From Pseudomonadota bacterium (GTDB taxonomy: Bacteria; Pseudomonadota; Gammaproteobacteria; Burkholderiales; Eutrophovitaceae): a DNA stretch of 64,000 bases. The stretch covers positions 1 through 64,000 of the forward strand of contig JAQBTV010000007.1 of assembly GCA_027624715.1 (NCBI GenBank), written 5' to 3'. Both the position numbers and the translations under genes were made by a program. Under the pieces are notes generated by a model. The model was not told the origin of the DNA and did no database searches. It worked only from the letters and a program-made list of their open reading frames with translations. Positions 1-64,000 of this stretch are shown in pieces (position 1 is the first letter of the stretch; each line of letters starts with the position of its first letter).

Positions 1-602
1 GCTTCTTTATAACTGCCTTTATCGAATAACTTGTTTTTCGCGTAGTCATAGAAAGCCTTTACATCATTTTCGTCGCTCAGAGGAGGAGGAGCACTGTCGA
101 TAGAAATTTCCAATGGCTTGATATCTTTAGTCGCACGAGGCGGTTGATCACCCTCTGCTAACGGAGGAGAAAGGCCTTCTACCAAGACCTCTAAATTTCG
201 ACGAATGTCGCTATCAAGCAAATCAACTTTAGACGCGAGTTGATTGATATCACCCTTAAAACCTTCGAATGCCTCATTTAAAGTTATCAGAGAGCTGTCG
301 CCCTTTTGTATTTGCCCCTGAATTGTAGATACCTTCAGCGCCAATTCCTGAATCAACTGTTGGGCATCGTCTAGATTTGTCAATCTCCTCTTAATCTGCT
401 CAAGGTCGCCTCTCAGCGCTCTGAGATCTTCATCCATCTTTTGGCGTTGATAAAAGTCAGTCACTGCTGTCTCGCGCTCTGACTCAAGGGGAGCCTCAGG
501 CCGTTCCTGTCCTAAAGCAAAAGGCACACAACAAGACCATAACCAAAGGAAGGCCAAAACCAACAGTCGCACAATATTTAAATTACTCACAATTAAAGTC
601 AT
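1..602 (-). CDS. cpoB: Tol-Pal system protein CpoB (YbgF), 3' end cut by window
   Basis: Periplasmic partner of TolA that links the Tol-Pal machine to peptidoglycan synthesis at the division septum (family knowledge). The frame is open from an ATG at 602 to the window edge, giving about 200 residues. It begins with a hydrophobic signal segment (residues 8-30), then a coiled-coil stretch (about 55-125), a Pro-rich linker, and the start of the first TPR near the edge (motif AFYDYAKNKLFDKGSYKEA). It follows pal by 45 bp on the same strand, the usual last position of the tol-pal operon. The remaining TPRs lie outside the window. Confidence 0.88.
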   Translation of the reverse strand, partial: MTLIVSNLNIVRLLVLAFLWLWSCCVPFALGQERPEAPLESERETAVTDFYQRQKMDEDLRALRGDLEQIKRRLTNLDDAQQLIQELALKVSTIQGQIQKGDSSLITLNEAFEGFKGDINQLASKVDLLDSDIRRNLEVLVEGLSPPLAEGDQPPRATKDIKPLEISIDSAPPPLSDENDVKAFYDYAKNKLFDKGSYKE

Positions 603-647
603 TAGAGTAAAAGTTAAGCGCGATTAACGAACCGCCTAGCCTTTGAG

Positions 648-1316
648 CTAATCGAGATAAACTATATCACTTCGTCTATTTTTGGATCGACTCTCATCAT
701 CAATACCAACTGCCAAAGGCCGTTCCGCACCATAACTGGCGACGTCAATTTGCTCCGCACGCGCGCCTAAGTATACGAGCGCTTGCTTCAATTGTTCCGC
801 ACGACTTTGCCCAAGTGCCAGATTATATTCTCGGCTACCGCGATCATCACAATTTCCCTCAATGCGGATTCTCAATGAAGGATACTTCTTAAGAAAAGTC
901 CCATGTGCCTCAATAACCGGCTGATACTTGTCCTTAATTACCGAACTATCAAAGTCATAATAAATACTTCTTTGCGAAAGTAATGAGTCATTTTGTGAGA
1001 GCTCCCTCTTAATCTCAGCCTGACGCTGTAACGCGTCCTGACTTAAAGCGTTTTGCTCATCCAGTTTTGTCCGCTCATTTTGAAGCCTTTGCTCCTCACG
1101 CTCAAACTCTCGTTTTAATTCATCTTGTTGGGCCTGTAATTCGGCTTCTGAAACCGCATCCAAACCATCGGTCGACTGAGCAGTTTGCTCAAACGAACGT
1201 CTATTTGATTGGTCAAACAAATCAATTTGCTCAATTTCAGCATTCGTTTTTGTTTTACTCGAGCACCCAACCAGTGCAGTGACCAACCCAGCTAGCAACA
1301 AGAATTTCATGGTCAT
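648..1316 (-). CDS. pal: Peptidoglycan-associated lipoprotein Pal
   Basis: Outer-membrane lipoprotein that binds meso-diaminopimelate in peptidoglycan through an OmpA-like domain and is pulled by the Tol motor during division. The start chosen (MTMKFLLLAG) has an AGGA about 7 bases upstream; the frame runs further up, but only into the tolB 3' end. The lipobox is LVGC with Cys18. The OmpA-like domain covers the last ~106 residues (YYDFDSSVI, then EGNCDDRGSREYNLALG). Between them lies an unusually long, Gln/Glu-rich, probably coiled-coil linker of about 98 residues, so the mature protein (~205 aa) is longer than the ~150 aa of E. coli Pal. tolB ends 13 bp upstream. Confidence 0.93.
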   Translation of the reverse strand: MTMKFLLLAGLVTALVGCSSKTKTNAEIEQIDLFDQSNRRSFEQTAQSTDGLDAVSEAELQAQQDELKREFEREEQRLQNERTKLDEQNALSQDALQRQAEIKRELSQNDSLLSQRSIYYDFDSSVIKDKYQPVIEAHGTFLKKYPSLRIRIEGNCDDRGSREYNLALGQSRAEQLKQALVYLGARAEQIDVASYGAERPLAVGIDDESRSKNRRSDIVYLD

Positions 1317-1329
1317 AAAATATCCTGAA

Positions 1330-2646
1330 TTAATTTGTGATTGAAGGCCCCCACGAGGGCTCTCGAAGATCATCCCCCCTTGGGTCAACGTAACGGAACT
1401 TCACTCGCCCGTTCTTAGAGACAAATCGTAATATACCACGCCCCTCTGCTTCAGAAGCATAAACAATAATTTTACCATTAGGAGCGATACTCGGCGACTG
1501 ATCGCGAGAGCCATCAGTCAAAATCTGCAGCACACCCGACTTCATGTCTCGCACTCCAACATTAAATTTTCCTTCGTCAGAATTAATCAAAGCGATAAAA
1601 CTGTCATCATGGCTAAATTGCGCTGACGCATTGTACCGACCATCTGTAAGTGGTTTCTCTGTTCCACCGCTCACAGGAACCCGGTACACCTGCGGCCGAT
1701 TTGTTCGGTCTGAAGTGAACACTAAACTTTTACCATCGCTTGAAAAGCTGGGCTCGGTGTTGATAGATCGACTATTCGTAATTTGAACCAAACTTTGATC
1801 TTTAAGCGAGACCACAAAAATATGCGACCCCCCATCCTTGGCTATTGCCATCGCCATAGATTGTCCATCCGGAGACCACGCTGGTGCGGAATTTGATCCT
1901 AGAAATGGGCCGAGTACCCTTGGCTTACCGTTAGCGAGTTTCTTTTTGTAATTAACTGGCACAATGTAAACTGCAGCCTTTCTCTCAAGGAAAGAAACGA
2001 AGGCTATCCTGCCACCATCCGGCGCCCAACGCGGTGACAGAATTGGCTCTTTTGAGACGAAAATTTCATTCGGATTATCCCCATCGAAATCTGCTACAAC
2101 CAGAACTGATTGATCTTTTTTCTTGACCACATATGCAATCTTTGTACTGAAGATCCCTCTATCTCCCGTTAATTTTTCATAAATAAGATCAGCAAAGTGG
2201 TGAGCCATTTGATGAAGCTGCTTTGGGTCATCTTTGATCTGATAACCAACTGACATAGCCTGGCCGGGAATATCGTACAACCAAAAGGCAGCCTGCAGGC
2301 GTCCATCATCGAGCTTGACAAAATTTCCGACCACCAGATTTTGTACTGCCCGTGAAGCCCAGTTCGTATAGTCCGCATCATCGTCTAATTTCAAACGACT
2401 CCAACTGCTATCAACACTTTGTATCGCGAAGATTCCTGTCTTAGTTAAATCCGACAAGATAATCTCAGAAATACGTTTGGCTTGATCCCCTTCGCCCTCA
2501 AAAGGTAAAACCGTTATCGGTATTTTCTTGCCCTCACTCGCAATGATCTCGATTTCTACCTGAGCTGATACAACGCCATACGACATAACGATAGCGAAAA
2601 AAATAATGCCAACAAATTTCTTAATCATGCGAAAAATAGAAAACAT
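1330..2646 (-). CDS. tolB: Tol-Pal system beta-propeller protein TolB
   Basis: Periplasmic protein that alternates between TolA and Pal in the Tol-Pal trans-envelope machine. It has an N-terminal signal peptide (hydrophobic residues 9-27, cleavage likely after VVSA), an alpha/beta N-terminal domain (about 30-165), then six PD40-type blades recognisable by repeats such as PRWAPDGG, PAWSPDGQ, PSFSSDGK and PSIAPNGK. Length 438 aa is normal. A purine-rich AGGGGGG lies just before the first ATG; an internal ATG at residue 7 is the alternative start. It sits 8 bp after tolA in the same operon. Confidence 0.95.
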   Translation of the reverse strand: MFSIFRMIKKFVGIIFFAIVMSYGVVSAQVEIEIIASEGKKIPITVLPFEGEGDQAKRISEIILSDLTKTGIFAIQSVDSSWSRLKLDDDADYTNWASRAVQNLVVGNFVKLDDGRLQAAFWLYDIPGQAMSVGYQIKDDPKQLHQMAHHFADLIYEKLTGDRGIFSTKIAYVVKKKDQSVLVVADFDGDNPNEIFVSKEPILSPRWAPDGGRIAFVSFLERKAAVYIVPVNYKKKLANGKPRVLGPFLGSNSAPAWSPDGQSMAMAIAKDGGSHIFVVSLKDQSLVQITNSRSINTEPSFSSDGKSLVFTSDRTNRPQVYRVPVSGGTEKPLTDGRYNASAQFSHDDSFIALINSDEGKFNVGVRDMKSGVLQILTDGSRDQSPSIAPNGKIIVYASEAEGRGILRFVSKNGRVKFRYVDPRGDDLREPSWGPSITN

Positions 2647-2654
2647 CCACCCCC

Positions 2655-3779
2655 CTAAAATATAAAAATAATACTCACTCCAGTCCCGAATGTCTTTTGG
2701 AAGAATGATTGATCTTTCGGCACCGGTAATGGTGAAGCAATTTGAATGGCCTTTTTAACTGATTCATCATAGGCAGCATCGCCACTGGTTTTAACCAACT
2801 GGATGACAACAACGTCTCCCGCCTCACTTAAGCGTAATTGATAAATCACCCGCAAGCTACCCCTGGGCTCGAAATTCCAGTTCTCGCGCACCTTCTTTAC
2901 GATTGCATTGCGATATTTATTCAGCTCATCTTGCATTGTCGCTTCCGCAACGGCCGCATCCGCTTTTTGCTTATTCAATTCCTCAATCCCCTGCTGCCTT
3001 TGTAAGTCTTGATCTTGCTTATTTTTATCAAGAGTTGCTTGCAACTTTTGTACTTCTTCTACCCTGCGCTCCCTTTCTTCTAACTGGCGCTTAAGGTCTT
3101 TCTCTTCACGCTGCTTGTCTTCTTCTACCTTACGGTTCTGTTCTGCTAACTTACGCTCACGTTCTTTGTCTTTAAGCTTCTTGTCTTCTTCCACCTTACG
3201 ATTCTGTTCTACCACCTTACGCTCACGCTCCTCATCTGCTACCTCCTGCTTACTCTCTTTTTCTTGCAACTGACGCTTGAGCTCTTTCTCTTTTAGCTGC
3301 TTTTCTTCTTCCCGCTTGCGCTCCATTTCTTCTCTCTGTTGCTTACGCTCTCTTTTTTCTAACTGTTGCTTGCGCTCTCTTTCTTCTAACTGGCGCTTAA
3401 GGTCTTTCTCTTCACGCTGCTTATCTTCCTCCTGCTTACGTTTTTCGACTCGCTTTTTTTCTAACGCAATATCCCTTGGAGACGGACCAACTTCTGGTTT
3501 AGGCTCTGGTTTAGGCTCTGGTTTAGGCTCTGGTTTAGGCTCTGGTTTAGGCTCTGGTTTAGGCTCTGGTTCTGTTTCAGGGTCGAGTTGAGTTTTAGCA
3601 GCCTCCTGCGGCGCATTAACCTCTGCCTTCAGGTCTGGTAACCACAGCTCTGCCATTACCGGCTCTGGATCCCGACGGTTCCAATCCAAACTAATGAATA
3701 AAAACAAAAATAAAACCGCGTGCACTAGAACGGACAGAAAACCCGACTTAATTCGAGAGTTTTTTATCCCACGAACCAT
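2655..3779 (-). CDS. tolA: Tol-Pal cell envelope protein TolA
   Basis: Inner-membrane-anchored protein that spans the periplasm and couples the TolQR proton motor to TolB and Pal. Visible parts: one transmembrane segment (residues 14-32), a Pro-Glu-Pro-Lys tandem repeat (about 70-96), a long Lys/Glu/Arg/Gln coiled coil (about 100-275), and a C-terminal TonB-like domain (about 280-374, with KVRENWNFEPRG and SGDAAYDESVKKAI). The start ATG directly follows the tolR stop and has AAGGA upstream, which fits translational coupling. The central region contains internal DNA duplications (listed separately), so its length probably varies between strains. Confidence 0.93.
   Translation of the reverse strand: MVRGIKNSRIKSGFLSVLVHAVLFLFLFISLDWNRRDPEPVMAELWLPDLKAEVNAPQEAAKTQLDPETEPEPKPEPKPEPKPEPKPEPKPEPKPEVGPSPRDIALEKKRVEKRKQEEDKQREEKDLKRQLEERERKQQLEKRERKQQREEMERKREEEKQLKEKELKRQLQEKESKQEVADEERERKVVEQNRKVEEDKKLKDKERERKLAEQNRKVEEDKQREEKDLKRQLEERERRVEEVQKLQATLDKNKQDQDLQRQQGIEELNKQKADAAVAEATMQDELNKYRNAIVKKVRENWNFEPRGSLRVIYQLRLSEAGDVVVIQLVKTSGDAAYDESVKKAIQIASPLPVPKDQSFFQKTFGTGVSIIFIF
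3074..3422. repeat. 43-bp direct repeat pair inside tolA coiled coil
   Basis: Two identical 43-bp copies at 3074-3116 and 3380-3422, 306 bp apart (102 codons, so in frame). They encode the repeated block around EEKDLKRQLEER in the TolA helical region. Shorter related blocks lie between them (for example around 3125-3170 and 3185-3225), indicating growth of the coiled coil by internal duplication. Confidence 0.85.
3494..3565. repeat. 12-bp tandem repeat (6 perfect units) in tolA
   Basis: Six perfect copies of CTGGTTTAGGCT plus a partial seventh. On the coding (minus) strand they encode the PEPKPEPK array just after the TolA transmembrane anchor. The unit is a multiple of 3, so copy-number change by slippage would alter arm length without breaking the frame. 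Confidence 0.95.
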
Positions 3780-4193
3780 TTATTCCTTCGGTGTTACCAT
3801 CAGGCCAATACGCTCAACATTCATTTTTTGCAACACGTCCATCATGTCCATAACCCGTTCATATCGTACGCTTTTATCTGCTGAAATCAGGATAGGTTGC
3901 TTCGGATTAAACTCTTGCTTTTTAGTCACAATCGCCAAAAGCTCACTCCAACCAATCACTCTCGTTGCCTTTGATTTCTCTCGATCGATATAAGCGTAGT
4001 CACCACTGGCTTTGATGATCACCTCGAGCGGCCTTATAGGAACTTGAGAGGACTTACCGACAGTGGGTAATTCAACCACGCCAGGATTCAACATAGGAGC
4101 AGTCACCATGAATATTACAAGCAATACCAACATCACATCGATATACGGTACGACATTCATCTGATTCATCAATTTGCGCTGTCTTTTCACCAT
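3780..4193 (-). CDS. tolR: Tol-Pal system protein TolR
   Basis: ExbD/TolR-family subunit of the proton-driven TolQR motor. It has one N-terminal transmembrane segment with the conserved Asp in YIDVMLVLLVIFMVTAPM and a periplasmic C-terminal domain ending RIGLMVTPKE. I place the start at the ATG giving MVKRQRKLMNQ because a GGGGGA stretch lies at a usable distance; an ATG 12 bases upstream (4205) has no spacing to that purine run. Length is ~137 aa, normal for the family. Its stop abuts the tolA start. Confidence 0.92.
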   Translation of the reverse strand: MVKRQRKLMNQMNVVPYIDVMLVLLVIFMVTAPMLNPGVVELPTVGKSSQVPIRPLEVIIKASGDYAYIDREKSKATRVIGWSELLAIVTKKQEFNPKQPILISADKSVRYERVMDMMDVLQKMNVERIGLMVTPKE

Positions 4194-4228
4194 CACATCC
4201 CCCAATAATTGTAAGGACTGAGCGTTCG

Positions 4229-4915
4229 CTAATTCACCGTTACTGACCGTTGTAACAGATTGGATATTTCGTCCATCCCGCTTTCATATCGAGCCGTTAA
4301 ACGCTCAACATCCCTGACATATTGGTTATAAGCTAGAACAGCCGGTATTGCTGCAAATAGGCCCATAGCCGTAGCCACCAGCGCCTCGGCAATCCCTGGA
4401 GCTACTTGCGCGAGCGTTGCCTGTCCTACATTTGCAAGCCCTCGGAACGCGTTCATAATCCCCCAAACTGTTCCAAAAAGACCAACATACGGACTCACTG
4501 ATCCAGTCGTTGCTAAAAATGATAGATGCATTTCTAATTGGTCCAATTCTCTTTGATACTGCGCATTCATAGCCCTTCTGGTGCCATCCATGAGTGTCGG
4601 CAAAGACATTCCTGATTGCTGTTGTAACTTTGTAAATTCCCGCAAAGCCGACTCAAAAATTCTATCAAGCGCTCCTCGTGACTTACTCGCCCGCACATGC
4701 TGATAAAGACTTTTCGGGTCATCCACCGAGGCAAAATAACTCTGAAAGGCGTTAGCACTACGAAAAGCATCTTTGAAGACCCCGCGCTTTAAAAAGATAT
4801 ACCACCAAGAAACCAGCGACATTCCAAGAAGCACGATCATTACCAACTGAACCAAAAAACTCGCGTCAGCGATCAGCGAGAAAAAAGACATATTCTCCGA
4901 TACGGTCACAGGCAT
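4229..4915 (-). CDS. tolQ: Tol-Pal system protein TolQ
   Basis: MotA/TolQ/ExbB proton-channel family protein that forms the TolQR stator. Three hydrophobic segments are visible, at about residues 17-42, 130-158 and 168-195; the last two carry the conserved GSVSPYVGLFGTVWGIMNAF and APGIAEALVATAMGLFAAIPA motifs. Length 228 aa is normal. It lies between ybgC and tolR in the standard tol-pal order. Confidence 0.95.
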   Translation of the reverse strand: MPVTVSENMSFFSLIADASFLVQLVMIVLLGMSLVSWWYIFLKRGVFKDAFRSANAFQSYFASVDDPKSLYQHVRASKSRGALDRIFESALREFTKLQQQSGMSLPTLMDGTRRAMNAQYQRELDQLEMHLSFLATTGSVSPYVGLFGTVWGIMNAFRGLANVGQATLAQVAPGIAEALVATAMGLFAAIPAVLAYNQYVRDVERLTARYESGMDEISNLLQRSVTVN

Positions 4916-4942
4916 GAAAGACCTTTCGTTTAAAAAAGAGAA

Positions 4943-5344
4943 TTAAACATAATGTTGCAATGTTTCCATAAGCGGTTCTGGAAACCTAACAGGTGAAAAA
5001 CTTTTCACGCTAATCGATGCCAAATTAACATTCGCATCCGCCAGCATCAATCCTGTTCTACGAACAGCCTGCTTTAATGTGATTTGGGCACGCTTAACCT
5101 CCACCTCATCTACAGACACTTCAACCTCATCATCTAAACGAGCAGGCTGATGGTAGCTCAATGTCACCTTGCGAACGACCAATACCACACCATAATCCTG
5201 GACTAATCGCGAGGATTCGTAGCCAAGATACCGTAGCCAATCAGCCCGAGCACGCTCGAAGAAATCAAGATACCGCGAATGATAAACTACGCCAACCGCA
5301 TCTGTATCTTGATAATAAATACGTGTTGTTAAAGAGAAAATAAT
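4943..5344 (-). CDS. ybgC: Tol-Pal-associated acyl-CoA thioesterase YbgC, apparent ATT start
   Basis: Hotdog-fold thioesterase at the head of the tol-pal operon. The reading frame contains the catalytic motif YYQDTDAVGVVYHSRYLDFF and continues to the C-terminus. There is no ATG, GTG, TTG or CTG between the upstream in-frame TAA (overlapping the ruvB 3' end) and this motif. The first canonical start, a GTG at 5188, would remove the catalytic Asp. An AAGGAG at the end of ruvB lies 8 bases before ATT at 5344; starting there gives 133 aa, essentially the E. coli length (134 aa). I infer an ATT start, translationally coupled to ruvB, whose stop is 2 bases away. A sequence error at the start codon is the alternative. 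Confidence 0.82.
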   Translation of the reverse strand: MIFSLTTRIYYQDTDAVGVVYHSRYLDFFERARADWLRYLGYESSRLVQDYGVVLVVRKVTLSYHQPARLDDEVEVSVDEVEVKRAQITLKQAVRRTGLMLADANVNLASISVKSFSPVRFPEPLMETLQHYV

Positions 5345-5346
5345 CT

Positions 5347-6387
5347 CTAAAGCTCCTTAAACAAATCTTGCTCACCAACCACGCTCGTTTCCAAGCCAAA
5401 ATGGCTAAAAGCTCGAGGTGTCGCCAATCGTCCCCTTGGGGTTCTTTGAATATAACCTTCTTGAATCAAAAACGGTTCGATAACATCTTCAATGGTATCG
5501 CGAGACTCTCCGATCGCTGCAGCAAGATTATCGACACCAACGGGACCTCCAGCGAAACGATAAATGATCGCCTCTAGCAGCTTCCGATCCATGACGTCAA
5601 GACCTCGACCATCAACATCCAAGATCCTTAGAGCCTCATCAGCGACAGTTTGATCAATTTTACCTTGAAATTTAACATCCGCAAAATCCCGAACACGTCG
5701 TAATAAACGGTTTGCAATGCGTGGGGTTCCGCGTGATCTGGACGCTATTTCTCGTGCACCATCTCCATCAATGCTCGTATTTAAAAGCTTTGCAGATCTT
5801 TTTATAATCTCAGTGAGTTCGTCAGGCGTATAAAACTCTAGTCTGGACACAATTCCGAATCGATCACGTAAAGGATTAGTCAACATACCAGCCCGGGTGG
5901 TGGCTCCAATTAACGTAAAAGGCGGGAGATCAAGCTTCACTGAGCGCGCAGCCGGACCTTCGCCAATCATGATATCCAGCTGGTAGTCTTCTAATGCAGG
6001 GTAGAGTATCTCTTCGACCGCTGGTGACAACCGATGTATCTCATCAATAAACAAGACGTCATTAGATTCTAAATTCGTTAGTAACGCCGCCAGATCTCCA
6101 GCTTTTTCAATCACAGGACCGGAAGTCTGCCTGATGTTAACTCCCATTTCGCGGCCAATAATGTGCGCCAATGTAGTTTTACCCAGGCCCGGAGGGCCAA
6201 AAAGTAAAACGTGGTCCAGAGGTTCCTTGCGGCCTATCGCTGCTTGAATAAACACACTTAATTGACCACGGATTTTTTCTTGGCCGACATACTCGTCAAA
6301 CCGACTCGGGCGTAGCGCTCTCTCCACGCGATCCTCTGGGGTAATCGGCGAAGATGCAGAGGAAACCAGTCGGTCCGTTTCAATCAT
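5347..6387 (-). CDS. ruvB: Holliday junction branch migration ATPase RuvB
   Basis: AAA+ motor that drives Holliday-junction branch migration together with RuvA. Motifs: Walker [10 protein letters not shown], Walker B DEIHRL, sensor-1 region GATTRAG, arginine-finger region RDRFG, and a C-terminal winged helix ending in [11 protein letters not shown]. The start chosen is [10 protein letters not shown] (346 aa), 4 bp after the upstream gene's stop; the frame is open 54 bases further but would overlap that gene. The terminal codons contain the AAGGAG that probably serves ybgC. Confidence 0.95.
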
Positions 6388-6391
6388 AGAA

Positions 6392-7189
6392 TCAGTTATC
6401 GCGCACAAAACCAGTGATATACGGGTCAATAAGCTGAGCATGCTCTATGGTCAGTATATCTGCCCTTGCCGCCAAGTAATTCAAACGCTCATTAATACGG
6501 CCCGTCAGGCCAATGATCAGTGTTGTGAAATATTTCTTTCCCAAGTGCGATAACGCGAATGCTTGGGCATCTGCACCATCTAGATCTGTAGTCACAAATT
6601 GCCCTTCTCTCTGCTCACGATGGTAAATTTCTTGAAATGACTCTAGATCACCTTCTAGCTGCTTTAAAGGGGATTTCAACTTGCCAGAGAACGTTAAGCT
6701 CATCATCACCTGTCGAGCAACGATGTGATCAATCAGGGACGCCTGCTTACCCCCAATATTCGTTTTGAAATGCGCGATCAATTGACTCACTTCTACGTCG
6801 TCAAATTTCTCTTGAACCATGCGCTCCCATTCAGGCAGCATCCACTCATAGGAGCTATAACTGTCAATCATACTCGATTCAATTGTTTCAATTAAAGCTT
6901 CTTCGGCCTGTCTCCACCAAGGGTTTTCCCGATTCCATCCGGGCCCTAGGTCCCTATCTCGGCCCACTTGAAATAAAAAATCCCTTACTGAAAGATGCGT
7001 TTCCTGCTTTAGAAAATAAGTACTGATCGCCGACGCAGAATCCAAATGGTGTATTGACCACAGCTCTTGTGTGCCATCCTTGCCTGCCTGAGCTGGTAGA
7101 GGGGCAATCACAAGAAAAAAAACGAAAAACAACAGTGGCGTTAAAACGGCCCGAGTTCCTTGCCCAATCAAACTTGACCGATCTTTCAT
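6392..7189 (-). CDS. Exported protein of unknown function between ruvA and ruvB
   Basis: I do not recognise the family. The N-terminus is a signal peptide or anchor ([19 protein letters not shown], cleavage probably after AQA). The rest is soluble and mostly helical, with Trp/Glu-rich stretches ([36 protein letters not shown]). There are no Cys-rich or catalytic signatures. The start is uncertain: ATGs at 7249, 7216 and 7189 are all in frame; I used 7189 because it gives a normal signal-peptide length. It lies 4 bp before ruvB and 105 bp after ruvA, so it is probably co-transcribed. An envelope role is an inference from the signal peptide only. Confidence 0.7.
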
Positions 7190-7294
7190 TCTCTTTAATA
7201 TCTCGGTGATAACCATGCTCTGATTATATCTGATGACACCAAAGATCATTCAGATCAGCTATTTTATTTTTAAGATTGGAGCCGAATCAGGATA

Positions 7295-7873
7295 TTAATT
7301 TGATGATATGAGCTGTAGCGTTTGGCGAATCAGCTCTGGGAGTGTTAAACCCTCCTTAACTTTCAATACGGAGGCTCGAGCATCACGCTCACTGTACCCC
7401 AGTGATACCAAAGCGCTGACGGCATCATCGACAAGACTGGGCTTAGAGGCGCTCATAACTGAGCCGTCAGGTTTAGACAGCTTATCGCGCAACTCCAATA
7501 TCAAACGCTCAGCTGTCTTTCTACCGATCCCAGGGACTTTCGTTAACCGAGCCACATCTTCAGATGCCACTAGAGATAGAAGCTCATTCAAAGTTAAGGC
7601 TGAGAGAATAGCTAATGCAATCTTCGCACCAATACCATTGACTTTAAGCAGTTGCTTAAAAGCTGTTTTCTCTCCTGGCTTGCCAAATCCATAGAGTAAA
7701 TGAGCATCTTCTCGCACAAGAAGGTGCGTATATAACGTAACTTGCTGTCCAATCTCAGGCAAATCGTAAATGGTACTCATTGGCGCTTCTATTTCATAAG
7801 CAATACCGCCGACCTCAACCACCAATGTAGGTGGTAATTTTTCTATTAAAACTCCACAAATTCGACTGATCAT
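7295..7873 (-). CDS. ruvA: Holliday junction branch migration protein RuvA
   Basis: Tetrameric Holliday-junction DNA-binding subunit that recruits RuvB. It has an N-terminal OB-fold (residues 1-62, starting MISRICGVL), tandem helix-hairpin-helix motifs (LLKVNGIGAKIALAIL and LTKVPGIGRKTAERLI), and a C-terminal domain III that contacts RuvB (about 145-192, ALVSLGYSERDA). 192 aa is normal. It begins 7 bp after ruvC. Confidence 0.96.
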   Translation of the reverse strand: MISRICGVLIEKLPPTLVVEVGGIAYEIEAPMSTIYDLPEIGQQVTLYTHLLVREDAHLLYGFGKPGEKTAFKQLLKVNGIGAKIALAILSALTLNELLSLVASEDVARLTKVPGIGRKTAERLILELRDKLSKPDGSVMSASKPSLVDDAVSALVSLGYSERDARASVLKVKEGLTLPELIRQTLQLISSN

Positions 7874-7880
7874 AATCTCG

Positions 7881-8405
7881 CTACTCGATGCGTGACTGAC
7901 TTGATTTTAATTGCTGGATTCTACTTGTAACGCGCTCTGAGTGCGCGTAACAAATTGCACAAGCCAACGCATCAGCTGCATCTGTTGCGGGTGCGCTTGG
8001 AAGATTCAACAACCGCCTTACCATTTCCTGAACCTGAGATTTATCCGCATGCCCATTACCGACAATAAATTTTTTAACCTGTAAAGCAGTGAACTCTGCC
8101 ACCGACAAATCTTTCAGAACCGCTGCAGAAATGGCCGCTCCGCGAGCTTGGCCCAACAATAATGTTGACTGAGGATTCACGTTCACAAAGACCTTCTCAA
8201 TGACTGCAATTGTCGGATCGTGAGTTTCAATAATCTCGATGAGGCCACTTAAAATCTCCTTCAATCGATCAGGTAGTCCTTCACCTGCCGTTTTGATACA
8301 ACCACTGGTCACATAGGTCAATGACTGCTGATTCACTTCAATGACACCGAAACCAGTAACCCTCAGCCCAGGGTCAATACCTAAAATTCTCAAGAGCTTA
8401 GACAC
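7881..8405 (-). CDS. ruvC: Crossover junction endodeoxyribonuclease RuvC
   Basis: RNase H-fold resolvase that nicks Holliday junctions. Acidic catalytic residues sit in [16 protein letters not shown] (Asp), [12 protein letters not shown] (Glu) and [14 protein letters not shown] (Asp pair). 174 aa is normal. It sits 18 bp after yebC and 7 bp before ruvA, the usual yebC-ruvC-ruvA arrangement. Confidence 0.96.
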
Positions 8406-8423
8406 ACCCGGTTGAACAGACGA

Positions 8424-9149
8424 TTACATGTCATAGTCTGCTGTCGTATAAACGTCTTGTACATCATCAAGCGCCTCTAAAGCATCCAAAAGTTTTTGCA
8501 TTTTCTCAGCCTCTTCACCCTCGAGCGCATTTAAAGTGGTTGGTTTATAGGTCACTTCCGCAAGCTCTGGCTCTAACCCGGATTCTGCAAACATACTCTT
8601 GAGCGTCTCAAAATCATTAGGGCTCGCTATAACTTCAACACTGTCGTCCGCGTCGGAGATGACATCCTCAGCACCTCCGGACAAACCCACCTCCATAATC
8701 AATTCCTCGTCAGCTCCCGGTGCGAACACAAACTGTGCGCAATATTTAAAGAGAAAAGCAACAGAACCATCCGTACCTAAGTTACCACCATGTTTAGAAA
8801 AGGCATGCCGCACATCAGCAACCGTTCTTTTAGTGTTATCGGTAAGACAGTCGACCATCACAGCGGCACCACCAATACCGTACCCCTCATACCGCGCTTC
8901 TTCGTAATTGACCCCCTCAAGCCCGCCCGAGCCCTTTTTAATGGCCCGATCAATGGTGTCTTTGGTCATGTTCGCATCAAGCGCTTTATCTACTGCCAGA
9001 CGTAATCTAGGGTTTGAAGCAGGATCGGCGCCAGCCAGACGAGCCGCAACCGTAATTTCCTTAATCAGTCGAGTGAATACTTTTCCTCGCTTCGCATCAG
9101 CCGCCGCCTTCCGGTGCTTGATGTTCGCCCATTTGCTGTGTCCGGCCAT
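8424..9149 (-). CDS. yebC: YebC/PmpR family protein
   Basis: Conserved YebC/TACO1-family protein, variously described as a transcriptional regulator or a ribosome-associated factor that relieves polyproline stalling. The hallmark N-terminus [25 protein letters not shown] is present, followed by the IKKGSGG and [19 protein letters not shown] motifs. 241 aa is standard. It is the first gene of the leftward cluster running into ruvC-ruvA-ruvB-tol-pal; upstream the core order breaks at the accessory stretch 9150-12929. Confidence 0.94.
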
Positions 9150-9289
9150 AACTACCTACCACTCCCGACTGTTTTATGTCCCACAAACTGACCTTTCTTC
9201 ATCCCATTAACACGTTGAAGCGCAATTGATCACCGCAAGCCTTGCCAATGCTAGGTATTGAATTTTCTGTATTCATTTCATACCCGATT

Positions 9290-9556
9290 TCATACCCGAT
9301 TTTGATTTTTCGTTTGGGTTACCGCTGTCCCGCTAGTGAATGCCACCTTCTCGTACTCAAAAAACTCAACAACAGTCTCGATGCTGCCGCTCTCGTAATA
9401 GTACCTTGCTCGGCATCTACCCGCACAAATCAACCGAATTGGGCACTCCGAGCATTCCTCGATGGTGTCGACATTCATCTTACGCAGCGTGTTGAGAACC
9501 GGCTTCTTGAGGTGGTTAATTCGGTTACTACATTGTAAACTGTCACCAAGTCTTTC
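9290..9556 (-). pseudogene. Remnant of a radical-SAM SPASM domain
   Basis: A frame open on the minus strand between an in-frame TAG (9557-9559) and a TGA at 9290 encodes a Cys-patterned segment, IEECSECPIRLICAGRCRA, followed by RYYYESGSIETVVEFFEYEK. This is the spacing of the C-terminal SPASM auxiliary iron-sulfur domain of radical-SAM peptide- or protein-modifying enzymes. The catalytic radical-SAM core (CxxxCxxC) is absent and upstream sequence is occupied by a gene on the other strand, so I read this as the 3' scrap of a lost gene. The 3' end carries a 12-bp tandem duplication (9275-9298). The rest of 9150-9573 shows nothing else I can support. Confidence 0.55.
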
Positions 9557-9573
9557 CTAAACATCCGTCCGAC

Positions 9574-10296
9574 ATGCTCAAACACATTATAAAAAGTTTA
9601 CTCGATAAATCAGGAATTATCCGCGGCCCCCTCCATCGCAATGATCGTGCTGGAGCTCTTCACCGAGCTTGGGGCCATGTATTCACTAACCACATGGTGG
9701 GAGACTATGTGGAGTTTGGGGTCTATCTCGGGGCAAGCTTCGTAGAGAGCTATGAGCAATACCAGTTGTTTCGTAATTGGACTGTTGGTCAATTGCAAAG
9801 TGAGGAGTTGTGGCGTCGCGAAGTGGCCTCCAATTACATTGACCACCATGCCTTTTTTAGAGGGCTCGACACCTTTGAAGGAATGCCCGAGAACAACGAA
9901 GGTAACGCTACTTTTGCCGGAAAAACCTTTGTATCCTCCCTTGCTAAAGTGGAATCCCGCTGCAATAGAGCGGGTATGTCTAGTGAGCAATATTCATTGT
10001 ATCAAGGGCTTTTTTCAGCAAGCAAGAAAGCCCTAACAAGAGATCTAAGGAAGATTGCTATTTTGAACGTGGATTCCGATCTTTATGAGTCTGCACTTGA
10101 TGCGCTGACCATTTCCGAACCTTATCTACAGGTGGGGTCAGTAGTAATGTTTGATGATTACAACGCATTCAATGCAGATAACCGTAAGGGAGAGCGTCGA
10201 GCTTTTCGCGAATTCTGTTTAACGAGTCGTTATAAATTTGAGCCGTGGTTTTCCTATATGTACAGTGGTCAAGCATTTTTATGTGTGGAGGATTGA
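9574..10296 (+). CDS. TylF/MycF-family class I methyltransferase
   Basis: Resembles the macrocin-O-methyltransferase (TylF) family, SAM-dependent enzymes that often modify sugars in surface polysaccharides or natural products. Motifs: VGDYVEFGVYLGASF (SAM-binding loop), FRGLDTFEGMPE, and KIAILNVDSDLYESALDAL followed by GSVVMFDDYNAF (acidic metal/catalytic region). 240 aa is near the family norm. No convincing ribosome-binding site precedes the ATG. It is the only intact plus-strand gene in the accessory stretch and is flanked on both sides by minus-strand coding scraps, which suggests insertion or rearrangement. The substrate is unknown. Confidence 0.72.
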   Translation: MLKHIIKSLLDKSGIIRGPLHRNDRAGALHRAWGHVFTNHMVGDYVEFGVYLGASFVESYEQYQLFRNWTVGQLQSEELWRREVASNYIDHHAFFRGLDTFEGMPENNEGNATFAGKTFVSSLAKVESRCNRAGMSSEQYSLYQGLFSASKKALTRDLRKIAILNVDSDLYESALDALTISEPYLQVGSVVMFDDYNAFNADNRKGERRAFREFCLTSRYKFEPWFSYMYSGQAFLCVED

Positions 10297-10475
10297 TCTT
10301 ACTGTAGCGCCGACTTTCTGTTTTTGCGAAACAGATTCAACCATCCCCAGGTCATCAATCGGATCAAGGCCCAAGCCAGTCAGCCGCCGATTCATTAGCC
10401 CAAGCCGTTCGGCCATGCCTGCCCATGACGCATTGGCGAAGGGATCATGCTCGGCTAAAATGCAAAATTTACTTC
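10279..10475 (-). pseudogene. Possible C-terminal coding remnant of unknown gene
   Basis: A minus-strand frame overlapping the 3' end of the downstream-facing lipoprotein gene and ending at a TAA inside the TylF-type gene reads like real protein: KFCILAEHDPFANASWAGM, then AERLGLMNRRLTGLGLDPID. It has no start of its own and no family I recognise. Its amino-acid composition and codon pattern look coding, so it may be the tail of a gene destroyed when the neighbouring lipoprotein or methyltransferase gene arrived. Chance openness is a real alternative. Confidence 0.3.
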
Positions 10476-12917
10476 TACTTCTGTTTGATAAAATCCTAGC
10501 GTGTTACTGTAACCGCTCACGCTGAAGGTAGTAGCATTAGCGGTTTTTGCGAAGTGTACACTTGAATAGGCAGCAAACTCATTCTCTATGTCAAATTCAA
10601 ATGTATCGTAGCGTACAACACCCTGTTGATCAATTGTGCTAGGTATACGTACATCTATACCACCTTTAATTACATAAGGCATACTGCCCACTGCCAGCCT
10701 TAAGCCTGCATCTTTCCAACTGATTTCGCCCCAGATACTATCTATGGGCGCCACAGCAGTAACTAAACCTTGGTTAAAATCAGTAATTGTGTGCATGTTC
10801 CCTACGTGGAACATAAAACTATCGTTAACGTGCGTTACTACAGTTTCTATAGTCTGCGAACTATTAATTGTGCCCCACATGCCTGACATATGAAACCAAG
10901 GATTACGATGTGCTAATTGTGTGTACTGCCCTTGAAAGTACCAATCTTTAGCAAGTTTTATATTACGCATTCCTGTTGTAAAGTTGCCAGATTCGTCTGA
11001 CGGGCTATAGTTGAATTGTCCGTCACTAACTACATGATCAAAACTATAGTCCATCCTAGTAGCATTCTCTGTTAATTCTGCGTCATACCAGTGGTTCTGT
11101 ATATCGGGAGTATGCATACTGTTGATGTTAACAACGAACATTCTGCCTAGGCTATCAACAGCCATAACGTTATTGAAGATACTAAGATTAAACCCATTTA
11201 TCTCACCGCTGATCGCTACTGTACCGGACCTTCCATCTACTGGCATCCGTAACTCACCAATTGGCAACAACGCCTTTTCCAAGTCAATAACACCTGCACC
11301 ATATACGCTGGGGTCAAACCCTTCAAAGTTCGTGAATGCTGTACTTGCCAGTATCTGTGCGGCTACGTCATCAGTGACATAGGGCCATACCTGCTGTATT
11401 AGGGCAATACTGGCCTGAGCACTAGCGCCACCTAAGTCACCTAGTTTAGAGGTGTACACAGCATTACTACCATCATTGAGCGTCACGGCCGTTACGAGAA
11501 ACTTATCTCCGTTTGGACCAGTTAAGAATCTCACAGTGTTTAAACCATCTGTCTTGTTAGATTCATTTGCACGCGAGTCTGTAACAAAACCTTCAAATAC
11601 GTCAGTGAAACTCTGTACGTACTTTCCTTCTATGGTTTGCAACAATACTCTAGTAGATTCTTTACTATTCGAGTTTTGCGAGCTTAATAGGATATCTACT
11701 AAACCATCATCATTTATATCTCTCAGTTGTGGGTTATAGTCACCATTTACAAATTCGTCCCATCCTACACGCACGGTAGCTGTTACATCAGTGAAGGTGC
11801 CTGATCCATTATTCTTTAAAAACTGTATTTCAGTTCTGTTCCTTCCATCTAGTGGTGCTGTACTCACACCGATGATAACAACGTCAAGACTGTTGTCGTT
11901 GTTAAAGTCAAATGGTAATGCCCTAATGTCATGACTGTGTTCATCTGAGTCATCAAACAATGGCGCTTTAGCGGGAGTATCAAAAATAGGATCGGGTAAC
12001 ACTGCAAGTTTGGTGAAAGTACCAGTAGTTACACCAGTTTGTGTAAAACTATAAAGATGCGTGTCCGACGCAGCGTCACCTCCTCCGCTATCAACAAAAA
12101 CAAATGTAACTGTGCCGTTGCCTAAAAAATCACCTGCGGCTAATCCACTCATACCAGAGTGGTCAGTGGTGATTTTATTGAGCGTGCCACTCACATCGCC
12201 TTTGAGCACTACTGTATTACCGTATCCACCTAGTACAACATCATCAAATCCATCACCATTTATATCATGTACCGTAACATCATGAGTCCAATAATTGGTG
12301 TTGTAGTCCTGTCTACTAAAACTGCTTGTGCCTGCGTTGGTGTATACAATTGTTTCCCCAAGAAAATTCATGTCCGTACTGTGACCGACGACCATATCAA
12401 CATTATCATCACCATTGAAGTCGCCAAACTTAACACTAGGCTCAGTGCCAATAATGCGATTGTCGGTCCCTGAGAACCATGAGCTAGTTTGATTTTCAAG
12501 TTGGTTACTGGCATTCCAGCCAAATATGCTTATCTGACTGTTCTGCCAAGCGGCGTTCTTAGCATCTTGGTTTGCGGCATTCGTAAGTTCAGTTGCACTC
12601 TGACTCATACGTCCAGAAATAACTACTTCCTCTTTGTTATCGTTGTTAAGGTCTTGTACAAATATGTCTTGTACTGGAGCAGTGGTACTGCCCGATGTAA
12701 ACAAACTGTACGCACCAACCCTAACGGGTGTAGCAAAGTCTACATCTGTGTTTGGAGTTTGACGAACATTAGATCCTCCTCCCCCGCCACATGCTGATAG
12801 CAGAACAGTTATTAAGGCAATTTTATTTATATGTGCTGTAAATGCGTATAGCCAACTAATTTTCCGTGCAAAAGTTAAATCTCCCTTGAAAATAATGAAG
12901 GAGAAACTCGCCGGCAT
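10455..12917 (-). CDS. Chimeric surface lipoprotein: FG-GAP/VCBS propeller plus subtilase-autotransporter-like tail
   Basis: 820 aa. A long n-region leads to a lipobox LSAC (Cys43) followed by Gly5. Residues ~80-490 hold at least five Asp-rich FG-GAP/VCBS calcium loops (DLNNDNKEEVV, DFNGDDNVDMVV, DINGDGFDDVVLG, DFNNDNSLDVVIIG, DINDDGLVDILL), expected to form a beta-propeller. Residues ~497-553 resemble the tail of an S8 subtilase domain (ASIALIQQVWPYVTDDVAAQ, then YGAGVIDLEKALLPIGEL). The last ~265 residues alternate polar and hydrophobic and end YQTEVEVNFAF, like an outer-membrane barrel. No subtilase Asp, His or Ser-Ala-Pro motif is visible, so protease activity is unlikely. It lies 12 bp after ychF with no visible terminator. 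Adhesion or surface binding is an inference. Confidence 0.68.
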   Translation of the reverse strand: MPASFSFIIFKGDLTFARKISWLYAFTAHINKIALITVLLSACGGGGGSNVRQTPNTDVDFATPVRVGAYSLFTSGSTTAPVQDIFVQDLNNDNKEEVVISGRMSQSATELTNAANQDAKNAAWQNSQISIFGWNASNQLENQTSSWFSGTDNRIIGTEPSVKFGDFNGDDNVDMVVGHSTDMNFLGETIVYTNAGTSSFSRQDYNTNYWTHDVTVHDINGDGFDDVVLGGYGNTVVLKGDVSGTLNKITTDHSGMSGLAAGDFLGNGTVTFVFVDSGGGDAASDTHLYSFTQTGVTTGTFTKLAVLPDPIFDTPAKAPLFDDSDEHSHDIRALPFDFNNDNSLDVVIIGVSTAPLDGRNRTEIQFLKNNGSGTFTDVTATVRVGWDEFVNGDYNPQLRDINDDGLVDILLSSQNSNSKESTRVLLQTIEGKYVQSFTDVFEGFVTDSRANESNKTDGLNTVRFLTGPNGDKFLVTAVTLNDGSNAVYTSKLGDLGGASAQASIALIQQVWPYVTDDVAAQILASTAFTNFEGFDPSVYGAGVIDLEKALLPIGELRMPVDGRSGTVAISGEINGFNLSIFNNVMAVDSLGRMFVVNINSMHTPDIQNHWYDAELTENATRMDYSFDHVVSDGQFNYSPSDESGNFTTGMRNIKLAKDWYFQGQYTQLAHRNPWFHMSGMWGTINSSQTIETVVTHVNDSFMFHVGNMHTITDFNQGLVTAVAPIDSIWGEISWKDAGLRLAVGSMPYVIKGGIDVRIPSTIDQQGVVRYDTFEFDIENEFAAYSSVHFAKTANATTFSVSGYSNTLGFYQTEVEVNFAF

Positions 12918-12929
12918 CCGATGTTTTGT

Positions 12930-14018
12930 TTAGACGTTGAAACGAAAGTGCATGACATCCCCATCGGCCAATACATAATCTTTACCTTCTAATCTAACTT
13001 TACCAGCATCCTTAGCTGCGCTCTCGCCGCCATATTGAACAAAATCGTCATAACCCACAACCTCAGCTCTAATAAAGCCTTTTTCAAAATCCGTATGAAT
13101 GACCCCAGCTGCTTGCGGCGCCGTACTTCCTCGGCGGATCGTCCATGCTCGAACCTCTTTCTTACCCGCCGTAAAGTATGTTTGTAAGCCCAGCAATTCA
13201 TAAGCCACTCTAATAACCCGATTCAGCCCAGGCTCATCCATGCCAATATCAGCCAGGAACATTTTTTTCTCATCGTCATCAAGGTCGACCAATTGCGCCT
13301 CCAGTTGAGCGGATATCGCGACTGCATTAGTCCCCTCCTTCTCAGACAGCGTTATTACCGCATCTAGCATTGGGTTTTGTGTGAACCCCTCCTCACTCAC
13401 ATTGGCGACATACATAACCGGCTTCATCGTGAGCAGAAAGAAGGGGTGCAGCGCATCGCGCTCTTCCTTGGACAAATCTACAGCACGCGCCGGAATCCCT
13501 TGATTAAGGGCCGCATCAACTTTTTCCAACACATCTAAGATACGCTTCGCTTCCTTATCATTACCGGACCGAGCCAGCTTGTTATAGCGAAACAGCTGTT
13601 TTTCAATGGATGCTAAATCCGCAAGTGCAAGCTCAGTGTTAATGACTTCGATATCAGAGAGCGGATCAACCTTGCCACCCACGTGAACGACGTTGTCATC
13701 CGTAAAGCACCGCACAACGTGAGCGATCGCATCGGTCTCTCGAATATTTGCCAGAAATTGATTGCCCAGACCCTCTCCTTGAGACGCCCCCTTGACTAGC
13801 CCGGCAATATCTACAAACTCGACAAGTGCTGGCACTGTTTTTTCAGGTACAACCATTGACGATAGTTTATATAGCCTCGGGTCAGGAACCTCCACGACAC
13901 CGATATTAGGTTCAATAGTACAAAATGGATAGTTCTCAGCTGAGATCGCTGCTTTTGTCAGCGCATTAAATAGGGTCGATTTCCCCACATTTGGAAGCCC
14001 TACAATTCCACACTTCAT
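12930..14018 (-). CDS. ychF: Redox-regulated ATPase / GTPase-like YchF (Obg family)
   Basis: Ribosome-associated TRAFAC P-loop protein of the Obg family, which prefers ATP. Motifs: [14 protein letters not shown] (P-loop), switch region [30 protein letters not shown] (G3), and a C-terminal TGS domain ending [12 protein letters not shown]. 362 aa is standard. It lies 31 bp after pth on the same strand, the usual pth-ychF pair. Confidence 0.95.
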
Positions 14019-14049
14019 ATCCTTATTTCCTCAATAAACTCTTATTCAA

Positions 14050-14625
14050 TTACAACTTTGCGTTAGATGAATGCAAAACTAACATGACCTGACTCATCAA
14101 TCCCGCCATAATCTCTTGCTTCATTTTCAGCGATCGCTGTATCGCCTCATCAATTAAAACTGCCTCACTTTGTTTAGGTGCATGAAGCACGTAATCAGAC
14201 ACCAATCGTTTATCCCCAGGATACCCGACACCAATTCTTAACCTCCAAAAATCAAGACCGATATAACGACCAATGTCCCGAACTCCATTGTGCCCGCCAT
14301 GTCCACCAGATTGCTTGAGCTTGATGACTCCCGGTTCTAAATCAAGATCATCATGAATCACCAAAATATCACTCGCTTCAATACCATAGAAACTGCACAT
14401 CGATTGCACTGCACGGCCACTCTCATTCATGAAGGTATGCGGTTTTAACACCCAAGCATCGCCTTCATTTATGTTGATTCTCGACACATCTCCAAAAAAT
14501 TTTGACTGTGGTTCAAATACGATCGCTAACTGAATAGCCAATTCATTGCACCACCAAAAACCGACGTTGTGTCGAGTCGCTTCGTACTTGCCACCTGGAT
14601 TCCCTAATCCTACGAGCAATTTCAT
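14050..14625 (-). CDS. pth: Peptidyl-tRNA hydrolase
   Basis: Recycles tRNA from prematurely released peptidyl-tRNA. Conserved residues are present: LVGLGNPGGKYEATRHNVGFWW (catalytic His in RHNVG), LKPHTFMNESG, VIHDDLDLEPG and GGHGGHNGVRDI. 191 aa is normal. It is separated from rplY by a strong intrinsic terminator, so it may need its own promoter or depend on read-through. Confidence 0.96.
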   Translation of the reverse strand: MKLLVGLGNPGGKYEATRHNVGFWWCNELAIQLAIVFEPQSKFFGDVSRININEGDAWVLKPHTFMNESGRAVQSMCSFYGIEASDILVIHDDLDLEPGVIKLKQSGGHGGHNGVRDIGRYIGLDFWRLRIGVGYPGDKRLVSDYVLHAPKQSEAVLIDEAIQRSLKMKQEIMAGLMSQVMLVLHSSNAKL

Positions 14626-14652
14626 ACTTAAATTTTACCTGTCATCTCAGTT

Positions 14653-14686
14653 ATAAAAAAAGCCGAGCATCCAATGGTGCTCGGCT
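14653..14686 (-). terminator. Rho-independent terminator downstream of rplY
   Basis: Perfect 9-bp stem AGCCGAGCA / TGCTCGGCT (14661-14669 with 14678-14686), 8-base loop, followed on the minus strand by a run of T residues (complement of 14654-14660). It is placed 23 bp after the rplY stop. Confidence 0.92.
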
Positions 14687-14708
14687 ATTTAAGTACGGCC
14701 GATAAGAC

Positions 14709-15365
14709 TTAAGTCTCGCTCGACACAACTTTATCTTTAGTTGTAGGCTCCGTTGACTCGGCATTCTCTTCGTCACCAGGCCCACCGCGGGGTTTTTGTA
14801 CTGCAACCAATCCAAGATCCTCTCCACCTCGTCCAAGGTGTGCTGATTCGACACCTGAAGGAAAAATTAACTGGGACAAATGAATCGACTCCCCAATCTC
14901 CAGCGCACCGCAGTCAACCTCAATAAACTCCGGCAAATCCCCTGGCAAACAGGTTACTTCAACGTCAGACTCTATGTGATTCACAACGCCCCCACCCAAC
15001 TTAACGCTCGGCGCATTATCTTCATTGATGAAGTGGAGTCGCACACGCATAGTGATCTTCTCTTTAGCTGAGACGCGCTGAAAATCAACATGCAACACCT
15101 CCATCTTCCAAGGGTGCATTTGATAATCTCGAAGCAATACTTTCTGTGATTTGCCCCCTAACGACATCTCTAGGATCGAAGCGTGAAATGCTTCTTTTTT
15201 CAATTGCATTAAGGTTTCCTTGTGGTCGAGCTCGATCATATAGGCTCCTTCTTGAGCACCATAGACCACACCTGGGACCTTACCCGCTCTGCGGAGACGG
15301 CGGCTCGCACCCGTTCCCTGCGCAGATCGACCTTCAGCATTTATTTTCATTTTAATATCTGACAT
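14709..15365 (-). CDS. rplY: 50S ribosomal protein L25/general stress protein Ctc
   Basis: 5S-rRNA-binding ribosomal protein of the long, two-domain Ctc/TL5 type. The N-terminal L25 domain (residues 5-95) contains GTGASRRLRRAGKVPGVVYG; the C-terminal TL5 beta domain (about 100-190) contains CLPGDLPEFIEVDC. An acidic tail follows. 218 aa fits the CTC form. It lies between prs and pth as in many betaproteobacteria and ends in an intrinsic terminator. Confidence 0.95.
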   Translation of the reverse strand: MSDIKMKINAEGRSAQGTGASRRLRRAGKVPGVVYGAQEGAYMIELDHKETLMQLKKEAFHASILEMSLGGKSQKVLLRDYQMHPWKMEVLHVDFQRVSAKEKITMRVRLHFINEDNAPSVKLGGGVVNHIESDVEVTCLPGDLPEFIEVDCGALEIGESIHLSQLIFPSGVESAHLGRGGEDLGLVAVQKPRGGPGDEENAESTEPTTKDKVVSSET

Positions 15366-15456
15366 ATTACTTCTCCAATCTAAATGGGAATCTCGTCGCG
15401 ACCAATTCGACCCCCGTATAAAAGTGCTAGTTTAACCCAGCAAAAAATATCGTTCT

Positions 15457-16407
15457 TCAATCAATGAATAACGACGAAACAGAATCCTCATTACTAATAC
15501 GACTTATCGTTTCTGCAAAAAGATTGGCAATCGATAATTGCCGAATCTTGCCACACCCTCGAGATTCCTCTGTGAGCGGTATGGTATCGGTAACAACCAA
15601 CTCATCAATCTCAGAGTTAGTAATTCTCTCAATCGCGTTACCTGATAACACTGGGTGTGTACAATAGGCTAGAACCTTCTTAGCCCCATTTTGCTTAAGA
15701 GCAGCCGCTGCTTCACATAGTGTATTGGCCGTATCGACCATATCATCCATCAAAACACACGTTCTATCACGCACCTCACCAATAATATTCATCACTGTGG
15801 AGACATTCGGTTTAGGCCGACGCTTATCAATAATCGCCAAATCTGACTCAAGCCTTTTTGCTAGAGCCCTTGCCCGCACCACGCCTCCAACATCGGGAGA
15901 TACAACAATTAAGTCCTTATAACCACACTTCCAAATATCCCCCAGGAGCACTGGTGCCGCATAAACGTTATCGACTGGTATATCAAAAAAACCTTGAATT
16001 TGATCCGCATGCAGATCCATCGTCAACAACCGGTCTACTCCAGCAGATTGAAGACAATTAGCCACGACTTTAGCACTAATTGCCACTCGCGCGGATTTCG
16101 GTCTACGATCTTGTCTGGCATACCCAAAATAAGGTATCGCTGCTGTAATGCGTCCAGCTGACGATCGCTTGAGCGCGTCAACCATCAACAATATTTCCAT
16201 CAAATTTTCGTTAGTCGGATTGCACGCTGACTGAAGGACAAAGACATCTCGGCCCCGCACGTTTTCAAGCAACTCGACCATCACCTCACCGTCACTAAAC
16301 CTCCCGACGGTAGCACGACCCAGGCCGATATTTAAATGCTTAGCAACCTGTGCGGCTAAATTGGGATTCGCATTCCCCGTAAATACCATCAAACTTTCGT
16401 AGGCCAT
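15457..16407 (-). CDS. prs: Ribose-phosphate pyrophosphokinase
   Basis: Makes PRPP from ribose 5-phosphate and ATP for nucleotide, His, Trp and NAD synthesis. Motifs: [58 protein letters not shown] (divalent-metal site) and the PRPP loop [17 protein letters not shown]. 316 aa is standard. tRNA-Gln lies just upstream on the same strand and the two are probably co-transcribed from the ispE side. Confidence 0.97.
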
Positions 16408-16531
16408 ACTGTCACCGCTCTCCCGAAAAATGTCCTAATTTAGTTCGCTCTACAGTACCCAGTAGCGCGAAGCAATAATTAATCAGCTGAAGCTCAAGCG
16501 TGTTAAAAAACTATAGCTTCAGTTTAAAATA

Positions 16532-16608
16532 TGGCTGGGGAAGAAGGATTCGAACCTTCGCATGCCGGAATCAAAATCCGGTGCCTTAACCAACTTGGCT
16601 ACTCCCCA
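16532..16608 (-). tRNA. tRNA-Gln (anticodon TTG)
   Basis: 77 bases including an encoded CCA. Acceptor stem TGGGGAG pairs with TTCCCCA; anticodon stem CCGGA/TCCGG encloses the loop TTTTGAT with anticodon TTG at 16572-16574; T arm GAAGG-TTCGAAT-CCTTC is intact. It lies between ispE and prs, where betaproteobacteria and some gammaproteobacteria carry tRNA-Gln. Confidence 0.96.
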
Positions 16609-16621
16609 AAAACTTGTGCGC

Positions 16622-17470
16622 CTAATCACCCATCAAATCGCATAATGGGTGGTGATCCAATCCTCGAGCCGCAAATCCAAACCAACGCGATGGCACTTCC
16701 GCAACTAGCGCCTTAGCTCGCTCTGGATCCGCAAACTGACAGAATATGCTTGACCCCGACCCACTCATGGCGGCGGCCCCGTACTGCCCCAACCACTCTA
16801 GCGCCGACTGCACTTCTGGATACAAACGACATGCCGTATCTTGCAGATCATTTCGGCCCTCGTATGAGGAAAAGTCCGCTATTTTGATGGGTTTGGAATT
16901 TCGTGTCAATTCTAGGTCACCAAACACTGATGAAGTGGAAACAGAACAATTTGGATACACAACCAAGTAACAAGCCTCCGCAAGATCCAGTGGAGAGAGG
17001 TGCTCACCGATTCCCTCGGCGAAAGCATTACGACCAAAGACAAAAAATGGCACATCGGCACCAAGCAAAATAGCTAGATCCTGTAACTCCTGCCTTTTGA
17101 GATTAAGCGCCCACAGCTTATTCATCACTAAAAGAACCGTTGCCGCATCTGAACTGCCGCCTCCAAGACCCGCTCCATGAGGGATGCGTTTCACCACATC
17201 CAGCTCAACACCTTGATTGACAGAATAGCGCTCCACTAACAATCGAGCCGCCCGGACCGCTAAATCATCAGTATCAGACCAAGGGTGTTGCGACACGCGC
17301 CGGACCTCGTTTTGAGGTATCGCTCTAAACCCAATTGAATCGGCAAAATCGATCAACCGAAATACGGTTTGAAGCGAATGATACCCATCCTCTCGTTTCC
17401 CAATAATCCGCAAAAACAAATTAAGCTTTGCCGGCGCTGGGAAATAATCAAAGCCCTCTCGCATCGTCAC
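16622..17470 (-). CDS. ispE: 4-diphosphocytidyl-2-C-methyl-D-erythritol kinase
   Basis: GHMP kinase that phosphorylates CDP-ME in the MEP isoprenoid pathway. Motifs: PAPAKLNLFLRIIGKREDGYHSL, the ATP loop PHGAGLGGGSSDAATVLL, and the C-terminal MSGSGSSIFCQF. 282 aa is normal. The likely start is GTG at 17470, overlapping the lolB stop (GTGA) with AAGG 8 bases upstream; an ATG two codons later is the alternative. Confidence 0.95.
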   Translation of the reverse strand: MTMREGFDYFPAPAKLNLFLRIIGKREDGYHSLQTVFRLIDFADSIGFRAIPQNEVRRVSQHPWSDTDDLAVRAARLLVERYSVNQGVELDVVKRIPHGAGLGGGSSDAATVLLVMNKLWALNLKRQELQDLAILLGADVPFFVFGRNAFAEGIGEHLSPLDLAEACYLVVYPNCSVSTSSVFGDLELTRNSKPIKIADFSSYEGRNDLQDTACRLYPEVQSALEWLGQYGAAAMSGSGSSIFCQFADPERAKALVAEVPSRWFGFAARGLDHHPLCDLMGD

Positions 17471-18045
17471 AAATCAAGCCTTTTCCATTTATCTAAGACA
17501 AAGCGAATTTTGAGATCTTCAAATTCAAGTCTCATGGCTCGAGGAAGCATAGACCCCTCAGCATATTGCTCAAAAGTAATTTTCCACCCATCTTGCTCCA
17601 GATAGGTTAAGCGTTGCTGATCATCTCTTGGGGCCACGTGATCCACAGCCACCTGGGGATTTACCCGCCCGCGGGCCCAATACTTCAATCCATTTAAAGG
17701 CAAACTCCAACCCAGTACCTGCTTGGTTAACTCTTCTACCGAAGAAGCCTCATAGACCTGATCTTTCGTCTCCAAAACAGCGCCTGTCCGAGGAGAGACC
17801 AATATCACAGCAATGATCGATCCCATAGGCGCGTAAATATCAACGGCATCAATATCAGCGCGATGACTCCACTTGATTCGAGCCGAGGAACCCTCCTCCC
17901 CTATCTTCGCTGAAATTCGACCCGAGACCTGAAATTCGTCGTCGACTAACTGAGCTGCTGGCAGCCTCATCTCTTGCAATAGCGAACAACCTGTCACAAG
18001 GACACTCAGAACAACACAAAATCCCCAGGCCTTAATCGACCCCAT
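17467..18045 (-). CDS. lolB: Outer-membrane lipoprotein insertion factor LolB
   Basis: Receives lipoproteins from LolA and inserts them into the outer membrane; itself a lipoprotein. Signal peptide with lipobox LVTGC (start MGSIKAWGFC), then the LolB beta-barrel half with FQVSGRISAKIGEEGSSARIKW, YAPMGSIIAVILV and LNGLKYWARGR. About 192 aa. The chosen ATG lies inside the last codons of the upstream TPR gene, a 14-base overlap. lolB and ispE overlap by 4 bases, so the three genes look like one operon. Confidence 0.9.
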   Translation of the reverse strand: MGSIKAWGFCVVLSVLVTGCSLLQEMRLPAAQLVDDEFQVSGRISAKIGEEGSSARIKWSHRADIDAVDIYAPMGSIIAVILVSPRTGAVLETKDQVYEASSVEELTKQVLGWSLPLNGLKYWARGRVNPQVAVDHVAPRDDQQRLTYLEQDGWKITFEQYAEGSMLPRAMRLEFEDLKIRFVLDKWKRLDL

Positions 18046-19822
18046 ACCGCTTCGCTGTATCGAGCAAAACATCGTTTTCAGGGAATTGGTCTAAGGCAAA
18101 CCTCCAGACAGATTTAGCCTCGACCTCATGGCCTATAGCCCAAAGCGCTTCGCCTAGGTGGGCCGCTATTTCGGGATGACGCTCTAGCTCATAAGCTCTT
18201 TGCAACAACGCGATACTTTTATCATAATTCTTCAGCTTAAATTCAATCCAACCCATGCTATCAATAAATACAGGGTCATCTGGAGACAATTCAAGCGCGC
18301 GGACAAGCAACGTTTTAGCCTCTTCAAATCGATCCGTTTTATCTACAAGGGTATAACCCAACGCGTTGTAGGCCTGCGCGTTATTGGGCTGTAACTCCAT
18401 CAAACGTCTCAGTCTTATCTCTAAAATATCGAGACGACCAATTTGTTCTGCCGCCATAGCCGAGCTGTATAAGAGACTAGGCTCGTCCAGCCTTATTTTC
18501 AAGCCGTCGTCAAGAACACTAAAATACTTTTCAAGCTTTCCAGAATCTCGATATATCATCCCTTGCAGCTCAACAAACGCCACAAAATATTCTGGCGTCT
18601 CGCTCGCCCTTAGGTTGAGATAATCTATGGTCGACTCAAGCCCCTCTGAGGCCAACTTGAGTTTCGCTAAATGCGATTGTGCCTCAATAAACCGCCCGCC
18701 TTTAGGTACGCTTGAAAACCAATTCGCAGCCGTTTCAAGAGAATTTAATTTTTCATCGATGAGACCCAATTGGAAATAAGTCGAGGCTCGATCTTCATAC
18801 CCTAGAGAAAGTGCTAGATGAACCCAATGTTTAGACTCGTCATATCTCTCGACCTCAAACATTACCAAAGCAAGAGTAAACCGCACATTGGCATTACTGG
18901 CATCATCTTGCGCCATGCGCTGTAAATGAGGGATTGCATCTTCGTAACGCTCTTCTCGAATCAAATCTTCTACAACACTGGCACGCACAGTACCCGCCTC
19001 AGGATGAGACTCCAGAAAGTCAAAAAGAAATGTAATAGATTGGGCGCTATCAATTTTTCTCAAAGCGGAGGCCCGCAATAAAGCGGCATCTTCCGAGCGA
19101 GGCCCAAAAACCAATGCCTCATCAGCATGCTTGCTGGCTTCTTGAGCAAAACCGGCTCTCAAAGCTGATTGGCCAAGCAATAGCGACTTAAGTAAAGAGT
19201 CCGGCGTGTTTAATGTGACCTCCAAGAAGAACCGATAACCCCCCTCGCGATCCTGTGCGCTACCTACCAGGTCACCTACATATTTAAGTTTCGTATCTAT
19301 AGCACTGTCATTATTAACCAAAAACTCTAGAACTAAAGGTCTCGCAACATCAAATTCGTTGTTCCTCAAAATCACCGTCAAGTAGACGAATTTGGCCTTT
19401 AATGAATCGGGCTCCAAGCGAAACCATATTTTTGCCGCCTCTAGCGCAAGATCCAGCCTGCGGGCAACATTAGCTGCATCGGCGGCCATCTCTGCAATAT
19501 CAGATCGCTCCTCACTGCGGAGTATGTCCACCAATGTCTCCGCGGAAAGCTCATAAAGCTTATTATGTTTCGCGAACTCAGCGATCAAGAATTTAAACAT
19601 CAAGTCTGATCGAAACGCACCACGTGGACGATCTCGTCGCCGCTGTTCCTGCAGCGGATTTAACTCATCACCTTCTGACTGCGCCTGAACCACCCAAATG
19701 TCGTGGGATATTACGGAGGGACAAGAAACACAGTCGTCAGTAAAGGAACCCGTCGCAGCGAACACTGGAAGCGACATCAGTAGAATAAAAAAGCCTGCAA
19801 AGAGTGATAGCACTATCTTCAT
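18032..19822 (-). CDS. Exported tetratricopeptide-repeat protein
   Basis: About 596 aa with a signal peptide (MKIVLSLFAGFFILLMSLPVFA) and a long array of TPR-like helical pairs across the rest. The clearest units are near the C-terminus (AQAYNALGYTLVDKTDRFEE, PVFIDSMGWIEFKLKNYDKS, PEIAAHLGEALWAIG). It sits directly upstream of and overlaps lolB, a conserved position in betaproteobacteria; TPR proteins there are presumed periplasmic scaffolds. Specific partners are unknown. The frame is open upstream of the chosen ATG, but the extra 25 residues do not look like a signal peptide. Confidence 0.82.
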   Translation of the reverse strand: MKIVLSLFAGFFILLMSLPVFAATGSFTDDCVSCPSVISHDIWVVQAQSEGDELNPLQEQRRRDRPRGAFRSDLMFKFLIAEFAKHNKLYELSAETLVDILRSEERSDIAEMAADAANVARRLDLALEAAKIWFRLEPDSLKAKFVYLTVILRNNEFDVARPLVLEFLVNNDSAIDTKLKYVGDLVGSAQDREGGYRFFLEVTLNTPDSLLKSLLLGQSALRAGFAQEASKHADEALVFGPRSEDAALLRASALRKIDSAQSITFLFDFLESHPEAGTVRASVVEDLIREERYEDAIPHLQRMAQDDASNANVRFTLALVMFEVERYDESKHWVHLALSLGYEDRASTYFQLGLIDEKLNSLETAANWFSSVPKGGRFIEAQSHLAKLKLASEGLESTIDYLNLRASETPEYFVAFVELQGMIYRDSGKLEKYFSVLDDGLKIRLDEPSLLYSSAMAAEQIGRLDILEIRLRRLMELQPNNAQAYNALGYTLVDKTDRFEEAKTLLVRALELSPDDPVFIDSMGWIEFKLKNYDKSIALLQRAYELERHPEIAAHLGEALWAIGHEVEAKSVWRFALDQFPENDVLLDTAKRYGVD

Positions 19823-19923
19823 ATTCGCTCGAAAGGTAGTTCTTAGAAGTCTTTTGATCACAATTAGAGTAAAAAATTCACATTGATTAGCAACCAATTA
19901 TGTCCTCAGCCTTCAAAAAACAG

Positions 19924-19951
19924 CTAAGTTCCGGTATATTACCGCACTTAG
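19924..19951. promoter_or_regulatory. Two-part palindrome in a divergent intergenic region
   Basis: CTAAGT-tc-CGGTA-tat-TACCG-c-ACTTAG: outer 6-bp and inner 5-bp arms are perfectly complementary, separated by 2 and 1 bases. It lies between the leftward TPR-lolB-ispE operon and the rightward ABC cassette. No T-run follows, so it is not an intrinsic terminator. A dimeric regulator's operator is an inference. Confidence 0.4.
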
Positions 19952-20057
19952 TCTGACTGGCTCGCCCCGAGAAGCTGTGGACCTAAATATTGTTAAAGTC
20001 ACGAACTAAGCCAGATCAACACAACCCGTTAAAAACAAGCTAAAGTCACAAAAAAAT

Positions 20058-21008
20058 ATGGCCGATCAAGATACTCCCCTCACATTGTCAGCCTCCGGAC
20101 TGACCCGAAGATACGGTAATAATATCGCTGTCAGCGACGTGTCTTTATCGCTACACAAGGGGGAAATAATTGGCCTACTTGGGCCCAATGGTGCAGGTAA
20201 ATCAACGACGATGAAGATGATCACTGGCAATCTGGCTCCTACTGAAGGGTCTATTCAGGTGTGCGGTATAGACCTAATTGACAATCCGATTGCTGCAAAA
20301 GCAAAAATCGGCTATTTACCCGAAATTCCTCCTGTGTATAAGGAACTTCGAGTCAATGAGTACTTAAAGCTTGTCGCAAAACTTCATAAAGTATCCTCAA
20401 AAAGAATACAAGCAGCAATTGATAATGCCGAGGAAAGAACAGGGTTGACCGAGATGGGGCAACGCCTCATTGGTTCACTTTCAAAAGGCTTTCAGCAACG
20501 CGTTGGTATTGCACAAGCGATCATCCATGAGCCTGAAGTCGTGATTTTAGATGAGCCTACCGTTGGGCTAGATCCGAATCAAATTATTGAAATTCGTTCT
20601 TTAATCAGAGAATTAGGTGAGAGCCATAGCGTCATTCTCTCGACACATATACTTCAAGAGGTAGAGACGATATGTGACAGTGTTCAAATACTGCACAAAG
20701 GACGGGTTGTTTTCAATGACGAAATCGGTGGGCTAAGACAGTTTCGGTCAGGAAAATCAATCCAAGCCTCTTTCCGTAACCCTCCCACTAAAGAGCTGCT
20801 AGAGAATGCACTAACTAATGTAAAGGTTACCGCCATCCGAGAAGGGGTCTATCGGATCTCCGGGCTTGAGTTAGAACATGACCCTACCGACGACCTGGTG
20901 CAAATCAGTGTTCATAAGGGCTGGGCGTTATTTGAACTGGTAGGGGCTCAGGCAAGCGTTGAAGAAGTGTTTGTAGAACTCACCACTCAAGACGGCATCT
21001 CAATGTGA
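20058..21008 (+). CDS. Gld-type ABC transporter ATP-binding protein
   Basis: ATPase subunit of an ABC-2 exporter. Walker A GPNGAGKSTT, signature region GSLSKGFQQRVGIAQA, Walker B VVILDEPTVGLDP, switch His in STHILQE. 316 aa with a C-terminal extension typical of the GldA/NatA class. The next three genes encode the permease, a GldG-like auxiliary protein and a DUF4340 protein, so this is the proteobacterial version of the gldAFG module. The transported substrate is unknown; GldAFG is known for gliding motility in Bacteroidetes, which cannot be assumed here. Confidence 0.88.
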   Translation: MADQDTPLTLSASGLTRRYGNNIAVSDVSLSLHKGEIIGLLGPNGAGKSTTMKMITGNLAPTEGSIQVCGIDLIDNPIAAKAKIGYLPEIPPVYKELRVNEYLKLVAKLHKVSSKRIQAAIDNAEERTGLTEMGQRLIGSLSKGFQQRVGIAQAIIHEPEVVILDEPTVGLDPNQIIEIRSLIRELGESHSVILSTHILQEVETICDSVQILHKGRVVFNDEIGGLRQFRSGKSIQASFRNPPTKELLENALTNVKVTAIREGVYRISGLELEHDPTDDLVQISVHKGWALFELVGAQASVEEVFVELTTQDGISM

Positions 21009-21045
21009 TGTCCCCAACAACTACTATGCATGTAAAAAATACACA

Positions 21046-21789
21046 ATGATTATTGTTATAGCAATGAAGGAACTCCGATCGATGTTTACCTCTCCACTGG
21101 CCTGGGTCGTCCTTGCCTTTGTTCAGGGTTTCTTGGCTTATGTTTTCCTCAAACAAGTTGATACATTCATGATCATTCAAACGCAACTCGCGAGAACACC
21201 AAACGCTCCTGGATTAACCGAGCTGGCAATTGTTCCCATGTTCGGGGCTGCACAAATGGTTTTATTAATGTCCATTCCACTTTTAACAATGAGACTGATC
21301 GCCGAGGAAAAACGTAATCAGACTATGGCTCTTCTTGTGTCTGCCCCGATATCCATGATGCAAATTATTGTCGGCAAATTTTTAGCTATGACGGTCTTCT
21401 TGTGCCTCATCCTTACACTCATTGCTACCATGTCACTCTCACTATTGTTTGGTGGTGCAGTTGATCTCGGATTGATCATTGCAAATCTATGTGGTCTTTT
21501 ATTGCTGGGCATGGCCTTTTCCTCGATTGGGATTTTTATTTCTTGCCTAACAATACATCCCGTTGTGGCGGCGGTAATGACTTTGGCTGTCTTTATGGGC
21601 TTCTGGGTAATTGGGCTCGCAGCATCGGATCCAAGTAGTTGGCTTAACTGGGTTTCGATTTCTAAGAGATTCGAAGGATTTATGGACGGATATATCTCAC
21701 TGCCAGACGTTACCTTCTTCGTGGTTATTATTGGTCTCTTTATTTTTTTATCAATTCGAAAACTTGACTCGGAACGGCTGAGCTCATGA
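21046..21789 (+). CDS. ABC-2 type permease, GldF-like
   Basis: 247 aa membrane protein with six hydrophobic segments (for example SPLAWVVLAFVQGFLAYVFL, AMTVFLCLILTLIATMSLSL, ANLCGLLLLGMAFSSIGIFI) and the cytosolic LIAEEKRNQTMALLVSAPIS motif seen in GldF/NosY-type ABC-2 permeases. It starts 37 bp after the ATPase gene and overlaps the next gene by 4 bases, consistent with an operon and one complex. Confidence 0.85.
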   Translation: MIIVIAMKELRSMFTSPLAWVVLAFVQGFLAYVFLKQVDTFMIIQTQLARTPNAPGLTELAIVPMFGAAQMVLLMSIPLLTMRLIAEEKRNQTMALLVSAPISMMQIIVGKFLAMTVFLCLILTLIATMSLSLLFGGAVDLGLIIANLCGLLLLGMAFSSIGIFISCLTIHPVVAAVMTLAVFMGFWVIGLAASDPSSWLNWVSISKRFEGFMDGYISLPDVTFFVVIIGLFIFLSIRKLDSERLSS

Positions 21790-23129
21790 AAATTAACGCA
21801 AAATTAAGATTCCAGTTACTGATACAAAATGGGGTATTCGTAGGCCTTTTGCTGGGCATTGCCGCCGTTGTAATTTTCTTGGCCGAAGAATCTAATATTC
21901 GCTGGGACTTAACTCACAGTCAGCGGAACACGCTGTCTTCAGCGACAATTGAGACTCTCAAAAAAATCGATAGCCCCATTACAATTACTGCGTTTGTCAC
22001 TGCCGACGCAGAGGGTGATCTACGCCAACCTATCGTCAACTTTCTCACACCGTATCAACTGGAAAAAAATGACATTCGGTTTAGCTTCATTAATCCCAGA
22101 GAAGATCCATTCGCCGCCAAGAAAGCTGGGGTTACCGTCAACGGAGAGTTGGTCATTGAGCTAAAAGGTCGAACTGAAAAGCTCAAGACGTTAAATGAAC
22201 AAGATTTAACCAACTTACTCATTCGCCTAATGAGGAATAATCAACGGGTTATCACAGCTTTAGTCGGACATGGCGAAGGGGACTTCTCTCGTCAGGGGAG
22301 CAAAGATCTAAGTGATCTTGGTGCAAAGCTTTCAGCGCGCGGCTTTCAGCTTGATGTCTTGAATTTCGCATCCGGACAAGACCTTGAACCTGGCCAGTCG
22401 GTATTGATTATTGCCGCCCCAACCGTCACCTTACTTCCTGGTGAGGTTAACCGCATTAAACGGTACCTCGAAGGTGGTGGCAATCTCCTTTGGATGATAG
22501 ACGACGCAACCACGGCAGGATTAGAGCCTATCGGTGAGCATCTTGGTGTTGTATTACCCACTGGCGTTGTCATTGATCCGAGTGCCCGCCTTCGAAGTGG
22601 GTCTGTCGCGCTTTCGCTTGCGCAAAGTTATGCCGATCACCCCGTAACCGAATTGATGAGCGTGAATACGGTATTTCCTTACGCTCGAGGCATTTTCGAA
22701 TTTAACAATAAGGACTACAGCTTCACCCCATTAATCACTGTCGCACCACAAGGATGGATTGAAACCCAGGGATTAAAAAATGCTACCTTCCAAAAGGGAA
22801 AGGATATACAAGGCCCCGTCACTATTGCAGCTACACTTGAAAGAAGCATAAAAGATAAAGCTCAAAGAGTTGTCATCGTTGGGTCGGGCAGAGCATTTTC
22901 GAATGAGTTCCTAGCTTCATTGGGAAATGCTGATTTAGTAACCAATATCATCAATTGGCTCTCCGGTGATGAATCACTAATAGCAATCGAGCCTAAACCG
23001 CGTATCGATATGTCCTTGAATCTACCCCTCATCGCGATTTCTTTAATTGTTACAGGCTTTTTGTTTGCAGGCCCGATTGGATTATTGATTGCCGGAACGC
23101 TGATTTGGTGGCTTAGACGCAGAGCATGA
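21786..23129 (+). CDS. GldG-like auxiliary component of ABC exporter
   Basis: 447 aa with an N-terminal transmembrane segment (about 14-32), a large extracytoplasmic domain of the ABC_transp_aux type (RWDLTHSQRNTLSSATIETL; VITALVGHGEGDFSRQG; NLLWMIDDATTAGLEP), and a C-terminal transmembrane segment before WWLRRRA. This matches the GldG family associated with GldA/GldF. ATG overlaps the preceding stop (ATGA) and the gene overlaps the DUF4340 gene the same way. Confidence 0.85.
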   Translation: MKINAKLRFQLLIQNGVFVGLLLGIAAVVIFLAEESNIRWDLTHSQRNTLSSATIETLKKIDSPITITAFVTADAEGDLRQPIVNFLTPYQLEKNDIRFSFINPREDPFAAKKAGVTVNGELVIELKGRTEKLKTLNEQDLTNLLIRLMRNNQRVITALVGHGEGDFSRQGSKDLSDLGAKLSARGFQLDVLNFASGQDLEPGQSVLIIAAPTVTLLPGEVNRIKRYLEGGGNLLWMIDDATTAGLEPIGEHLGVVLPTGVVIDPSARLRSGSVALSLAQSYADHPVTELMSVNTVFPYARGIFEFNNKDYSFTPLITVAPQGWIETQGLKNATFQKGKDIQGPVTIAATLERSIKDKAQRVVIVGSGRAFSNEFLASLGNADLVTNIINWLSGDESLIAIEPKPRIDMSLNLPLIAISLIVTGFLFAGPIGLLIAGTLIWWLRRRA

Positions 23130-23983
23130 GGTCGCGATTATTAATTAATTTTCTCCTAATCTTGGTTCTTACTTCGCTGGGCGCCTACCTTCTTTGGGAC
23201 GAAGAGCCATCATCTGCGTCGCCCGATCGATTGGTCATGCTGGATCGAGATCAAATCGCACGCGTCTCAATTATAAAAAATAACAGCTTTGAGATCGATA
23301 TGACGAGAAATTCACAAACATGGTTAATTACAAAACCCTTTAGAGCACGAGCAAATCCTGAAGTCGTCAAACTCGTTCTCGACCTCACCGATGCATTTGT
23401 AATCAACGAGATTAAAACTTCCTCTGCGAATCTCGGGTTTAATCCGCCACAATATACATTAAGTTTTGGCCAAAAAACGATTAAATTTGGCAGCATAAAC
23501 GAAGTTACTAATGAGCAATACATTCAAGTTGGCAACCGGACTTTCCTCACTAAAACACATCACGGGTATAACCTGCCCGACGATCCTATTAAAGTGGTTG
23601 ATAGGAGAATTTTGGGGGGCGAGGAAATTCCAATTCTGTTTAAAACCAACTCATGGCGCGCCGAACGTCAAGGGGATCAGTCATGGAATGTGATGGCTGC
23701 AGATGACAATTTAACAAGCATAGCTTCGTCGAAAATAAAAATTTGGGTTGCAGGGTGGCGATCTACCGCTGCAACCAAAATAGAAGTCCCCAATGACGCA
23801 CCAGGTCTTATATATGAATCAGTATCGATTACATTTGAAAACGGCAGTCAAATCTTAGTCTCGATTGAAAAAGATAACGATGGTTATCTCTTGTATCGAT
23901 CAGACGAAAGTGTTGCCTATAGAGTAGGGCGAGATGCGGGCCTTAGATTGATTGACCCCTATGAGGTCGCACGAACACTGTAA
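23126..23983 (+). CDS. DUF4340-family membrane-anchored protein
   Basis: 285 aa with a single N-terminal transmembrane anchor (LLINFLLILVLTSLGAYLL) and an extracytoplasmic domain of DUF4340 type (WLITKPFRARANPEVVKLVLDL; LSFGQKTIKFG). Genes of this family regularly follow gldG-like genes, so it is probably the fourth subunit of the same exporter. Biochemical role unknown. Confidence 0.8.
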   Translation: MRSRLLINFLLILVLTSLGAYLLWDEEPSSASPDRLVMLDRDQIARVSIIKNNSFEIDMTRNSQTWLITKPFRARANPEVVKLVLDLTDAFVINEIKTSSANLGFNPPQYTLSFGQKTIKFGSINEVTNEQYIQVGNRTFLTKTHHGYNLPDDPIKVVDRRILGGEEIPILFKTNSWRAERQGDQSWNVMAADDNLTSIASSKIKIWVAGWRSTAATKIEVPNDAPGLIYESVSITFENGSQILVSIEKDNDGYLLYRSDESVAYRVGRDAGLRLIDPYEVARTL

Positions 23984-23999
23984 GTGAGCGCCTCGCCGA

Positions 24000-24818
24000 A
24001 TGCCTGAATTACCAGAAGTTGAAATCACCAAACAAGGCATAGAGCCTTTTCTGATCGGTCAGTCCATAAAAAAGTTTATTGTTCGCAATCGAAAACTTCG
24101 ATGGCCTATTCCAGAAAAACTTGAATCAACGTTGGCAGGCCTTGCGATCAAATCAATTAATCGCAGAGCAAAATATATAATAATTGACTGTAGTATCGGC
24201 TGGCTAATCATACACCTGGGAATGTCAGGCAGCCTGAGGGTACTCAACTCTCCGAACGACGACCCCACAAAACATGACCACTACGACATTCACTTAACCA
24301 ATGACACCGTAATTCGTTACCGTGATCCTCGTAAATTTGGCGCCTTACTGTGGACAAGACAAAGTCCTGCGATTCACCGCTTAATAAAACACCTCGGACC
24401 AGAACCGCTTGACCAAGACTTTGATGGAAATATTTTATATCAAAAGTTACGCACTAAATCCTCTTCGATCAAATTACAGATCATGAATAATCAAGTGGTG
24501 ACTGGAGTGGGTAATATCTATGCCAACGAATCATTGTTTCATGCTGGGATCCGCCCAACGCGCCGCGCCAATTCAATTAGCCGAGCAAAGCTGCACATTT
24601 TAGTTACAGCAATTAAAAAAACTCTTGCAAAAGCGATCCAATCTGGCGGCAGCAGTCTGAGAGACTTCTATTTAACGGATGGCTCTACCGGATACTTTCA
24701 ACAGGAATATACGGTTTATGGGCGTAACGGCGAGAAATGCCACGTCTGCGAAACACCAATTAAAACCGTCACGTTGGGACAACGATCATCTTTTTATTGC
24801 CCGACATGCCAAAAGTAA
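24000..24818 (+). CDS. mutM: Formamidopyrimidine-DNA glycosylase
   Basis: Removes 8-oxoguanine and other oxidised purines from DNA. Catalytic N-terminus MPELPEVE (Pro after Met is the nucleophile), H2TH region NIYANESLFHAGIRPTR, and a C-terminal zinc finger (CHVC ... CPTC). 272 aa is normal. It starts 16 bp after the DUF4340 gene, so it may be transcribed with the ABC cassette, and ends 1 bp from the convergent ferredoxin gene. Confidence 0.96.
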   Translation: MPELPEVEITKQGIEPFLIGQSIKKFIVRNRKLRWPIPEKLESTLAGLAIKSINRRAKYIIIDCSIGWLIIHLGMSGSLRVLNSPNDDPTKHDHYDIHLTNDTVIRYRDPRKFGALLWTRQSPAIHRLIKHLGPEPLDQDFDGNILYQKLRTKSSSIKLQIMNNQVVTGVGNIYANESLFHAGIRPTRRANSISRAKLHILVTAIKKTLAKAIQSGGSSLRDFYLTDGSTGYFQQEYTVYGRNGEKCHVCETPIKTVTLGQRSSFYCPTCQK

Positions 24819-24819
24819 C

Positions 24820-26122
<1,303 letters not shown>

Positions 26123-26130
<8 letters not shown>

Positions 26131-27484
26131 TGGGCTCATTCGAGCGCTTGTCTGGTCCAACAATGATTCGTACAGTTTTATCTATACTCATGCGACGACT
26201 AACCGCGTCTTTAACTTGATCGAACGTCACTGCCTCAACTCGGCGTGAGAAACTGTCAATATCATCAATAGGAAGGTCATAAAACCCAATCATTGAATAA
26301 TACTCTAGTAACTCCCCGTTACTATCAACATTCAAAGCAAAAGCACCAGTGAAATATTTTTTCGCCCGCTCTACTTGCTCAAGTTCTGGGCCATTACGAA
26401 TAAAATCGCTCAAAATAGTCAAAGTAATCTCAAGTGCCTCCCAAGCCTGGTCCTTCCTCGTTTGAAATGCGATAACGAAGGGCCCGGGATCTTTGAGCGG
26501 ACTAAAGTAACTACCCACCCCATACGTCATTCCTCGCTTTTCACGCAATTCATCATGAAGGATCGAAGTCATACCACCACCACCCAGAATTTGGTTCGCA
26601 AGCACCAGAGGCAGGTGATCCGGGTCTCCTCGCCGTATCCCAACCATCCCAATGCGAATGTGTGCTTGAGCTGCCTCATGAGGAATAACAAGCTCCTCTG
26701 AATCAGTTCTAGGAGGATTAGCGGCTAGGCGTTCTCTATCGATTGAACCTCGGGGCAGATTTTCTGACACTTGTTGCGCAATTTCCCGCGCTCGCGCCTC
26801 ATTTAAATCACCCACGATGGTAATCACTGCATTAGCCGCGCGGTAAAACCGGGAATGAAACCCAACAAGGTCACCTCTAGTGAGTAGCTTAATGGTAAGT
26901 TCTGAACCCTCACCAGTGGATCGGTATGGATGTTCCCCAAACAATGTTTGATGCAAGGCTCGAGAGGCAATTGATGCCGGTCGAGTATCGCTTTCTCGCA
27001 AAGACACAAGTGAAGCATTTATTTCTCTATCGAGCACTTCTTGAGGAAAAATTGGGTTGGCCAATATGTCAGTGAGAAGATCTACCGACTGACCAAGAGG
27101 TTCCTCGTAAGATAAACTCCTCAGAGTGATCCCCGCTCGATCCAAATCAAATCTACCTCCCATTTGAGACCCCGTCATGGCAAGTCTTTCTGCGATTGCA
27201 TGTTCGTCATACTGACGCGTACCAGTATCCAACAAGTGCATCGTTAAACGGGATAAGCCTTCCTTGCCGTCGGGGTCAAAAGCGGCACCCGCCACAAAAT
27301 CGACCGCAACATCGACCATAGGCAAGCTGGTTGATTGAATAAATATCACTTTGGTACCAAATTCTGTAACCCACTGCTCTCGCACTTGTGCATGAACACT
27401 CAGAGGATGCAAACACAGAAATAGGAGCAGAATCCTGAAATAGGAACCTAGAGAAGTGAAGGTATGACAACCGATATTCAGCAT
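26123..27484 (-). CDS. M16-family peptidase-like protein, non-catalytic subunit
   Basis: Signal peptide (start MLNIGCHTFT, cleavage near SVHAQ) and two M16 (pitrilysin-type) domains. The zinc motif HxxEH is missing: the corresponding region reads GLSRLTMHLLDTGT. This is the usual inactive partner of a tandem M16 pair, related to mitochondrial-processing-peptidase-like heterodimers. The C-terminal domain retains LGGGGMTSILHDELREKRGMTYGV. The adjacent gene 22 bp upstream encodes the HxxEH-containing partner. Periplasmic location follows from the signal peptide. Confidence 0.87.
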
Positions 27485-27506
27485 GTTGAGGCTCCAGGGA
27501 AATGTT

Positions 27507-28865
27507 CTATTTTGATGTCTTTGGCTCAAGGATGGCGATCGTTGCTTGGTGTTCAACCAAGTATTTCTCTGCTACTTGTCGCACCTGATCAGGTGTAATT
27601 GCCCGTAATTTTTCATTGATAACGTCAGAGGCATTAGGAGCAAATCCAATTACCCACATCTGTCCCATGCGACTGGCTTGCCCAAGCACCGAGTCGCTCG
27701 AGAAAACTTGGCTCGCAACTACCTGAGCTTTTACTCGATTTAATTCATCCTTGCTCACGCCGTGAGTTACAAGCTTAACGACCTCATCAAGCCAAGCCGC
27801 TTCCAAATCTCTCAGCTCTCGGTCTTTGACGGCGGTAAATGCAACATAGAAAACTCCCGGCCCTCTTCTTAAACCATCATAACTCACGCTGACAGAGTGC
27901 GCGATGCCCTCCTCCAAAACCAGACGTTTATGCAACCGTGCGGCAGAATGTCCATCCAACACCCCCGCCAGCAAGTAAAGCGCATACGGTTCCCAATCTG
28001 CATCGACATCAATCAACTGAGGCGCTGGATATGCAGTAATTTGAGACGTCAACGTTGTATTTGCTCTAACTGTCACCGTTCGACTACCTAAGCGGCCAGG
28101 CTCTTCCTGAGGTTTTCTAACAGGCAACAGTCGCGATTTAATAGGACCAAAATACTTCTCGGATAGACGCACTACCTCTGCCGGATCCACATCGCCAGCC
28201 ACAACCAACGCCGCATTATTCGGGACATACCAACGAAGATACCAATCCGCTGTGTCCTCAAGGGTCAAGTGCTCGAGGTCGTTCATCCAACCCACTATCG
28301 GAGTCCTATAAGGATGAGAAAGATACATCGTTGCGGCTAACTGCTCCCAAAGCAACCCATGCGGATTATCGTCAACCCTTTGCCTTCTCTCCTCCATGAC
28401 TACGCGCAGTTCATTATTAAATTCCACTTCCCGCAGCAATAAATTGTGCATTCGATCAGCTTCCAACTTAATCGCAAGCTCTAATTGAGAGCTATGAAGC
28501 TCTTGAAAATACCCCGTGTAATCAGTTGAAGTGAACGCATTCGACCGTCCACCCGTTGCAGCTATCCTTTTCGCATACTCCCCAGGGGCAAGCGTCTCTG
28601 TCCCTTGAAACATCATATGTTCGAGCACATGAGCAACCCCGGTCCGGCCACCCGCTTCATCCATACTTCCAACTCGATACCAAACCATCACCACGGCGAC
28701 TGGCGAACGACGATCAGGCTCAACAATAACCCGCATACCATTTGATAGTGTGTCCTGGAAGACCGACAAAGCAGGTTTCACATTTGATTCGGCTGATACT
28801 GAGGAAGAGGCAATCAAGGTTGCCAAAATAACAAAAATCACTTGTCTCGCACGATTTTTTTTCAT
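27507..28865 (-). CDS. M16-family zinc metallopeptidase, catalytic subunit
   Basis: About 452 aa with a signal peptide (MKKNRARQVIFVILATLIASSSVSA). The zinc-binding/catalytic motif HVLEHMMF is present, with the downstream acidic ligand region NELRVVMEERRQRVDD. Two M16 domains follow in the usual order. It is first in the leftward run M16-M16-rsmD-coaD-fdx and is divergent from ftsY, with about 145 bp between. Substrates of such periplasmic pairs are not established. Confidence 0.92.
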   Translation of the reverse strand: MKKNRARQVIFVILATLIASSSVSAESNVKPALSVFQDTLSNGMRVIVEPDRRSPVAVVMVWYRVGSMDEAGGRTGVAHVLEHMMFQGTETLAPGEYAKRIAATGGRSNAFTSTDYTGYFQELHSSQLELAIKLEADRMHNLLLREVEFNNELRVVMEERRQRVDDNPHGLLWEQLAATMYLSHPYRTPIVGWMNDLEHLTLEDTADWYLRWYVPNNAALVVAGDVDPAEVVRLSEKYFGPIKSRLLPVRKPQEEPGRLGSRTVTVRANTTLTSQITAYPAPQLIDVDADWEPYALYLLAGVLDGHSAARLHKRLVLEEGIAHSVSVSYDGLRRGPGVFYVAFTAVKDRELRDLEAAWLDEVVKLVTHGVSKDELNRVKAQVVASQVFSSDSVLGQASRMGQMWVIGFAPNASDVINEKLRAITPDQVRQVAEKYLVEHQATIAILEPKTSK

Positions 28866-29010
28866 ATAAATCAATATCTCATGTCCTAAATGAATAACCT
28901 TTGAAAATTAAAACTGCTGGTATCCGTCAAACCTTCATCGAAAGTTTACAATATCGCTTTAAACCAGCGCTTAATGAACACACAAATCAAATTAACTCGT
29001 CCCATACAGA

Positions 29011-30000
29011 ATGATTAGGTTTCTAAAGTCCAGTAAAGTTTCAAAAATCGTTGACAACCCGGATGTTTCAACAAACCCCATCTCAGAGCTCGCGTCAAAA
29101 AGGACTTGGGCTAAGAGCTTATCATTAACGCGCTCCAAGCTAGGGCAGCGTCTCGCACAAATTTTCTCCTCGAATGGGCCTATTGATGACGATTTATTTG
29201 AACGGCTCGAAACAATCCTGATAACCAGTGATATAGGTGTAACTGCGACGGAACAACTAATCGCAAATACTAAGTCAGTTGTAAAGAGAGATAAACTGCA
29301 AACAAGACAAGGAGTCAAAGCAGCACTTAAGTCAGAAATGCTACATTTACTGCAACGTCTTTGCGGGCCTGTGATGGAAAAACCTGGAGAGCCTTACGTT
29401 ATTTTGATTGCCGGAGTTAATGGCGCAGGGAAAACAACAACTATTGGAAAACTCACAAAAAAATTTACAAGCTCTGGCAAAACTGTCTTACTTGCTGCCG
29501 GGGATACCTTTAGAGCCGCAGCAGAGGAACAAATTAAAATTTGGGGGGTACGCAATCAAGTCAGTGTAGTTTCTCAAGAGAACGGCGACTCTGCTGCAGT
29601 AATCTATGATGCCATCCAATCGGCAAGATCTAAACATATTGATGTTGTCTTGGCCGACACAGCTGGGCGCCTTCCAACTCAAAAACATTTGATGGCAGAA
29701 TTAGAAAAAGTGAAACGTGTCATGGGTAAGGCTCTAGATACCTCACCTAATGAAGTAATGTTAGTGATTGATGCCAATACGGGTCAAAACGCGATCGAAC
29801 AGGTAAAATCGTTCGATAGGGTCCTGGGGATTGATAGTATTGTGTTGACAAAATTAGATGGGACCGCCAAAGGTGGTTGCTTATTCGGGATTGCTGATTA
29901 TCGAGCTATCCCAGTAAGATACATAGGTACTGGTGAGGGTATTGATGACTTACAACCATTTGCTGCTCGAGAATTCATTGATGCCATGTTTATAGAATGA
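29011..30000 (+). CDS. ftsY: Signal recognition particle receptor FtsY
   Basis: SRP-GTPase that docks ribosome-nascent-chain complexes at the inner membrane. A short N-terminal region (about 1-30) precedes the NG domain: GVNGAGKTTTIGKLT (G1), AAGDTFRAAAEEQ, ADTAGRLPTQKHLM (G3), VLTKLDGTAKGG (G4) and RYIGTGEGIDDLQPF. 329 aa means a reduced acidic A domain compared with E. coli (497 aa), which is common outside enterics. First gene of ftsY-ftsE-ftsX-rpoH. Confidence 0.96.
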   Translation: MIRFLKSSKVSKIVDNPDVSTNPISELASKRTWAKSLSLTRSKLGQRLAQIFSSNGPIDDDLFERLETILITSDIGVTATEQLIANTKSVVKRDKLQTRQGVKAALKSEMLHLLQRLCGPVMEKPGEPYVILIAGVNGAGKTTTIGKLTKKFTSSGKTVLLAAGDTFRAAAEEQIKIWGVRNQVSVVSQENGDSAAVIYDAIQSARSKHIDVVLADTAGRLPTQKHLMAELEKVKRVMGKALDTSPNEVMLVIDANTGQNAIEQVKSFDRVLGIDSIVLTKLDGTAKGGCLFGIADYRAIPVRYIGTGEGIDDLQPFAAREFIDAMFIE

Positions 30001-30024
30001 GTGACCTGCTCACCAAAAATCTAA

Positions 30025-30678
30025 ATGATCGAAACTGAACAGATATCCAAACAATACCCCGGTGGTCAACAAGCCCTCAAAAACGTATCGATTTCGATCC
30101 AAGAAGGGGAAATGATCTTTCTAACAGGCCCCTCAGGTGCTGGGAAATCAACCTTGATGAAACTTATTGGTGGCGTTGAGCGGGCTACAAGTGGTTCTAT
30201 AACAATTAACGGGACCAAAATCTCAAATTTGACTCGGGCAGCATTACCCTATCTCAGACGAAACTTCGGCTTTGTATTTCAAGATAACAAATTACTACTC
30301 GATCGTAGTGTTTTTCATAACGTAGCACTTCCCTTATTAATATCAGGTTTCTCAAGGTCGGAGATAAAAACGCGCGTGCGCGCTGCATTAGATAAAGTAG
30401 GGCTGCTCGAAAAAGAAGGGGTGAGTCCCTTGACGCTATCCGGTGGGGAACAACAGCGGTTGTGTATCGCGCGAGCCATTGTAAACAAACCGGCGATATT
30501 GCTAGCAGATGAACCAACCGGAAATCTTGATCCAGGATATGCCGCCGATATTGTCGCAATGTTTCGCGCGTTTAACCGCGTAGGTGTCACCGTAGTTATC
30601 GCCACGCATGACCCGGCTATGATTCAAGGGTTGGGCGCCCGCGTAATCTCGCTCAAGCAAGGGGAGCTGCAAGAATGA
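30025..30678 (+). CDS. ftsE: Cell division ATP-binding protein FtsE
   Basis: ATPase of FtsEX, which controls septal peptidoglycan hydrolysis via EnvC-type activators. Walker A GPSGAGKSTLMKLI, signature LSGGEQQRLCIARA, Walker B ILLADEPTGNLD, switch ATHD. 217 aa is normal. It overlaps ftsX by 4 bases. Confidence 0.96.
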   Translation: MIETEQISKQYPGGQQALKNVSISIQEGEMIFLTGPSGAGKSTLMKLIGGVERATSGSITINGTKISNLTRAALPYLRRNFGFVFQDNKLLLDRSVFHNVALPLLISGFSRSEIKTRVRAALDKVGLLEKEGVSPLTLSGGEQQRLCIARAIVNKPAILLADEPTGNLDPGYAADIVAMFRAFNRVGVTVVIATHDPAMIQGLGARVISLKQGELQE

Positions 30679-31568
30679 ATTGGATTTATATAAGGTTCAG
30701 CGCTTTCAGCGATAGCATCAGCCGATTTTTTCAGCAACCAATCACGTCGCTGTTGCACATTCTGGGTATGGGCATTGCCCTATCCATCCCTATGGGCTGC
30801 TACATGCTGCTCGATGGTGCAGATCAATTTTCAAGAAAACTAAACAACTCTACTCAGTTGAATGTATTCCTGACGACCGACGCCTCCGATGAGGAAGTCA
30901 AAATCGCTCAGACACAACTCGCTGAAATATTTGATGGTGATATTAAGTTTATTGATCGCGACCAAGGCCTCTCAGAATTATCGGAAAATCCAGAATTTAG
31001 CGAATTAGTTGCAAACCTTGATACCAATCCGATCCCACACCTGTTCGTTTTAACGCCCAACCACAATGACCCTCAAAAACTGTTGTCTATCGCTCAAATT
31101 ATAGAAAATTGGAATTTTGTGGAGGAAGTCGGATTTGATGCGGATTGGGCTGGCAACCTTGAGTCATTTGTTAAATTATCAAAAATTCTCGTCATGCTGG
31201 TCGTACTACTCATTGGACTTGGCTTTGTTGCGAGTATCTTTACTACTATTCAATTACAAATCACCATTCGCAAAGATGAAATCGAAGTGGCCCGGCTGGT
31301 TGGGGCAACCGGGCGCTTCATACGTCGTCCGTTTCTATACTATGGGTTCATACAAGGGCTACTTGGTGGATTATGTGCCGCATTTATCATTTTCTTAGGT
31401 ATGAAGTATGGGCTAAAGTCAGTACAGCCCATGCTTGAAACTCTGGGTATTTTCGTTCACAAACCCAATTTACTCACGCTTGGGGCACCTTTGATTCTTA
31501 GTGTGTCTCTCAGTCTACTCGGTGCTTGGCTTTCGTCAAACAACCATCTCAGAAAAATCGATTCTTAA
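30675..31568 (+). CDS. ftsX: Cell division protein FtsX
   Basis: Four-transmembrane permease-like subunit of FtsEX. Visible: an N-terminal helix (SLLHILGMGIALSIPMGCYML), a periplasmic loop (about 55-150) that would contact an EnvC-type activator, and three C-terminal helices including ILVMLVVLLIGLGFVASIF and the DEIEVARLVGATGRFIRRPFLYYG motif. 297 aa is normal. An EnvC-like protein is encoded in this window at 46743-47897. Confidence 0.94.
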   Translation: MNWIYIRFSAFSDSISRFFQQPITSLLHILGMGIALSIPMGCYMLLDGADQFSRKLNNSTQLNVFLTTDASDEEVKIAQTQLAEIFDGDIKFIDRDQGLSELSENPEFSELVANLDTNPIPHLFVLTPNHNDPQKLLSIAQIIENWNFVEEVGFDADWAGNLESFVKLSKILVMLVVLLIGLGFVASIFTTIQLQITIRKDEIEVARLVGATGRFIRRPFLYYGFIQGLLGGLCAAFIIFLGMKYGLKSVQPMLETLGIFVHKPNLLTLGAPLILSVSLSLLGAWLSSNNHLRKIDS

Positions 31569-31606
31569 CAATACGTTAGGAATAAAAATACAACTTTTTA
31601 ACAAGC

Positions 31607-31636
31607 TTGGCGCTCTCGTCAAGAGAGTGCTAAAAT
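31607..31636 (+). promoter_or_regulatory. CIRCE operator overlapping the rpoH promoter
   Basis: TTGGCGCTC-N9-GAGTGCTAA at 31607-31633. The known HrcA operator (CIRCE) is TTAGCACTC-N9-GAGTGCTAA: the right half is perfect, the left half has two A-to-G changes, and the 9-base spacer is exact. It overlaps a plausible promoter, -35 TTGGCG (31607-31612) and -10 TAAAAT (31631-31636) with an 18-bp spacer. It lies 22 bp before the rpoH ATG. This suggests HrcA repression of the heat-shock sigma factor gene. Confidence 0.8.
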
Positions 31637-31655
31637 ATCTAGTAGGATACGATTT

Positions 31656-32507
31656 ATGAACAATGCGCTTATAACAACAACTTTGCCGCCAATCGCCAGC
31701 TTGGATTTATATATCCAAGCGGTGAATAGGATTCCTCTGCTCACCGCAGAGGAAGAGACGCGCCTAGCGAAAAGACTTAAAGAAGAGAATGATCTTGATG
31801 CCGCCCGAGTGCTCATAATGTCGCATCTGCGTTTAGTCGTATCAATTGCACGTCGGTTCAACGGATATGGACTGCCGTTTGCAGACCTGATTCAAGAGGG
31901 AAATATTGGCTTAATGAAGGCCGTCAAGCGTTACGACTACGAAAATGGCGCCAGACTTGTGTCATTCGCCATGCACTGGATTAAAGCTGAAATTCATGAA
32001 TTCGTGCTCAAGAACTGGCGAATTGTCAAAATCGCCACAACAAAAGCGCAGCGCAAGCTCTTCTTTAATTTACGGAGTATGCGATCCAATCTCGACCCAC
32101 TCAACAGCAACGAAATTGATAGGATTTCAAAAGAGCTAAACGTTAACTCAAGTGATGTCTCCGAAATGGAGGCTCGCATGTCAGGGCATGATCTCGCGCT
32201 TGATCCACTATCCATAGATGAAGACAATGAGTATTCGCCAATCTCATATTTACCAAGTCCAGACTTAGATCCATATCAAACCCTTGAAGAGAAGCAAGTC
32301 GAAACAAATCAAAGCGAGGGTCTGACCGCCGCACTATCGACTCTTGATGAAAGAAGCCGAGCCATTATCCAAACTCGATGGCTCAACGAGAAGAATCAAT
32401 CAACACTGCATGAATTGGCTGATCGATACGGAGTTTCTGCTGAACGCATTCGTCAGATAGAAGCTCAAGCCATGAAGAAAATGCGAGCTGCGATGAGTGA
32501 GGCTTAA
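31656..32507 (+). CDS. rpoH: RNA polymerase heat-shock sigma factor sigma-32
   Basis: Directs transcription of heat-shock chaperones and proteases. Region 2 motif LIQEGNIGLMKAVKRYDYENGARLVSFAMHWI, the RpoH box KAQRKLFFNLR, and region 4 helix-turn-helix TLHELADRYGVSAERIRQIEAQAMKKMR. 283 aa is normal. AGGA lies 9 bases before the ATG. It follows ftsX, but a CIRCE-covered promoter in the 87-bp gap indicates independent control. Confidence 0.97.
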   Translation: MNNALITTTLPPIASLDLYIQAVNRIPLLTAEEETRLAKRLKEENDLDAARVLIMSHLRLVVSIARRFNGYGLPFADLIQEGNIGLMKAVKRYDYENGARLVSFAMHWIKAEIHEFVLKNWRIVKIATTKAQRKLFFNLRSMRSNLDPLNSNEIDRISKELNVNSSDVSEMEARMSGHDLALDPLSIDEDNEYSPISYLPSPDLDPYQTLEEKQVETNQSEGLTAALSTLDERSRAIIQTRWLNEKNQSTLHELADRYGVSAERIRQIEAQAMKKMRAAMSEA

Positions 32508-32549
32508 CCTCAAACTCAAAAAACTGTTCCTAAATCATCAATGCCGCCA

Positions 32550-33170
32550 TCAGAGTGGCACCTTGATCAGTTGCAAAATATCGCTCGTCAACTTATCTGG
32601 ATCGGTTCCGTATGGAACAAAAAGACGTACCTGACCATCCCGATCAAAAACGTATGTGCCAGCTGAATGATCCAATGAATAGGTATCAGGCATCGAACCT
32701 TCAATTTTTTGATTAATCACCTTGAATTCCTGGGTGACCGTTGCAATCTCAGCAGCAGTGCCCGATAAACCCAAGAAAGCTGGATTAAAGATCTCCATGT
32801 AAGAGCCAAGCTTTTCTAAGGTATCCCTTTCTGGATCAACTGTGACAAAAAGAACTTGTACGTGTTTTGCATCAGCGCCAAGCCTTTCCATTACGGCATT
32901 GAGCTCCGACAAGGTCGTAGGACAAATATCAGGGCAGTGCATAAAACCAAAAAACAAAACGACAACCTTACCCTTAAAATCAGTCAACCGAACAGATTGG
33001 CCACGATGACTTGTCAACTCAAACTTCCGCGCGAAATCAGCGCCAGTAATGTCCGTGTGATTGAATTGGAGCTGACTTCCGGTAGGTTTACCACAACCAC
33101 CAATCAAGCCTATAAAGGCCATGAACACTGCCACCTTAGCGATGCCTTGGATTGGGAAATACATACCCAT
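32550..33170 (-). CDS. SCO1/SenC family copper chaperone for cytochrome oxidase
   Basis: Thioredoxin-fold lipoprotein that delivers copper or electrons for CuA assembly. Lipobox LIGGC near residue 26; copper/redox motif GFMHCPDICPTTLSEL (CxxxC); conserved His in YSLDHSAGTYVFD. 206 aa. Its ATG overlaps the cyoE stop (TAATG). Last gene of the leftward oxidase-assembly run. Confidence 0.93.
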   Translation of the reverse strand: MGMYFPIQGIAKVAVFMAFIGLIGGCGKPTGSQLQFNHTDITGADFARKFELTSHRGQSVRLTDFKGKVVVLFFGFMHCPDICPTTLSELNAVMERLGADAKHVQVLFVTVDPERDTLEKLGSYMEIFNPAFLGLSGTAAEIATVTQEFKVINQKIEGSMPDTYSLDHSAGTYVFDRDGQVRLFVPYGTDPDKLTSDILQLIKVPL

Positions 33171-34057
33171 TAGAGAATTAGATAATGGTCCAACAACAAC
33201 GCCAAGAAAATCAGGGACAAATATAAAATTGAATATCTAAACGTAGTTCGTGCGATCGCATCAGTGTAAGACTGCCAAATACGGTAGGAGTAAAATAAAA
33301 ATATCAGGCCAAGAATTAACGCTGATACACCATATAACCAATCACTCATCCCAACAACAAACGGAAGTAGTGAGACCGCAAGTAAAATTAGGGTGTAAAG
33401 AAAAACATGTAACTGAGTAAATTTAACCCCATGCGTTACGGGCAACATAGGGACCTCGGCTTTTGCATACTCTTCTCGACGATACAAAGCTAATGCCCAG
33501 AAGTGAGGTGGTGTCCACGCAAATATGATCAGGAAAAGTAACAAAGACTCGTAAGTCACCTCACCCGTAACTGCTGCCCAACCAAGGATCGGCGGCATAG
33601 CCCCAGACGCACCACCAATAACAATATTTTGAGGCGTCAACGGTTTAAGGATAATGGTATAGATGACGGTGTAACCCACAAATGTCCCAAGAGTCAACCA
33701 CATTGTCAGAGGATTTATGAAAACATACAGCAAAAATAAACCCAGTCCTCCAACGATGAGCGATACCGCTACGGTCTCAAAGACAGTCACGGCACCGGTC
33801 GGTAGTGGTCTCGCACGAGTGCGAGCCATCACACCATCTATTTTTTGCTCAATTAAGCAATTAACCGCAGCTGCCGCTCCAGCAACCAGCCAGATACCAA
33901 CAGACCCATAAATCAAAATCTCAACAGGAGCTAGCGTAGGTTGCGCCAGAAGCATTCCTATAAACGCCGTGAAGACAATCAACATGACTACTCGAGGTTT
34001 TGTAAGCCTCACATAGTCTTCAAACCGGGTATATGGCGATGTGGTTGATGTGCTCAC
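33170..34057 (-). CDS. cyoE: Protoheme IX farnesyltransferase (heme O synthase)
   Basis: UbiA-family membrane prenyltransferase that converts heme B to heme O. Motif [23 protein letters not shown] (prenyl-diphosphate site), second Asp region and ~8 hydrophobic helices. 295 aa is normal; also called ctaB. Heme A synthase (ctaA), which normally lies immediately upstream in betaproteobacterial oxidase loci, is not here; only 72 bp separates cyoE from the next upstream gene. Confidence 0.95.
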
Positions 34058-34129
34058 TGCGTCCCTGTCGAACTAACTATGAAAAGTGTTAAGTTTACCA
34101 TTTGACCAATACTCAGAGCGAATTACTCA

Positions 34130-34729
34130 CTAATTAATTTTTTTCCAGGCTTTCGAGATCTTTAATAGTTTCCCGACATCTTTTTTCATTAGAGATGGAT
34201 CAATGTTGACAGGAAAACGCATCATCAAATTACCAATCTGATCGACTAAGTAGATGTAATTTGTCGCTTCTACCGGATCTCCAAAAACACTCAAATCGCT
34301 CGCATCCGGCACTGAAATAAACTGTGTTCCCTCGTACTTATCAGTTATTTTCTTTGGTAGTTGGCTGTCCCCCAATACAAAGTGAAGTCGTTGAAGTCTA
34401 TTCTTTTCAGCTCCTTGCGTTAGACGTATTTGGCGCATGAGATAGAGCTTCTTTTCACAAATATCCTTACAGCCCAATGCATCAATCGATACAAAAGACC
34501 AAAAACCGTTAAGGTCTGCAAAAGAAAAAATATCTCCTTGAGATGAACGCACCTCCAAAGCATATACAGGCACAGGTTCAATTAATTCACCATGGTTGAC
34601 AAAACCGTCTGGCTCCCAAAAGTAATATAGTGCCGTAGAGGCTATAATCGGCAAAACACAGATTGCGAGCACAAGCCACGGTATCAGCCAACTATTTTTA
34701 TTAGGCTTCGTGTTGCTTGATAAATCCAT
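34130..34729 (-). CDS. Cytochrome-oxidase-locus membrane protein of unknown function
   Basis: 199 aa with one N-terminal transmembrane helix (SWLIPWLVLAICVLPIIASTALYYF) and an extracytoplasmic domain with a SCO/thioredoxin-like feel (WSFVSIDALGCKDICEKKLYLMRQIRL ... IYLVDQIGNLMMRFP). The CKDIC pair could be a CxxxC redox or copper site; this is my inference. Genes of this kind sit between surf1 and ctaA in betaproteobacteria. It overlaps surf1 by 29 bases. Confidence 0.72.
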   Translation of the reverse strand: MDLSSNTKPNKNSWLIPWLVLAICVLPIIASTALYYFWEPDGFVNHGELIEPVPVYALEVRSSQGDIFSFADLNGFWSFVSIDALGCKDICEKKLYLMRQIRLTQGAEKNRLQRLHFVLGDSQLPKKITDKYEGTQFISVPDASDLSVFGDPVEATNYIYLVDQIGNLMMRFPVNIDPSLMKKDVGKLLKISKAWKKIN

Positions 34730-35405
34730 AATATATATACAAAAATAAAGTCAAAATACTAAAAAGTATCCACTGTCCCGCGTAGGACAAATGCTTAACT
34801 ATTCCAAAGCTCGGGTTGGACCATGTACGCTCAAAAATATTCGTTACGCCATCCACCGCGTCACCTTGGATGACATAGTCGAGTACGTCAAGTGAATATA
34901 ATGACCGGTACCGTTTGAGATCAAGATTCTGCCAAATATCACCCGCAACCGTATTGTTAGATAACTCCAAGGACCCTAATCCAGGTTTAACAGCTGTCCC
35001 ACTGACCAAGACAACACCCTCCGGCATATCTATGCTTGGCACCTGCCCGAACTCCCGACCACGCGGAATCCAACCTAAATTAATAAGCACAACGTCACTC
35101 GAGCCGGTCAATAAAAGCGGCACCAGCACTTCGTATCCAGCCTGCCCTCGACGAATACGATTGTCGAGGATCATACGCCGCGATGAATCAAATACACCCT
35201 GCGCAGTCACTCGCCGAAACTCAAAGTCAGATGAAAGATCACGGGCCTTGTTTAGATTTAAAACTTCTTCAGCTTGTATGGCTATAAATCGCGACTCTAG
35301 AGTGCGCTTATAATCCGCTCGTTGGAATTGCCAATAAGCTGCGAACAGCGTTAAGCCGATAATAAGAAGTGCGATAATAGTGATGACCCAACTAGGGTGC
35401 CGCAT
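34701..35405 (-). CDS. SURF1-family cytochrome oxidase assembly protein
   Basis: Assists heme a insertion or stability of subunit I. It has two transmembrane helices, at the N-terminus (VITIIALLIIGLTLFAAYWQFQRA) and C-terminus (WILFSILTLFLYIYYGFI), enclosing the extracytoplasmic domain with VLDNRIRRGQAGYEVLVPL and VLINLGWIPRGREF. I chose the ATG giving MRHPSWVITI; another ATG 12 bases upstream (35417) follows AAGAAG directly. The 3' end overlaps the next gene by 29 bases. Divergent from the small DUF2909 gene. Confidence 0.88.
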   Translation of the reverse strand: MRHPSWVITIIALLIIGLTLFAAYWQFQRADYKRTLESRFIAIQAEEVLNLNKARDLSSDFEFRRVTAQGVFDSSRRMILDNRIRRGQAGYEVLVPLLLTGSSDVVLINLGWIPRGREFGQVPSIDMPEGVVLVSGTAVKPGLGSLELSNNTVAGDIWQNLDLKRYRSLYSLDVLDYVIQGDAVDGVTNIFERTWSNPSFGIVKHLSYAGQWILFSILTLFLYIYYGFIKQHEA

Positions 35406-35453
35406 ACTGTATGGCATCTTCTTGGAAATTCGAAAAAATTAAGGTCAAATACA

Positions 35454-35651
35454 ATGAAAATAGTCGTAATTTTATTTTTAATCGTGATATGCGGAAGTTT
35501 AGCATCAGCCCTGGTGTACCTGGTACGAAACAAAGGTAAGTCAGAAGGAACAGTTAAAGCATTAACCCTCAGGGTCGGGCTATCCGTTGTACTCTTTGGT
35601 CTGCTGATGGCCGGACATTATTTCGGCATCATCCCATCGACTGGTCTGTAA
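35454..35651 (+). CDS. Twin-transmembrane protein, DUF2909 family
   Basis: 65 aa from MKIVVILFLI, almost entirely two hydrophobic helices (VVILFLIVICGSLASALVYLV and TLRVGLSVVLFGLLMAGHYFGI) joined by a charged turn. AAGG lies upstream of this ATG. Proteins of this type (HIG1-like twin-TM) sit beside surf1 and coxIII in betaproteobacteria and are presumed oxidase accessories. It is the only rightward gene in the oxidase locus and ends in a bidirectional terminator. Confidence 0.8.
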   Translation: MKIVVILFLIVICGSLASALVYLVRNKGKSEGTVKALTLRVGLSVVLFGLLMAGHYFGIIPSTGL

Positions 35652-35686
35652 AAAAACCCACCCGTTATGAAACGGATGGGTTTTTT
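35651..35686. terminator. Bidirectional Rho-independent terminator
   Basis: AAAAAACCCACCCGTT - ATGA - AACGGATGGGTTTTTT: 16-base arms with one mismatch and a 4-base loop, A-run on one side and T-run on the other. It lies between the convergent DUF2909 gene (ends 35651) and coxIII (ends 35701), so it can serve both. Confidence 0.93.
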
Positions 35687-35700
35687 GAAATCATCTATGG

Positions 35701-36552
35701 TTACAGCCAGTACACCAATACAAACAGTGCTAACCAAACCACATCAACGAAGTGCCAATACCAAGCAACACCTTCGAATCCAAAATGAGCCTCCGGTTTG
35801 AAGTGTCCACGAATACCTCGCAACCAAATAACGATAAGCATAATCGTTCCGATCGTGACATGAAATCCGTGAAAGCCGGTTAACATATAAAACGTAGCAC
35901 CGTAAGCTCCACTCTCCAGTGTCAAATCCAGCTCGGTATAAGCATGCATATACTCCTCAGCCTGGAGGGCCAAGAAAGCCGCACCGAGGACGATTGTCAA
36001 AAACATAAACACGTGCAGCTTCATGCGCTGACCTTTTAAGAGCGCCCAGTGCGCGATCGTAAGCGTTACGCCCGAAGTCAACAGTAACGCCGTATTGATT
36101 GCAGGCAGCCCCCAGGCACCCATCGGCGTAAATTTACTTGCCACTCCAGGACCAGCAGTTGGCCAACTAGCCGAAAAACCACTCCAAAGCAGAGACTCAG
36201 TATCACCCTCTGCCAGCCAAGGGATTGAAAGTACCCTCATATAAAAGAGCGCTCCAAAGAAACACGCAAAGAACATGACTTCAGAGAAAATAAACCAGCC
36301 CATTGACCAGCGAAACGATACGTCTACCTGCTTATTGAATTTGCCAGATTCGCTCTCACGAATAACTGTGCCAAACCACCCAAACAACATGTACACCATA
36401 ACAAGCGCCCCGGCTGACAACACGTAGCCGCCGCCTGAAACAGCGTTCATTGTTAGTGCCGCCCCAAACGCCATCAAAAATAACCCGATTGAACCGATAA
36501 TCGGCCAATGGGAGGGCGCTGGCAAATAATATCCACCGGACTGCGAGCTCAT
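35701..36552 (-). CDS. ctaE: Cytochrome c oxidase subunit III
   Basis: Core membrane subunit of the aa3-type oxidase. Seven-helix pattern with SHWPIIGSIGLFLMAFGAALT, FSEVMFFACFFGALFY, QAEEYMHAYTELDLTLESG and FYMLTGFHGFHVTIGTIMLI. 283 aa is normal. It lies in the order ctaC-ctaD-assembly peptide-ctaG-DUF2970-ctaE on the minus strand. Confidence 0.96.
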   Translation of the reverse strand: MSSQSGGYYLPAPSHWPIIGSIGLFLMAFGAALTMNAVSGGGYVLSAGALVMVYMLFGWFGTVIRESESGKFNKQVDVSFRWSMGWFIFSEVMFFACFFGALFYMRVLSIPWLAEGDTESLLWSGFSASWPTAGPGVASKFTPMGAWGLPAINTALLLTSGVTLTIAHWALLKGQRMKLHVFMFLTIVLGAAFLALQAEEYMHAYTELDLTLESGAYGATFYMLTGFHGFHVTIGTIMLIVIWLRGIRGHFKPEAHFGFEGVAWYWHFVDVVWLALFVLVYWL

Positions 36553-36614
36553 TGTTTACTCCCCTTTAATAATCTCATTTCTTATATTCATCAAACAATG
36601 TATTAAAACATCTA

Positions 36615-36815
36615 CTAATTGGCAACTATATTCACCACTGTAATCAAACCAGTAACAAACAAAACCGCACAAATTATTCCCGCAATAACCACATGTTGCG
36701 GCCGAAGCGCACTCAAATCACGCTCTAAATCTCCACTTTTACCAATCCCCACAAATGCACACAACACAGCTCTCAACGCTTGGATGGGAATTTTAACCCA
36801 CGAACAACCAATCAC
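36615..36815 (-). CDS. DUF2970 small membrane protein
   Basis: 66 aa with one C-terminal transmembrane helix (HVVIAGIICAVLFVTGLITVVNIV) and the family feature RAVLCAFVGIGKSGDLERDL. The start is a GTG overlapping the ctaG stop (GTGA); there is no ATG in frame. Found between ctaG and ctaE in betaproteobacterial oxidase loci; function unknown, presumed accessory. Confidence 0.82.
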   Translation of the reverse strand: MIGCSWVKIPIQALRAVLCAFVGIGKSGDLERDLSALRPQHVVIAGIICAVLFVTGLITVVNIVAN

Positions 36816-37393
36816 GACTTAAATTCGTGGAAATCAACCTCCACAGTCGAGTCGCCGGCACTTCTTGTACCTTCAATCTCGAACATCGTATATGACAACG
36901 TAACAATACCCACATCAGCCGGCAAACTCGGATCAATCACGAACACCACAGAAAAGTCTCGAGTTTCGTGAGCATTTATTTTCTGTTGCGTGAAACAAAA
37001 ACATTCTAACTTCTTTACGTATTGCGCCGCATGCTGAGGACCATAACTCGGGATCGCTTGGGCATCAAACACCTTGTCGGTTGGGTTAGTCAGCCTAAAC
37101 GTTGCATATACTAATTCACCTGGATGCACATTCATTCGCACCTTCATAGGGACCAATTCCCATCCAACTTGGCTCCTTGTATTCGCATCAAATTCCATCA
37201 CAACCGTGCGACTTTCATCAATCTGTGTATTTACTATTTCATCAGGCTTTATCAAGTCATAAACACCCGTGACTTCACAGATTTTTTTATACAATGGCAC
37301 AAGCGCATAGCCAAAAGCAAACATCACTAACGCAACTACAACCAGCTTGCGCGATAGAGTTTTATTTTGATTATCTAGGTTAGTGGCTTTCAT
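36812..37393 (-). CDS. ctaG: Cytochrome c oxidase assembly protein CtaG (Cox11)
   Basis: Copper chaperone for the CuB site of subunit I. One N-terminal transmembrane helix (KLVVVALVMFAFGYALVPLY) followed by an immunoglobulin-like domain with the copper-binding ECFCFTQQ motif. 193 aa is normal. Its ATG overlaps the stop of the 29-residue peptide upstream and its own stop overlaps the DUF2970 start. Confidence 0.95.
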   Translation of the reverse strand: MKATNLDNQNKTLSRKLVVVALVMFAFGYALVPLYKKICEVTGVYDLIKPDEIVNTQIDESRTVVMEFDANTRSQVGWELVPMKVRMNVHPGELVYATFRLTNPTDKVFDAQAIPSYGPQHAAQYVKKLECFCFTQQKINAHETRDFSVVFVIDPSLPADVGIVTLSYTMFEIEGTRSAGDSTVEVDFHEFKS

Positions 37394-37482
37394 TAAAACA
37401 TTGTACGACGAATGACAAACCCCAAAAAGAACGCGATAGCGATTGTGGCCAACGTCAGCGCAGTTTTTGTATTCTTAGTCAT
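37393..37482 (-). CDS. Cytochrome oxidase small assembly peptide, 29 aa
   Basis: A 29-codon ORF, MTKNTKTALTLATIAIAFFL continuing GFVIRRTMF, too short for usual gene finders. It has a basic N-terminus, one hydrophobic helix and a C-terminal RR. Its TAA overlaps the ctaG ATG (TAATG). Small single-helix peptides of this kind lie between ctaD and ctaG in many betaproteobacteria and are annotated as cytochrome oxidase small assembly proteins. Position, overlap and composition all fit; the ribosome-binding site is weak. Confidence 0.72.
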   Translation of the reverse strand: MTKNTKTALTLATIAIAFFLGFVIRRTMF

Positions 37483-37526
37483 TATTGTTTCATCGTTAAC
37501 TTTTATAAATCCTGCCTCAGAAAATA

Positions 37527-37551
37527 CAGGACGATATTTAACATCGTCCTG
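37527..37551. other. Hairpin between ctaD and the assembly peptide
   Basis: Perfect 9-bp inverted repeat CAGGACGAT / ATCGTCCTG with a 7-base loop in the ctaD-to-peptide gap. On the minus strand it is followed by GTATTTTCTG, not a clean T-run, so it is more likely an RNA-processing or attenuation element than a full terminator. Inference from sequence only. Confidence 0.5.
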
Positions 37552-37571
37552 CCATCGAGTTAAGGTAGGTT

Positions 37572-39149
37572 TTAGCTCCTTAGGTCAGGAGGTGTTTCAA
37601 AAGTATGGTACGGAGCTGGAGTGGGCAGATGCGTCCACTCTAGTGTCGTAGCGCCTTCCCAAGGCTTTTCTGGTGCTTTTTCACCACTGCGGATTGCTTT
37701 AAGCACCACATACAAGAAAAACACTTGAGACAAACCAAATCCAAAAGCGCCAATCGACGAAATCATGTTCCAGTCTGCAAACTGAAGCGCATAATCGGGA
37801 ATGCGACGCGGCATTCCAGCTAGCCCTAGGAAATGTTGAACGAAGAACGTAACGTTGAAAAATGTGATTGATAACCAAAAATGAATCTTAGCTAAACGCT
37901 CGTCATACATTTTGCCAATCCATTTCGGCAACCAGTAATACACACCAGCGAAAGCAGCAAACAGTGCGCCTGCAACCATCACGTAATGGAAGTGAGCTAC
38001 CACATAGTAAGTATCATGGAGCTGGATATCAATTGGCGTAACCGCTAAAACAAGACCCGTGAAACCACCAATCGTGAACAAGAACAAAAATCCCTGAGCA
38101 AACAACATCGGCGCTTCAAACGACATTGACCCCTTCCACATTGTAGCTACCCAGTTAAATATCTTGACCCCTGTAGGTATGGCAATCAACATTGTTGCGA
38201 ACATGTAGTAGAGCTGAGCCTCAACAGGCATGCCCACCGTGTACATATGGTGCGCCCAGACCAAGAACGAAAGTATCGCAATAGAGGCGGTCGCATACAC
38301 CATAGAGGGATATCCAAATAAAGGCTTCCTCGAAAAGGTAGGTATCACTTCAGAAATAACACCAAAGGCTGGAATTGCAATGATGTACACCTCAGGGTGG
38401 CCGAAGAACCAAAATATATGCTGATACATCACAGGATCCCCGCCACCTGCCGCATTGAAAAAGTGTGTCCCAAAATGACGATCCGTCAAAGTCATAGTGA
38501 CCGCCCCTGCGAGTACAGGCATGGATGCGACTAGAAGGTACGCTGTGATCAACCACGTCCAGACAAATAAAGGCATCTTCATCATTGTCATCCCTGGTGC
38601 CCTCATATTGAGAATCGTAGTGATGATATTGATTGAACCCATAATGGAAGACATACCAAGAATATGAATAGCAAATATCATCATATCCATGCCCATGCCT
38701 TGCTGAATTGTCAGTGGAGCGTACATCGTCCACCCCACACCCCCAGCACCGCCAGGAGCCAGTAAAGAACCCATCAATAGAATACCCGCTGGAGGCAACA
38801 ACCAAAAACTCCAGTTATTCATTCGAGGGAACGCCATATCAGGCGCACCGATCATCATTGGAATTTGCCAGTTCGCAAAACCGACGAACGCCGGCATGAT
38901 AGCGCCAAACACCATAATTAATCCGTGTAGCGTCGTCATTTGATTAAAAAACTCAGGTTCTACGACCTGGAGCCCAGGCTGAAATAATTCTGCCCTGATA
39001 ACAAGTGCCATGGCACCGCCCACAAGGAACATCGCAAAACTGAACCACAAGTACATAGAACCGATATCCTTATGATTCGTTGTGGTGACGTATCTCATGA
39101 TGCCTGTTGGCACGTGATGGTCGTGACTATGATCGTGTACCGCTTCCAT
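37572..39149 (-). CDS. ctaD: Cytochrome c oxidase subunit I
   Basis: Heme-copper catalytic subunit, 12-helix type A. Motifs: heme ligand region MTTLHGLIMVFGAIMP, K/D-pathway region WFFGHPEVYIIAIPAFG (Glu in GHPEVY), CuB His pair WAHHMYTVGM, and heme ligands LHDTYYVVAHFHYVMVAG. An unusual His/Asp-rich N-terminus (HDHSHDHH) is present. 525 aa is normal. Confidence 0.97.
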   Translation of the reverse strand: MEAVHDHSHDHHVPTGIMRYVTTTNHKDIGSMYLWFSFAMFLVGGAMALVIRAELFQPGLQVVEPEFFNQMTTLHGLIMVFGAIMPAFVGFANWQIPMMIGAPDMAFPRMNNWSFWLLPPAGILLMGSLLAPGGAGGVGWTMYAPLTIQQGMGMDMMIFAIHILGMSSIMGSINIITTILNMRAPGMTMMKMPLFVWTWLITAYLLVASMPVLAGAVTMTLTDRHFGTHFFNAAGGGDPVMYQHIFWFFGHPEVYIIAIPAFGVISEVIPTFSRKPLFGYPSMVYATASIAILSFLVWAHHMYTVGMPVEAQLYYMFATMLIAIPTGVKIFNWVATMWKGSMSFEAPMLFAQGFLFLFTIGGFTGLVLAVTPIDIQLHDTYYVVAHFHYVMVAGALFAAFAGVYYWLPKWIGKMYDERLAKIHFWLSITFFNVTFFVQHFLGLAGMPRRIPDYALQFADWNMISSIGAFGFGLSQVFFLYVVLKAIRSGEKAPEKPWEGATTLEWTHLPTPAPYHTFETPPDLRS

Positions 39150-39200
39150 TTTGATTCTCCTTAGACGAATCTCAATTCAATTAATTTTAAAAACTAAACG

Positions 39201-40352
39201 CTATTCAGATCGAGCTGCAGCAATGTCAGCCGGTTGCAAGAAGTCTCCGGTGGAGTTAATCCCATTCCTTTGATAAGCAATAACAGCCGCAACATCCATA
39301 TCAGAGAGGATAGGGCCCCAAGCTGCCATCATTGGATTCTTGGCACTGCCATTTAAAATGATATCCAAGTGCCCTTCAAGCGACCCAGTAGCAATCTTGC
39401 CACCCTTAATTGCTGGGAAAGTTGGCGCCATACCTACGCCACCCACCTGGTGGCATGCAACACAATTCGCGTTATAAACCTGTTCACCCGTAGCCACCAA
39501 CTCAGCAACCAAATAGCTCTTATCAGAATCAAAGGATGGCGCTCCAGCCACATTCAATTTCGTTTGGATCCAAGCCTGGTAATCTTCCTCAGTCACAACT
39601 TCCACCACAATGGGCATAAAGCCATGTTCCTTGCCACACAGCTCGCTACACTGGCCTCGGTAAATCCCTACGGTCTCTGCCTTGAAGGCAATATCGCGGA
39701 TAAAACCAGGAATCGCATCTTGCTTAACCGCAAGGCCAGGAACTGCCCAAGAGTGAATAACGTCGTTTGCCGTTGTTAAAATACGAATCTTCTTGCCAAC
39801 TGGAACAACAACTGGATTATCAACTTCCAACAAATAGGTACGTCCCTTCTCAGTAACACCATTAATTTGGCTCCGTGGTGTTGCGAGTGTGCTGTAAAAC
39901 TTGACGCCTTCATCCAGATATTCATAACCCCAGCGCCACTGATATCCCGTCGCCTTGATGGTAATGTCAGAGGCCGAAGAATCTCGAGTCGCTAAAAGCA
40001 ATCGGGTTGCCGGAAAAGACATAGCTATCAAGATAATGACTGGTATCACAGTCCAAATTATTTCGATAGTCGTGTTTTCATGGAAATTTGAAGCCTTATG
40101 CCCTACCGATTTCCGATGCTTCAAGATAGACCAAAACATGGCTCCAAACACAAAAATGGAAATACCCACGATGATCCACATCACTAAACCATGGACGGCT
40201 TGAATTTCTTTACCCAACAAAGTGCTAGCAGGCGTAAAGTTTAGGTTCCACTCAGCAAACACCGAACCAGGTGTCAACGCCAGTAACATGCCGAGTACCC
40301 GCAGACCAAATAAGCCTCTCATCATTCCCCCAAACATACTTTTGACATTCAT
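39201..40352 (-). CDS. ctaC: Cytochrome c oxidase subunit II with fused cytochrome c domain
   Basis: Receives electrons from cytochrome c at CuA. Signal region (residues 10-33), two transmembrane helices (VHGLVMWIIVGISIFVFGAMF and IEIIWTVIPVIILIAMSF), CuA motif GQCSELCGKEHGFMP, then a C-terminal mono-heme cytochrome c domain with CVACH and GVGMAPTFP. 383 aa fits the caa3-like fused form. An AGGGCC sequence precedes the first ATG. Confidence 0.95.
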   Translation of the reverse strand: MNVKSMFGGMMRGLFGLRVLGMLLALTPGSVFAEWNLNFTPASTLLGKEIQAVHGLVMWIIVGISIFVFGAMFWSILKHRKSVGHKASNFHENTTIEIIWTVIPVIILIAMSFPATRLLLATRDSSASDITIKATGYQWRWGYEYLDEGVKFYSTLATPRSQINGVTEKGRTYLLEVDNPVVVPVGKKIRILTTANDVIHSWAVPGLAVKQDAIPGFIRDIAFKAETVGIYRGQCSELCGKEHGFMPIVVEVVTEEDYQAWIQTKLNVAGAPSFDSDKSYLVAELVATGEQVYNANCVACHQVGGVGMAPTFPAIKGGKIATGSLEGHLDIILNGSAKNPMMAAWGPILSDMDVAAVIAYQRNGINSTGDFLQPADIAAARSE

Positions 40353-40386
40353 AAAGGCCCTAATTTTAACTCAAAAAAAAAAATTC

Positions 40387-40854
40387 TTATCTCAAAATCA
40401 ACATTTGAATTTGCTTCGCTAAATCACGCTTTCCGGCAGCAGACAAAAGCCGACCCACTTCAACGCGCTCTCCATGCGACCCTACACAAACTTTTAAATA
40501 GTTAGATGAAGTTTGCTCTAAGGAGACGTGTAACCAGTACCGATTGAAAGAACTCTTTTGGTACATCCCTGAGAAGCTGGATTCGAAAACAATTTGGTCT
40601 CCGTCAATCCGTATCAAATCGTAGTCATCACTTTGTTTTTTCAACCACCAATACGCAACGCCAAGAGCGACACACTCCAAACTTGCAAAGGGCAGCACCA
40701 ACCATAGACCTTGTGTGGCAAAGCCAATTGCGATGGAAACTGTCACAGCGCCAAGTAGCAAAAATACCGTAGCGACTGAAGAACGTGCAACATCGGGCCT
40801 TCGCATCAAGATTTCTGCGTTACTGAGTATTGTCAATCCATTAGAATCTTTCAC
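40387..40854 (-). CDS. DUF2244 integral membrane protein
   Basis: About 155 aa from a GTG start (VKDSNGLTIL) preceded by GGAGG 10 bases upstream; the frame is open further but without a better start. Two adjacent transmembrane helices (VATVFLLLGAVTVSIAIGF and LWLVLPFASLECVALGVAYWW) precede a cytosolic domain. DUF2244 proteins are regular neighbours of ctaC in proteobacteria. Function unknown. Confidence 0.8.
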   Translation of the reverse strand: MKDSNGLTILSNAEILMRRPDVARSSVATVFLLLGAVTVSIAIGFATQGLWLVLPFASLECVALGVAYWWLKKQSDDYDLIRIDGDQIVFESSFSGMYQKSSFNRYWLHVSLEQTSSNYLKVCVGSHGERVEVGRLLSAAGKRDLAKQIQMLILR

Positions 40855-40981
40855 TACTAGACCGCCTCCATAAAAAATAAGTGTGCTAAATTTATTCCCA
40901 AAGAGACTGTAGCACATCACTTTTCGAGACCGCAAAAATAAAGGTCAAAAACAGTACTAAATTACATAAGACTACAACTGT

Positions 40982-41821
40982 TCAAAACGTTGACATCTTA
41001 ATATCAATTACTTTTTGCCCTTTATGTGAGGTTCTTGTTGGAACTCGCCAAGCGTGTCCTAACACCAACTCACAAGTCGCAGTTAGCCGACCGCTCTCGG
41101 CCGCGCTCGACTGTTCGGCAAGATACCGAATAGCATCCGCGCCTAACAAACCGGCTTTAGGGGAAGTCTTAAGCGCAACCGACCCATGCGCACGAATATC
41201 TCTCATCATGGACAACGCGTCAGCATACGTGAGCGTCAACTCTTCCATCTCCACAACCGGATCTGAAAAGGATGCTGCCATCAATTGATCGCCTAAATCA
41301 TGCATGTCTAAATGCGCGCACAAACGAAAACCCCGTTTGTGGTCTGGTCGCTTCAGTTCTTTCAGAGTATCAGGCCCTAATGAAGAGAATATGAATAAGC
41401 CTCCAGGCTTCAAAATACGGTGGACCTCCGCCAAGGCCTGGGTTAACTCGTCACATTCGAAGAAGAAAGGTAAATCCAGGTTCGAGTACACCATATCCGC
41501 TGAAGCTGAGGCAAAAGGCAGCGCACTAAGATCCCCACAAACATGCAACTGCCTAGCCATCCAGGGAAACCTGAAACCAACACTGAGACGCCTCGTTGCC
41601 AAACGAGAGTGAGCAAAATCAAAACCTATGAGCTGGGGATTCGACGGGAATCTCTTTTTTAGGCCGTGAGCACCAAAGCCAGAAACCAGAATCAGCTTAG
41701 GCTCTAGACGCAGAATCTCTAGCCGAGCATCAAGTCGTTTAGCGACCTCATCGTAGAGAAAGATCTGATGATCAGAACGGCTAAAACAGTGATTGATCGT
41801 GGCTCTGACTCGCCCTTTCAT
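40982..41821 (-). CDS. bioC: Malonyl-ACP O-methyltransferase BioC, divergent
   Basis: Methylates malonyl-ACP to start pimeloyl synthesis for biotin. N-terminal FSRSDHQIFLYDEVAKRLDARL and the FSSLGPDTLKELK motif match BioC. The SAM-binding motif I is atypical: LILVSGFGAHGLKKRF lacks the usual acidic residue plus GxGxG. The post-I Asp (GFDFAHSRL) and NLDLPFFFE remain. 279 aa. It directly abuts bioB (ends at 41821/41822), so the two are co-transcribed; the other bio genes are not in the window. Confidence 0.83.
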   Translation of the reverse strand: MKGRVRATINHCFSRSDHQIFLYDEVAKRLDARLEILRLEPKLILVSGFGAHGLKKRFPSNPQLIGFDFAHSRLATRRLSVGFRFPWMARQLHVCGDLSALPFASASADMVYSNLDLPFFFECDELTQALAEVHRILKPGGLFIFSSLGPDTLKELKRPDHKRGFRLCAHLDMHDLGDQLMAASFSDPVVEMEELTLTYADALSMMRDIRAHGSVALKTSPKAGLLGADAIRYLAEQSSAAESGRLTATCELVLGHAWRVPTRTSHKGQKVIDIKMSTF

Positions 41822-42823
41822 TCAACGGGAGACGTTATCGGTTGGCACCAGTCCAAGCCGGGAAAACAATTCATCATCGCCGCATGCTGTCGCATTTGGT
41901 GTGGTCAACAACTTCTCTCCATAAAACACCGAATTAGCGCCCGCGAGAAAACAAAGCGCCTGCATCTCATCGGACATGTCATTCCTACCGGCGGACAGCC
42001 GAACCATAGCCTTTGGCATTGAAATTCTAGCCGCAGCAATCGTTCTAACAAATTCGATCGGGTCGATGCCCTGGACACCAACCATTGGAGTGCCGGGAAC
42101 TTTCACCAAATTATTAATTGGAACGCTTTGAGGATATGGGTCCATATTCGCGAGTTGGGCGATCATATTGGCACGATCATCACGGGACTCCCCCATTCCA
42201 ATAATGCCGCCACAGCAAACTGACACACCGGCATCTCTAACTCGCTGAAGCGTTTCATGTCGGTCGTCTTGCGTACGGGTCGAAATAATCTCTCCATAGT
42301 ATTCAGCGGACGTATCGATATTGTGATTGTAATAATCCAACCCTGCGTTTTTAAGGACCTCGGCTTGCCCGTCCTTGAGCAGCCCCAGCGTGGCACAAGT
42401 TTCTAGCCCAAGAGATTTCACTGCCACGACCATCTCCGCGACCTTAGATAGGTCTTTATCCTTAGGCCCTCTCCACGCAGCCCCCATACAAAAACGACTT
42501 GCACCTTTTGCTTTTGCTTCTCTGGCCGCTCTAACCACGTCGTCTAATGCCATCAACTCATCGTCTACAACGCCTGTGTTAAACCGGATCGACTGAGGAC
42601 AATATCCGCAGTCTTCCGGACAACCACCCGTCTTAATCGACACCAAGGTAGACAGTTGTATCGCGTTAGGCTTGAAATGTTGCCGATGAACTTTCTGCGC
42701 ATCAAACAATAGATCCATTAACGGCTGTTCAAAGAGGTTTTTAACTTCTTTCTTAGTCCAACCATGCTGAACCTTAAAAGGCGAGGGACTACTGCTTGTT
42801 ACTTCTAATAGCTCAACGTTCAC
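41822..42823 (-). CDS. bioB: Biotin synthase BioB
   Basis: Radical-SAM enzyme that inserts sulfur into dethiobiotin. Radical-SAM cluster [11 protein letters not shown], [2Fe-2S] ligand region [23 protein letters not shown], and [16 protein letters not shown]. 333 aa is normal. Order bioB-bioC on the minus strand with a one-base junction. Confidence 0.97.
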
Positions 42824-42976
42824 ATCGTCTCCTATGCATTCTTTTTATAGCAGTTACATCACCGCATCTGCTGTATTACCCAAAAATGTGGCATATTCAG
42901 CTTGAGTACGATCAATGTCTTGCACAACAAACAAACTCTTTTACGAAAGTGACTTTTACAGGCGCAAGTATACTCA

Positions 42977-43441
42977 ATGTTTAGCGTAATCTTATATCAA
43001 CCTGAAATTCCCCCGAATACTGGCAACATTATTCGCTTATGTGCGAATACTGGTTGCACCCTGGATCTCATTGAACCTTTGGGGTTTCATTGGGATGACA
43101 AAGCGCTCATGCGTGCTGGGCTTGATTACCATGAATTTGCACAAATCCAAAAATACCCAAGCTGGGAAGTGTGGCGAAATAGGCACCAAAATTGCCGAGT
43201 AGTCGCCTTCACAACAAAGGGCTCAAGCAGATATGACCACTTCGACTTCCAAACTGGAGATTGCCTCTTATTTGGGCCAGAGACGCGCGGGCTTCCCGAT
43301 AGCGTTCTCGATGAATTCCCAACCGACCTCCGACTACGCATCCCCATGATCTCAGCAAGCAGAAGTTTAAATCTATCGAACACTGTTTCTATAGGCGTAT
43401 TTGAAGCATGGCGGCAAATGAATTTCAGCGGTAACAAATAG
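42977..43441 (+). CDS. trmL: tRNA (cytidine/uridine-2'-O-)-methyltransferase TrmL
   Basis: SPOUT methyltransferase that modifies wobble position 34 of tRNA-Leu. Motifs: LYQPEIPPNTGNIIRLCANTG, LLFGPETRGLPDSVL and the knot-forming IPMISASRSLNLSNTVSIGVFEAWRQ. 154 aa is standard. Divergent from bioB, convergent with gpsA. Confidence 0.94.
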   Translation: MFSVILYQPEIPPNTGNIIRLCANTGCTLDLIEPLGFHWDDKALMRAGLDYHEFAQIQKYPSWEVWRNRHQNCRVVAFTTKGSSRYDHFDFQTGDCLLFGPETRGLPDSVLDEFPTDLRLRIPMISASRSLNLSNTVSIGVFEAWRQMNFSGNK

Positions 43442-43458
43442 TCAATCCGATTTTAGGG

Positions 43459-44445
43459 TTAAAGCTCTGACTTGGGTGAACGCGCAAACAGTTCCTTTGC
43501 TGCATCTCTCGGAGAAATTGCGCCAGATAAAACCCGCGTTACGGATACGGTAATTGGCATTTCAACCTTAAGACGCCGAGCTAACAACATGACTTCGTTT
43601 GCCGCATGAACACCTTCCGCCACTTGGCCCAAAGCCTTCTCAGCCTCTCGAAGAGATTTACCTAAACCCAACGCATAACCGAGTCGTCGGTTACGAGATA
43701 AGTCACTGAAACACGTCAGCGCCAAATCACCCATGCCAGATAAACCCATAAATGTTTCAGGCTTAGCTCCCAAAGCAATGCCGAGCCTACACACCTCACT
43801 CAAACCTCGCGTTACAAGTCCGGCTAGAGCACTTGCGCCAATCCCTAACGCATCCCCCATCCCCGCAGCAATCGCAATTACATTTTTAACAGCACCGCCC
43901 ACTGACACCCCGATCACATCCTGATTAAAGTAAGTTCGAATGCCACCCTGAAGCAATACCTTGGAAAATACATCTGACGTAGACGAATCCGCTGACGCAA
44001 GACTTACAACTGTGGACTTTTGCTCACCCACATCCCTCGCAAAACTGGGCCCAGAAAGAACTGCATAGCGGGCCTTGGGCGCGACATCTTCGATCACCTG
44101 AAAGGGTAACAAACCGGTATCCACCTCAAAACCTTTGCAAGTAATTAGGTAGGGAATTCCATCACCAACGATTGAATGACATTCTATAACAGACTGACGC
44201 AGCCCCACAGTTGGGACCGCCATCACAATCCCTGATGCGCCATCAAGGGCCGCCTCTAAGGCATTAGTAACTTGAACGCGTTGAGATAGCGAGACTCTAG
44301 GAAGATATCGTTGATTTTCTCTGTACTGATTCATGCTATCAACTAAGTCAGCGTTAGCGCTATAAAGACTCACCAAAGATGATCTACCGATGGAGACGGC
44401 TAATGCCGTTCCCCAAGCGCCTGCCCCAATAACCGCAATCTTCAT
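43459..44445 (-). CDS. gpsA: Glycerol-3-phosphate dehydrogenase [NAD(P)+]
   Basis: Makes sn-glycerol 3-phosphate for phospholipids. NAD-binding AVIGAGAWGTALAVSIG, CKGFEVDTGLLP, VLSGPSFARDV, catalytic VGGAVKNVIAIAAGMGDALG and GLSGMGDLALTCFSDLSRN. 328 aa is normal. Downstream of secB and grxC, as in enterobacteria and many betaproteobacteria. Confidence 0.97.
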   Translation of the reverse strand: MKIAVIGAGAWGTALAVSIGRSSLVSLYSANADLVDSMNQYRENQRYLPRVSLSQRVQVTNALEAALDGASGIVMAVPTVGLRQSVIECHSIVGDGIPYLITCKGFEVDTGLLPFQVIEDVAPKARYAVLSGPSFARDVGEQKSTVVSLASADSSTSDVFSKVLLQGGIRTYFNQDVIGVSVGGAVKNVIAIAAGMGDALGIGASALAGLVTRGLSEVCRLGIALGAKPETFMGLSGMGDLALTCFSDLSRNRRLGYALGLGKSLREAEKALGQVAEGVHAANEVMLLARRLKVEMPITVSVTRVLSGAISPRDAAKELFARSPKSEL

Positions 44446-44511
44446 CTCATCTCACAATCCCACACAAACGACTAGGCCCTCAGATATAGAAGCGATTAAT
44501 CGAGGAAAGAA

Positions 44512-45000
44512 TCAGTGCTTAGTTGCCTCACTACTCTCTGGGGTAGCTTGCTCTTGCTCTTGCTCTTGCTCTTGCTCTTGCTTGCGCGCTCTATAAACTG
44601 CTTCAAAATTCATCGGCTGCAACAAAACTGGCGGAAATCCCGCCTTAGAAACCGCTTCAGATATTGTCTCTCTCAAATAGGGAAAGATGATATTTGGCGC
44701 CGCAATACCCAACGTCATTTCTAGTGAATCACCAGTCAAATTACGGATTTGAAATACACCGCCCTGACTAGCCTCCACCAAAAAGAGTGTTGTATCCTCA
44801 ATCTTTGCAGTCACCGTCGCCTTCACCAATACCTCATAAAAACCATCCTCTAACGCCTGAGCTGTGTTGTTCATCGTAATTTCAATTTGCGGTGCCCCTT
44901 TTTTTTCCTTAAACACGCCAGGCGCACCAGGAACCTCTAGGGACAGATCTTTTACGTACAACTTCTCAATCGAGAATACTGGCTTATCATTTTCACTCAT
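44512..45000 (-). CDS. secB: Protein-export chaperone SecB
   Basis: Tetrameric chaperone that keeps preproteins unfolded and hands them to SecA. Conserved FSIEKLYVKDLSLEVPGAP, LEDGFYEVLVKATVTAK and GIAAPNIIFPYLRETISEAVSKAGFPPVLLQPMNF. The C-terminal tail is a (QE)n tract encoded by a hexanucleotide repeat, replacing the more usual short tail. 162 aa. It overlaps the grxC stop by 8 bases. Confidence 0.96.
   Translation of the reverse strand: MSENDKPVFSIEKLYVKDLSLEVPGAPGVFKEKKGAPQIEITMNNTAQALEDGFYEVLVKATVTAKIEDTTLFLVEASQGGVFQIRNLTGDSLEMTLGIAAPNIIFPYLRETISEAVSKAGFPPVLLQPMNFEAVYRARKQEQEQEQEQEQATPESSEATKH
44551..44580. repeat. Hexanucleotide tandem repeat in secB 3' end
   Basis: Five perfect copies of CTCTTG with partial flanking copies; on the coding strand CAAGAG, encoding (QE)n in the disordered SecB tail. 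In-frame slippage would change tail length only. Confidence 0.93.
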
Positions 45001-45313
45001 GATTTTTTAAATTAGTCTTGTCTACTGTTGATGAGAAACCATCTCGTAAAAGCGCCTCGAGATCTCCTTTCTTGAGGAGAGAGACGACGTCATCATGACC
45101 GCCAACATATCGATCGCCAATATATATTTGCGGAACAGTTCGTCTGCCTGTTCGCTCTACCATCTCCGCACGACGATCTGGCTGATCATCCAAATTTATC
45201 TTATTAATAGTAGCGCCTTTTGAAGCCAATAACTTCTCGGCACGTACACAGTATGGACACCAATCGGTGCAATACATGGTGACCTCAACGGTCGCGCTTT
45301 CAGTTTGTTGCAT
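44993..45313 (-). CDS. grxC: Glutaredoxin 3
   Basis: Glutathione-dependent dithiol oxidoreductase. Active site CPYC in MYCTDWCPYCVRAEKLL; glutathione-binding TVPQIYIGDRYVGGHDDV. About 106 aa; the start ATG at 45313 has GGGGGAG 7 bases upstream (a TTG one codon earlier is possible). Grouped with secB and gpsA. Confidence 0.95.
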   Translation of the reverse strand: MQQTESATVEVTMYCTDWCPYCVRAEKLLASKGATINKINLDDQPDRRAEMVERTGRRTVPQIYIGDRYVGGHDDVVSLLKKGDLEALLRDGFSSTVDKTNLKNHE

Positions 45314-45342
45314 CAATTGTCTCCCCCCTTAATAAATGGAGA

Positions 45343-45774
45343 TTACTTTCCTTCTCGCGAAGTAGGTAAACTGGCTTGAGTCCATGCAGACATGCCGCCA
45401 GATAATACATATAAATTATCAAATCCTTCTTTGGATAGTAACTTTTGAGCAGCCCGAGATTTAGCGCCCGAAGTACAAACCAACGCAATTGGATGTTTCT
45501 CAAGTTTTTTCAGTTCATGCGCACGCTGCTTAAGAGACCCAAAGGGCATATTTTTTGCCCCCAAGATACTCCCCGCCTCAAAATCTTTCGCATCCCGTAC
45601 ATCAATTACTGCGGCGTGCTTACGATTTATGAGCTGTACCAGCTCCTGAGCCTCTAGCGTTATAGGTGTTGCGTTACCCAACATAAGTCTGGGAATAATC
45701 AGATAACCACCACTGATAAGCACAGCCATGACAAGCCAGATATTTGATGAAATAAAATCCATTGTTGACACCAT
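45343..45774 (-). CDS. Membrane-anchored rhodanese-like protein
   Basis: 143 aa with an N-terminal transmembrane helix (NIWLVMAVLISGGYLIIPRL) and a single rhodanese domain with active-site loop VCTSGAKSRAA (Cys present). This YibN-type protein typically precedes grxC-secB-gpsA. The exact start is uncertain between 45774 and 45762; GGAG lies close to the first. Sulfur-transfer role is from family knowledge only. Confidence 0.9.
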   Translation of the reverse strand: MVSTMDFISSNIWLVMAVLISGGYLIIPRLMLGNATPITLEAQELVQLINRKHAAVIDVRDAKDFEAGSILGAKNMPFGSLKQRAHELKKLEKHPIALVCTSGAKSRAAQKLLSKEGFDNLYVLSGGMSAWTQASLPTSREGK

Positions 45775-45989
45775 ACATCTCCAGAAAGCTATATAAGTCC
45801 TTAGTCATTCTCATCTTATGGTCTCAAGCCGGATACTGGCCGAAATAAAACCACAGTCTCTTTATGAAAATGTAGGTCGTAAATTAATGTCTAATGGGGA
45901 TTTTACTGAAATTTGTCCTCGAAAGCTCAACGCGTCATCATAACGATTAAAATATGCCAATGATTATTTAGTTTTTAGGTTAAGTACAT

Positions 45990-46733
45990 ATGAAAAAATT
46001 AGTTCTCTTGCGACACGGAGAAAGCGTTTGGAATCAAGAAAACAGATTCACAGGTTGGGTGGATGTCGACCTAAGTGATAAGGGCGTCCGAGAGGCCAAA
46101 GAAGCGGGGGCGTTACTGAAGAGGGAAGGGTTCAATTTCGACCGGGCATTTGGATCAATGTTAAAACGAGCGATCCGCACAATGTGGCTCACACTGGAGG
46201 AGTTGGATCAGATTTGGGTCCCTCAATCGCTCACCTGGCGTTTGAACGAACGGCACTACGGAGCGCTCCAGGGATTAAACAAATCAGAAACTGCTAAAAA
46301 ATTTGGCGATGACCAAGTTTTGCTTTGGCGTCGAAGTTATAACACCCCGCCTCCACCGCTTGAAAATAATTCTCCGATGGACCCAAAATTAGACAAAAGA
46401 TATAGCTCAGTTCCGGACAAAGATCTCCCGGTTACCGAATGTCTGCAAGATACCGTAAAAAGATTTCTACCCCTTTGGGAAGAAACCATCGCCCCCCTAA
46501 TTTTAAATGAAAAAAAACTTTTAATCGTAGCTCACGGAAATACCCTCCGAGCATTAATTAAACACCTCGACCACATTAGCGAAACTGATATCGTTGACCT
46601 AAACGTGCCTACCGGCATCCCGCTTGTTTACGAACTAAATGATACGTTACAACCCATGAGAAAATATTATCTTGGGGATGAATCTAAAGTCAAAGCTGCC
46701 ACTGCTGCAGTAGCGGCTCAAACAAAAAGGTAG
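45990..46733 (+). CDS. gpmA: 2,3-bisphosphoglycerate-dependent phosphoglycerate mutase
   Basis: Interconverts 3- and 2-phosphoglycerate in glycolysis. Phosphohistidine motif [24 protein letters not shown], substrate loop [12 protein letters not shown], second His in [17 protein letters not shown]. 247 aa is normal. First of a rightward run gpmA-envC-ctpA, a conserved neighbourhood. Confidence 0.97.
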
Positions 46734-46742
46734 TCTATCAAA

Positions 46743-47897
46743 ATGAATAGTATTCGCTCCCTCACAATGCTCGCAGGCTTCATGCTAGCCTGCGTGCATG
46801 TAACGACTATTGCTGCGGACAACATTCAAGAGAAAATTAAAAATACAGATCAGAAAATACTGAAGGAGCAGAAAAAAATAAAAGAAGAGGAAGATAAACA
46901 AAAAAAAGCAAAACAAGAACTCAGCAAAACAAAAAAAGAAATCGACAATTTAGATAGAAACTTAAATCAATTATCAAAAAAAGAAAAAGTGCTGCTTGGC
47001 GATCTGAAGGCGCTGGAAAAAAAAGAAGACAAGCTTCAATCTAGCATCACTGATGAAAAGATTCGTTTATCTCGGCTAATAAAACGCACCTATATTTTAG
47101 GGTACTCGCCTGAAGCTACGCTCACAAGTAGCTCCTCAGCTGATAGCAAAGCATCTACTTTCTATCTCAAAAAGATCGGCCTGCAACGATCTGAAATCAT
47201 CAAAAATTTTAATGCGAAAATTACTGAAATTGATCAACTTCAAGATATGAAGCAGAGCATAAGAAGAGAATTAAAAAAAATAAAAAAGGACACGAGTAAA
47301 CAAAAAAGTGCGGCGGAACGTAAAAAACAAAAAAAATCGTTTGAAATAGATGGTTCAAAAACACGGGTAAAACGTAGCGAGCAAAAAATTAAGGAGGAAA
47401 ATAAACGACTCATGCAATTATTTGCAGAACTTGAAAAAAGTAAAAAAGAGCGCATAAAAAACAATAGCTTACCGGACAGAAGCCTTATCGGGAAACCATT
47501 TCAAGCGCTGAAAGGGAAACTTAGGCTTCCTGCCCTAGGTACAGTTACTGCAAAATTTGGGCAAAGAAGAGTGGGGAGCGAACTTCCTTGGGAAGGCATA
47601 TTTATATCGTCCAGCCCAGGCAATAGTGTTAAGTTAATAGCCGGAGGCTCTGTAGTTTATTCCGACTGGCTAAGAGGGTTTGGAAATTTAATCATCGTTG
47701 ACCATGGTAAAGGCTACTACAGCCTTTATGGCAATAACGAATCCATCTGGGTTAGAGAGGGTGATCAACTCGCAGCTGGGGACCAATTGGGAACTGTTGG
47801 TAATAGTGGGGGTCACACAGCACCTGGGGTGTATTTTGAGGTACGACACAACAGTAAACCTCTAGACCCAATGGAATGGGTTACTATTACTAACTAA
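46743..47897 (+). CDS. EnvC-like murein hydrolase activator, degenerate LytM (M23) domain
   Basis: 384 aa: signal peptide (about 1-25), long Lys/Glu-rich coiled coil (about 28-240), then a LytM fold. The metal ligands of active M23 peptidases are absent: the HxxxD position reads WEGIFISS and the HxH position reads YFEVRHNS. This is the E. coli EnvC pattern, in which a degenerate LytM domain activates amidases and the coiled coil binds FtsX. ftsEX are encoded at 30025-31568. It lies 9 bp after gpmA and 64 bp before ctpA. Confidence 0.85.
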   Translation: MNSIRSLTMLAGFMLACVHVTTIAADNIQEKIKNTDQKILKEQKKIKEEEDKQKKAKQELSKTKKEIDNLDRNLNQLSKKEKVLLGDLKALEKKEDKLQSSITDEKIRLSRLIKRTYILGYSPEATLTSSSSADSKASTFYLKKIGLQRSEIIKNFNAKITEIDQLQDMKQSIRRELKKIKKDTSKQKSAAERKKQKKSFEIDGSKTRVKRSEQKIKEENKRLMQLFAELEKSKKERIKNNSLPDRSLIGKPFQALKGKLRLPALGTVTAKFGQRRVGSELPWEGIFISSSPGNSVKLIAGGSVVYSDWLRGFGNLIIVDHGKGYYSLYGNNESIWVREGDQLAAGDQLGTVGNSGGHTAPGVYFEVRHNSKPLDPMEWVTITN

Positions 47898-47961
47898 ATA
47901 GAGGACATTATGGAAATGTCCGCCGCGCCGAAAACTCGGTCAGCAATTTAAGGGATTCTTT

Positions 47962-49308
47962 ATGACAAGTAAACTAAGTAAATTAGGCTTATTATCACTC
48001 GGGCTTGTAGGCGGGCTTCTAATTAGCCTCCAGTTCTCTGCGATAGCTGATAGAAGCGCTGCAACCCTACCTATCGATGAATTAAGATCGTTCACCGAAG
48101 TTTACGGTCGCGTCAAAAATGATTACGTTGAAGCAATTAATGATAAAGAGCTAATAGAACACGCCATCAATGGCATGCTGTCTGGCCTCGATCCACATTC
48201 GGCTTATTTGAATGAAGAAGCCTTCACGGAAATGCAAGTGGGCACTCAGGGTGAATTTGGAGGTCTTGGTATCGAAGTCGGCATGGAAGATGGCTACGTT
48301 AAGGTTATCGCTCCGATAGAAGACACACCTGCCTGGAAGGCTGGGCTTAAGTCGGGAGATCTCATTATCAAACTCGACGATACAAATGTGAAGGGTATGA
48401 CACTTAACGATGCCGTTAAGTTAATGCGTGGCAAACCAGGTACAAACGTTATTCTTTTGATTATTCGAAAAGGGGAGCCTCAACCTAAAACAATCACGGT
48501 CACGCGCGATATCATTCAAATCCAAAGTGTCAAATATCGCATGCTCGAAAAAGATTATGCCTATTTCAGGGTGACCCAGTTTCAAGAACATACTGGAGAA
48601 AAACTCGGACAAGCGATTGAAAAGCTCTTCTCCCAAAACGAGAGACCAATGAAAGGGATAATCTTAGACCTGCGGGATGACCCTGGAGGGTTGCTGACCT
48701 CCTCCATTGGCGTGTCTGCTGCGTTTCTTTCTAAAGATAAACTTGTCGTGTACACGGAGGGACGAACCAATGATGCCAGCATGCGCATGTATGCTCGGCC
48801 AGAATTCTATGCGAGAGGACCTAAAGGTGATTATTTAACAAACGTTCCAGAAGCTGCAAAAACAGTTCCCATGGTTGTGCTTGTGAACGGTGGATCAGCA
48901 TCGGCTTCTGAGATTGTCGCCGGCGCTTTGCAAGATCATAAACGTGCCGTAATCATGGGCACCCAAACTTTCGGTAAAGGATCGGTACAAACCATCCTGC
49001 CATTAGGGAACGGCACTGCCATCAAACTAACGACGGCGCGCTACTTCACACCCAGTGGCCAATCAATACAAGCAAAAGGAATCACACCCGATATTGTGTT
49101 AGAAGATGCTACGCTCAAAAGCAATAAAGACCCGTCTCTGCCAACGAAAGAAGCGGACCTCAAAAATCGCTTGGACAATCCACAAGGCGATGATGGAGCG
49201 GTACAAAAAGTCTTAGAGAATGATGCAAAAGCAGAAGAGATGGCTGACTATCAACTGATGCAAGCTCTCAACTTACTGAAGGGATTGCAAATTTTGTCGC
49301 CCCGCTAA
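47962..49308 (+). CDS. ctpA: S41-family C-terminal processing peptidase (CtpA)
   Basis: Periplasmic tail-specific protease. N-terminal hydrophobic anchor or signal (LGLLSLGLVGGLLISLQFSA), PDZ domain (about 95-175, EFGGLGIEVGMEDGYVKV), S41 core with DLRDDPGG, catalytic Ser in NGGSASASEIVAGAL and catalytic Lys in TFGKGSVQTI. 448 aa is normal. Follows the EnvC-like gene, a recurring gpmA/gpmI-envC-ctpA order. Confidence 0.94.
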   Translation: MTSKLSKLGLLSLGLVGGLLISLQFSAIADRSAATLPIDELRSFTEVYGRVKNDYVEAINDKELIEHAINGMLSGLDPHSAYLNEEAFTEMQVGTQGEFGGLGIEVGMEDGYVKVIAPIEDTPAWKAGLKSGDLIIKLDDTNVKGMTLNDAVKLMRGKPGTNVILLIIRKGEPQPKTITVTRDIIQIQSVKYRMLEKDYAYFRVTQFQEHTGEKLGQAIEKLFSQNERPMKGIILDLRDDPGGLLTSSIGVSAAFLSKDKLVVYTEGRTNDASMRMYARPEFYARGPKGDYLTNVPEAAKTVPMVVLVNGGSASASEIVAGALQDHKRAVIMGTQTFGKGSVQTILPLGNGTAIKLTTARYFTPSGQSIQAKGITPDIVLEDATLKSNKDPSLPTKEADLKNRLDNPQGDDGAVQKVLENDAKAEEMADYQLMQALNLLKGLQILSPR

Positions 49309-49398
49309 ACACTCATGAGGAAATGCTGAGTAAGCCTTATCCATTGCAGCTTATCACGCGGGATAGAGTCTTTGGTGGGCGATGTCGACAAAACCAAT

Positions 49399-50145
49399 AT
49401 GAACGATGACCAACTTCTAAGATATAGTCGGCATATCCTTCTGCCAGAAATTGGCGTCGAGGGTCAAGATTTAATCCAACGAGGCAGGATCTTAATTATT
49501 GGCGCAGGTGGATTAGGCTCACCTGCAGCCTTATTTCTTGCTTCCAGTGGAGTTGGCTCAATTACGATTTGCGATGAGGACACGGTGGACCTAACGAACC
49601 TTCAGCGTCAGATCATTCATACCACCGCCTCTATTGGCATGCGCAAAGTGGATTCTGCCGCTCGCTCCATGAAGGCCATCAATCCAAACATCAACATCAA
49701 TGCAATAACGCTTCGCGCTTCAGGGACTATGTTGGAGCAGCTAGTATCTGAAGCATCGATTGTTTTAGATTGCTCTGACAATTTTGAGACGCGACACGCA
49801 GTGAATAAAGCTTCTGTTAAGTTAAAGAAGCCTTTGGTTTCAGGTGCCGCAATTAAATTTGACGGACAACTTGCCGTTTTTGATCCGCGAAATCTTGAAA
49901 GCCCGTGTTACCAGTGTCTATTCCCCGAAGAAAATGAATTCGAAGAAACGCGATGTGCTGTAATGGGCGTTTTCGCACCTCTAGTAGGGATCATTGGAAC
50001 AGCGCAGGCGTCCGAAGCACTCAAGTTATTAGCAAACATTGGTCGGCCGGCTACGGGAAAACTGATGCTGTTTGACGCCCTAGAGATGGAATGGCGCTCC
50101 ATCAAGTTAAGCAAGGATCCGCGCTGCTCCATTTGTGGCGTATAA
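49399..50145 (+). CDS. MoeB/ThiF/HesA-family ubiquitin-like-protein activating enzyme
   Basis: Adenylates the C-terminus of ThiS/MoaD-type sulfur carriers. Nucleotide-binding LIIGAGGLGSPAALFLASSGVG, NLQRQIIHTTASIG, CSDNFETRHAVN, and zinc Cys pairs CYQCLF and CSICGV. 249 aa from MNDDQLLRYSRHILL; a GTG 27 bases upstream is possible. thiC is elsewhere in the window, but there is no local thiS or moa gene to decide between thiamine and molybdopterin use. Confidence 0.87.
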   Translation: MNDDQLLRYSRHILLPEIGVEGQDLIQRGRILIIGAGGLGSPAALFLASSGVGSITICDEDTVDLTNLQRQIIHTTASIGMRKVDSAARSMKAINPNININAITLRASGTMLEQLVSEASIVLDCSDNFETRHAVNKASVKLKKPLVSGAAIKFDGQLAVFDPRNLESPCYQCLFPEENEFEETRCAVMGVFAPLVGIIGTAQASEALKLLANIGRPATGKLMLFDALEMEWRSIKLSKDPRCSICGV

Positions 50146-50184
50146 AACTCGCCCTTGAATAGAAGGTAATTAAAAATAAGGGCG

Positions 50185-50769
50185 TCAAACGTCCCCCAAC
50201 AGCATCCTTATCTGAACGTCGCTGTATGTCATTGGATCTTTGGTATAACGGCTTTTTGCAAATTGATACCATCGACCAACCACGTACGCCATAATTTGGT
50301 TACCCTTTGGTTCAATTTCTAGCGCAGAGTTCAGATCCCCTTGATTGATTGCGAATCGCAGTGACTGCTTAATCGAGGACTCTAATCGATCGTGCAAACG
50401 ATTAATGCGATCCTGTAACCTGTCATTTTCATAGACCAAAGCGTCCCCAATTAAGACACGAGTCATGCCGGGGTTTTTCTTCGCAAAACTCAATAGCACA
50501 CTAACCATCGAGGACACTTGATTTAACCCACTTTCCTCAGTTTCAGAAATTTTATTGACCAACCCAAAAATAGTTTGCTCGATAAACTCAATCAATCCTT
50601 CATACATCTGAGCCTTACTAGCAAAATGTCGGTACAGGGCCGCCTCAGATACCTCGAGCCGCGATGCTAACAAAGCCGTGGTTATCTTTTTACAATTGGG
50701 GTCCTCCAACATCTGTGCTAATTGCTGGAGAATCTGAAGTTTTCGATTGGCAACTCTGGGCATCGGCAA
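50185..50769 (-). CDS. slmA: Nucleoid occlusion factor SlmA (TetR family)
   Basis: DNA-binding inhibitor of FtsZ assembly over the nucleoid. N-terminal helix-turn-helix KKITTALLASRLEVSEAALYRHFASKAQMYEGLI and the SlmA-type ligand domain (KNPGMTRVLIGDALVYENDRLQDRINR). 194 aa. In the order slmA-HAD-argB on the minus strand, convergent with the moeB-like gene. Confidence 0.9.
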   Translation of the reverse strand: MPMPRVANRKLQILQQLAQMLEDPNCKKITTALLASRLEVSEAALYRHFASKAQMYEGLIEFIEQTIFGLVNKISETEESGLNQVSSMVSVLLSFAKKNPGMTRVLIGDALVYENDRLQDRINRLHDRLESSIKQSLRFAINQGDLNSALEIEPKGNQIMAYVVGRWYQFAKSRYTKDPMTYSDVQIRMLLGDV

Positions 50770-50881
50770 GAAAAATGATTTATTGACTAAGTTTAGTAGG
50801 TACTAATTATCAGCTACACATTAACATACACATCCTGGACAATGCTTCCAAACTTTTCTCGCGCTTTAGTGTCCGTGAATC

Positions 50882-51538
50882 CTAATACAGCCGCCTTACC
50901 TTAGCGTCTACCCAGTTAGGTTGATTTAACTCGCGCGTTACCCAAACTGTCTTCATCCCCAGTCGTTTCGCTGAAAATAGATTGATTAAAGAATCCTCAA
51001 CCATCACACACCTTGAAGCTTCAAGTCTGTGTGTTTTCAGTACTTTACGAAACCCAATCATAGAGGGTTTGGGATTCATATTCGTAGACTCTATTGAAAA
51101 GACCCCAGCTAGGAAGCGACGAATCCCTAACAACCTCAACATTTTTTCAAGATATGCGGTTGGAGAGTTAGAGAATACGATTTTCTTACCCGATATTTGC
51201 CTAAACAATCGTATTAACCTGGAGGAACGCGAGGCAAGGCTATGCAATTCTCCGATATCATGAGTTTTTTTAAGGAAATCCTCTGCGTCAACGGCATGAT
51301 GCCGCACTAAACCCAACAGGGTTGCTCCATATTTATCCCAGTAAAGCTTGCGTAAGCGATTTGCCTCATTCCTCTCAACACATAAATGACGCTCGATGTA
51401 TTGGGTCATTTTCTCGTTGATGAGTGGAAAGATTTCCCTTCCAGATGCGAACAATGTGTTATCAAGATCAAAAATCCAAGCTGACGGTTTAACCTCGGAT
51501 TGTTGTATTTTGCAGCATGCCTCAGTGAGAAATTTCAC
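50882..51538 (-). CDS. HAD-superfamily pyrimidine 5'-nucleotidase-like hydrolase
   Basis: 218 aa. HAD motifs: I, WIFDLDNTLFAS (nucleophile Asp); II, VFSNSP; III, NPKPSMIGF (Lys); IV, VMVEDSLINLFSAKRLG. The combination and the DNTLF variant match the yeast Sdt1/bacterial pyrimidine 5'-nucleotidase subfamily. One base separates it from argB, with slmA downstream. Substrate is inferred from subfamily only. Confidence 0.85.
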   Translation of the reverse strand: MKFLTEACCKIQQSEVKPSAWIFDLDNTLFASGREIFPLINEKMTQYIERHLCVERNEANRLRKLYWDKYGATLLGLVRHHAVDAEDFLKKTHDIGELHSLASRSSRLIRLFRQISGKKIVFSNSPTAYLEKMLRLLGIRRFLAGVFSIESTNMNPKPSMIGFRKVLKTHRLEASRCVMVEDSLINLFSAKRLGMKTVWVTRELNQPNWVDAKVRRLY

Positions 51539-51539
51539 A

Positions 51540-52433
<894 letters not shown>

Positions 52434-52557
52434 TTAAATGCCTTATCGTGGCGTTCTAATTTTAACCGACTTATTGTATTTCGAGCCAGTACCTACTATT
52501 GCGCTACTTATCCGTTTAAAATACGACTCTCTTAAAATACATTTTTCTTCTTCACGA

Positions 52558-53712
52558 ATGAATAGTAGACGTTTTTTCTTATTGCTGCTGTTCTTACTCA
52601 CTTCTATTAGTGCGTTCGCCAAACCGGATAAGACCGTCAGCTCTAGGGGTCAAGTTTATGTCTTAGGCGACCTATCGAGCGGAAGCATCATCAGTAAGAA
52701 AAACGCATCTCGAACTATTGCTGCCGGGCCCTTGACGAAACTGATGACGTTATATGTTATTTTCTCCGCCCTCGAGTCTGGAGACATTCGTTTAAACGAT
52801 AAAATAAAAGTATCCGAGATTATTTCTAACGTACCCGGGCCTCGCATGTTCCTATCCGAAGGAGATCGCGTCAAAATCGAGGACCTCGTCAAGGCCATAA
52901 TAATCTATGGCGCTAACGACGCATTAATGGCACTTATTGAGGAAGTTTCAGGGGCCGAGTCTACATTTGTAGCAACGATGAACAAAAAGGCAAAGTCAAT
53001 TGGTTTAAGCTCTTCACGCTTCGTCGGTGCTTTTGGACAAAAGGCGAAGCAAAGTCGCACCACTGCGTCCGATTTATATCGACTATCAGTCGCTATCATT
53101 ACAGACTTTCCGCAATATTACCCCTACTTTAAATTACAAAAACACGAATGGCAAAGCATTACCCAACACAGCCCCAATAGTTTACTGGGTAGGGATAAAC
53201 ACAATGACGGACTCATACTAGGAAACATACCCACCATCGGGCTTCTTGGATCTATTTCTAGCGATCGAAATGGGCGTCGAATACTGTTGGTGCTAGGTGG
53301 CGTAACGCCTAAACGCACTTTTCCTCTAGAGGCTCAAAAGCTGATAAATCAAGCTTTTGAGGAATTCGAAACGATCCTGCTATTCAAGTCGAACACATAT
53401 CTTGGTCAAATCACAGTTTCGCAAGGTAAAGATGAGGTTATCGATATTGGGTCCTCGAAAAACATTTCCGTTACGATCCCAAGAGGGACGAAGGAAGATC
53501 TCAAAGTACACATTGAAAGCATGCAACCTCTCATCGCACCAGTTAAATATGGGCATATTGTTGCCAAACTTACCGTACGCCTAGAAGACAAGACAATCTT
53601 AACGTCAGATCTCATTACTCTAAAAGAAGTACCACGAGCAGGAATTTTAATTAGAGGCTGGAGAGAATTAAAATCTTTCGTACTTCAACTGATAGGATTC
53701 TTAAACAATTAA
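52558..53712 (+). CDS. DacA-like (PBP5/6-type) protein lacking catalytic motifs
   Basis: 384 aa from MNSRRFFLLL with a signal peptide (cleavage near AFAK), a peptidase S11-type domain, a C-terminal beta domain (about 270-355) and a C-terminal amphipathic anchor, the layout of DacA. Gene position (before ybeD-lipB-lipA) is that of dacA. All three D,D-carboxypeptidase motifs are gone: SxxK reads P-L-T-K (AAGPLTKLMTLYV), SxN reads G-A-N (IYGANDALMALIE), KTG reads I-L-G (HNDGLILGNIPTIG). The frame is intact, so it is a pseudoenzyme rather than a decayed gene. A binding or scaffold role is inference. Confidence 0.85.
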   Translation: MNSRRFFLLLLFLLTSISAFAKPDKTVSSRGQVYVLGDLSSGSIISKKNASRTIAAGPLTKLMTLYVIFSALESGDIRLNDKIKVSEIISNVPGPRMFLSEGDRVKIEDLVKAIIIYGANDALMALIEEVSGAESTFVATMNKKAKSIGLSSSRFVGAFGQKAKQSRTTASDLYRLSVAIITDFPQYYPYFKLQKHEWQSITQHSPNSLLGRDKHNDGLILGNIPTIGLLGSISSDRNGRRILLVLGGVTPKRTFPLEAQKLINQAFEEFETILLFKSNTYLGQITVSQGKDEVIDIGSSKNISVTIPRGTKEDLKVHIESMQPLIAPVKYGHIVAKLTVRLEDKTILTSDLITLKEVPRAGILIRGWRELKSFVLQLIGFLNN

Positions 53713-53744
53713 TAGTCAAATAAGAAAAAAGTAAAATATCTATC

Positions 53745-54023
53745 ATGGGCACTCACCAAACTGAAAAAACCGAGGGTATCGAATATCCACTCTCGTTCCC
53801 GATTAAAGTTATAGGACATTCAACGATTAACTTTAAGGAAGATGTGCTAGAAATTCTGAGAAAACATGCACCCGATGTCGATGGCCACGAGGTAACCACC
53901 AGCATGAGCAGCAACAAAACTTACATCAGCCTGACATGCACCTTCCTCGCTGAATCACGGGAACACCTAGAAACTATCTATGCCGAACTTAAGGCCAGCC
54001 CATCCGTTTCGATCGTTATTTAG
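53745..54023 (+). CDS. DUF493 / YbeD family protein
   Basis: 92 aa with the YbeD signature EYPLSFPIKVIG and the terminal KASPSVSIVI; ACT-like small fold. Found between dacA and lipB in many proteobacteria. Function unproven; a regulatory link to lipoate synthesis has been suggested from position only. Confidence 0.88.
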   Translation: MGTHQTEKTEGIEYPLSFPIKVIGHSTINFKEDVLEILRKHAPDVDGHEVTTSMSSNKTYISLTCTFLAESREHLETIYAELKASPSVSIVI

Positions 54024-54062
54024 TTATTCTCTCAATCAGTCCTATTTTGTAAGGTTGGAATT

Positions 54063-54674
54063 GTGATTGTTAAAATGCTTGGTTTAATAGATTATGAGGA
54101 ATCACTCCAGAGGATGAGAGAGTTCACACTTAAACGCTCTGAAAAAGAAGAGGATGAATTGTGGGTCGTCGAACATCCTCCGGTGTACACATTAGGATTA
54201 AAAACAAAAATAGAAAATCTTCCTCATGTTGAGCAGAAAATACCGCTGATTCAATCTGATCGCGGAGGTCAAATAACCTACCACGGACCCGGCCAAATCA
54301 TCATATATACATTGCTTGACCTTAAAAGACTGAAACTATCCGTTAAAGGAGCCGTTAGATTATTGGAGCAAACCGTTATTAATTTACTATCATCGCTTGG
54401 CATTAAGGGTAATGGAGACGAAGCGCGACCTGGGATTTACGTTCAAGGTAAAAAAATAGCATCCTTGGGGCTTAAAATTAGAAACGGATACTCATATCAC
54501 GGTGTCGCCTTAAATGTTGATATGGACCTTAGTCCATTTGAGCAGATTAATCCGTGCGGATATGCCAATCTAAGTGTCACGCAACTCAAAGATTTAGATG
54601 TTAATCTGTCCATTGATGACATCAGTCAGCGGTGGGTTGATCAATTTCTCGTATCCTTTGAAGATAAAATTTAA
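54063..54674 (+). CDS. lipB: Octanoyl-[acyl-carrier-protein] transferase LipB
   Basis: Transfers octanoate from ACP to lipoyl domains. Motifs: [43 protein letters not shown] (catalytic Lys) and [13 protein letters not shown] (catalytic Cys). 203 aa from a GTG with AAGG about 9 bases upstream; an ATG four codons later is possible. Followed by lipA after 7 bp. Confidence 0.95.
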
Positions 54675-54681
54675 TACCAAT

Positions 54682-55626
54682 ATGAATACCAAAAAAATCA
54701 GAGAAACAGGGTCACAGAAAACCGCAAAAAATCCGATCAAAATACAACTGACTGATCCTCTCAGGAAACCCGATTGGATACGTGTCAAGCTTCAGACGAG
54801 CATCAAATTTCAAGACGTCAAAAATAAACTTCGCAAAAGCTCCTTATACACCGTTTGTGAGGAAGCGACCTGTCCAAACATCGGAGAATGTTTTTCTAAA
54901 GGAACGGCTACGTTCATGATTTTGGGAGACCTATGTACACGAAGGTGTCCATTTTGCGATGTTGCACATGGTCGGCCCAATGGCGTTGATGAAGCCGAAC
55001 CAGGGAGGCTTGCTAGTACCATTAAAGATATGGGTCTCAAGTACGTGGTGATCACAAGCGTGGATCGCGATGACCTAAGGGATGGCGGCGCAGCACATTT
55101 CTCCGCCTGTATCAAAGCTATTCGCTCGGTCTCGCCAAATATCAAAGTTGAAATACTTACCCCTGACTTCAGAGGTCGGCTTGATACTGCGATTCGTTTG
55201 TTAAGTACCCAACTACCAGATGTTATGAACCATAATCTAGAGACCGTTCCTCGACTGTATAAACAAGCACGGCCCGGAGCCGACTACCAGCACTCTCTTG
55301 ATTTGCTACAGCGATTTAAAAAAACAAACCCCAGCGTAGTCACTAAATCTGGCGTTATGGTTGGGCTCGGCGAAACCGATGCTGAAATCGTCGAGGTCAT
55401 GCGCGATTTAAAAAAACACGAGGTAGATATGATGACGATTGGACAGTATTTACAACCGACTAAAGGGCATCTACCCGTAGAACGTTATGTTCACCCTGAC
55501 CAATTTCGCCGATTCGAACAATTAGGACTCTCAATTGGGTTTAAACATGTTGCATCCGGGCCATTAGTTCGGTCCTCCTACCATGCTGACGAGCAAGCTA
55601 ACGCGACTATCGCTCGAGATAATTGA
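54682..55626 (+). CDS. lipA: Lipoyl synthase LipA
   Basis: Radical-SAM enzyme that inserts two sulfurs into octanoyl groups. Auxiliary cluster [12 protein letters not shown], radical-SAM cluster [13 protein letters not shown], and the C-terminal RSSYHADEQ with conserved Ser. 314 aa from [10 protein letters not shown]. Its 3' end overlaps the convergent glycosyltransferase gene by 20 bases. Confidence 0.97.
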
Positions 55627-56671
55627 GTAGAGCTTGCAACACTCTAGCCGACTCTAATCCCACGAGGCAATCACTGACGCTCTCAACATGCCGAGAACAA
55701 CCCTCTTGACGGCACGGCACACAAGATCCCAGCCCTTGGATCAACGTTACATTTCCAGCCGTCTGTGAGCCGACCTGAGACCAAGCACTAAGGCCACCAG
55801 AATAGTCCTTAGGCCATGGGCCCCAAACCAATGGACTAGAGGGGCCAAAAATAGCGATCGTTGGCGTGCCAGTTGCCGCAGCCATATGAGTGACCGCCGT
55901 ATCGGTTCCAACATAACAATCCGCAGAACAGATTATTTTTATCAATTCATCAATTGATGTTTGATTTAAAAGATTGAGCACCCTCGGTTGGTCAGCATAT
56001 ATCCGCTTTAAATCGTCAAGATCTGGCTCATCAAATGTCCCGGCAAGGACAACCCCTAGTTCACGCTCAAGACATGCTTGAATTAAGGATTGCCACTTTG
56101 AAAGCGGCCATTCCTTATATTTGAACTTAGGTGTCAAATGCATCACGACATAACAATTTTTATACAGCCACTGATTAAATAGGGCAACTTGAATCTCTCC
56201 TTCGGTCAGTCGTTTAGAGATCTGAGGCGCTCTTTTGGAACTATCCACTAAATCAGCCACAATGTCGTGATACATTGCTAATGTATGCCGTCCCGTACCA
56301 TCAAATTCGACCCATTTATGTAGAGCCCACTTCTTCCAAAAATATTTATTAGTCGTAGTTAATGTGCCATACCGTTTTTTTCCCATCAACCACGCATACA
56401 AAACCGGCCTATCACTCGGCAATAAAGAAATAGCGATGTCGTAACGACGATAGTGTTTCAATATCAATCGGAGATGCGTGCTAAAACTGCTTCGTACTGG
56501 TACTAAAATCATATTATCAATTTCTGGGTTGGATAAAACCCCGGCCTCGGTACCACGAAACACCAACATATCTAGTTGATCGTTAGGGTAAAGAGTTCTC
56601 AATGCATGAACAACGGATGTCGCTAAAAAAACATCCCCTACTCTTCTGGGACAGATGACTAAAATTTTCAA
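55607..56671 (-). CDS. Glycosyltransferase family 9 (heptosyltransferase-like)
   Basis: ADP-heptose:LPS heptosyltransferase-type enzyme, probably for inner-core LPS. N-terminal [25 protein letters not shown], and C-terminal [35 protein letters not shown] with DTAVTH acceptor/donor motif. I prefer a TTG start at 56671 because AGAGGAG lies 8 bases before it; an ATG at 56695 is the alternative. ~354 aa. Divergent from waaC, convergent with lipA. Which heptose it adds is not clear. Confidence 0.82.
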
Positions 56672-56795
56672 GCGGCTTTCTCCTCTTTTTCCCATACTTT
56701 AGTCTCAACGGTAAGTGATATCTTTATACACTTATGAAAACCAAATCTTTCTGAATGAGGCTTTATTTTAAGCAATTGACTGTCCTCGGAGTAAA

Positions 56796-57815
56796 ATGAT
56801 TTATAAATTTCTAACAAGACAGCTCAAACGATCAGCCGTGAACGCACCAACGCGAGTCCTTATCATTAAAACTTCCTCATTGGGTGATGTTATCCATAAC
56901 TTCCCAATGGTCTCCGATATCTCCATCGAATTTCCAAAATGCAAAATAGATTGGCTTGTTGAGGAAGCTTACGTTCCGCTGGTTAATTTGCATCAATCGG
57001 TTGAACGCATTATTCCTGTTTCTTTACGTCGATGGAAACAGGCTTTTTTTTCCAGAACAACCTGGCAAGAATTCAGAAGCTGCATTCACGAAATCAAGAA
57101 GCACCGGTACGATTTAGTTATTGATTCTCAAGGGTTAATTAAAAGCGCTGTACTCGCAAAACTCGCCGGGGGACCGAGTTGCGGATTTGGAGCAGGCTAC
57201 GCCAGAGAAAGATTGGCAGGAATGAGCTATAAAATTGGAATAAATATTGACTGCGACCAACACATGCTGGACCGGTGTCGCAGGTTAGCCGCCTCAGCGT
57301 TGAGTTATCAAGTCCCAGACAAACTGAACTATGGCTTGATCAAAAGCAATACACCATCTATGCAAAGCAATAAGGTCCTCATCCTATGCTCATCAGCTCA
57401 AACCAAGAAACTATGGCCTACGAATCGGTGGGTCGAAATCTGTCGCTACCTGAGTGCTATTGGATTTGAATGTCAATATACATGGGGGGATCAGACAGGC
57501 CGCGCTATTTGTGAGCAGATTGCATCATCGGCTGGTGGTGAAATAATGCCTAAAATGCACTTGGGTGACGTTGCCACCCTACTGAATCAATCTCGCTTAG
57601 TCGTTGGGCTCGATACCGGGTTATTGCATCTCGCCGCAGCACTTGAAGTTCCTTTGGTTTCTATCCATGGCGCATCTGACCCGTTAAAAACAGGACCTAA
57701 AGGAAACGGGATCATGGAAAGATGTGGCTCAAAGAACTGCTTCCCCGATGCGGACGAAGTCAAATCAGCACTAACAGCCATAACGACGATTATCCGTGAT
57801 GGCGCTCTGAATTGA
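56796..57815 (+). CDS. waaC: LPS heptosyltransferase I (WaaC)
   Basis: Adds the first heptose to Kdo of the LPS core. GT9 motifs: VLIIKTSSLGDVIHNFPMVSDI, DLVIDSQGLIKSAVLAKLAG, YARERLAGMSYKIGI and [34 protein letters not shown]. 339 aa is near E. coli WaaC. Overlaps waaA (TGATG). Confidence 0.92.
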   Translation: MIYKFLTRQLKRSAVNAPTRVLIIKTSSLGDVIHNFPMVSDISIEFPKCKIDWLVEEAYVPLVNLHQSVERIIPVSLRRWKQAFFSRTTWQEFRSCIHEIKKHRYDLVIDSQGLIKSAVLAKLAGGPSCGFGAGYARERLAGMSYKIGINIDCDQHMLDRCRRLAASALSYQVPDKLNYGLIKSNTPSMQSNKVLILCSSAQTKKLWPTNRWVEICRYLSAIGFECQYTWGDQTGRAICEQIASSAGGEIMPKMHLGDVATLLNQSRLVVGLDTGLLHLAAALEVPLVSIHGASDPLKTGPKGNGIMERCGSKNCFPDADEVKSALTAITTIIRDGALN

Positions 57816-59080
57816 TGTATTTTCTCTACCAAATATTAGGTTGGGCAAGTCTACCAATCGCTATTCTACGAGTCTTTCTTCGGAGTCGTATGGAGGCCAG
57901 TTACCGTAAAAATTTATCTGAACGTTTTGGCCTGCTAAAATTAAAACAAGATAAACCCGTGATTTGGCTACACGCAGTATCAGTCGGCGAAGTACTCTCA
58001 TGCCAGCAACTCGTCGAACACCTTGAGAGCAAATATAACGAATATAACGTACTCATCACATGCACTACACCAAGCGGACGCGAAACGGCTAAGAAATTTA
58101 GCTCTACTAGAGTAAGCGTTTCTTACTTACCCTTTGATATCAATCCTTTTATTTCGACCTTTATTCGACGCATCAAACCGATATTTCTTTTGGTCATGGA
58201 AACTGAGATATGGCCAACGCTCTACAAAGAATGTTCGAAACACGGCATACCCATTTTTATGTTGAATGCACGATTATCCGAAAAATCCATGCGGGGTTAT
58301 CTAAAATTCAAGACCCTCAGCCGACAGACGATTGAGTGCGTGACGGGTATTTTGGCGCAAACGGAAAGTGATGCATCACGACTAAGCCGCATTGGCGGAA
58401 AAGAGATACTCGTCACAGGTAACCTCAAATTCGACAGGAGAGCCACTTCTGAACAAATCAAACTGGGTCAGCGTTTTCGCGAGTTATTCGGAGAGAAAAG
58501 ACACATCGTGGTTGCAGCGAGCACCCGAGACGCAGAAGAGACACTGATCATCGATAGTTTTATAGCTCAATGCCCGGCAGACTGCTTATTGGTTTTAGTT
58601 CCTAGACACGCCCGACGATTCCCCTTAGTGATGGAGCTCATTCAGAGTCGAGGTCTCAAGGCAGTCAAACGTAGCCTGGAAGAGCCTGTCCCGGCGGATT
58701 GCCGCATCGTTCTGGGTGATTCAATGGGAGAAATGTACAGTTATTATGCTTGCTCTGATGTAGTCATTATGGGAGGTAGCTTCGTTTCATTAGGTGGACA
58801 AAACCCTCTCGAAGCCTTGTCGATTGGAAAATATGTCATTATGGGACCCCATACCTTCAACTTCAGCGATATCGTAGCAAAAGGAATAACGGCAGGCGTC
58901 ATTTGCGCTACGCAAAACATCAACGCGGCCATGTCGTCAGTCAACGACATACTCTCAGATTCGGATAGTACCCGCATAAGAAGAGAAGTAGCCATACAGT
59001 TTGTCGACGAAAATGTCGGAGCACTGCAAAAAACGATAAATTATTTAGAATCGCAAAGAAAAACCTGGCGCACTAAATAA
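57815..59080 (+). CDS. waaA: 3-deoxy-D-manno-octulosonic acid transferase (KdtA)
   Basis: Transfers Kdo to lipid A. N-terminal membrane anchor (YQILGWASLPIAILRVFL), IWLHAVSVGEVLSCQQLVEHL, LVMETEIWPTLY (catalytic Glu region), ILAQTESDASRLSRIGG and the GT30 C-terminal VIMGGSFVSLGGQNPLEALSIGKYVIMGP. About 421 aa, normal. ATG overlaps the waaC stop. Confidence 0.95.
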   Translation: MYFLYQILGWASLPIAILRVFLRSRMEASYRKNLSERFGLLKLKQDKPVIWLHAVSVGEVLSCQQLVEHLESKYNEYNVLITCTTPSGRETAKKFSSTRVSVSYLPFDINPFISTFIRRIKPIFLLVMETEIWPTLYKECSKHGIPIFMLNARLSEKSMRGYLKFKTLSRQTIECVTGILAQTESDASRLSRIGGKEILVTGNLKFDRRATSEQIKLGQRFRELFGEKRHIVVAASTRDAEETLIIDSFIAQCPADCLLVLVPRHARRFPLVMELIQSRGLKAVKRSLEEPVPADCRIVLGDSMGEMYSYYACSDVVIMGGSFVSLGGQNPLEALSIGKYVIMGPHTFNFSDIVAKGITAGVICATQNINAAMSSVNDILSDSDSTRIRREVAIQFVDENVGALQKTINYLESQRKTWRTK

Positions 59081-59090
59081 TTAAACCCCC

Positions 59091-59654
59091 TCACCCTGAT
59101 ATCACTGACTGCACACTTGCATCGTGCTCTTCAATGGGAATTTCAGGGACAATTTGAAGCGAAAAAGCTGCAGCTACTAACGTTGAGGACTCCGGTAACT
59201 TAGACATTACCGAGTCGTAATACCCTCCGCCATATCCTAGCCTTTGCCCTTTTTGGGAAAAGGCAACACCCGGAACAAGTAAAAAATCAATGTGCTGCAT
59301 ATCCAAACACTCGCTTCGCGCCGGGTCAGGTTCACGAATACCCCAACGGCCTACCAGAAGCTCCTCCGCTTTTCCACTCCAACTGTAGAATGAAATAACA
59401 TGACTTGTCGATTCAATTTTAGGAAGAACAATAGTTTTCCCCAAACGCAGCCCCTCAGCAAGAATAATGCCTGTTTCAAACTCACTCCCAAATGACATGT
59501 AAACCGCCACAACCTCGGACTGCTTAAAAGAACTCAACTCTAGAATGATTTCAGAGATATTCCTAGAGGATTCCGTACGATGAGCTTCCGGCAAGAGATT
59601 ACGCTCAGACAGAATTTTTTTTCTTAGTTGAGCTTTTTGTTTTTTGATGTCCAT
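59091..59654 (-). CDS. 5-formyltetrahydrofolate cyclo-ligase
   Basis: Converts 5-formyl-THF to methenyl-THF. Motifs: KAQLRKKILSERNLL, YMSFGSEFETGIIL, RWGIREPDP, and FLLVPGVAFSQKGQRLGYGGGYYDSVM (nucleotide loop). About 187 aa from MDIKKQKAQL; the frame continues 13 codons upstream without domain similarity. In many proteobacteria 6S RNA lies just upstream of this gene; I could not recognise it in the 210-bp gap to thiC. Confidence 0.93.
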   Translation of the reverse strand: MDIKKQKAQLRKKILSERNLLPEAHRTESSRNISEIILELSSFKQSEVVAVYMSFGSEFETGIILAEGLRLGKTIVLPKIESTSHVISFYSWSGKAEELLVGRWGIREPDPARSECLDMQHIDFLLVPGVAFSQKGQRLGYGGGYYDSVMSKLPESSTLVAAAFSLQIVPEIPIEEHDASVQSVISG

Positions 59655-59725
59655 GGCTCGGTCAAAGTTTATAAAAATGTCAAACAAACGCATGCCAAAG
59701 GTAAAATACGACTCTCGATAAATAA

Positions 59726-59780
59726 TTGGACTTTTGAGTAATATCTCACCTCTTAATAATCGGTCAAATTACAAGTCCAA
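59726..59780. other. Long inverted repeat in the fau-thiC intergenic region
   Basis: TTGGACTT (59726-59733) and GTAAT (59738-59742) pair perfectly with ATTAC (59768-59772) and AAGTCCAA (59773-59780), leaving a 4-base bulge and a ~25-base loop. It lies 85 bp upstream of thiC and 72 bp upstream of the divergent folate gene. No TPP-riboswitch core is visible here. It could be a leader RNA structure or operator; not assignable from sequence alone. Confidence 0.4.
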
Positions 59781-59864
59781 CTCATACTCACAAGTCTGCA
59801 CTATACTGTCCTATCAGCATACGTTATTTTTTTGCAATTGCCTTTCCGGCTTAAGGAGTTTTGA

Positions 59865-61739
<1,875 letters not shown>

Positions 61740-61825
61740 TCTGAGGAGAAATACCGCCTCAAAAACTGCCTACTGGATAATTACATTGGCGCCACTCGAT
61801 TCAAATACTTTGAACCAAGCTGTAC

Positions 61826-62641
61826 ATGGAAAATACACTCAACATTATCTTGATCGGAATACTGGAGGGGTTAACTGAGTTCCTACCCATATCCAGCACG
61901 GGACATTTAATCATTGCATCGAGTCTTCTTTCTTTCAACGGCGCTGAAGTAAAAGCCTTTCTTGTAGTCATACAATTAGGCGCCATTCTCGCCGTTTGTT
62001 GGCATCAACGATTAACAATCGGCAATGCCGCGAGAGAGTTGCCCCACAAAAAATGGGATAGTTTCGTCGCCAAAATCGCTGCAGCATTTATGCCCACAGC
62101 TTGCATTGGACTGATGTTTCACGATCTAATTAAAACCTATTTGTTCTCGCCAATCTCTGTGTCCTGTGCACTAATTTTGGGTGGTGTTATTATCATTTGG
62201 GTAGAACATAAAAATAAAACACCTATTGAAGTTGCGGTAGACGATATAACTGTCACCCAGGCAATAAAAATTGGCTTTTTTCAGGCACTGGCGATCTTTC
62301 CTGGAGTCTCTCGATCGGGAGCGACGATTATTGGTGGACTGACCATCGGGTTGTCCAGAAAAACCGCTACATTATTTTCTTTCCTGCTGGCGATTCCAAC
62401 GATGTTCGCAGCTACAATTTTTGATCTAACGCAACACCCAGAACTGTTAACAGCCTCCGCGCTACCAGCACTCTCCATGGGATTTTGCGTAGCCTTCATC
62501 ACAGCACTACTGACAATCAAAATCCTCATTAACTTCGTGTCAAAACACAGTTTCGCGCCCTTTGGGTACTACAGAATAATTTTTGGCGTAATCATTCTTC
62601 TCACCTGGAAGTCGGGGCTCATAACATGGCCATCAGTCTAA
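61826..62641 (+). CDS. uppP: Undecaprenyl-diphosphate phosphatase UppP (BacA)
   Basis: Regenerates undecaprenyl phosphate for peptidoglycan and LPS synthesis. Catalytic motifs GLTEFLPISSTGHLI and PGVSRSGATIIGGL within ~8 transmembrane helices. 271 aa is normal. 86 bp after thiC, same strand; convergent with the rhodanese gene. Confidence 0.96.
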   Translation: MENTLNIILIGILEGLTEFLPISSTGHLIIASSLLSFNGAEVKAFLVVIQLGAILAVCWHQRLTIGNAARELPHKKWDSFVAKIAAAFMPTACIGLMFHDLIKTYLFSPISVSCALILGGVIIIWVEHKNKTPIEVAVDDITVTQAIKIGFFQALAIFPGVSRSGATIIGGLTIGLSRKTATLFSFLLAIPTMFAATIFDLTQHPELLTASALPALSMGFCVAFITALLTIKILINFVSKHSFAPFGYYRIIFGVIILLTWKSGLITWPSV

Positions 62642-62667
62642 AGTAGACGCCTTTCCTTAGGGATGCA

Positions 62668-63123
62668 TTAACCTTGAAGCCAGGGTAGGCCGCAAAACTT
62701 CCAACCAGCAACGGTTCCACGGTGTCCAGAAGAGTCTTTATCCCCCTCAAATCCGTCAAGAATATTTATGGCCTTTGTGTAGCCCACACTAGCCGCCAAA
62801 GATGCTGCGGCATGCGATCTAGCACCACTGCGACACAGAAACATAACATAGGCATCGGTCGGAACAGTTTTCTGGAGTTGGGTTAAAAAGGCTTCATTTA
62901 TTTCGCCAGCTGGAAAAGACTGCCACTCAATCTGAATCGAATCAGGAACAACACCGACGTACGCCCATTCCGCTCTGGTTCGAACATCCACAACGTATGC
63001 GGACGATTCATTTTCAAGAATAAATTGAGTTTCCAGTGGTGTTGATGCACCAAAATAGCCCAAACTCGAGCTCATTCCCCGCATTTTGATAGCATCGATC
63101 ACTGCATTAAGGTCCATTTTCAT
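62668..63123 (-). CDS. Rhodanese-like domain protein
   Basis: About 151 aa from MKMDLNAVID, a single rhodanese domain with YVVDVRTRAEWAYVGVVPDS and active-site loop MFLCRSGARSHAAA (Cys present), ending GWKFCGLPWLQG. No signal peptide, so cytosolic. Divergent from glnA across the NtrC/sigma-54 region. Similar rhodaneses are common near glnA in betaproteobacteria; substrate unknown. Confidence 0.88.
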   Translation of the reverse strand: MKMDLNAVIDAIKMRGMSSSLGYFGASTPLETQFILENESSAYVVDVRTRAEWAYVGVVPDSIQIEWQSFPAGEINEAFLTQLQKTVPTDAYVMFLCRSGARSHAAASLAASVGYTKAINILDGFEGDKDSSGHRGTVAGWKFCGLPWLQG

Positions 63124-63152
63124 ACAATTCCATACCCGCACCACGCTAAGTA

Positions 63153-63197
63153 GCGCTATTTAAGTGCGTGAAACGTTTTTTCGCACTAAAATAGTGC
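63153..63197 (+). promoter_or_regulatory. Tandem NtrC-type enhancer sites upstream of glnA
   Basis: Two dyads with GCAC-N7-GTGC spacing as in known NtrC sites: GCGCTATTTAAGTGC at 63153-63167 (one mismatch) and GCACTAAAATAGTGC at 63183-63197 (perfect, embedded in an 11-bp-arm palindrome TTTTCGCACTA-AAA-TAGTGCGAAAA). Centres are 30 bp apart, about three helical turns, and lie roughly 98 and 128 bp upstream of the predicted glnA start point. Confidence 0.7.
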
Positions 63198-63261
63198 GAA
63201 AATATCGTCCTTGAAAGATCCGACAGGATATATTGCCCTAGAAACTATGGTTAGTATAGCC

Positions 63262-63277
63262 TGGCATAGTTTATGCA
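63262..63277 (+). promoter_or_regulatory. Sigma-54 (-24/-12) promoter of glnA
   Basis: TGGCATAGTTTATGCA matches TGGCAC-N5-TTGCA with GG (63263-63264) and GC (63275-63276) separated by exactly 10 bases. It lies 73 bp before the glnA ATG and downstream of the NtrC-type sites. Confidence 0.75.
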
Positions 63278-63349
63278 TCAAATAGGGGTGAAGTAATACA
63301 CTCAGTCTTGCTCAAATATTTCAATAATTTTAAGCTTTAGGAGAATAAA

Positions 63350-64000
63350 ATGGCATCACCCTCTGATGTACTGAAGATAATCGCTGACAATGATGTCAAA
63401 TTCGTTGATCTTCGTTTTACGGATACTCACGGCAAAGAACAACACGTGTCAGTACCCACTAGCCAGTTCGGCAAGGGTCAATTTGTAGATGGACACGCCT
63501 TTGATGGCTCATCCATTTCAGGCTGGAAAGGCATTCAAGCTTCCGATATGTTGCTGCTGCCGGATCCGGATTCGGCACGCATTGATCCCTTTACAGATGA
63601 GCCTGTTTTAAACATCAGTTGTGATGTTATCGAGCCGTCAGATAGAAAGGGATACGATCGCGACCCCAGGTCAATTGCAAAAAGAGCGGAAGCCTATCTT
63701 CAGTCCAGCGGCATTGGTGACACCGCCTATTTCGGACCTGAGCCAGAGTTTTTTATATTTGACAGTATCACCTGGGATATCAGTGCGGGCGGAAGCTTTG
63801 TAAAAATTAATTCTGAAGAGGCACCGTGGTCCTCTGGGCTGGAAATGGAAGGTGGAAACCTCGGGCATCGATCTAAAACAAAAGGGGGTTACTTTCCTGT
63901 AGCGCCAGTCGATTCATTACAGGACTTGAGGAATGCCATATGTCTCGCGCTTGAAGCCCAAGGCGTGGAAGTCGAAGTGCACCACCACGAAGTCGCCGCT
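63350..64000 (+). CDS. glnA: Glutamine synthetase type I, 3' end cut by window
   Basis: Assimilates ammonia into glutamine. 217 residues are visible from ATG 63350 (AGGAG 6 bases upstream) and open to the window edge: [54 protein letters not shown]-type motif ([12 protein letters not shown], metal Glu ligands), and [18 protein letters not shown], where the alternative continues with [12 protein letters not shown]. This is the bacterial GSI-beta type, normally adenylylated at a C-terminal Tyr outside the window. NtrC/sigma-54 elements lie upstream. Confidence 0.96.

Follow-up and report, generated by a model that had tools for sequence, protein, structure and literature searches.

A probable DacA (PBP5) pseudoenzyme under purifying selection in a genus of Burkholderiales, with similar erosion in other families of the order

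It has long been asked why Gram-negative bacteria carry several low-molecular-weight penicillin-binding proteins (PBPs) when knocking them out has only weak effects. The serine D,D-carboxypeptidase chemistry of these proteins requires the residues of three motifs – SxxK, SxN and KTG – and in active enzymes SxN, KTG and a neighbouring loop hold the substrate. The closest described relatives of the protein considered here are PBP5 and PBP6a of E. coli (DacA and DacC; family S11), which share the two-domain fold and C-terminal helix of its predicted structure; whereas active members carry SxxK, SxN and KTG, however, our protein has PLTK, GAN and ILG.

The closest laboratory parallel is PBP5(S44G), a dead E. 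coli PBP5 with cellular effects (PMC5596342). This variant is reported to be mostly missing from midcell and to fail in complementation (PMC2909392), to worsen shape on expression (PMC4916385), and to self-associate with higher FRET, the phenotype being ascribed to the presence of the protein and not to its inactivity (PMC5596342). Dead PBP5 is thus not inert in E. coli; nor is it automatically a good septal scaffold, since S44G was mostly off midcell and failed to complement. S44G is a single engineered change in E. coli, whereas the changes described below are natural and affect three motifs, two of them genus-wide. A second precedent is provided by the degenerate LytM proteins EnvC, NlpD, ActS and DipM, which PMC10336132 and PMC8360153 present as inactive relatives of cell-wall hydrolases kept as regulators; these differ in family and fold, being M23 and not S11. 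A search of the open-access literature, judged by titles and the openings of abstracts, found no natural DacA pseudoenzyme. The family itself is a known one: what would surprise a specialist is the recurrence of the loss together with continued constraint.

The window, by which we mean the whole stretch of 64,000 nucleotides that was analysed, comes from a genome (G000) of genus g1 in family f1, the g and f codes denoting genera and families within one order. The genus is a small-genome betaproteobacterial one and, from the names in the public records of its relatives, probably marine. The dacA-type gene at 52558–53712 (forward strand) is an open frame of 384 amino acids; an upstream ATG at 52438 lies in the same frame, and the start at 52558 agrees with the starts of orthologues. 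The product begins with a hydrophobic, signal-peptide-like segment (residues 1–24; 52558–52629), such a hydrophobic start being common to the six orthologues described below. It matches Peptidase_S11 (PF00768) at 129.6 bits against a cut-off of 27.6 and PBP5_C at 63.5 bits against 21.2, the latter match (PF07943; G000:C7:53365-53637) marking the C-terminal beta domain at 53365–53637, and residues 32–362 align with a solved Pseudomonas PBP5-type enzyme. Because the Pfam name is D-alanyl-D-alanine carboxypeptidase, routine annotation as an active enzyme is probable.

Alignment with PBP5-type enzymes of solved structure and with motif-intact DacAs from Burkholderiales places P58-L-T-K61 at SxxK (52729–52740), G118-A-N120 at SxN (52909–52917) and I220-L-G222 at KTG (53215–53223): the nucleophile Ser of SxxK, the SxN motif and the KTG motif are all lacking. 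A preliminary description of this DNA had read the same three replacements in an intact frame, with the S11-like core and the C-terminal beta domain remaining, and each of these readings is confirmed. The description had also asked whether intact motifs might lie elsewhere in the protein, and a scan turned up no intact set: the sole SxxK is SQGK at 288, inside the beta domain, the two SxN-like triplets, at 205 and 300, both lie off the motif position, and none of the six genus orthologues has a KTG-like triplet elsewhere. Judged from its residues, the window's DacA homologue is very probably not an active enzyme. Position 58 is encoded by CCC in the window, by CCT and CCA in two orthologues, by TCT (Ser) in two and by GCT (Ala) in one, and a one-base route from Ser to Pro is therefore plausible, as had been proposed; the exact change proposed, TCC to CCC, goes beyond what these codons show.

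The gene order is argB (51540–52418, reverse strand; Pfam AA_kinase), a conserved divergent neighbour, followed by dacA, then ybeD directly downstream (53745–54023; DUF493), lipB (54063–54674; LplA-B_cat) and lipA (54682–55626; Radical_SAM, LIAS_N), the last three on the forward strand; the gene names are those we take to apply, and the Pfam matches back them. This synteny upholds the earlier designation of the gene as a positional DacA orthologue. Among the 178 records from a plasmid search, identity stayed below 60% (best 33.5%), and there was no close copy.

A search of all nine genomes of the genus found full-length orthologues in six, the window's included; all six have open frames and match both Peptidase_S11 and PBP5_C. 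In G001 and G008 the matches run over a TAA that is the terminal stop, and the proteins are two to three residues shorter. The three genomes without a dacA match (G003, G004 and G005) likewise have no lipB match, from which we conclude that the locus is probably unassembled there; these three carry no weight in what follows. The Ser of SxN is Gly in 6/6 orthologues and the Lys of KTG is Ile or Met in 6/6, so that, by these two residues, the catalytic loss is genus-wide. The SxxK position is less uniform: three orthologues have PLTK, L035 has ALTQ and has thus lost both Ser and Lys, and L034 and L036 keep SLTK. The nucleophile Ser is accordingly gone in four of the six, and the motif losses differ in age; the three catalytic losses claimed in the preliminary description stand for the window, while across the genus the loss of Ser holds for those four only.

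Gly118 and Ala119 are invariant in all six orthologues and use four and three different codons, those of Gly118 being GGC, GGC, GGT, GGG, GGT and GGA; the residues of the third motif vary more (I/M, L/M/V, G/S). Given these codon differences, the replaced residues are common to several species and have been kept through synonymous turnover, and the presence of the same changes in separate assemblies of the genus excludes assembly error.

The losses extend beyond the motifs. Thirteen intact Burkholderiales DacAs agree at 90 positions. All six genus members retain the same 38 of these; another 26 are missing in some members and the remaining 26 in every one, among them Q117-S118-G119, K220-T221 and H166-Y167, together with N157, T159, L161 and P162 in the same loop as H166-Y167. 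Conversely, the six agree at 39 positions whose residue is shared by no more than one of those 13 intact DacAs. These figures bear on whether a different or residual chemistry persists – acyl transfer or hydrolysis by Thr60/Lys61, or by the Ser kept in two orthologues. The SLTK of L034 and L036 and the invariance of T60 within the genus are what such activity would call for, but KTG Lys and SxN Ser are missing in 6/6, L035 has neither Ser nor Lys at SxxK, and 26 of the 90 invariant residues, H166-Y167 and Q117-S118-G119 among them, are lost throughout; we regard this explanation as improbable.

Structure modelling, which the preliminary description had proposed as a way to inspect the active-site cleft, gave a prediction that is PBP5-like over both domains (mean pLDDT 87.2, pTM 0.81); the model is weak evidence on the cleft itself, because an alignment of PBP5-like proteins favours a PBP5-like look. 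Residues 363–383 (53644–53706) are predicted as a C-terminal helix with pLDDT of about 61–74, amphipathic to judge from a hydrophobic moment of 0.56 over an 18-residue stretch. Together with the signal-like N-terminus this helix would suit export and anchoring. The top structural match is E. coli PBP6 (3itb; Z 38.8, rmsd 2.1 over 343 residues, 31% identity), with PBP5 entries tied within 1 Z unit. The resemblance brings to mind a substrate-protecting decoy, a protein that binds pentapeptide ends without cutting them and so shields them for transpeptidases. Such a role has been suggested for PBP6a, which in PMC4916385 seemed carboxypeptidase-inactive and possibly protective in muropeptide data, a suggestion that recurs in PMC5596342. 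Among the residues lost here, however, are the substrate-holding ones of SxN, KTG and the neighbouring loop, and we think it quite unlikely that the protein works in this way.

Selection on the gene was assessed by pairwise GY94 fits, made with our own script, for the 15 pairs among the six orthologues. Omega ranges from 0.109 to 0.396 and all pairs reject omega = 1 (likelihood-ratio statistics 33 to 145); values are 0.27–0.40 in the six close pairs and 0.11–0.19 in the nine distant ones, where dS is above 2 and estimates are less reliable. Stop-making point changes make up about 3.3% in the gene, and on a rough, unsimulated reckoning about 16 stops would be expected neutrally along the path between the window and L037; none was seen inside the protein. 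Across species the gene has kept its frame open under purifying selection, and the neutral dN/dS with degraded orthologues that the preliminary description had held against itself is not what the data show, omega being below 1 in every pair.

This constraint is nonetheless weaker than that on intact copies. The intact dacA of g4, another f1 genus represented by four genomes, has omega of 0.064–0.094 over six pairs (dS 0.68–2.56), so that constraint on the g1 gene is two to four times weaker than on intact f1 copies, depending on the divergences compared. Among the genes compared along the paths from the window to L037 and to L033, dacA has the highest omega (0.396 and 0.294, respectively), against 0.038 and 0.032 for argB, 0.183 and 0.215 for ppn, 0.164 and 0.281 for lipB, and 0.316 and 0.212 for ybeD; fits for wfaF against L034, L036 and L035 did not converge and were left out. 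In the DacA tree the stem branch of the genus measures 1.60, compared with 0.59 in the marker tree, and the grouping of the genus DacA with intact f1 DacA, although not recovered in the free tree, is not rejected (p-AU 0.375).

Sister genus g3 is relevant here. In all three of its genomes (G010, G012 and G014; loci L100, L101 and L099) dacA is missing from the argB–ybeD junction: the matches to the two genes lie about 125–180 bases apart in a neighbourhood that is otherwise conserved. A PBP5_C match is likewise missing from all three, which are 66–81% complete with the locus itself assembled. In the marker tree g1 and g3 group together (support 96/94), in an alignment in which 8 of the 17 rows are less than half filled. 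The catalytic loss may be older than the split between g1 and g3, or g3 may have lost the gene separately.

A further gene distinguishes these genera from their relatives. In all five intact f1 genomes (G009, G011, G013, G015 and G016) a gene that we call dat adjoins dacA, between it and ybeD (for example L044:6659-7513, L042:5893-6735 and L045:3796-4683); its best NCBIfam matches are to D-amino-acid transaminase, below the curated cut-offs. It is missing from the gap between dacA and ybeD in the window (53713–53744) and absent from g1 and g3, where best matches are 27–33% identical and G004 and G007 have none. We considered whether a dead DacA makes dat useless and rejected the idea as a general rule: dat persists (48–62% identity) in each of the nine f18 genomes, in the two eroded genomes of f2, and in G037 and G085, and G029, with intact DacA motifs (L009), has no such match. 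Elsewhere, in G066 (C119:12938-13758), the dat next to an intact dacA falls into two overlapping matches, one of them with an internal TAG, and may be broken.

The observations on g1 and g3 permit a reading in which relaxed selection has left the protein as a remnant: with the reduction of the genome its activity would have become dispensable, the active site would have decayed first, and the gene would be heading towards absence as in g3, with the residual constraint reflecting only the avoidance of harmful envelope misfolding. Omega raised some two- to fourfold over intact f1 copies, the long stem in the DacA tree, the disappearance of the gene from a conserved locus in 3/3 g3 genomes and the loss of its usual downstream neighbour, dat, from both genera are all as this reading would have them. 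It accords poorly with the lack of a single broken frame in six orthologues whose synonymous divergence reaches saturation, with the conservation of the motif-2 replacements through synonymous turnover, and with the eroded copies of f2, f18 and f19 described below, which have omega similar to that of intact ones. We consider decay towards loss rather unlikely, and it is the main rival to the explanation that follows.

That explanation is of a maintained, membrane-anchored pseudoenzyme acting by binding or self-association, to which we would give about an even chance. Purifying selection, open frames, conserved motif-2 replacement residues and constraint in other eroded lineages suggest maintenance; weaker constraint than on intact f1 copies, a g3 without the gene at a conserved locus and Ser kept in 2/6 orthologues argue against it. 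The maintained pseudoenzyme of the preliminary description is thus borne out as to lost residues, open frames and omega below 1, and qualified by the weaker constraint; the peptidoglycan- or divisome-binding scaffold suggested there stays conjectural. We envisage a vertically inherited DacA (PBP5) locus whose product, probably no longer able to act as a serine D,D-carboxypeptidase, would stay folded, be exported to the periplasm and be anchored by its C-terminus. There it could do non-catalytic work, self-associating and perhaps binding partners or cell-wall precursors at the inner membrane, whether to occupy or to present them, as an adaptor or a competitor, while the trimming of stem peptides would be left to DacB and a PbpG-type enzyme.

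Candidates for that trimming are present. A second, active-type S11 gene had been suggested as worth seeking, and G000 indeed has a PbpG-type S11 gene whose motifs are intact (SVTK, SEN, KTG), beside a motif-intact S13 DacB (SVMK, SSN, KTG). PbpG-type motifs are intact in 9/9 genomes of the genus; S13 is matched in seven of the nine, with intact motifs in all four that were read. G002, which is 95% complete, has no S13 match, and its PbpG-type gene is the sole S11/S13 match with intact motifs. S12 matches, which could include other D,D-peptidases, occur in 16 of the 17 f1 genomes. Loss of L,D-transpeptidases was entertained as a correlate and dismissed, YkuD being matched in 17/17.

Evidence that erosion of DacA is not peculiar to g1 comes from an order-wide sample of 300 genomes of at least 90% completeness. 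Outside g1, 44 genomes had a best S11 E-value, among the matches listed, above about 1e-65 and were taken further; searched with PBP5_C, 20 of these yielded a DacA-type gene and 24 did not. The motifs could be aligned in 18 of the 20, and all 18 are without at least one catalytic residue, a result that is expected and gives no rate because the genomes were picked by low score. By the same token the screen misses single-residue losses such as that of G126. Two f19 genes, those of G153 and G239, could hardly be aligned and entered neither the motif counts nor the tree; from the tree we also omitted G059, G017 and G033, as duplicates of rows that it already contained.

The eroded genes differ in extent of loss. 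The nine f18 genes have all lost the Ser of SxN and the Lys of KTG, and five of the nine the Ser and Lys of SxxK too, while all three motifs are gone in each of the four aligned f19 genes. Two f2 genes have SLTK, NAN and MAG or MTG; G085 (f24) has SLTK, SAN and QTA, G037 (f22) SLAK, SAN and MSG, and G059 (f44) ALTQ, SAN and KAG, these last three keeping SxN. From their motif residues, the eroded proteins of f2, f18, f19, f22, f24 and f44 are putatively inactive. The f19 proteins of G034, G080, G121 and G184 (L135, L131, L133 and L139) are very divergent, motif-less DacA-type proteins. Ten comparison genomes from f2, f22, f24 and f44 comprise seven with all motifs and three with eroded ones; the DacAs of G126 (L151; ALTK, SGN, KTG), G226 (L152; ALTQ, SAN, KTG) and G039 (L153; HLTK, SAN, ATG) are possible intermediates of erosion.

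How often the motifs were eroded is a question on which the gene tree, with its long branches, cannot decide: the placement of all 24 eroded rows in one clade is not rejected (p-AU 0.326). Independence therefore rests on the coexistence of intact and eroded copies within families, which is seen in f1, f2, f22, f24 and f44 (no intact copy was found in f18 or f19). Such coexistence points to at least five separate losses, provided that eroded genes have not been transferred between families. For eroded pairs from f18, f2 and f19, fitted on stop-to-stop frames, omega is 0.055–0.127 in five of six, like that of intact copies, and 0.071 in the one f19 pair tested (G080–G121); the sixth pair, G152–G264 of f18, was saturated and dropped. 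We tentatively propose, with somewhat less than even confidence, that several Burkholderiales families have separately converted DacA, a main D,D-carboxypeptidase, into a non-catalytic protein of the envelope, conserved for its fold and its dimer or partner surface and not for its chemistry.

If this is true, recurrent conversion would be the S11 counterpart of the degenerate LytM regulators, and a catalytically dead yet selected PBP5 homologue would allow the protein's structural role to be told apart from its chemistry, supplying natural variants ready for testing which surfaces matter. Should decay under relaxed selection be the right reading, the same genes would record how D,D-carboxypeptidase activity is shed, step by step, in reduced genomes.

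The window holds one further protein of related interest. An EnvC-like M23 protein is encoded at 46743–47897, in which the metal-binding histidines, inspected by eye, are apparently missing, as in EnvC; a stretch of 7 kb may encode two non-catalytic cell-wall proteins.
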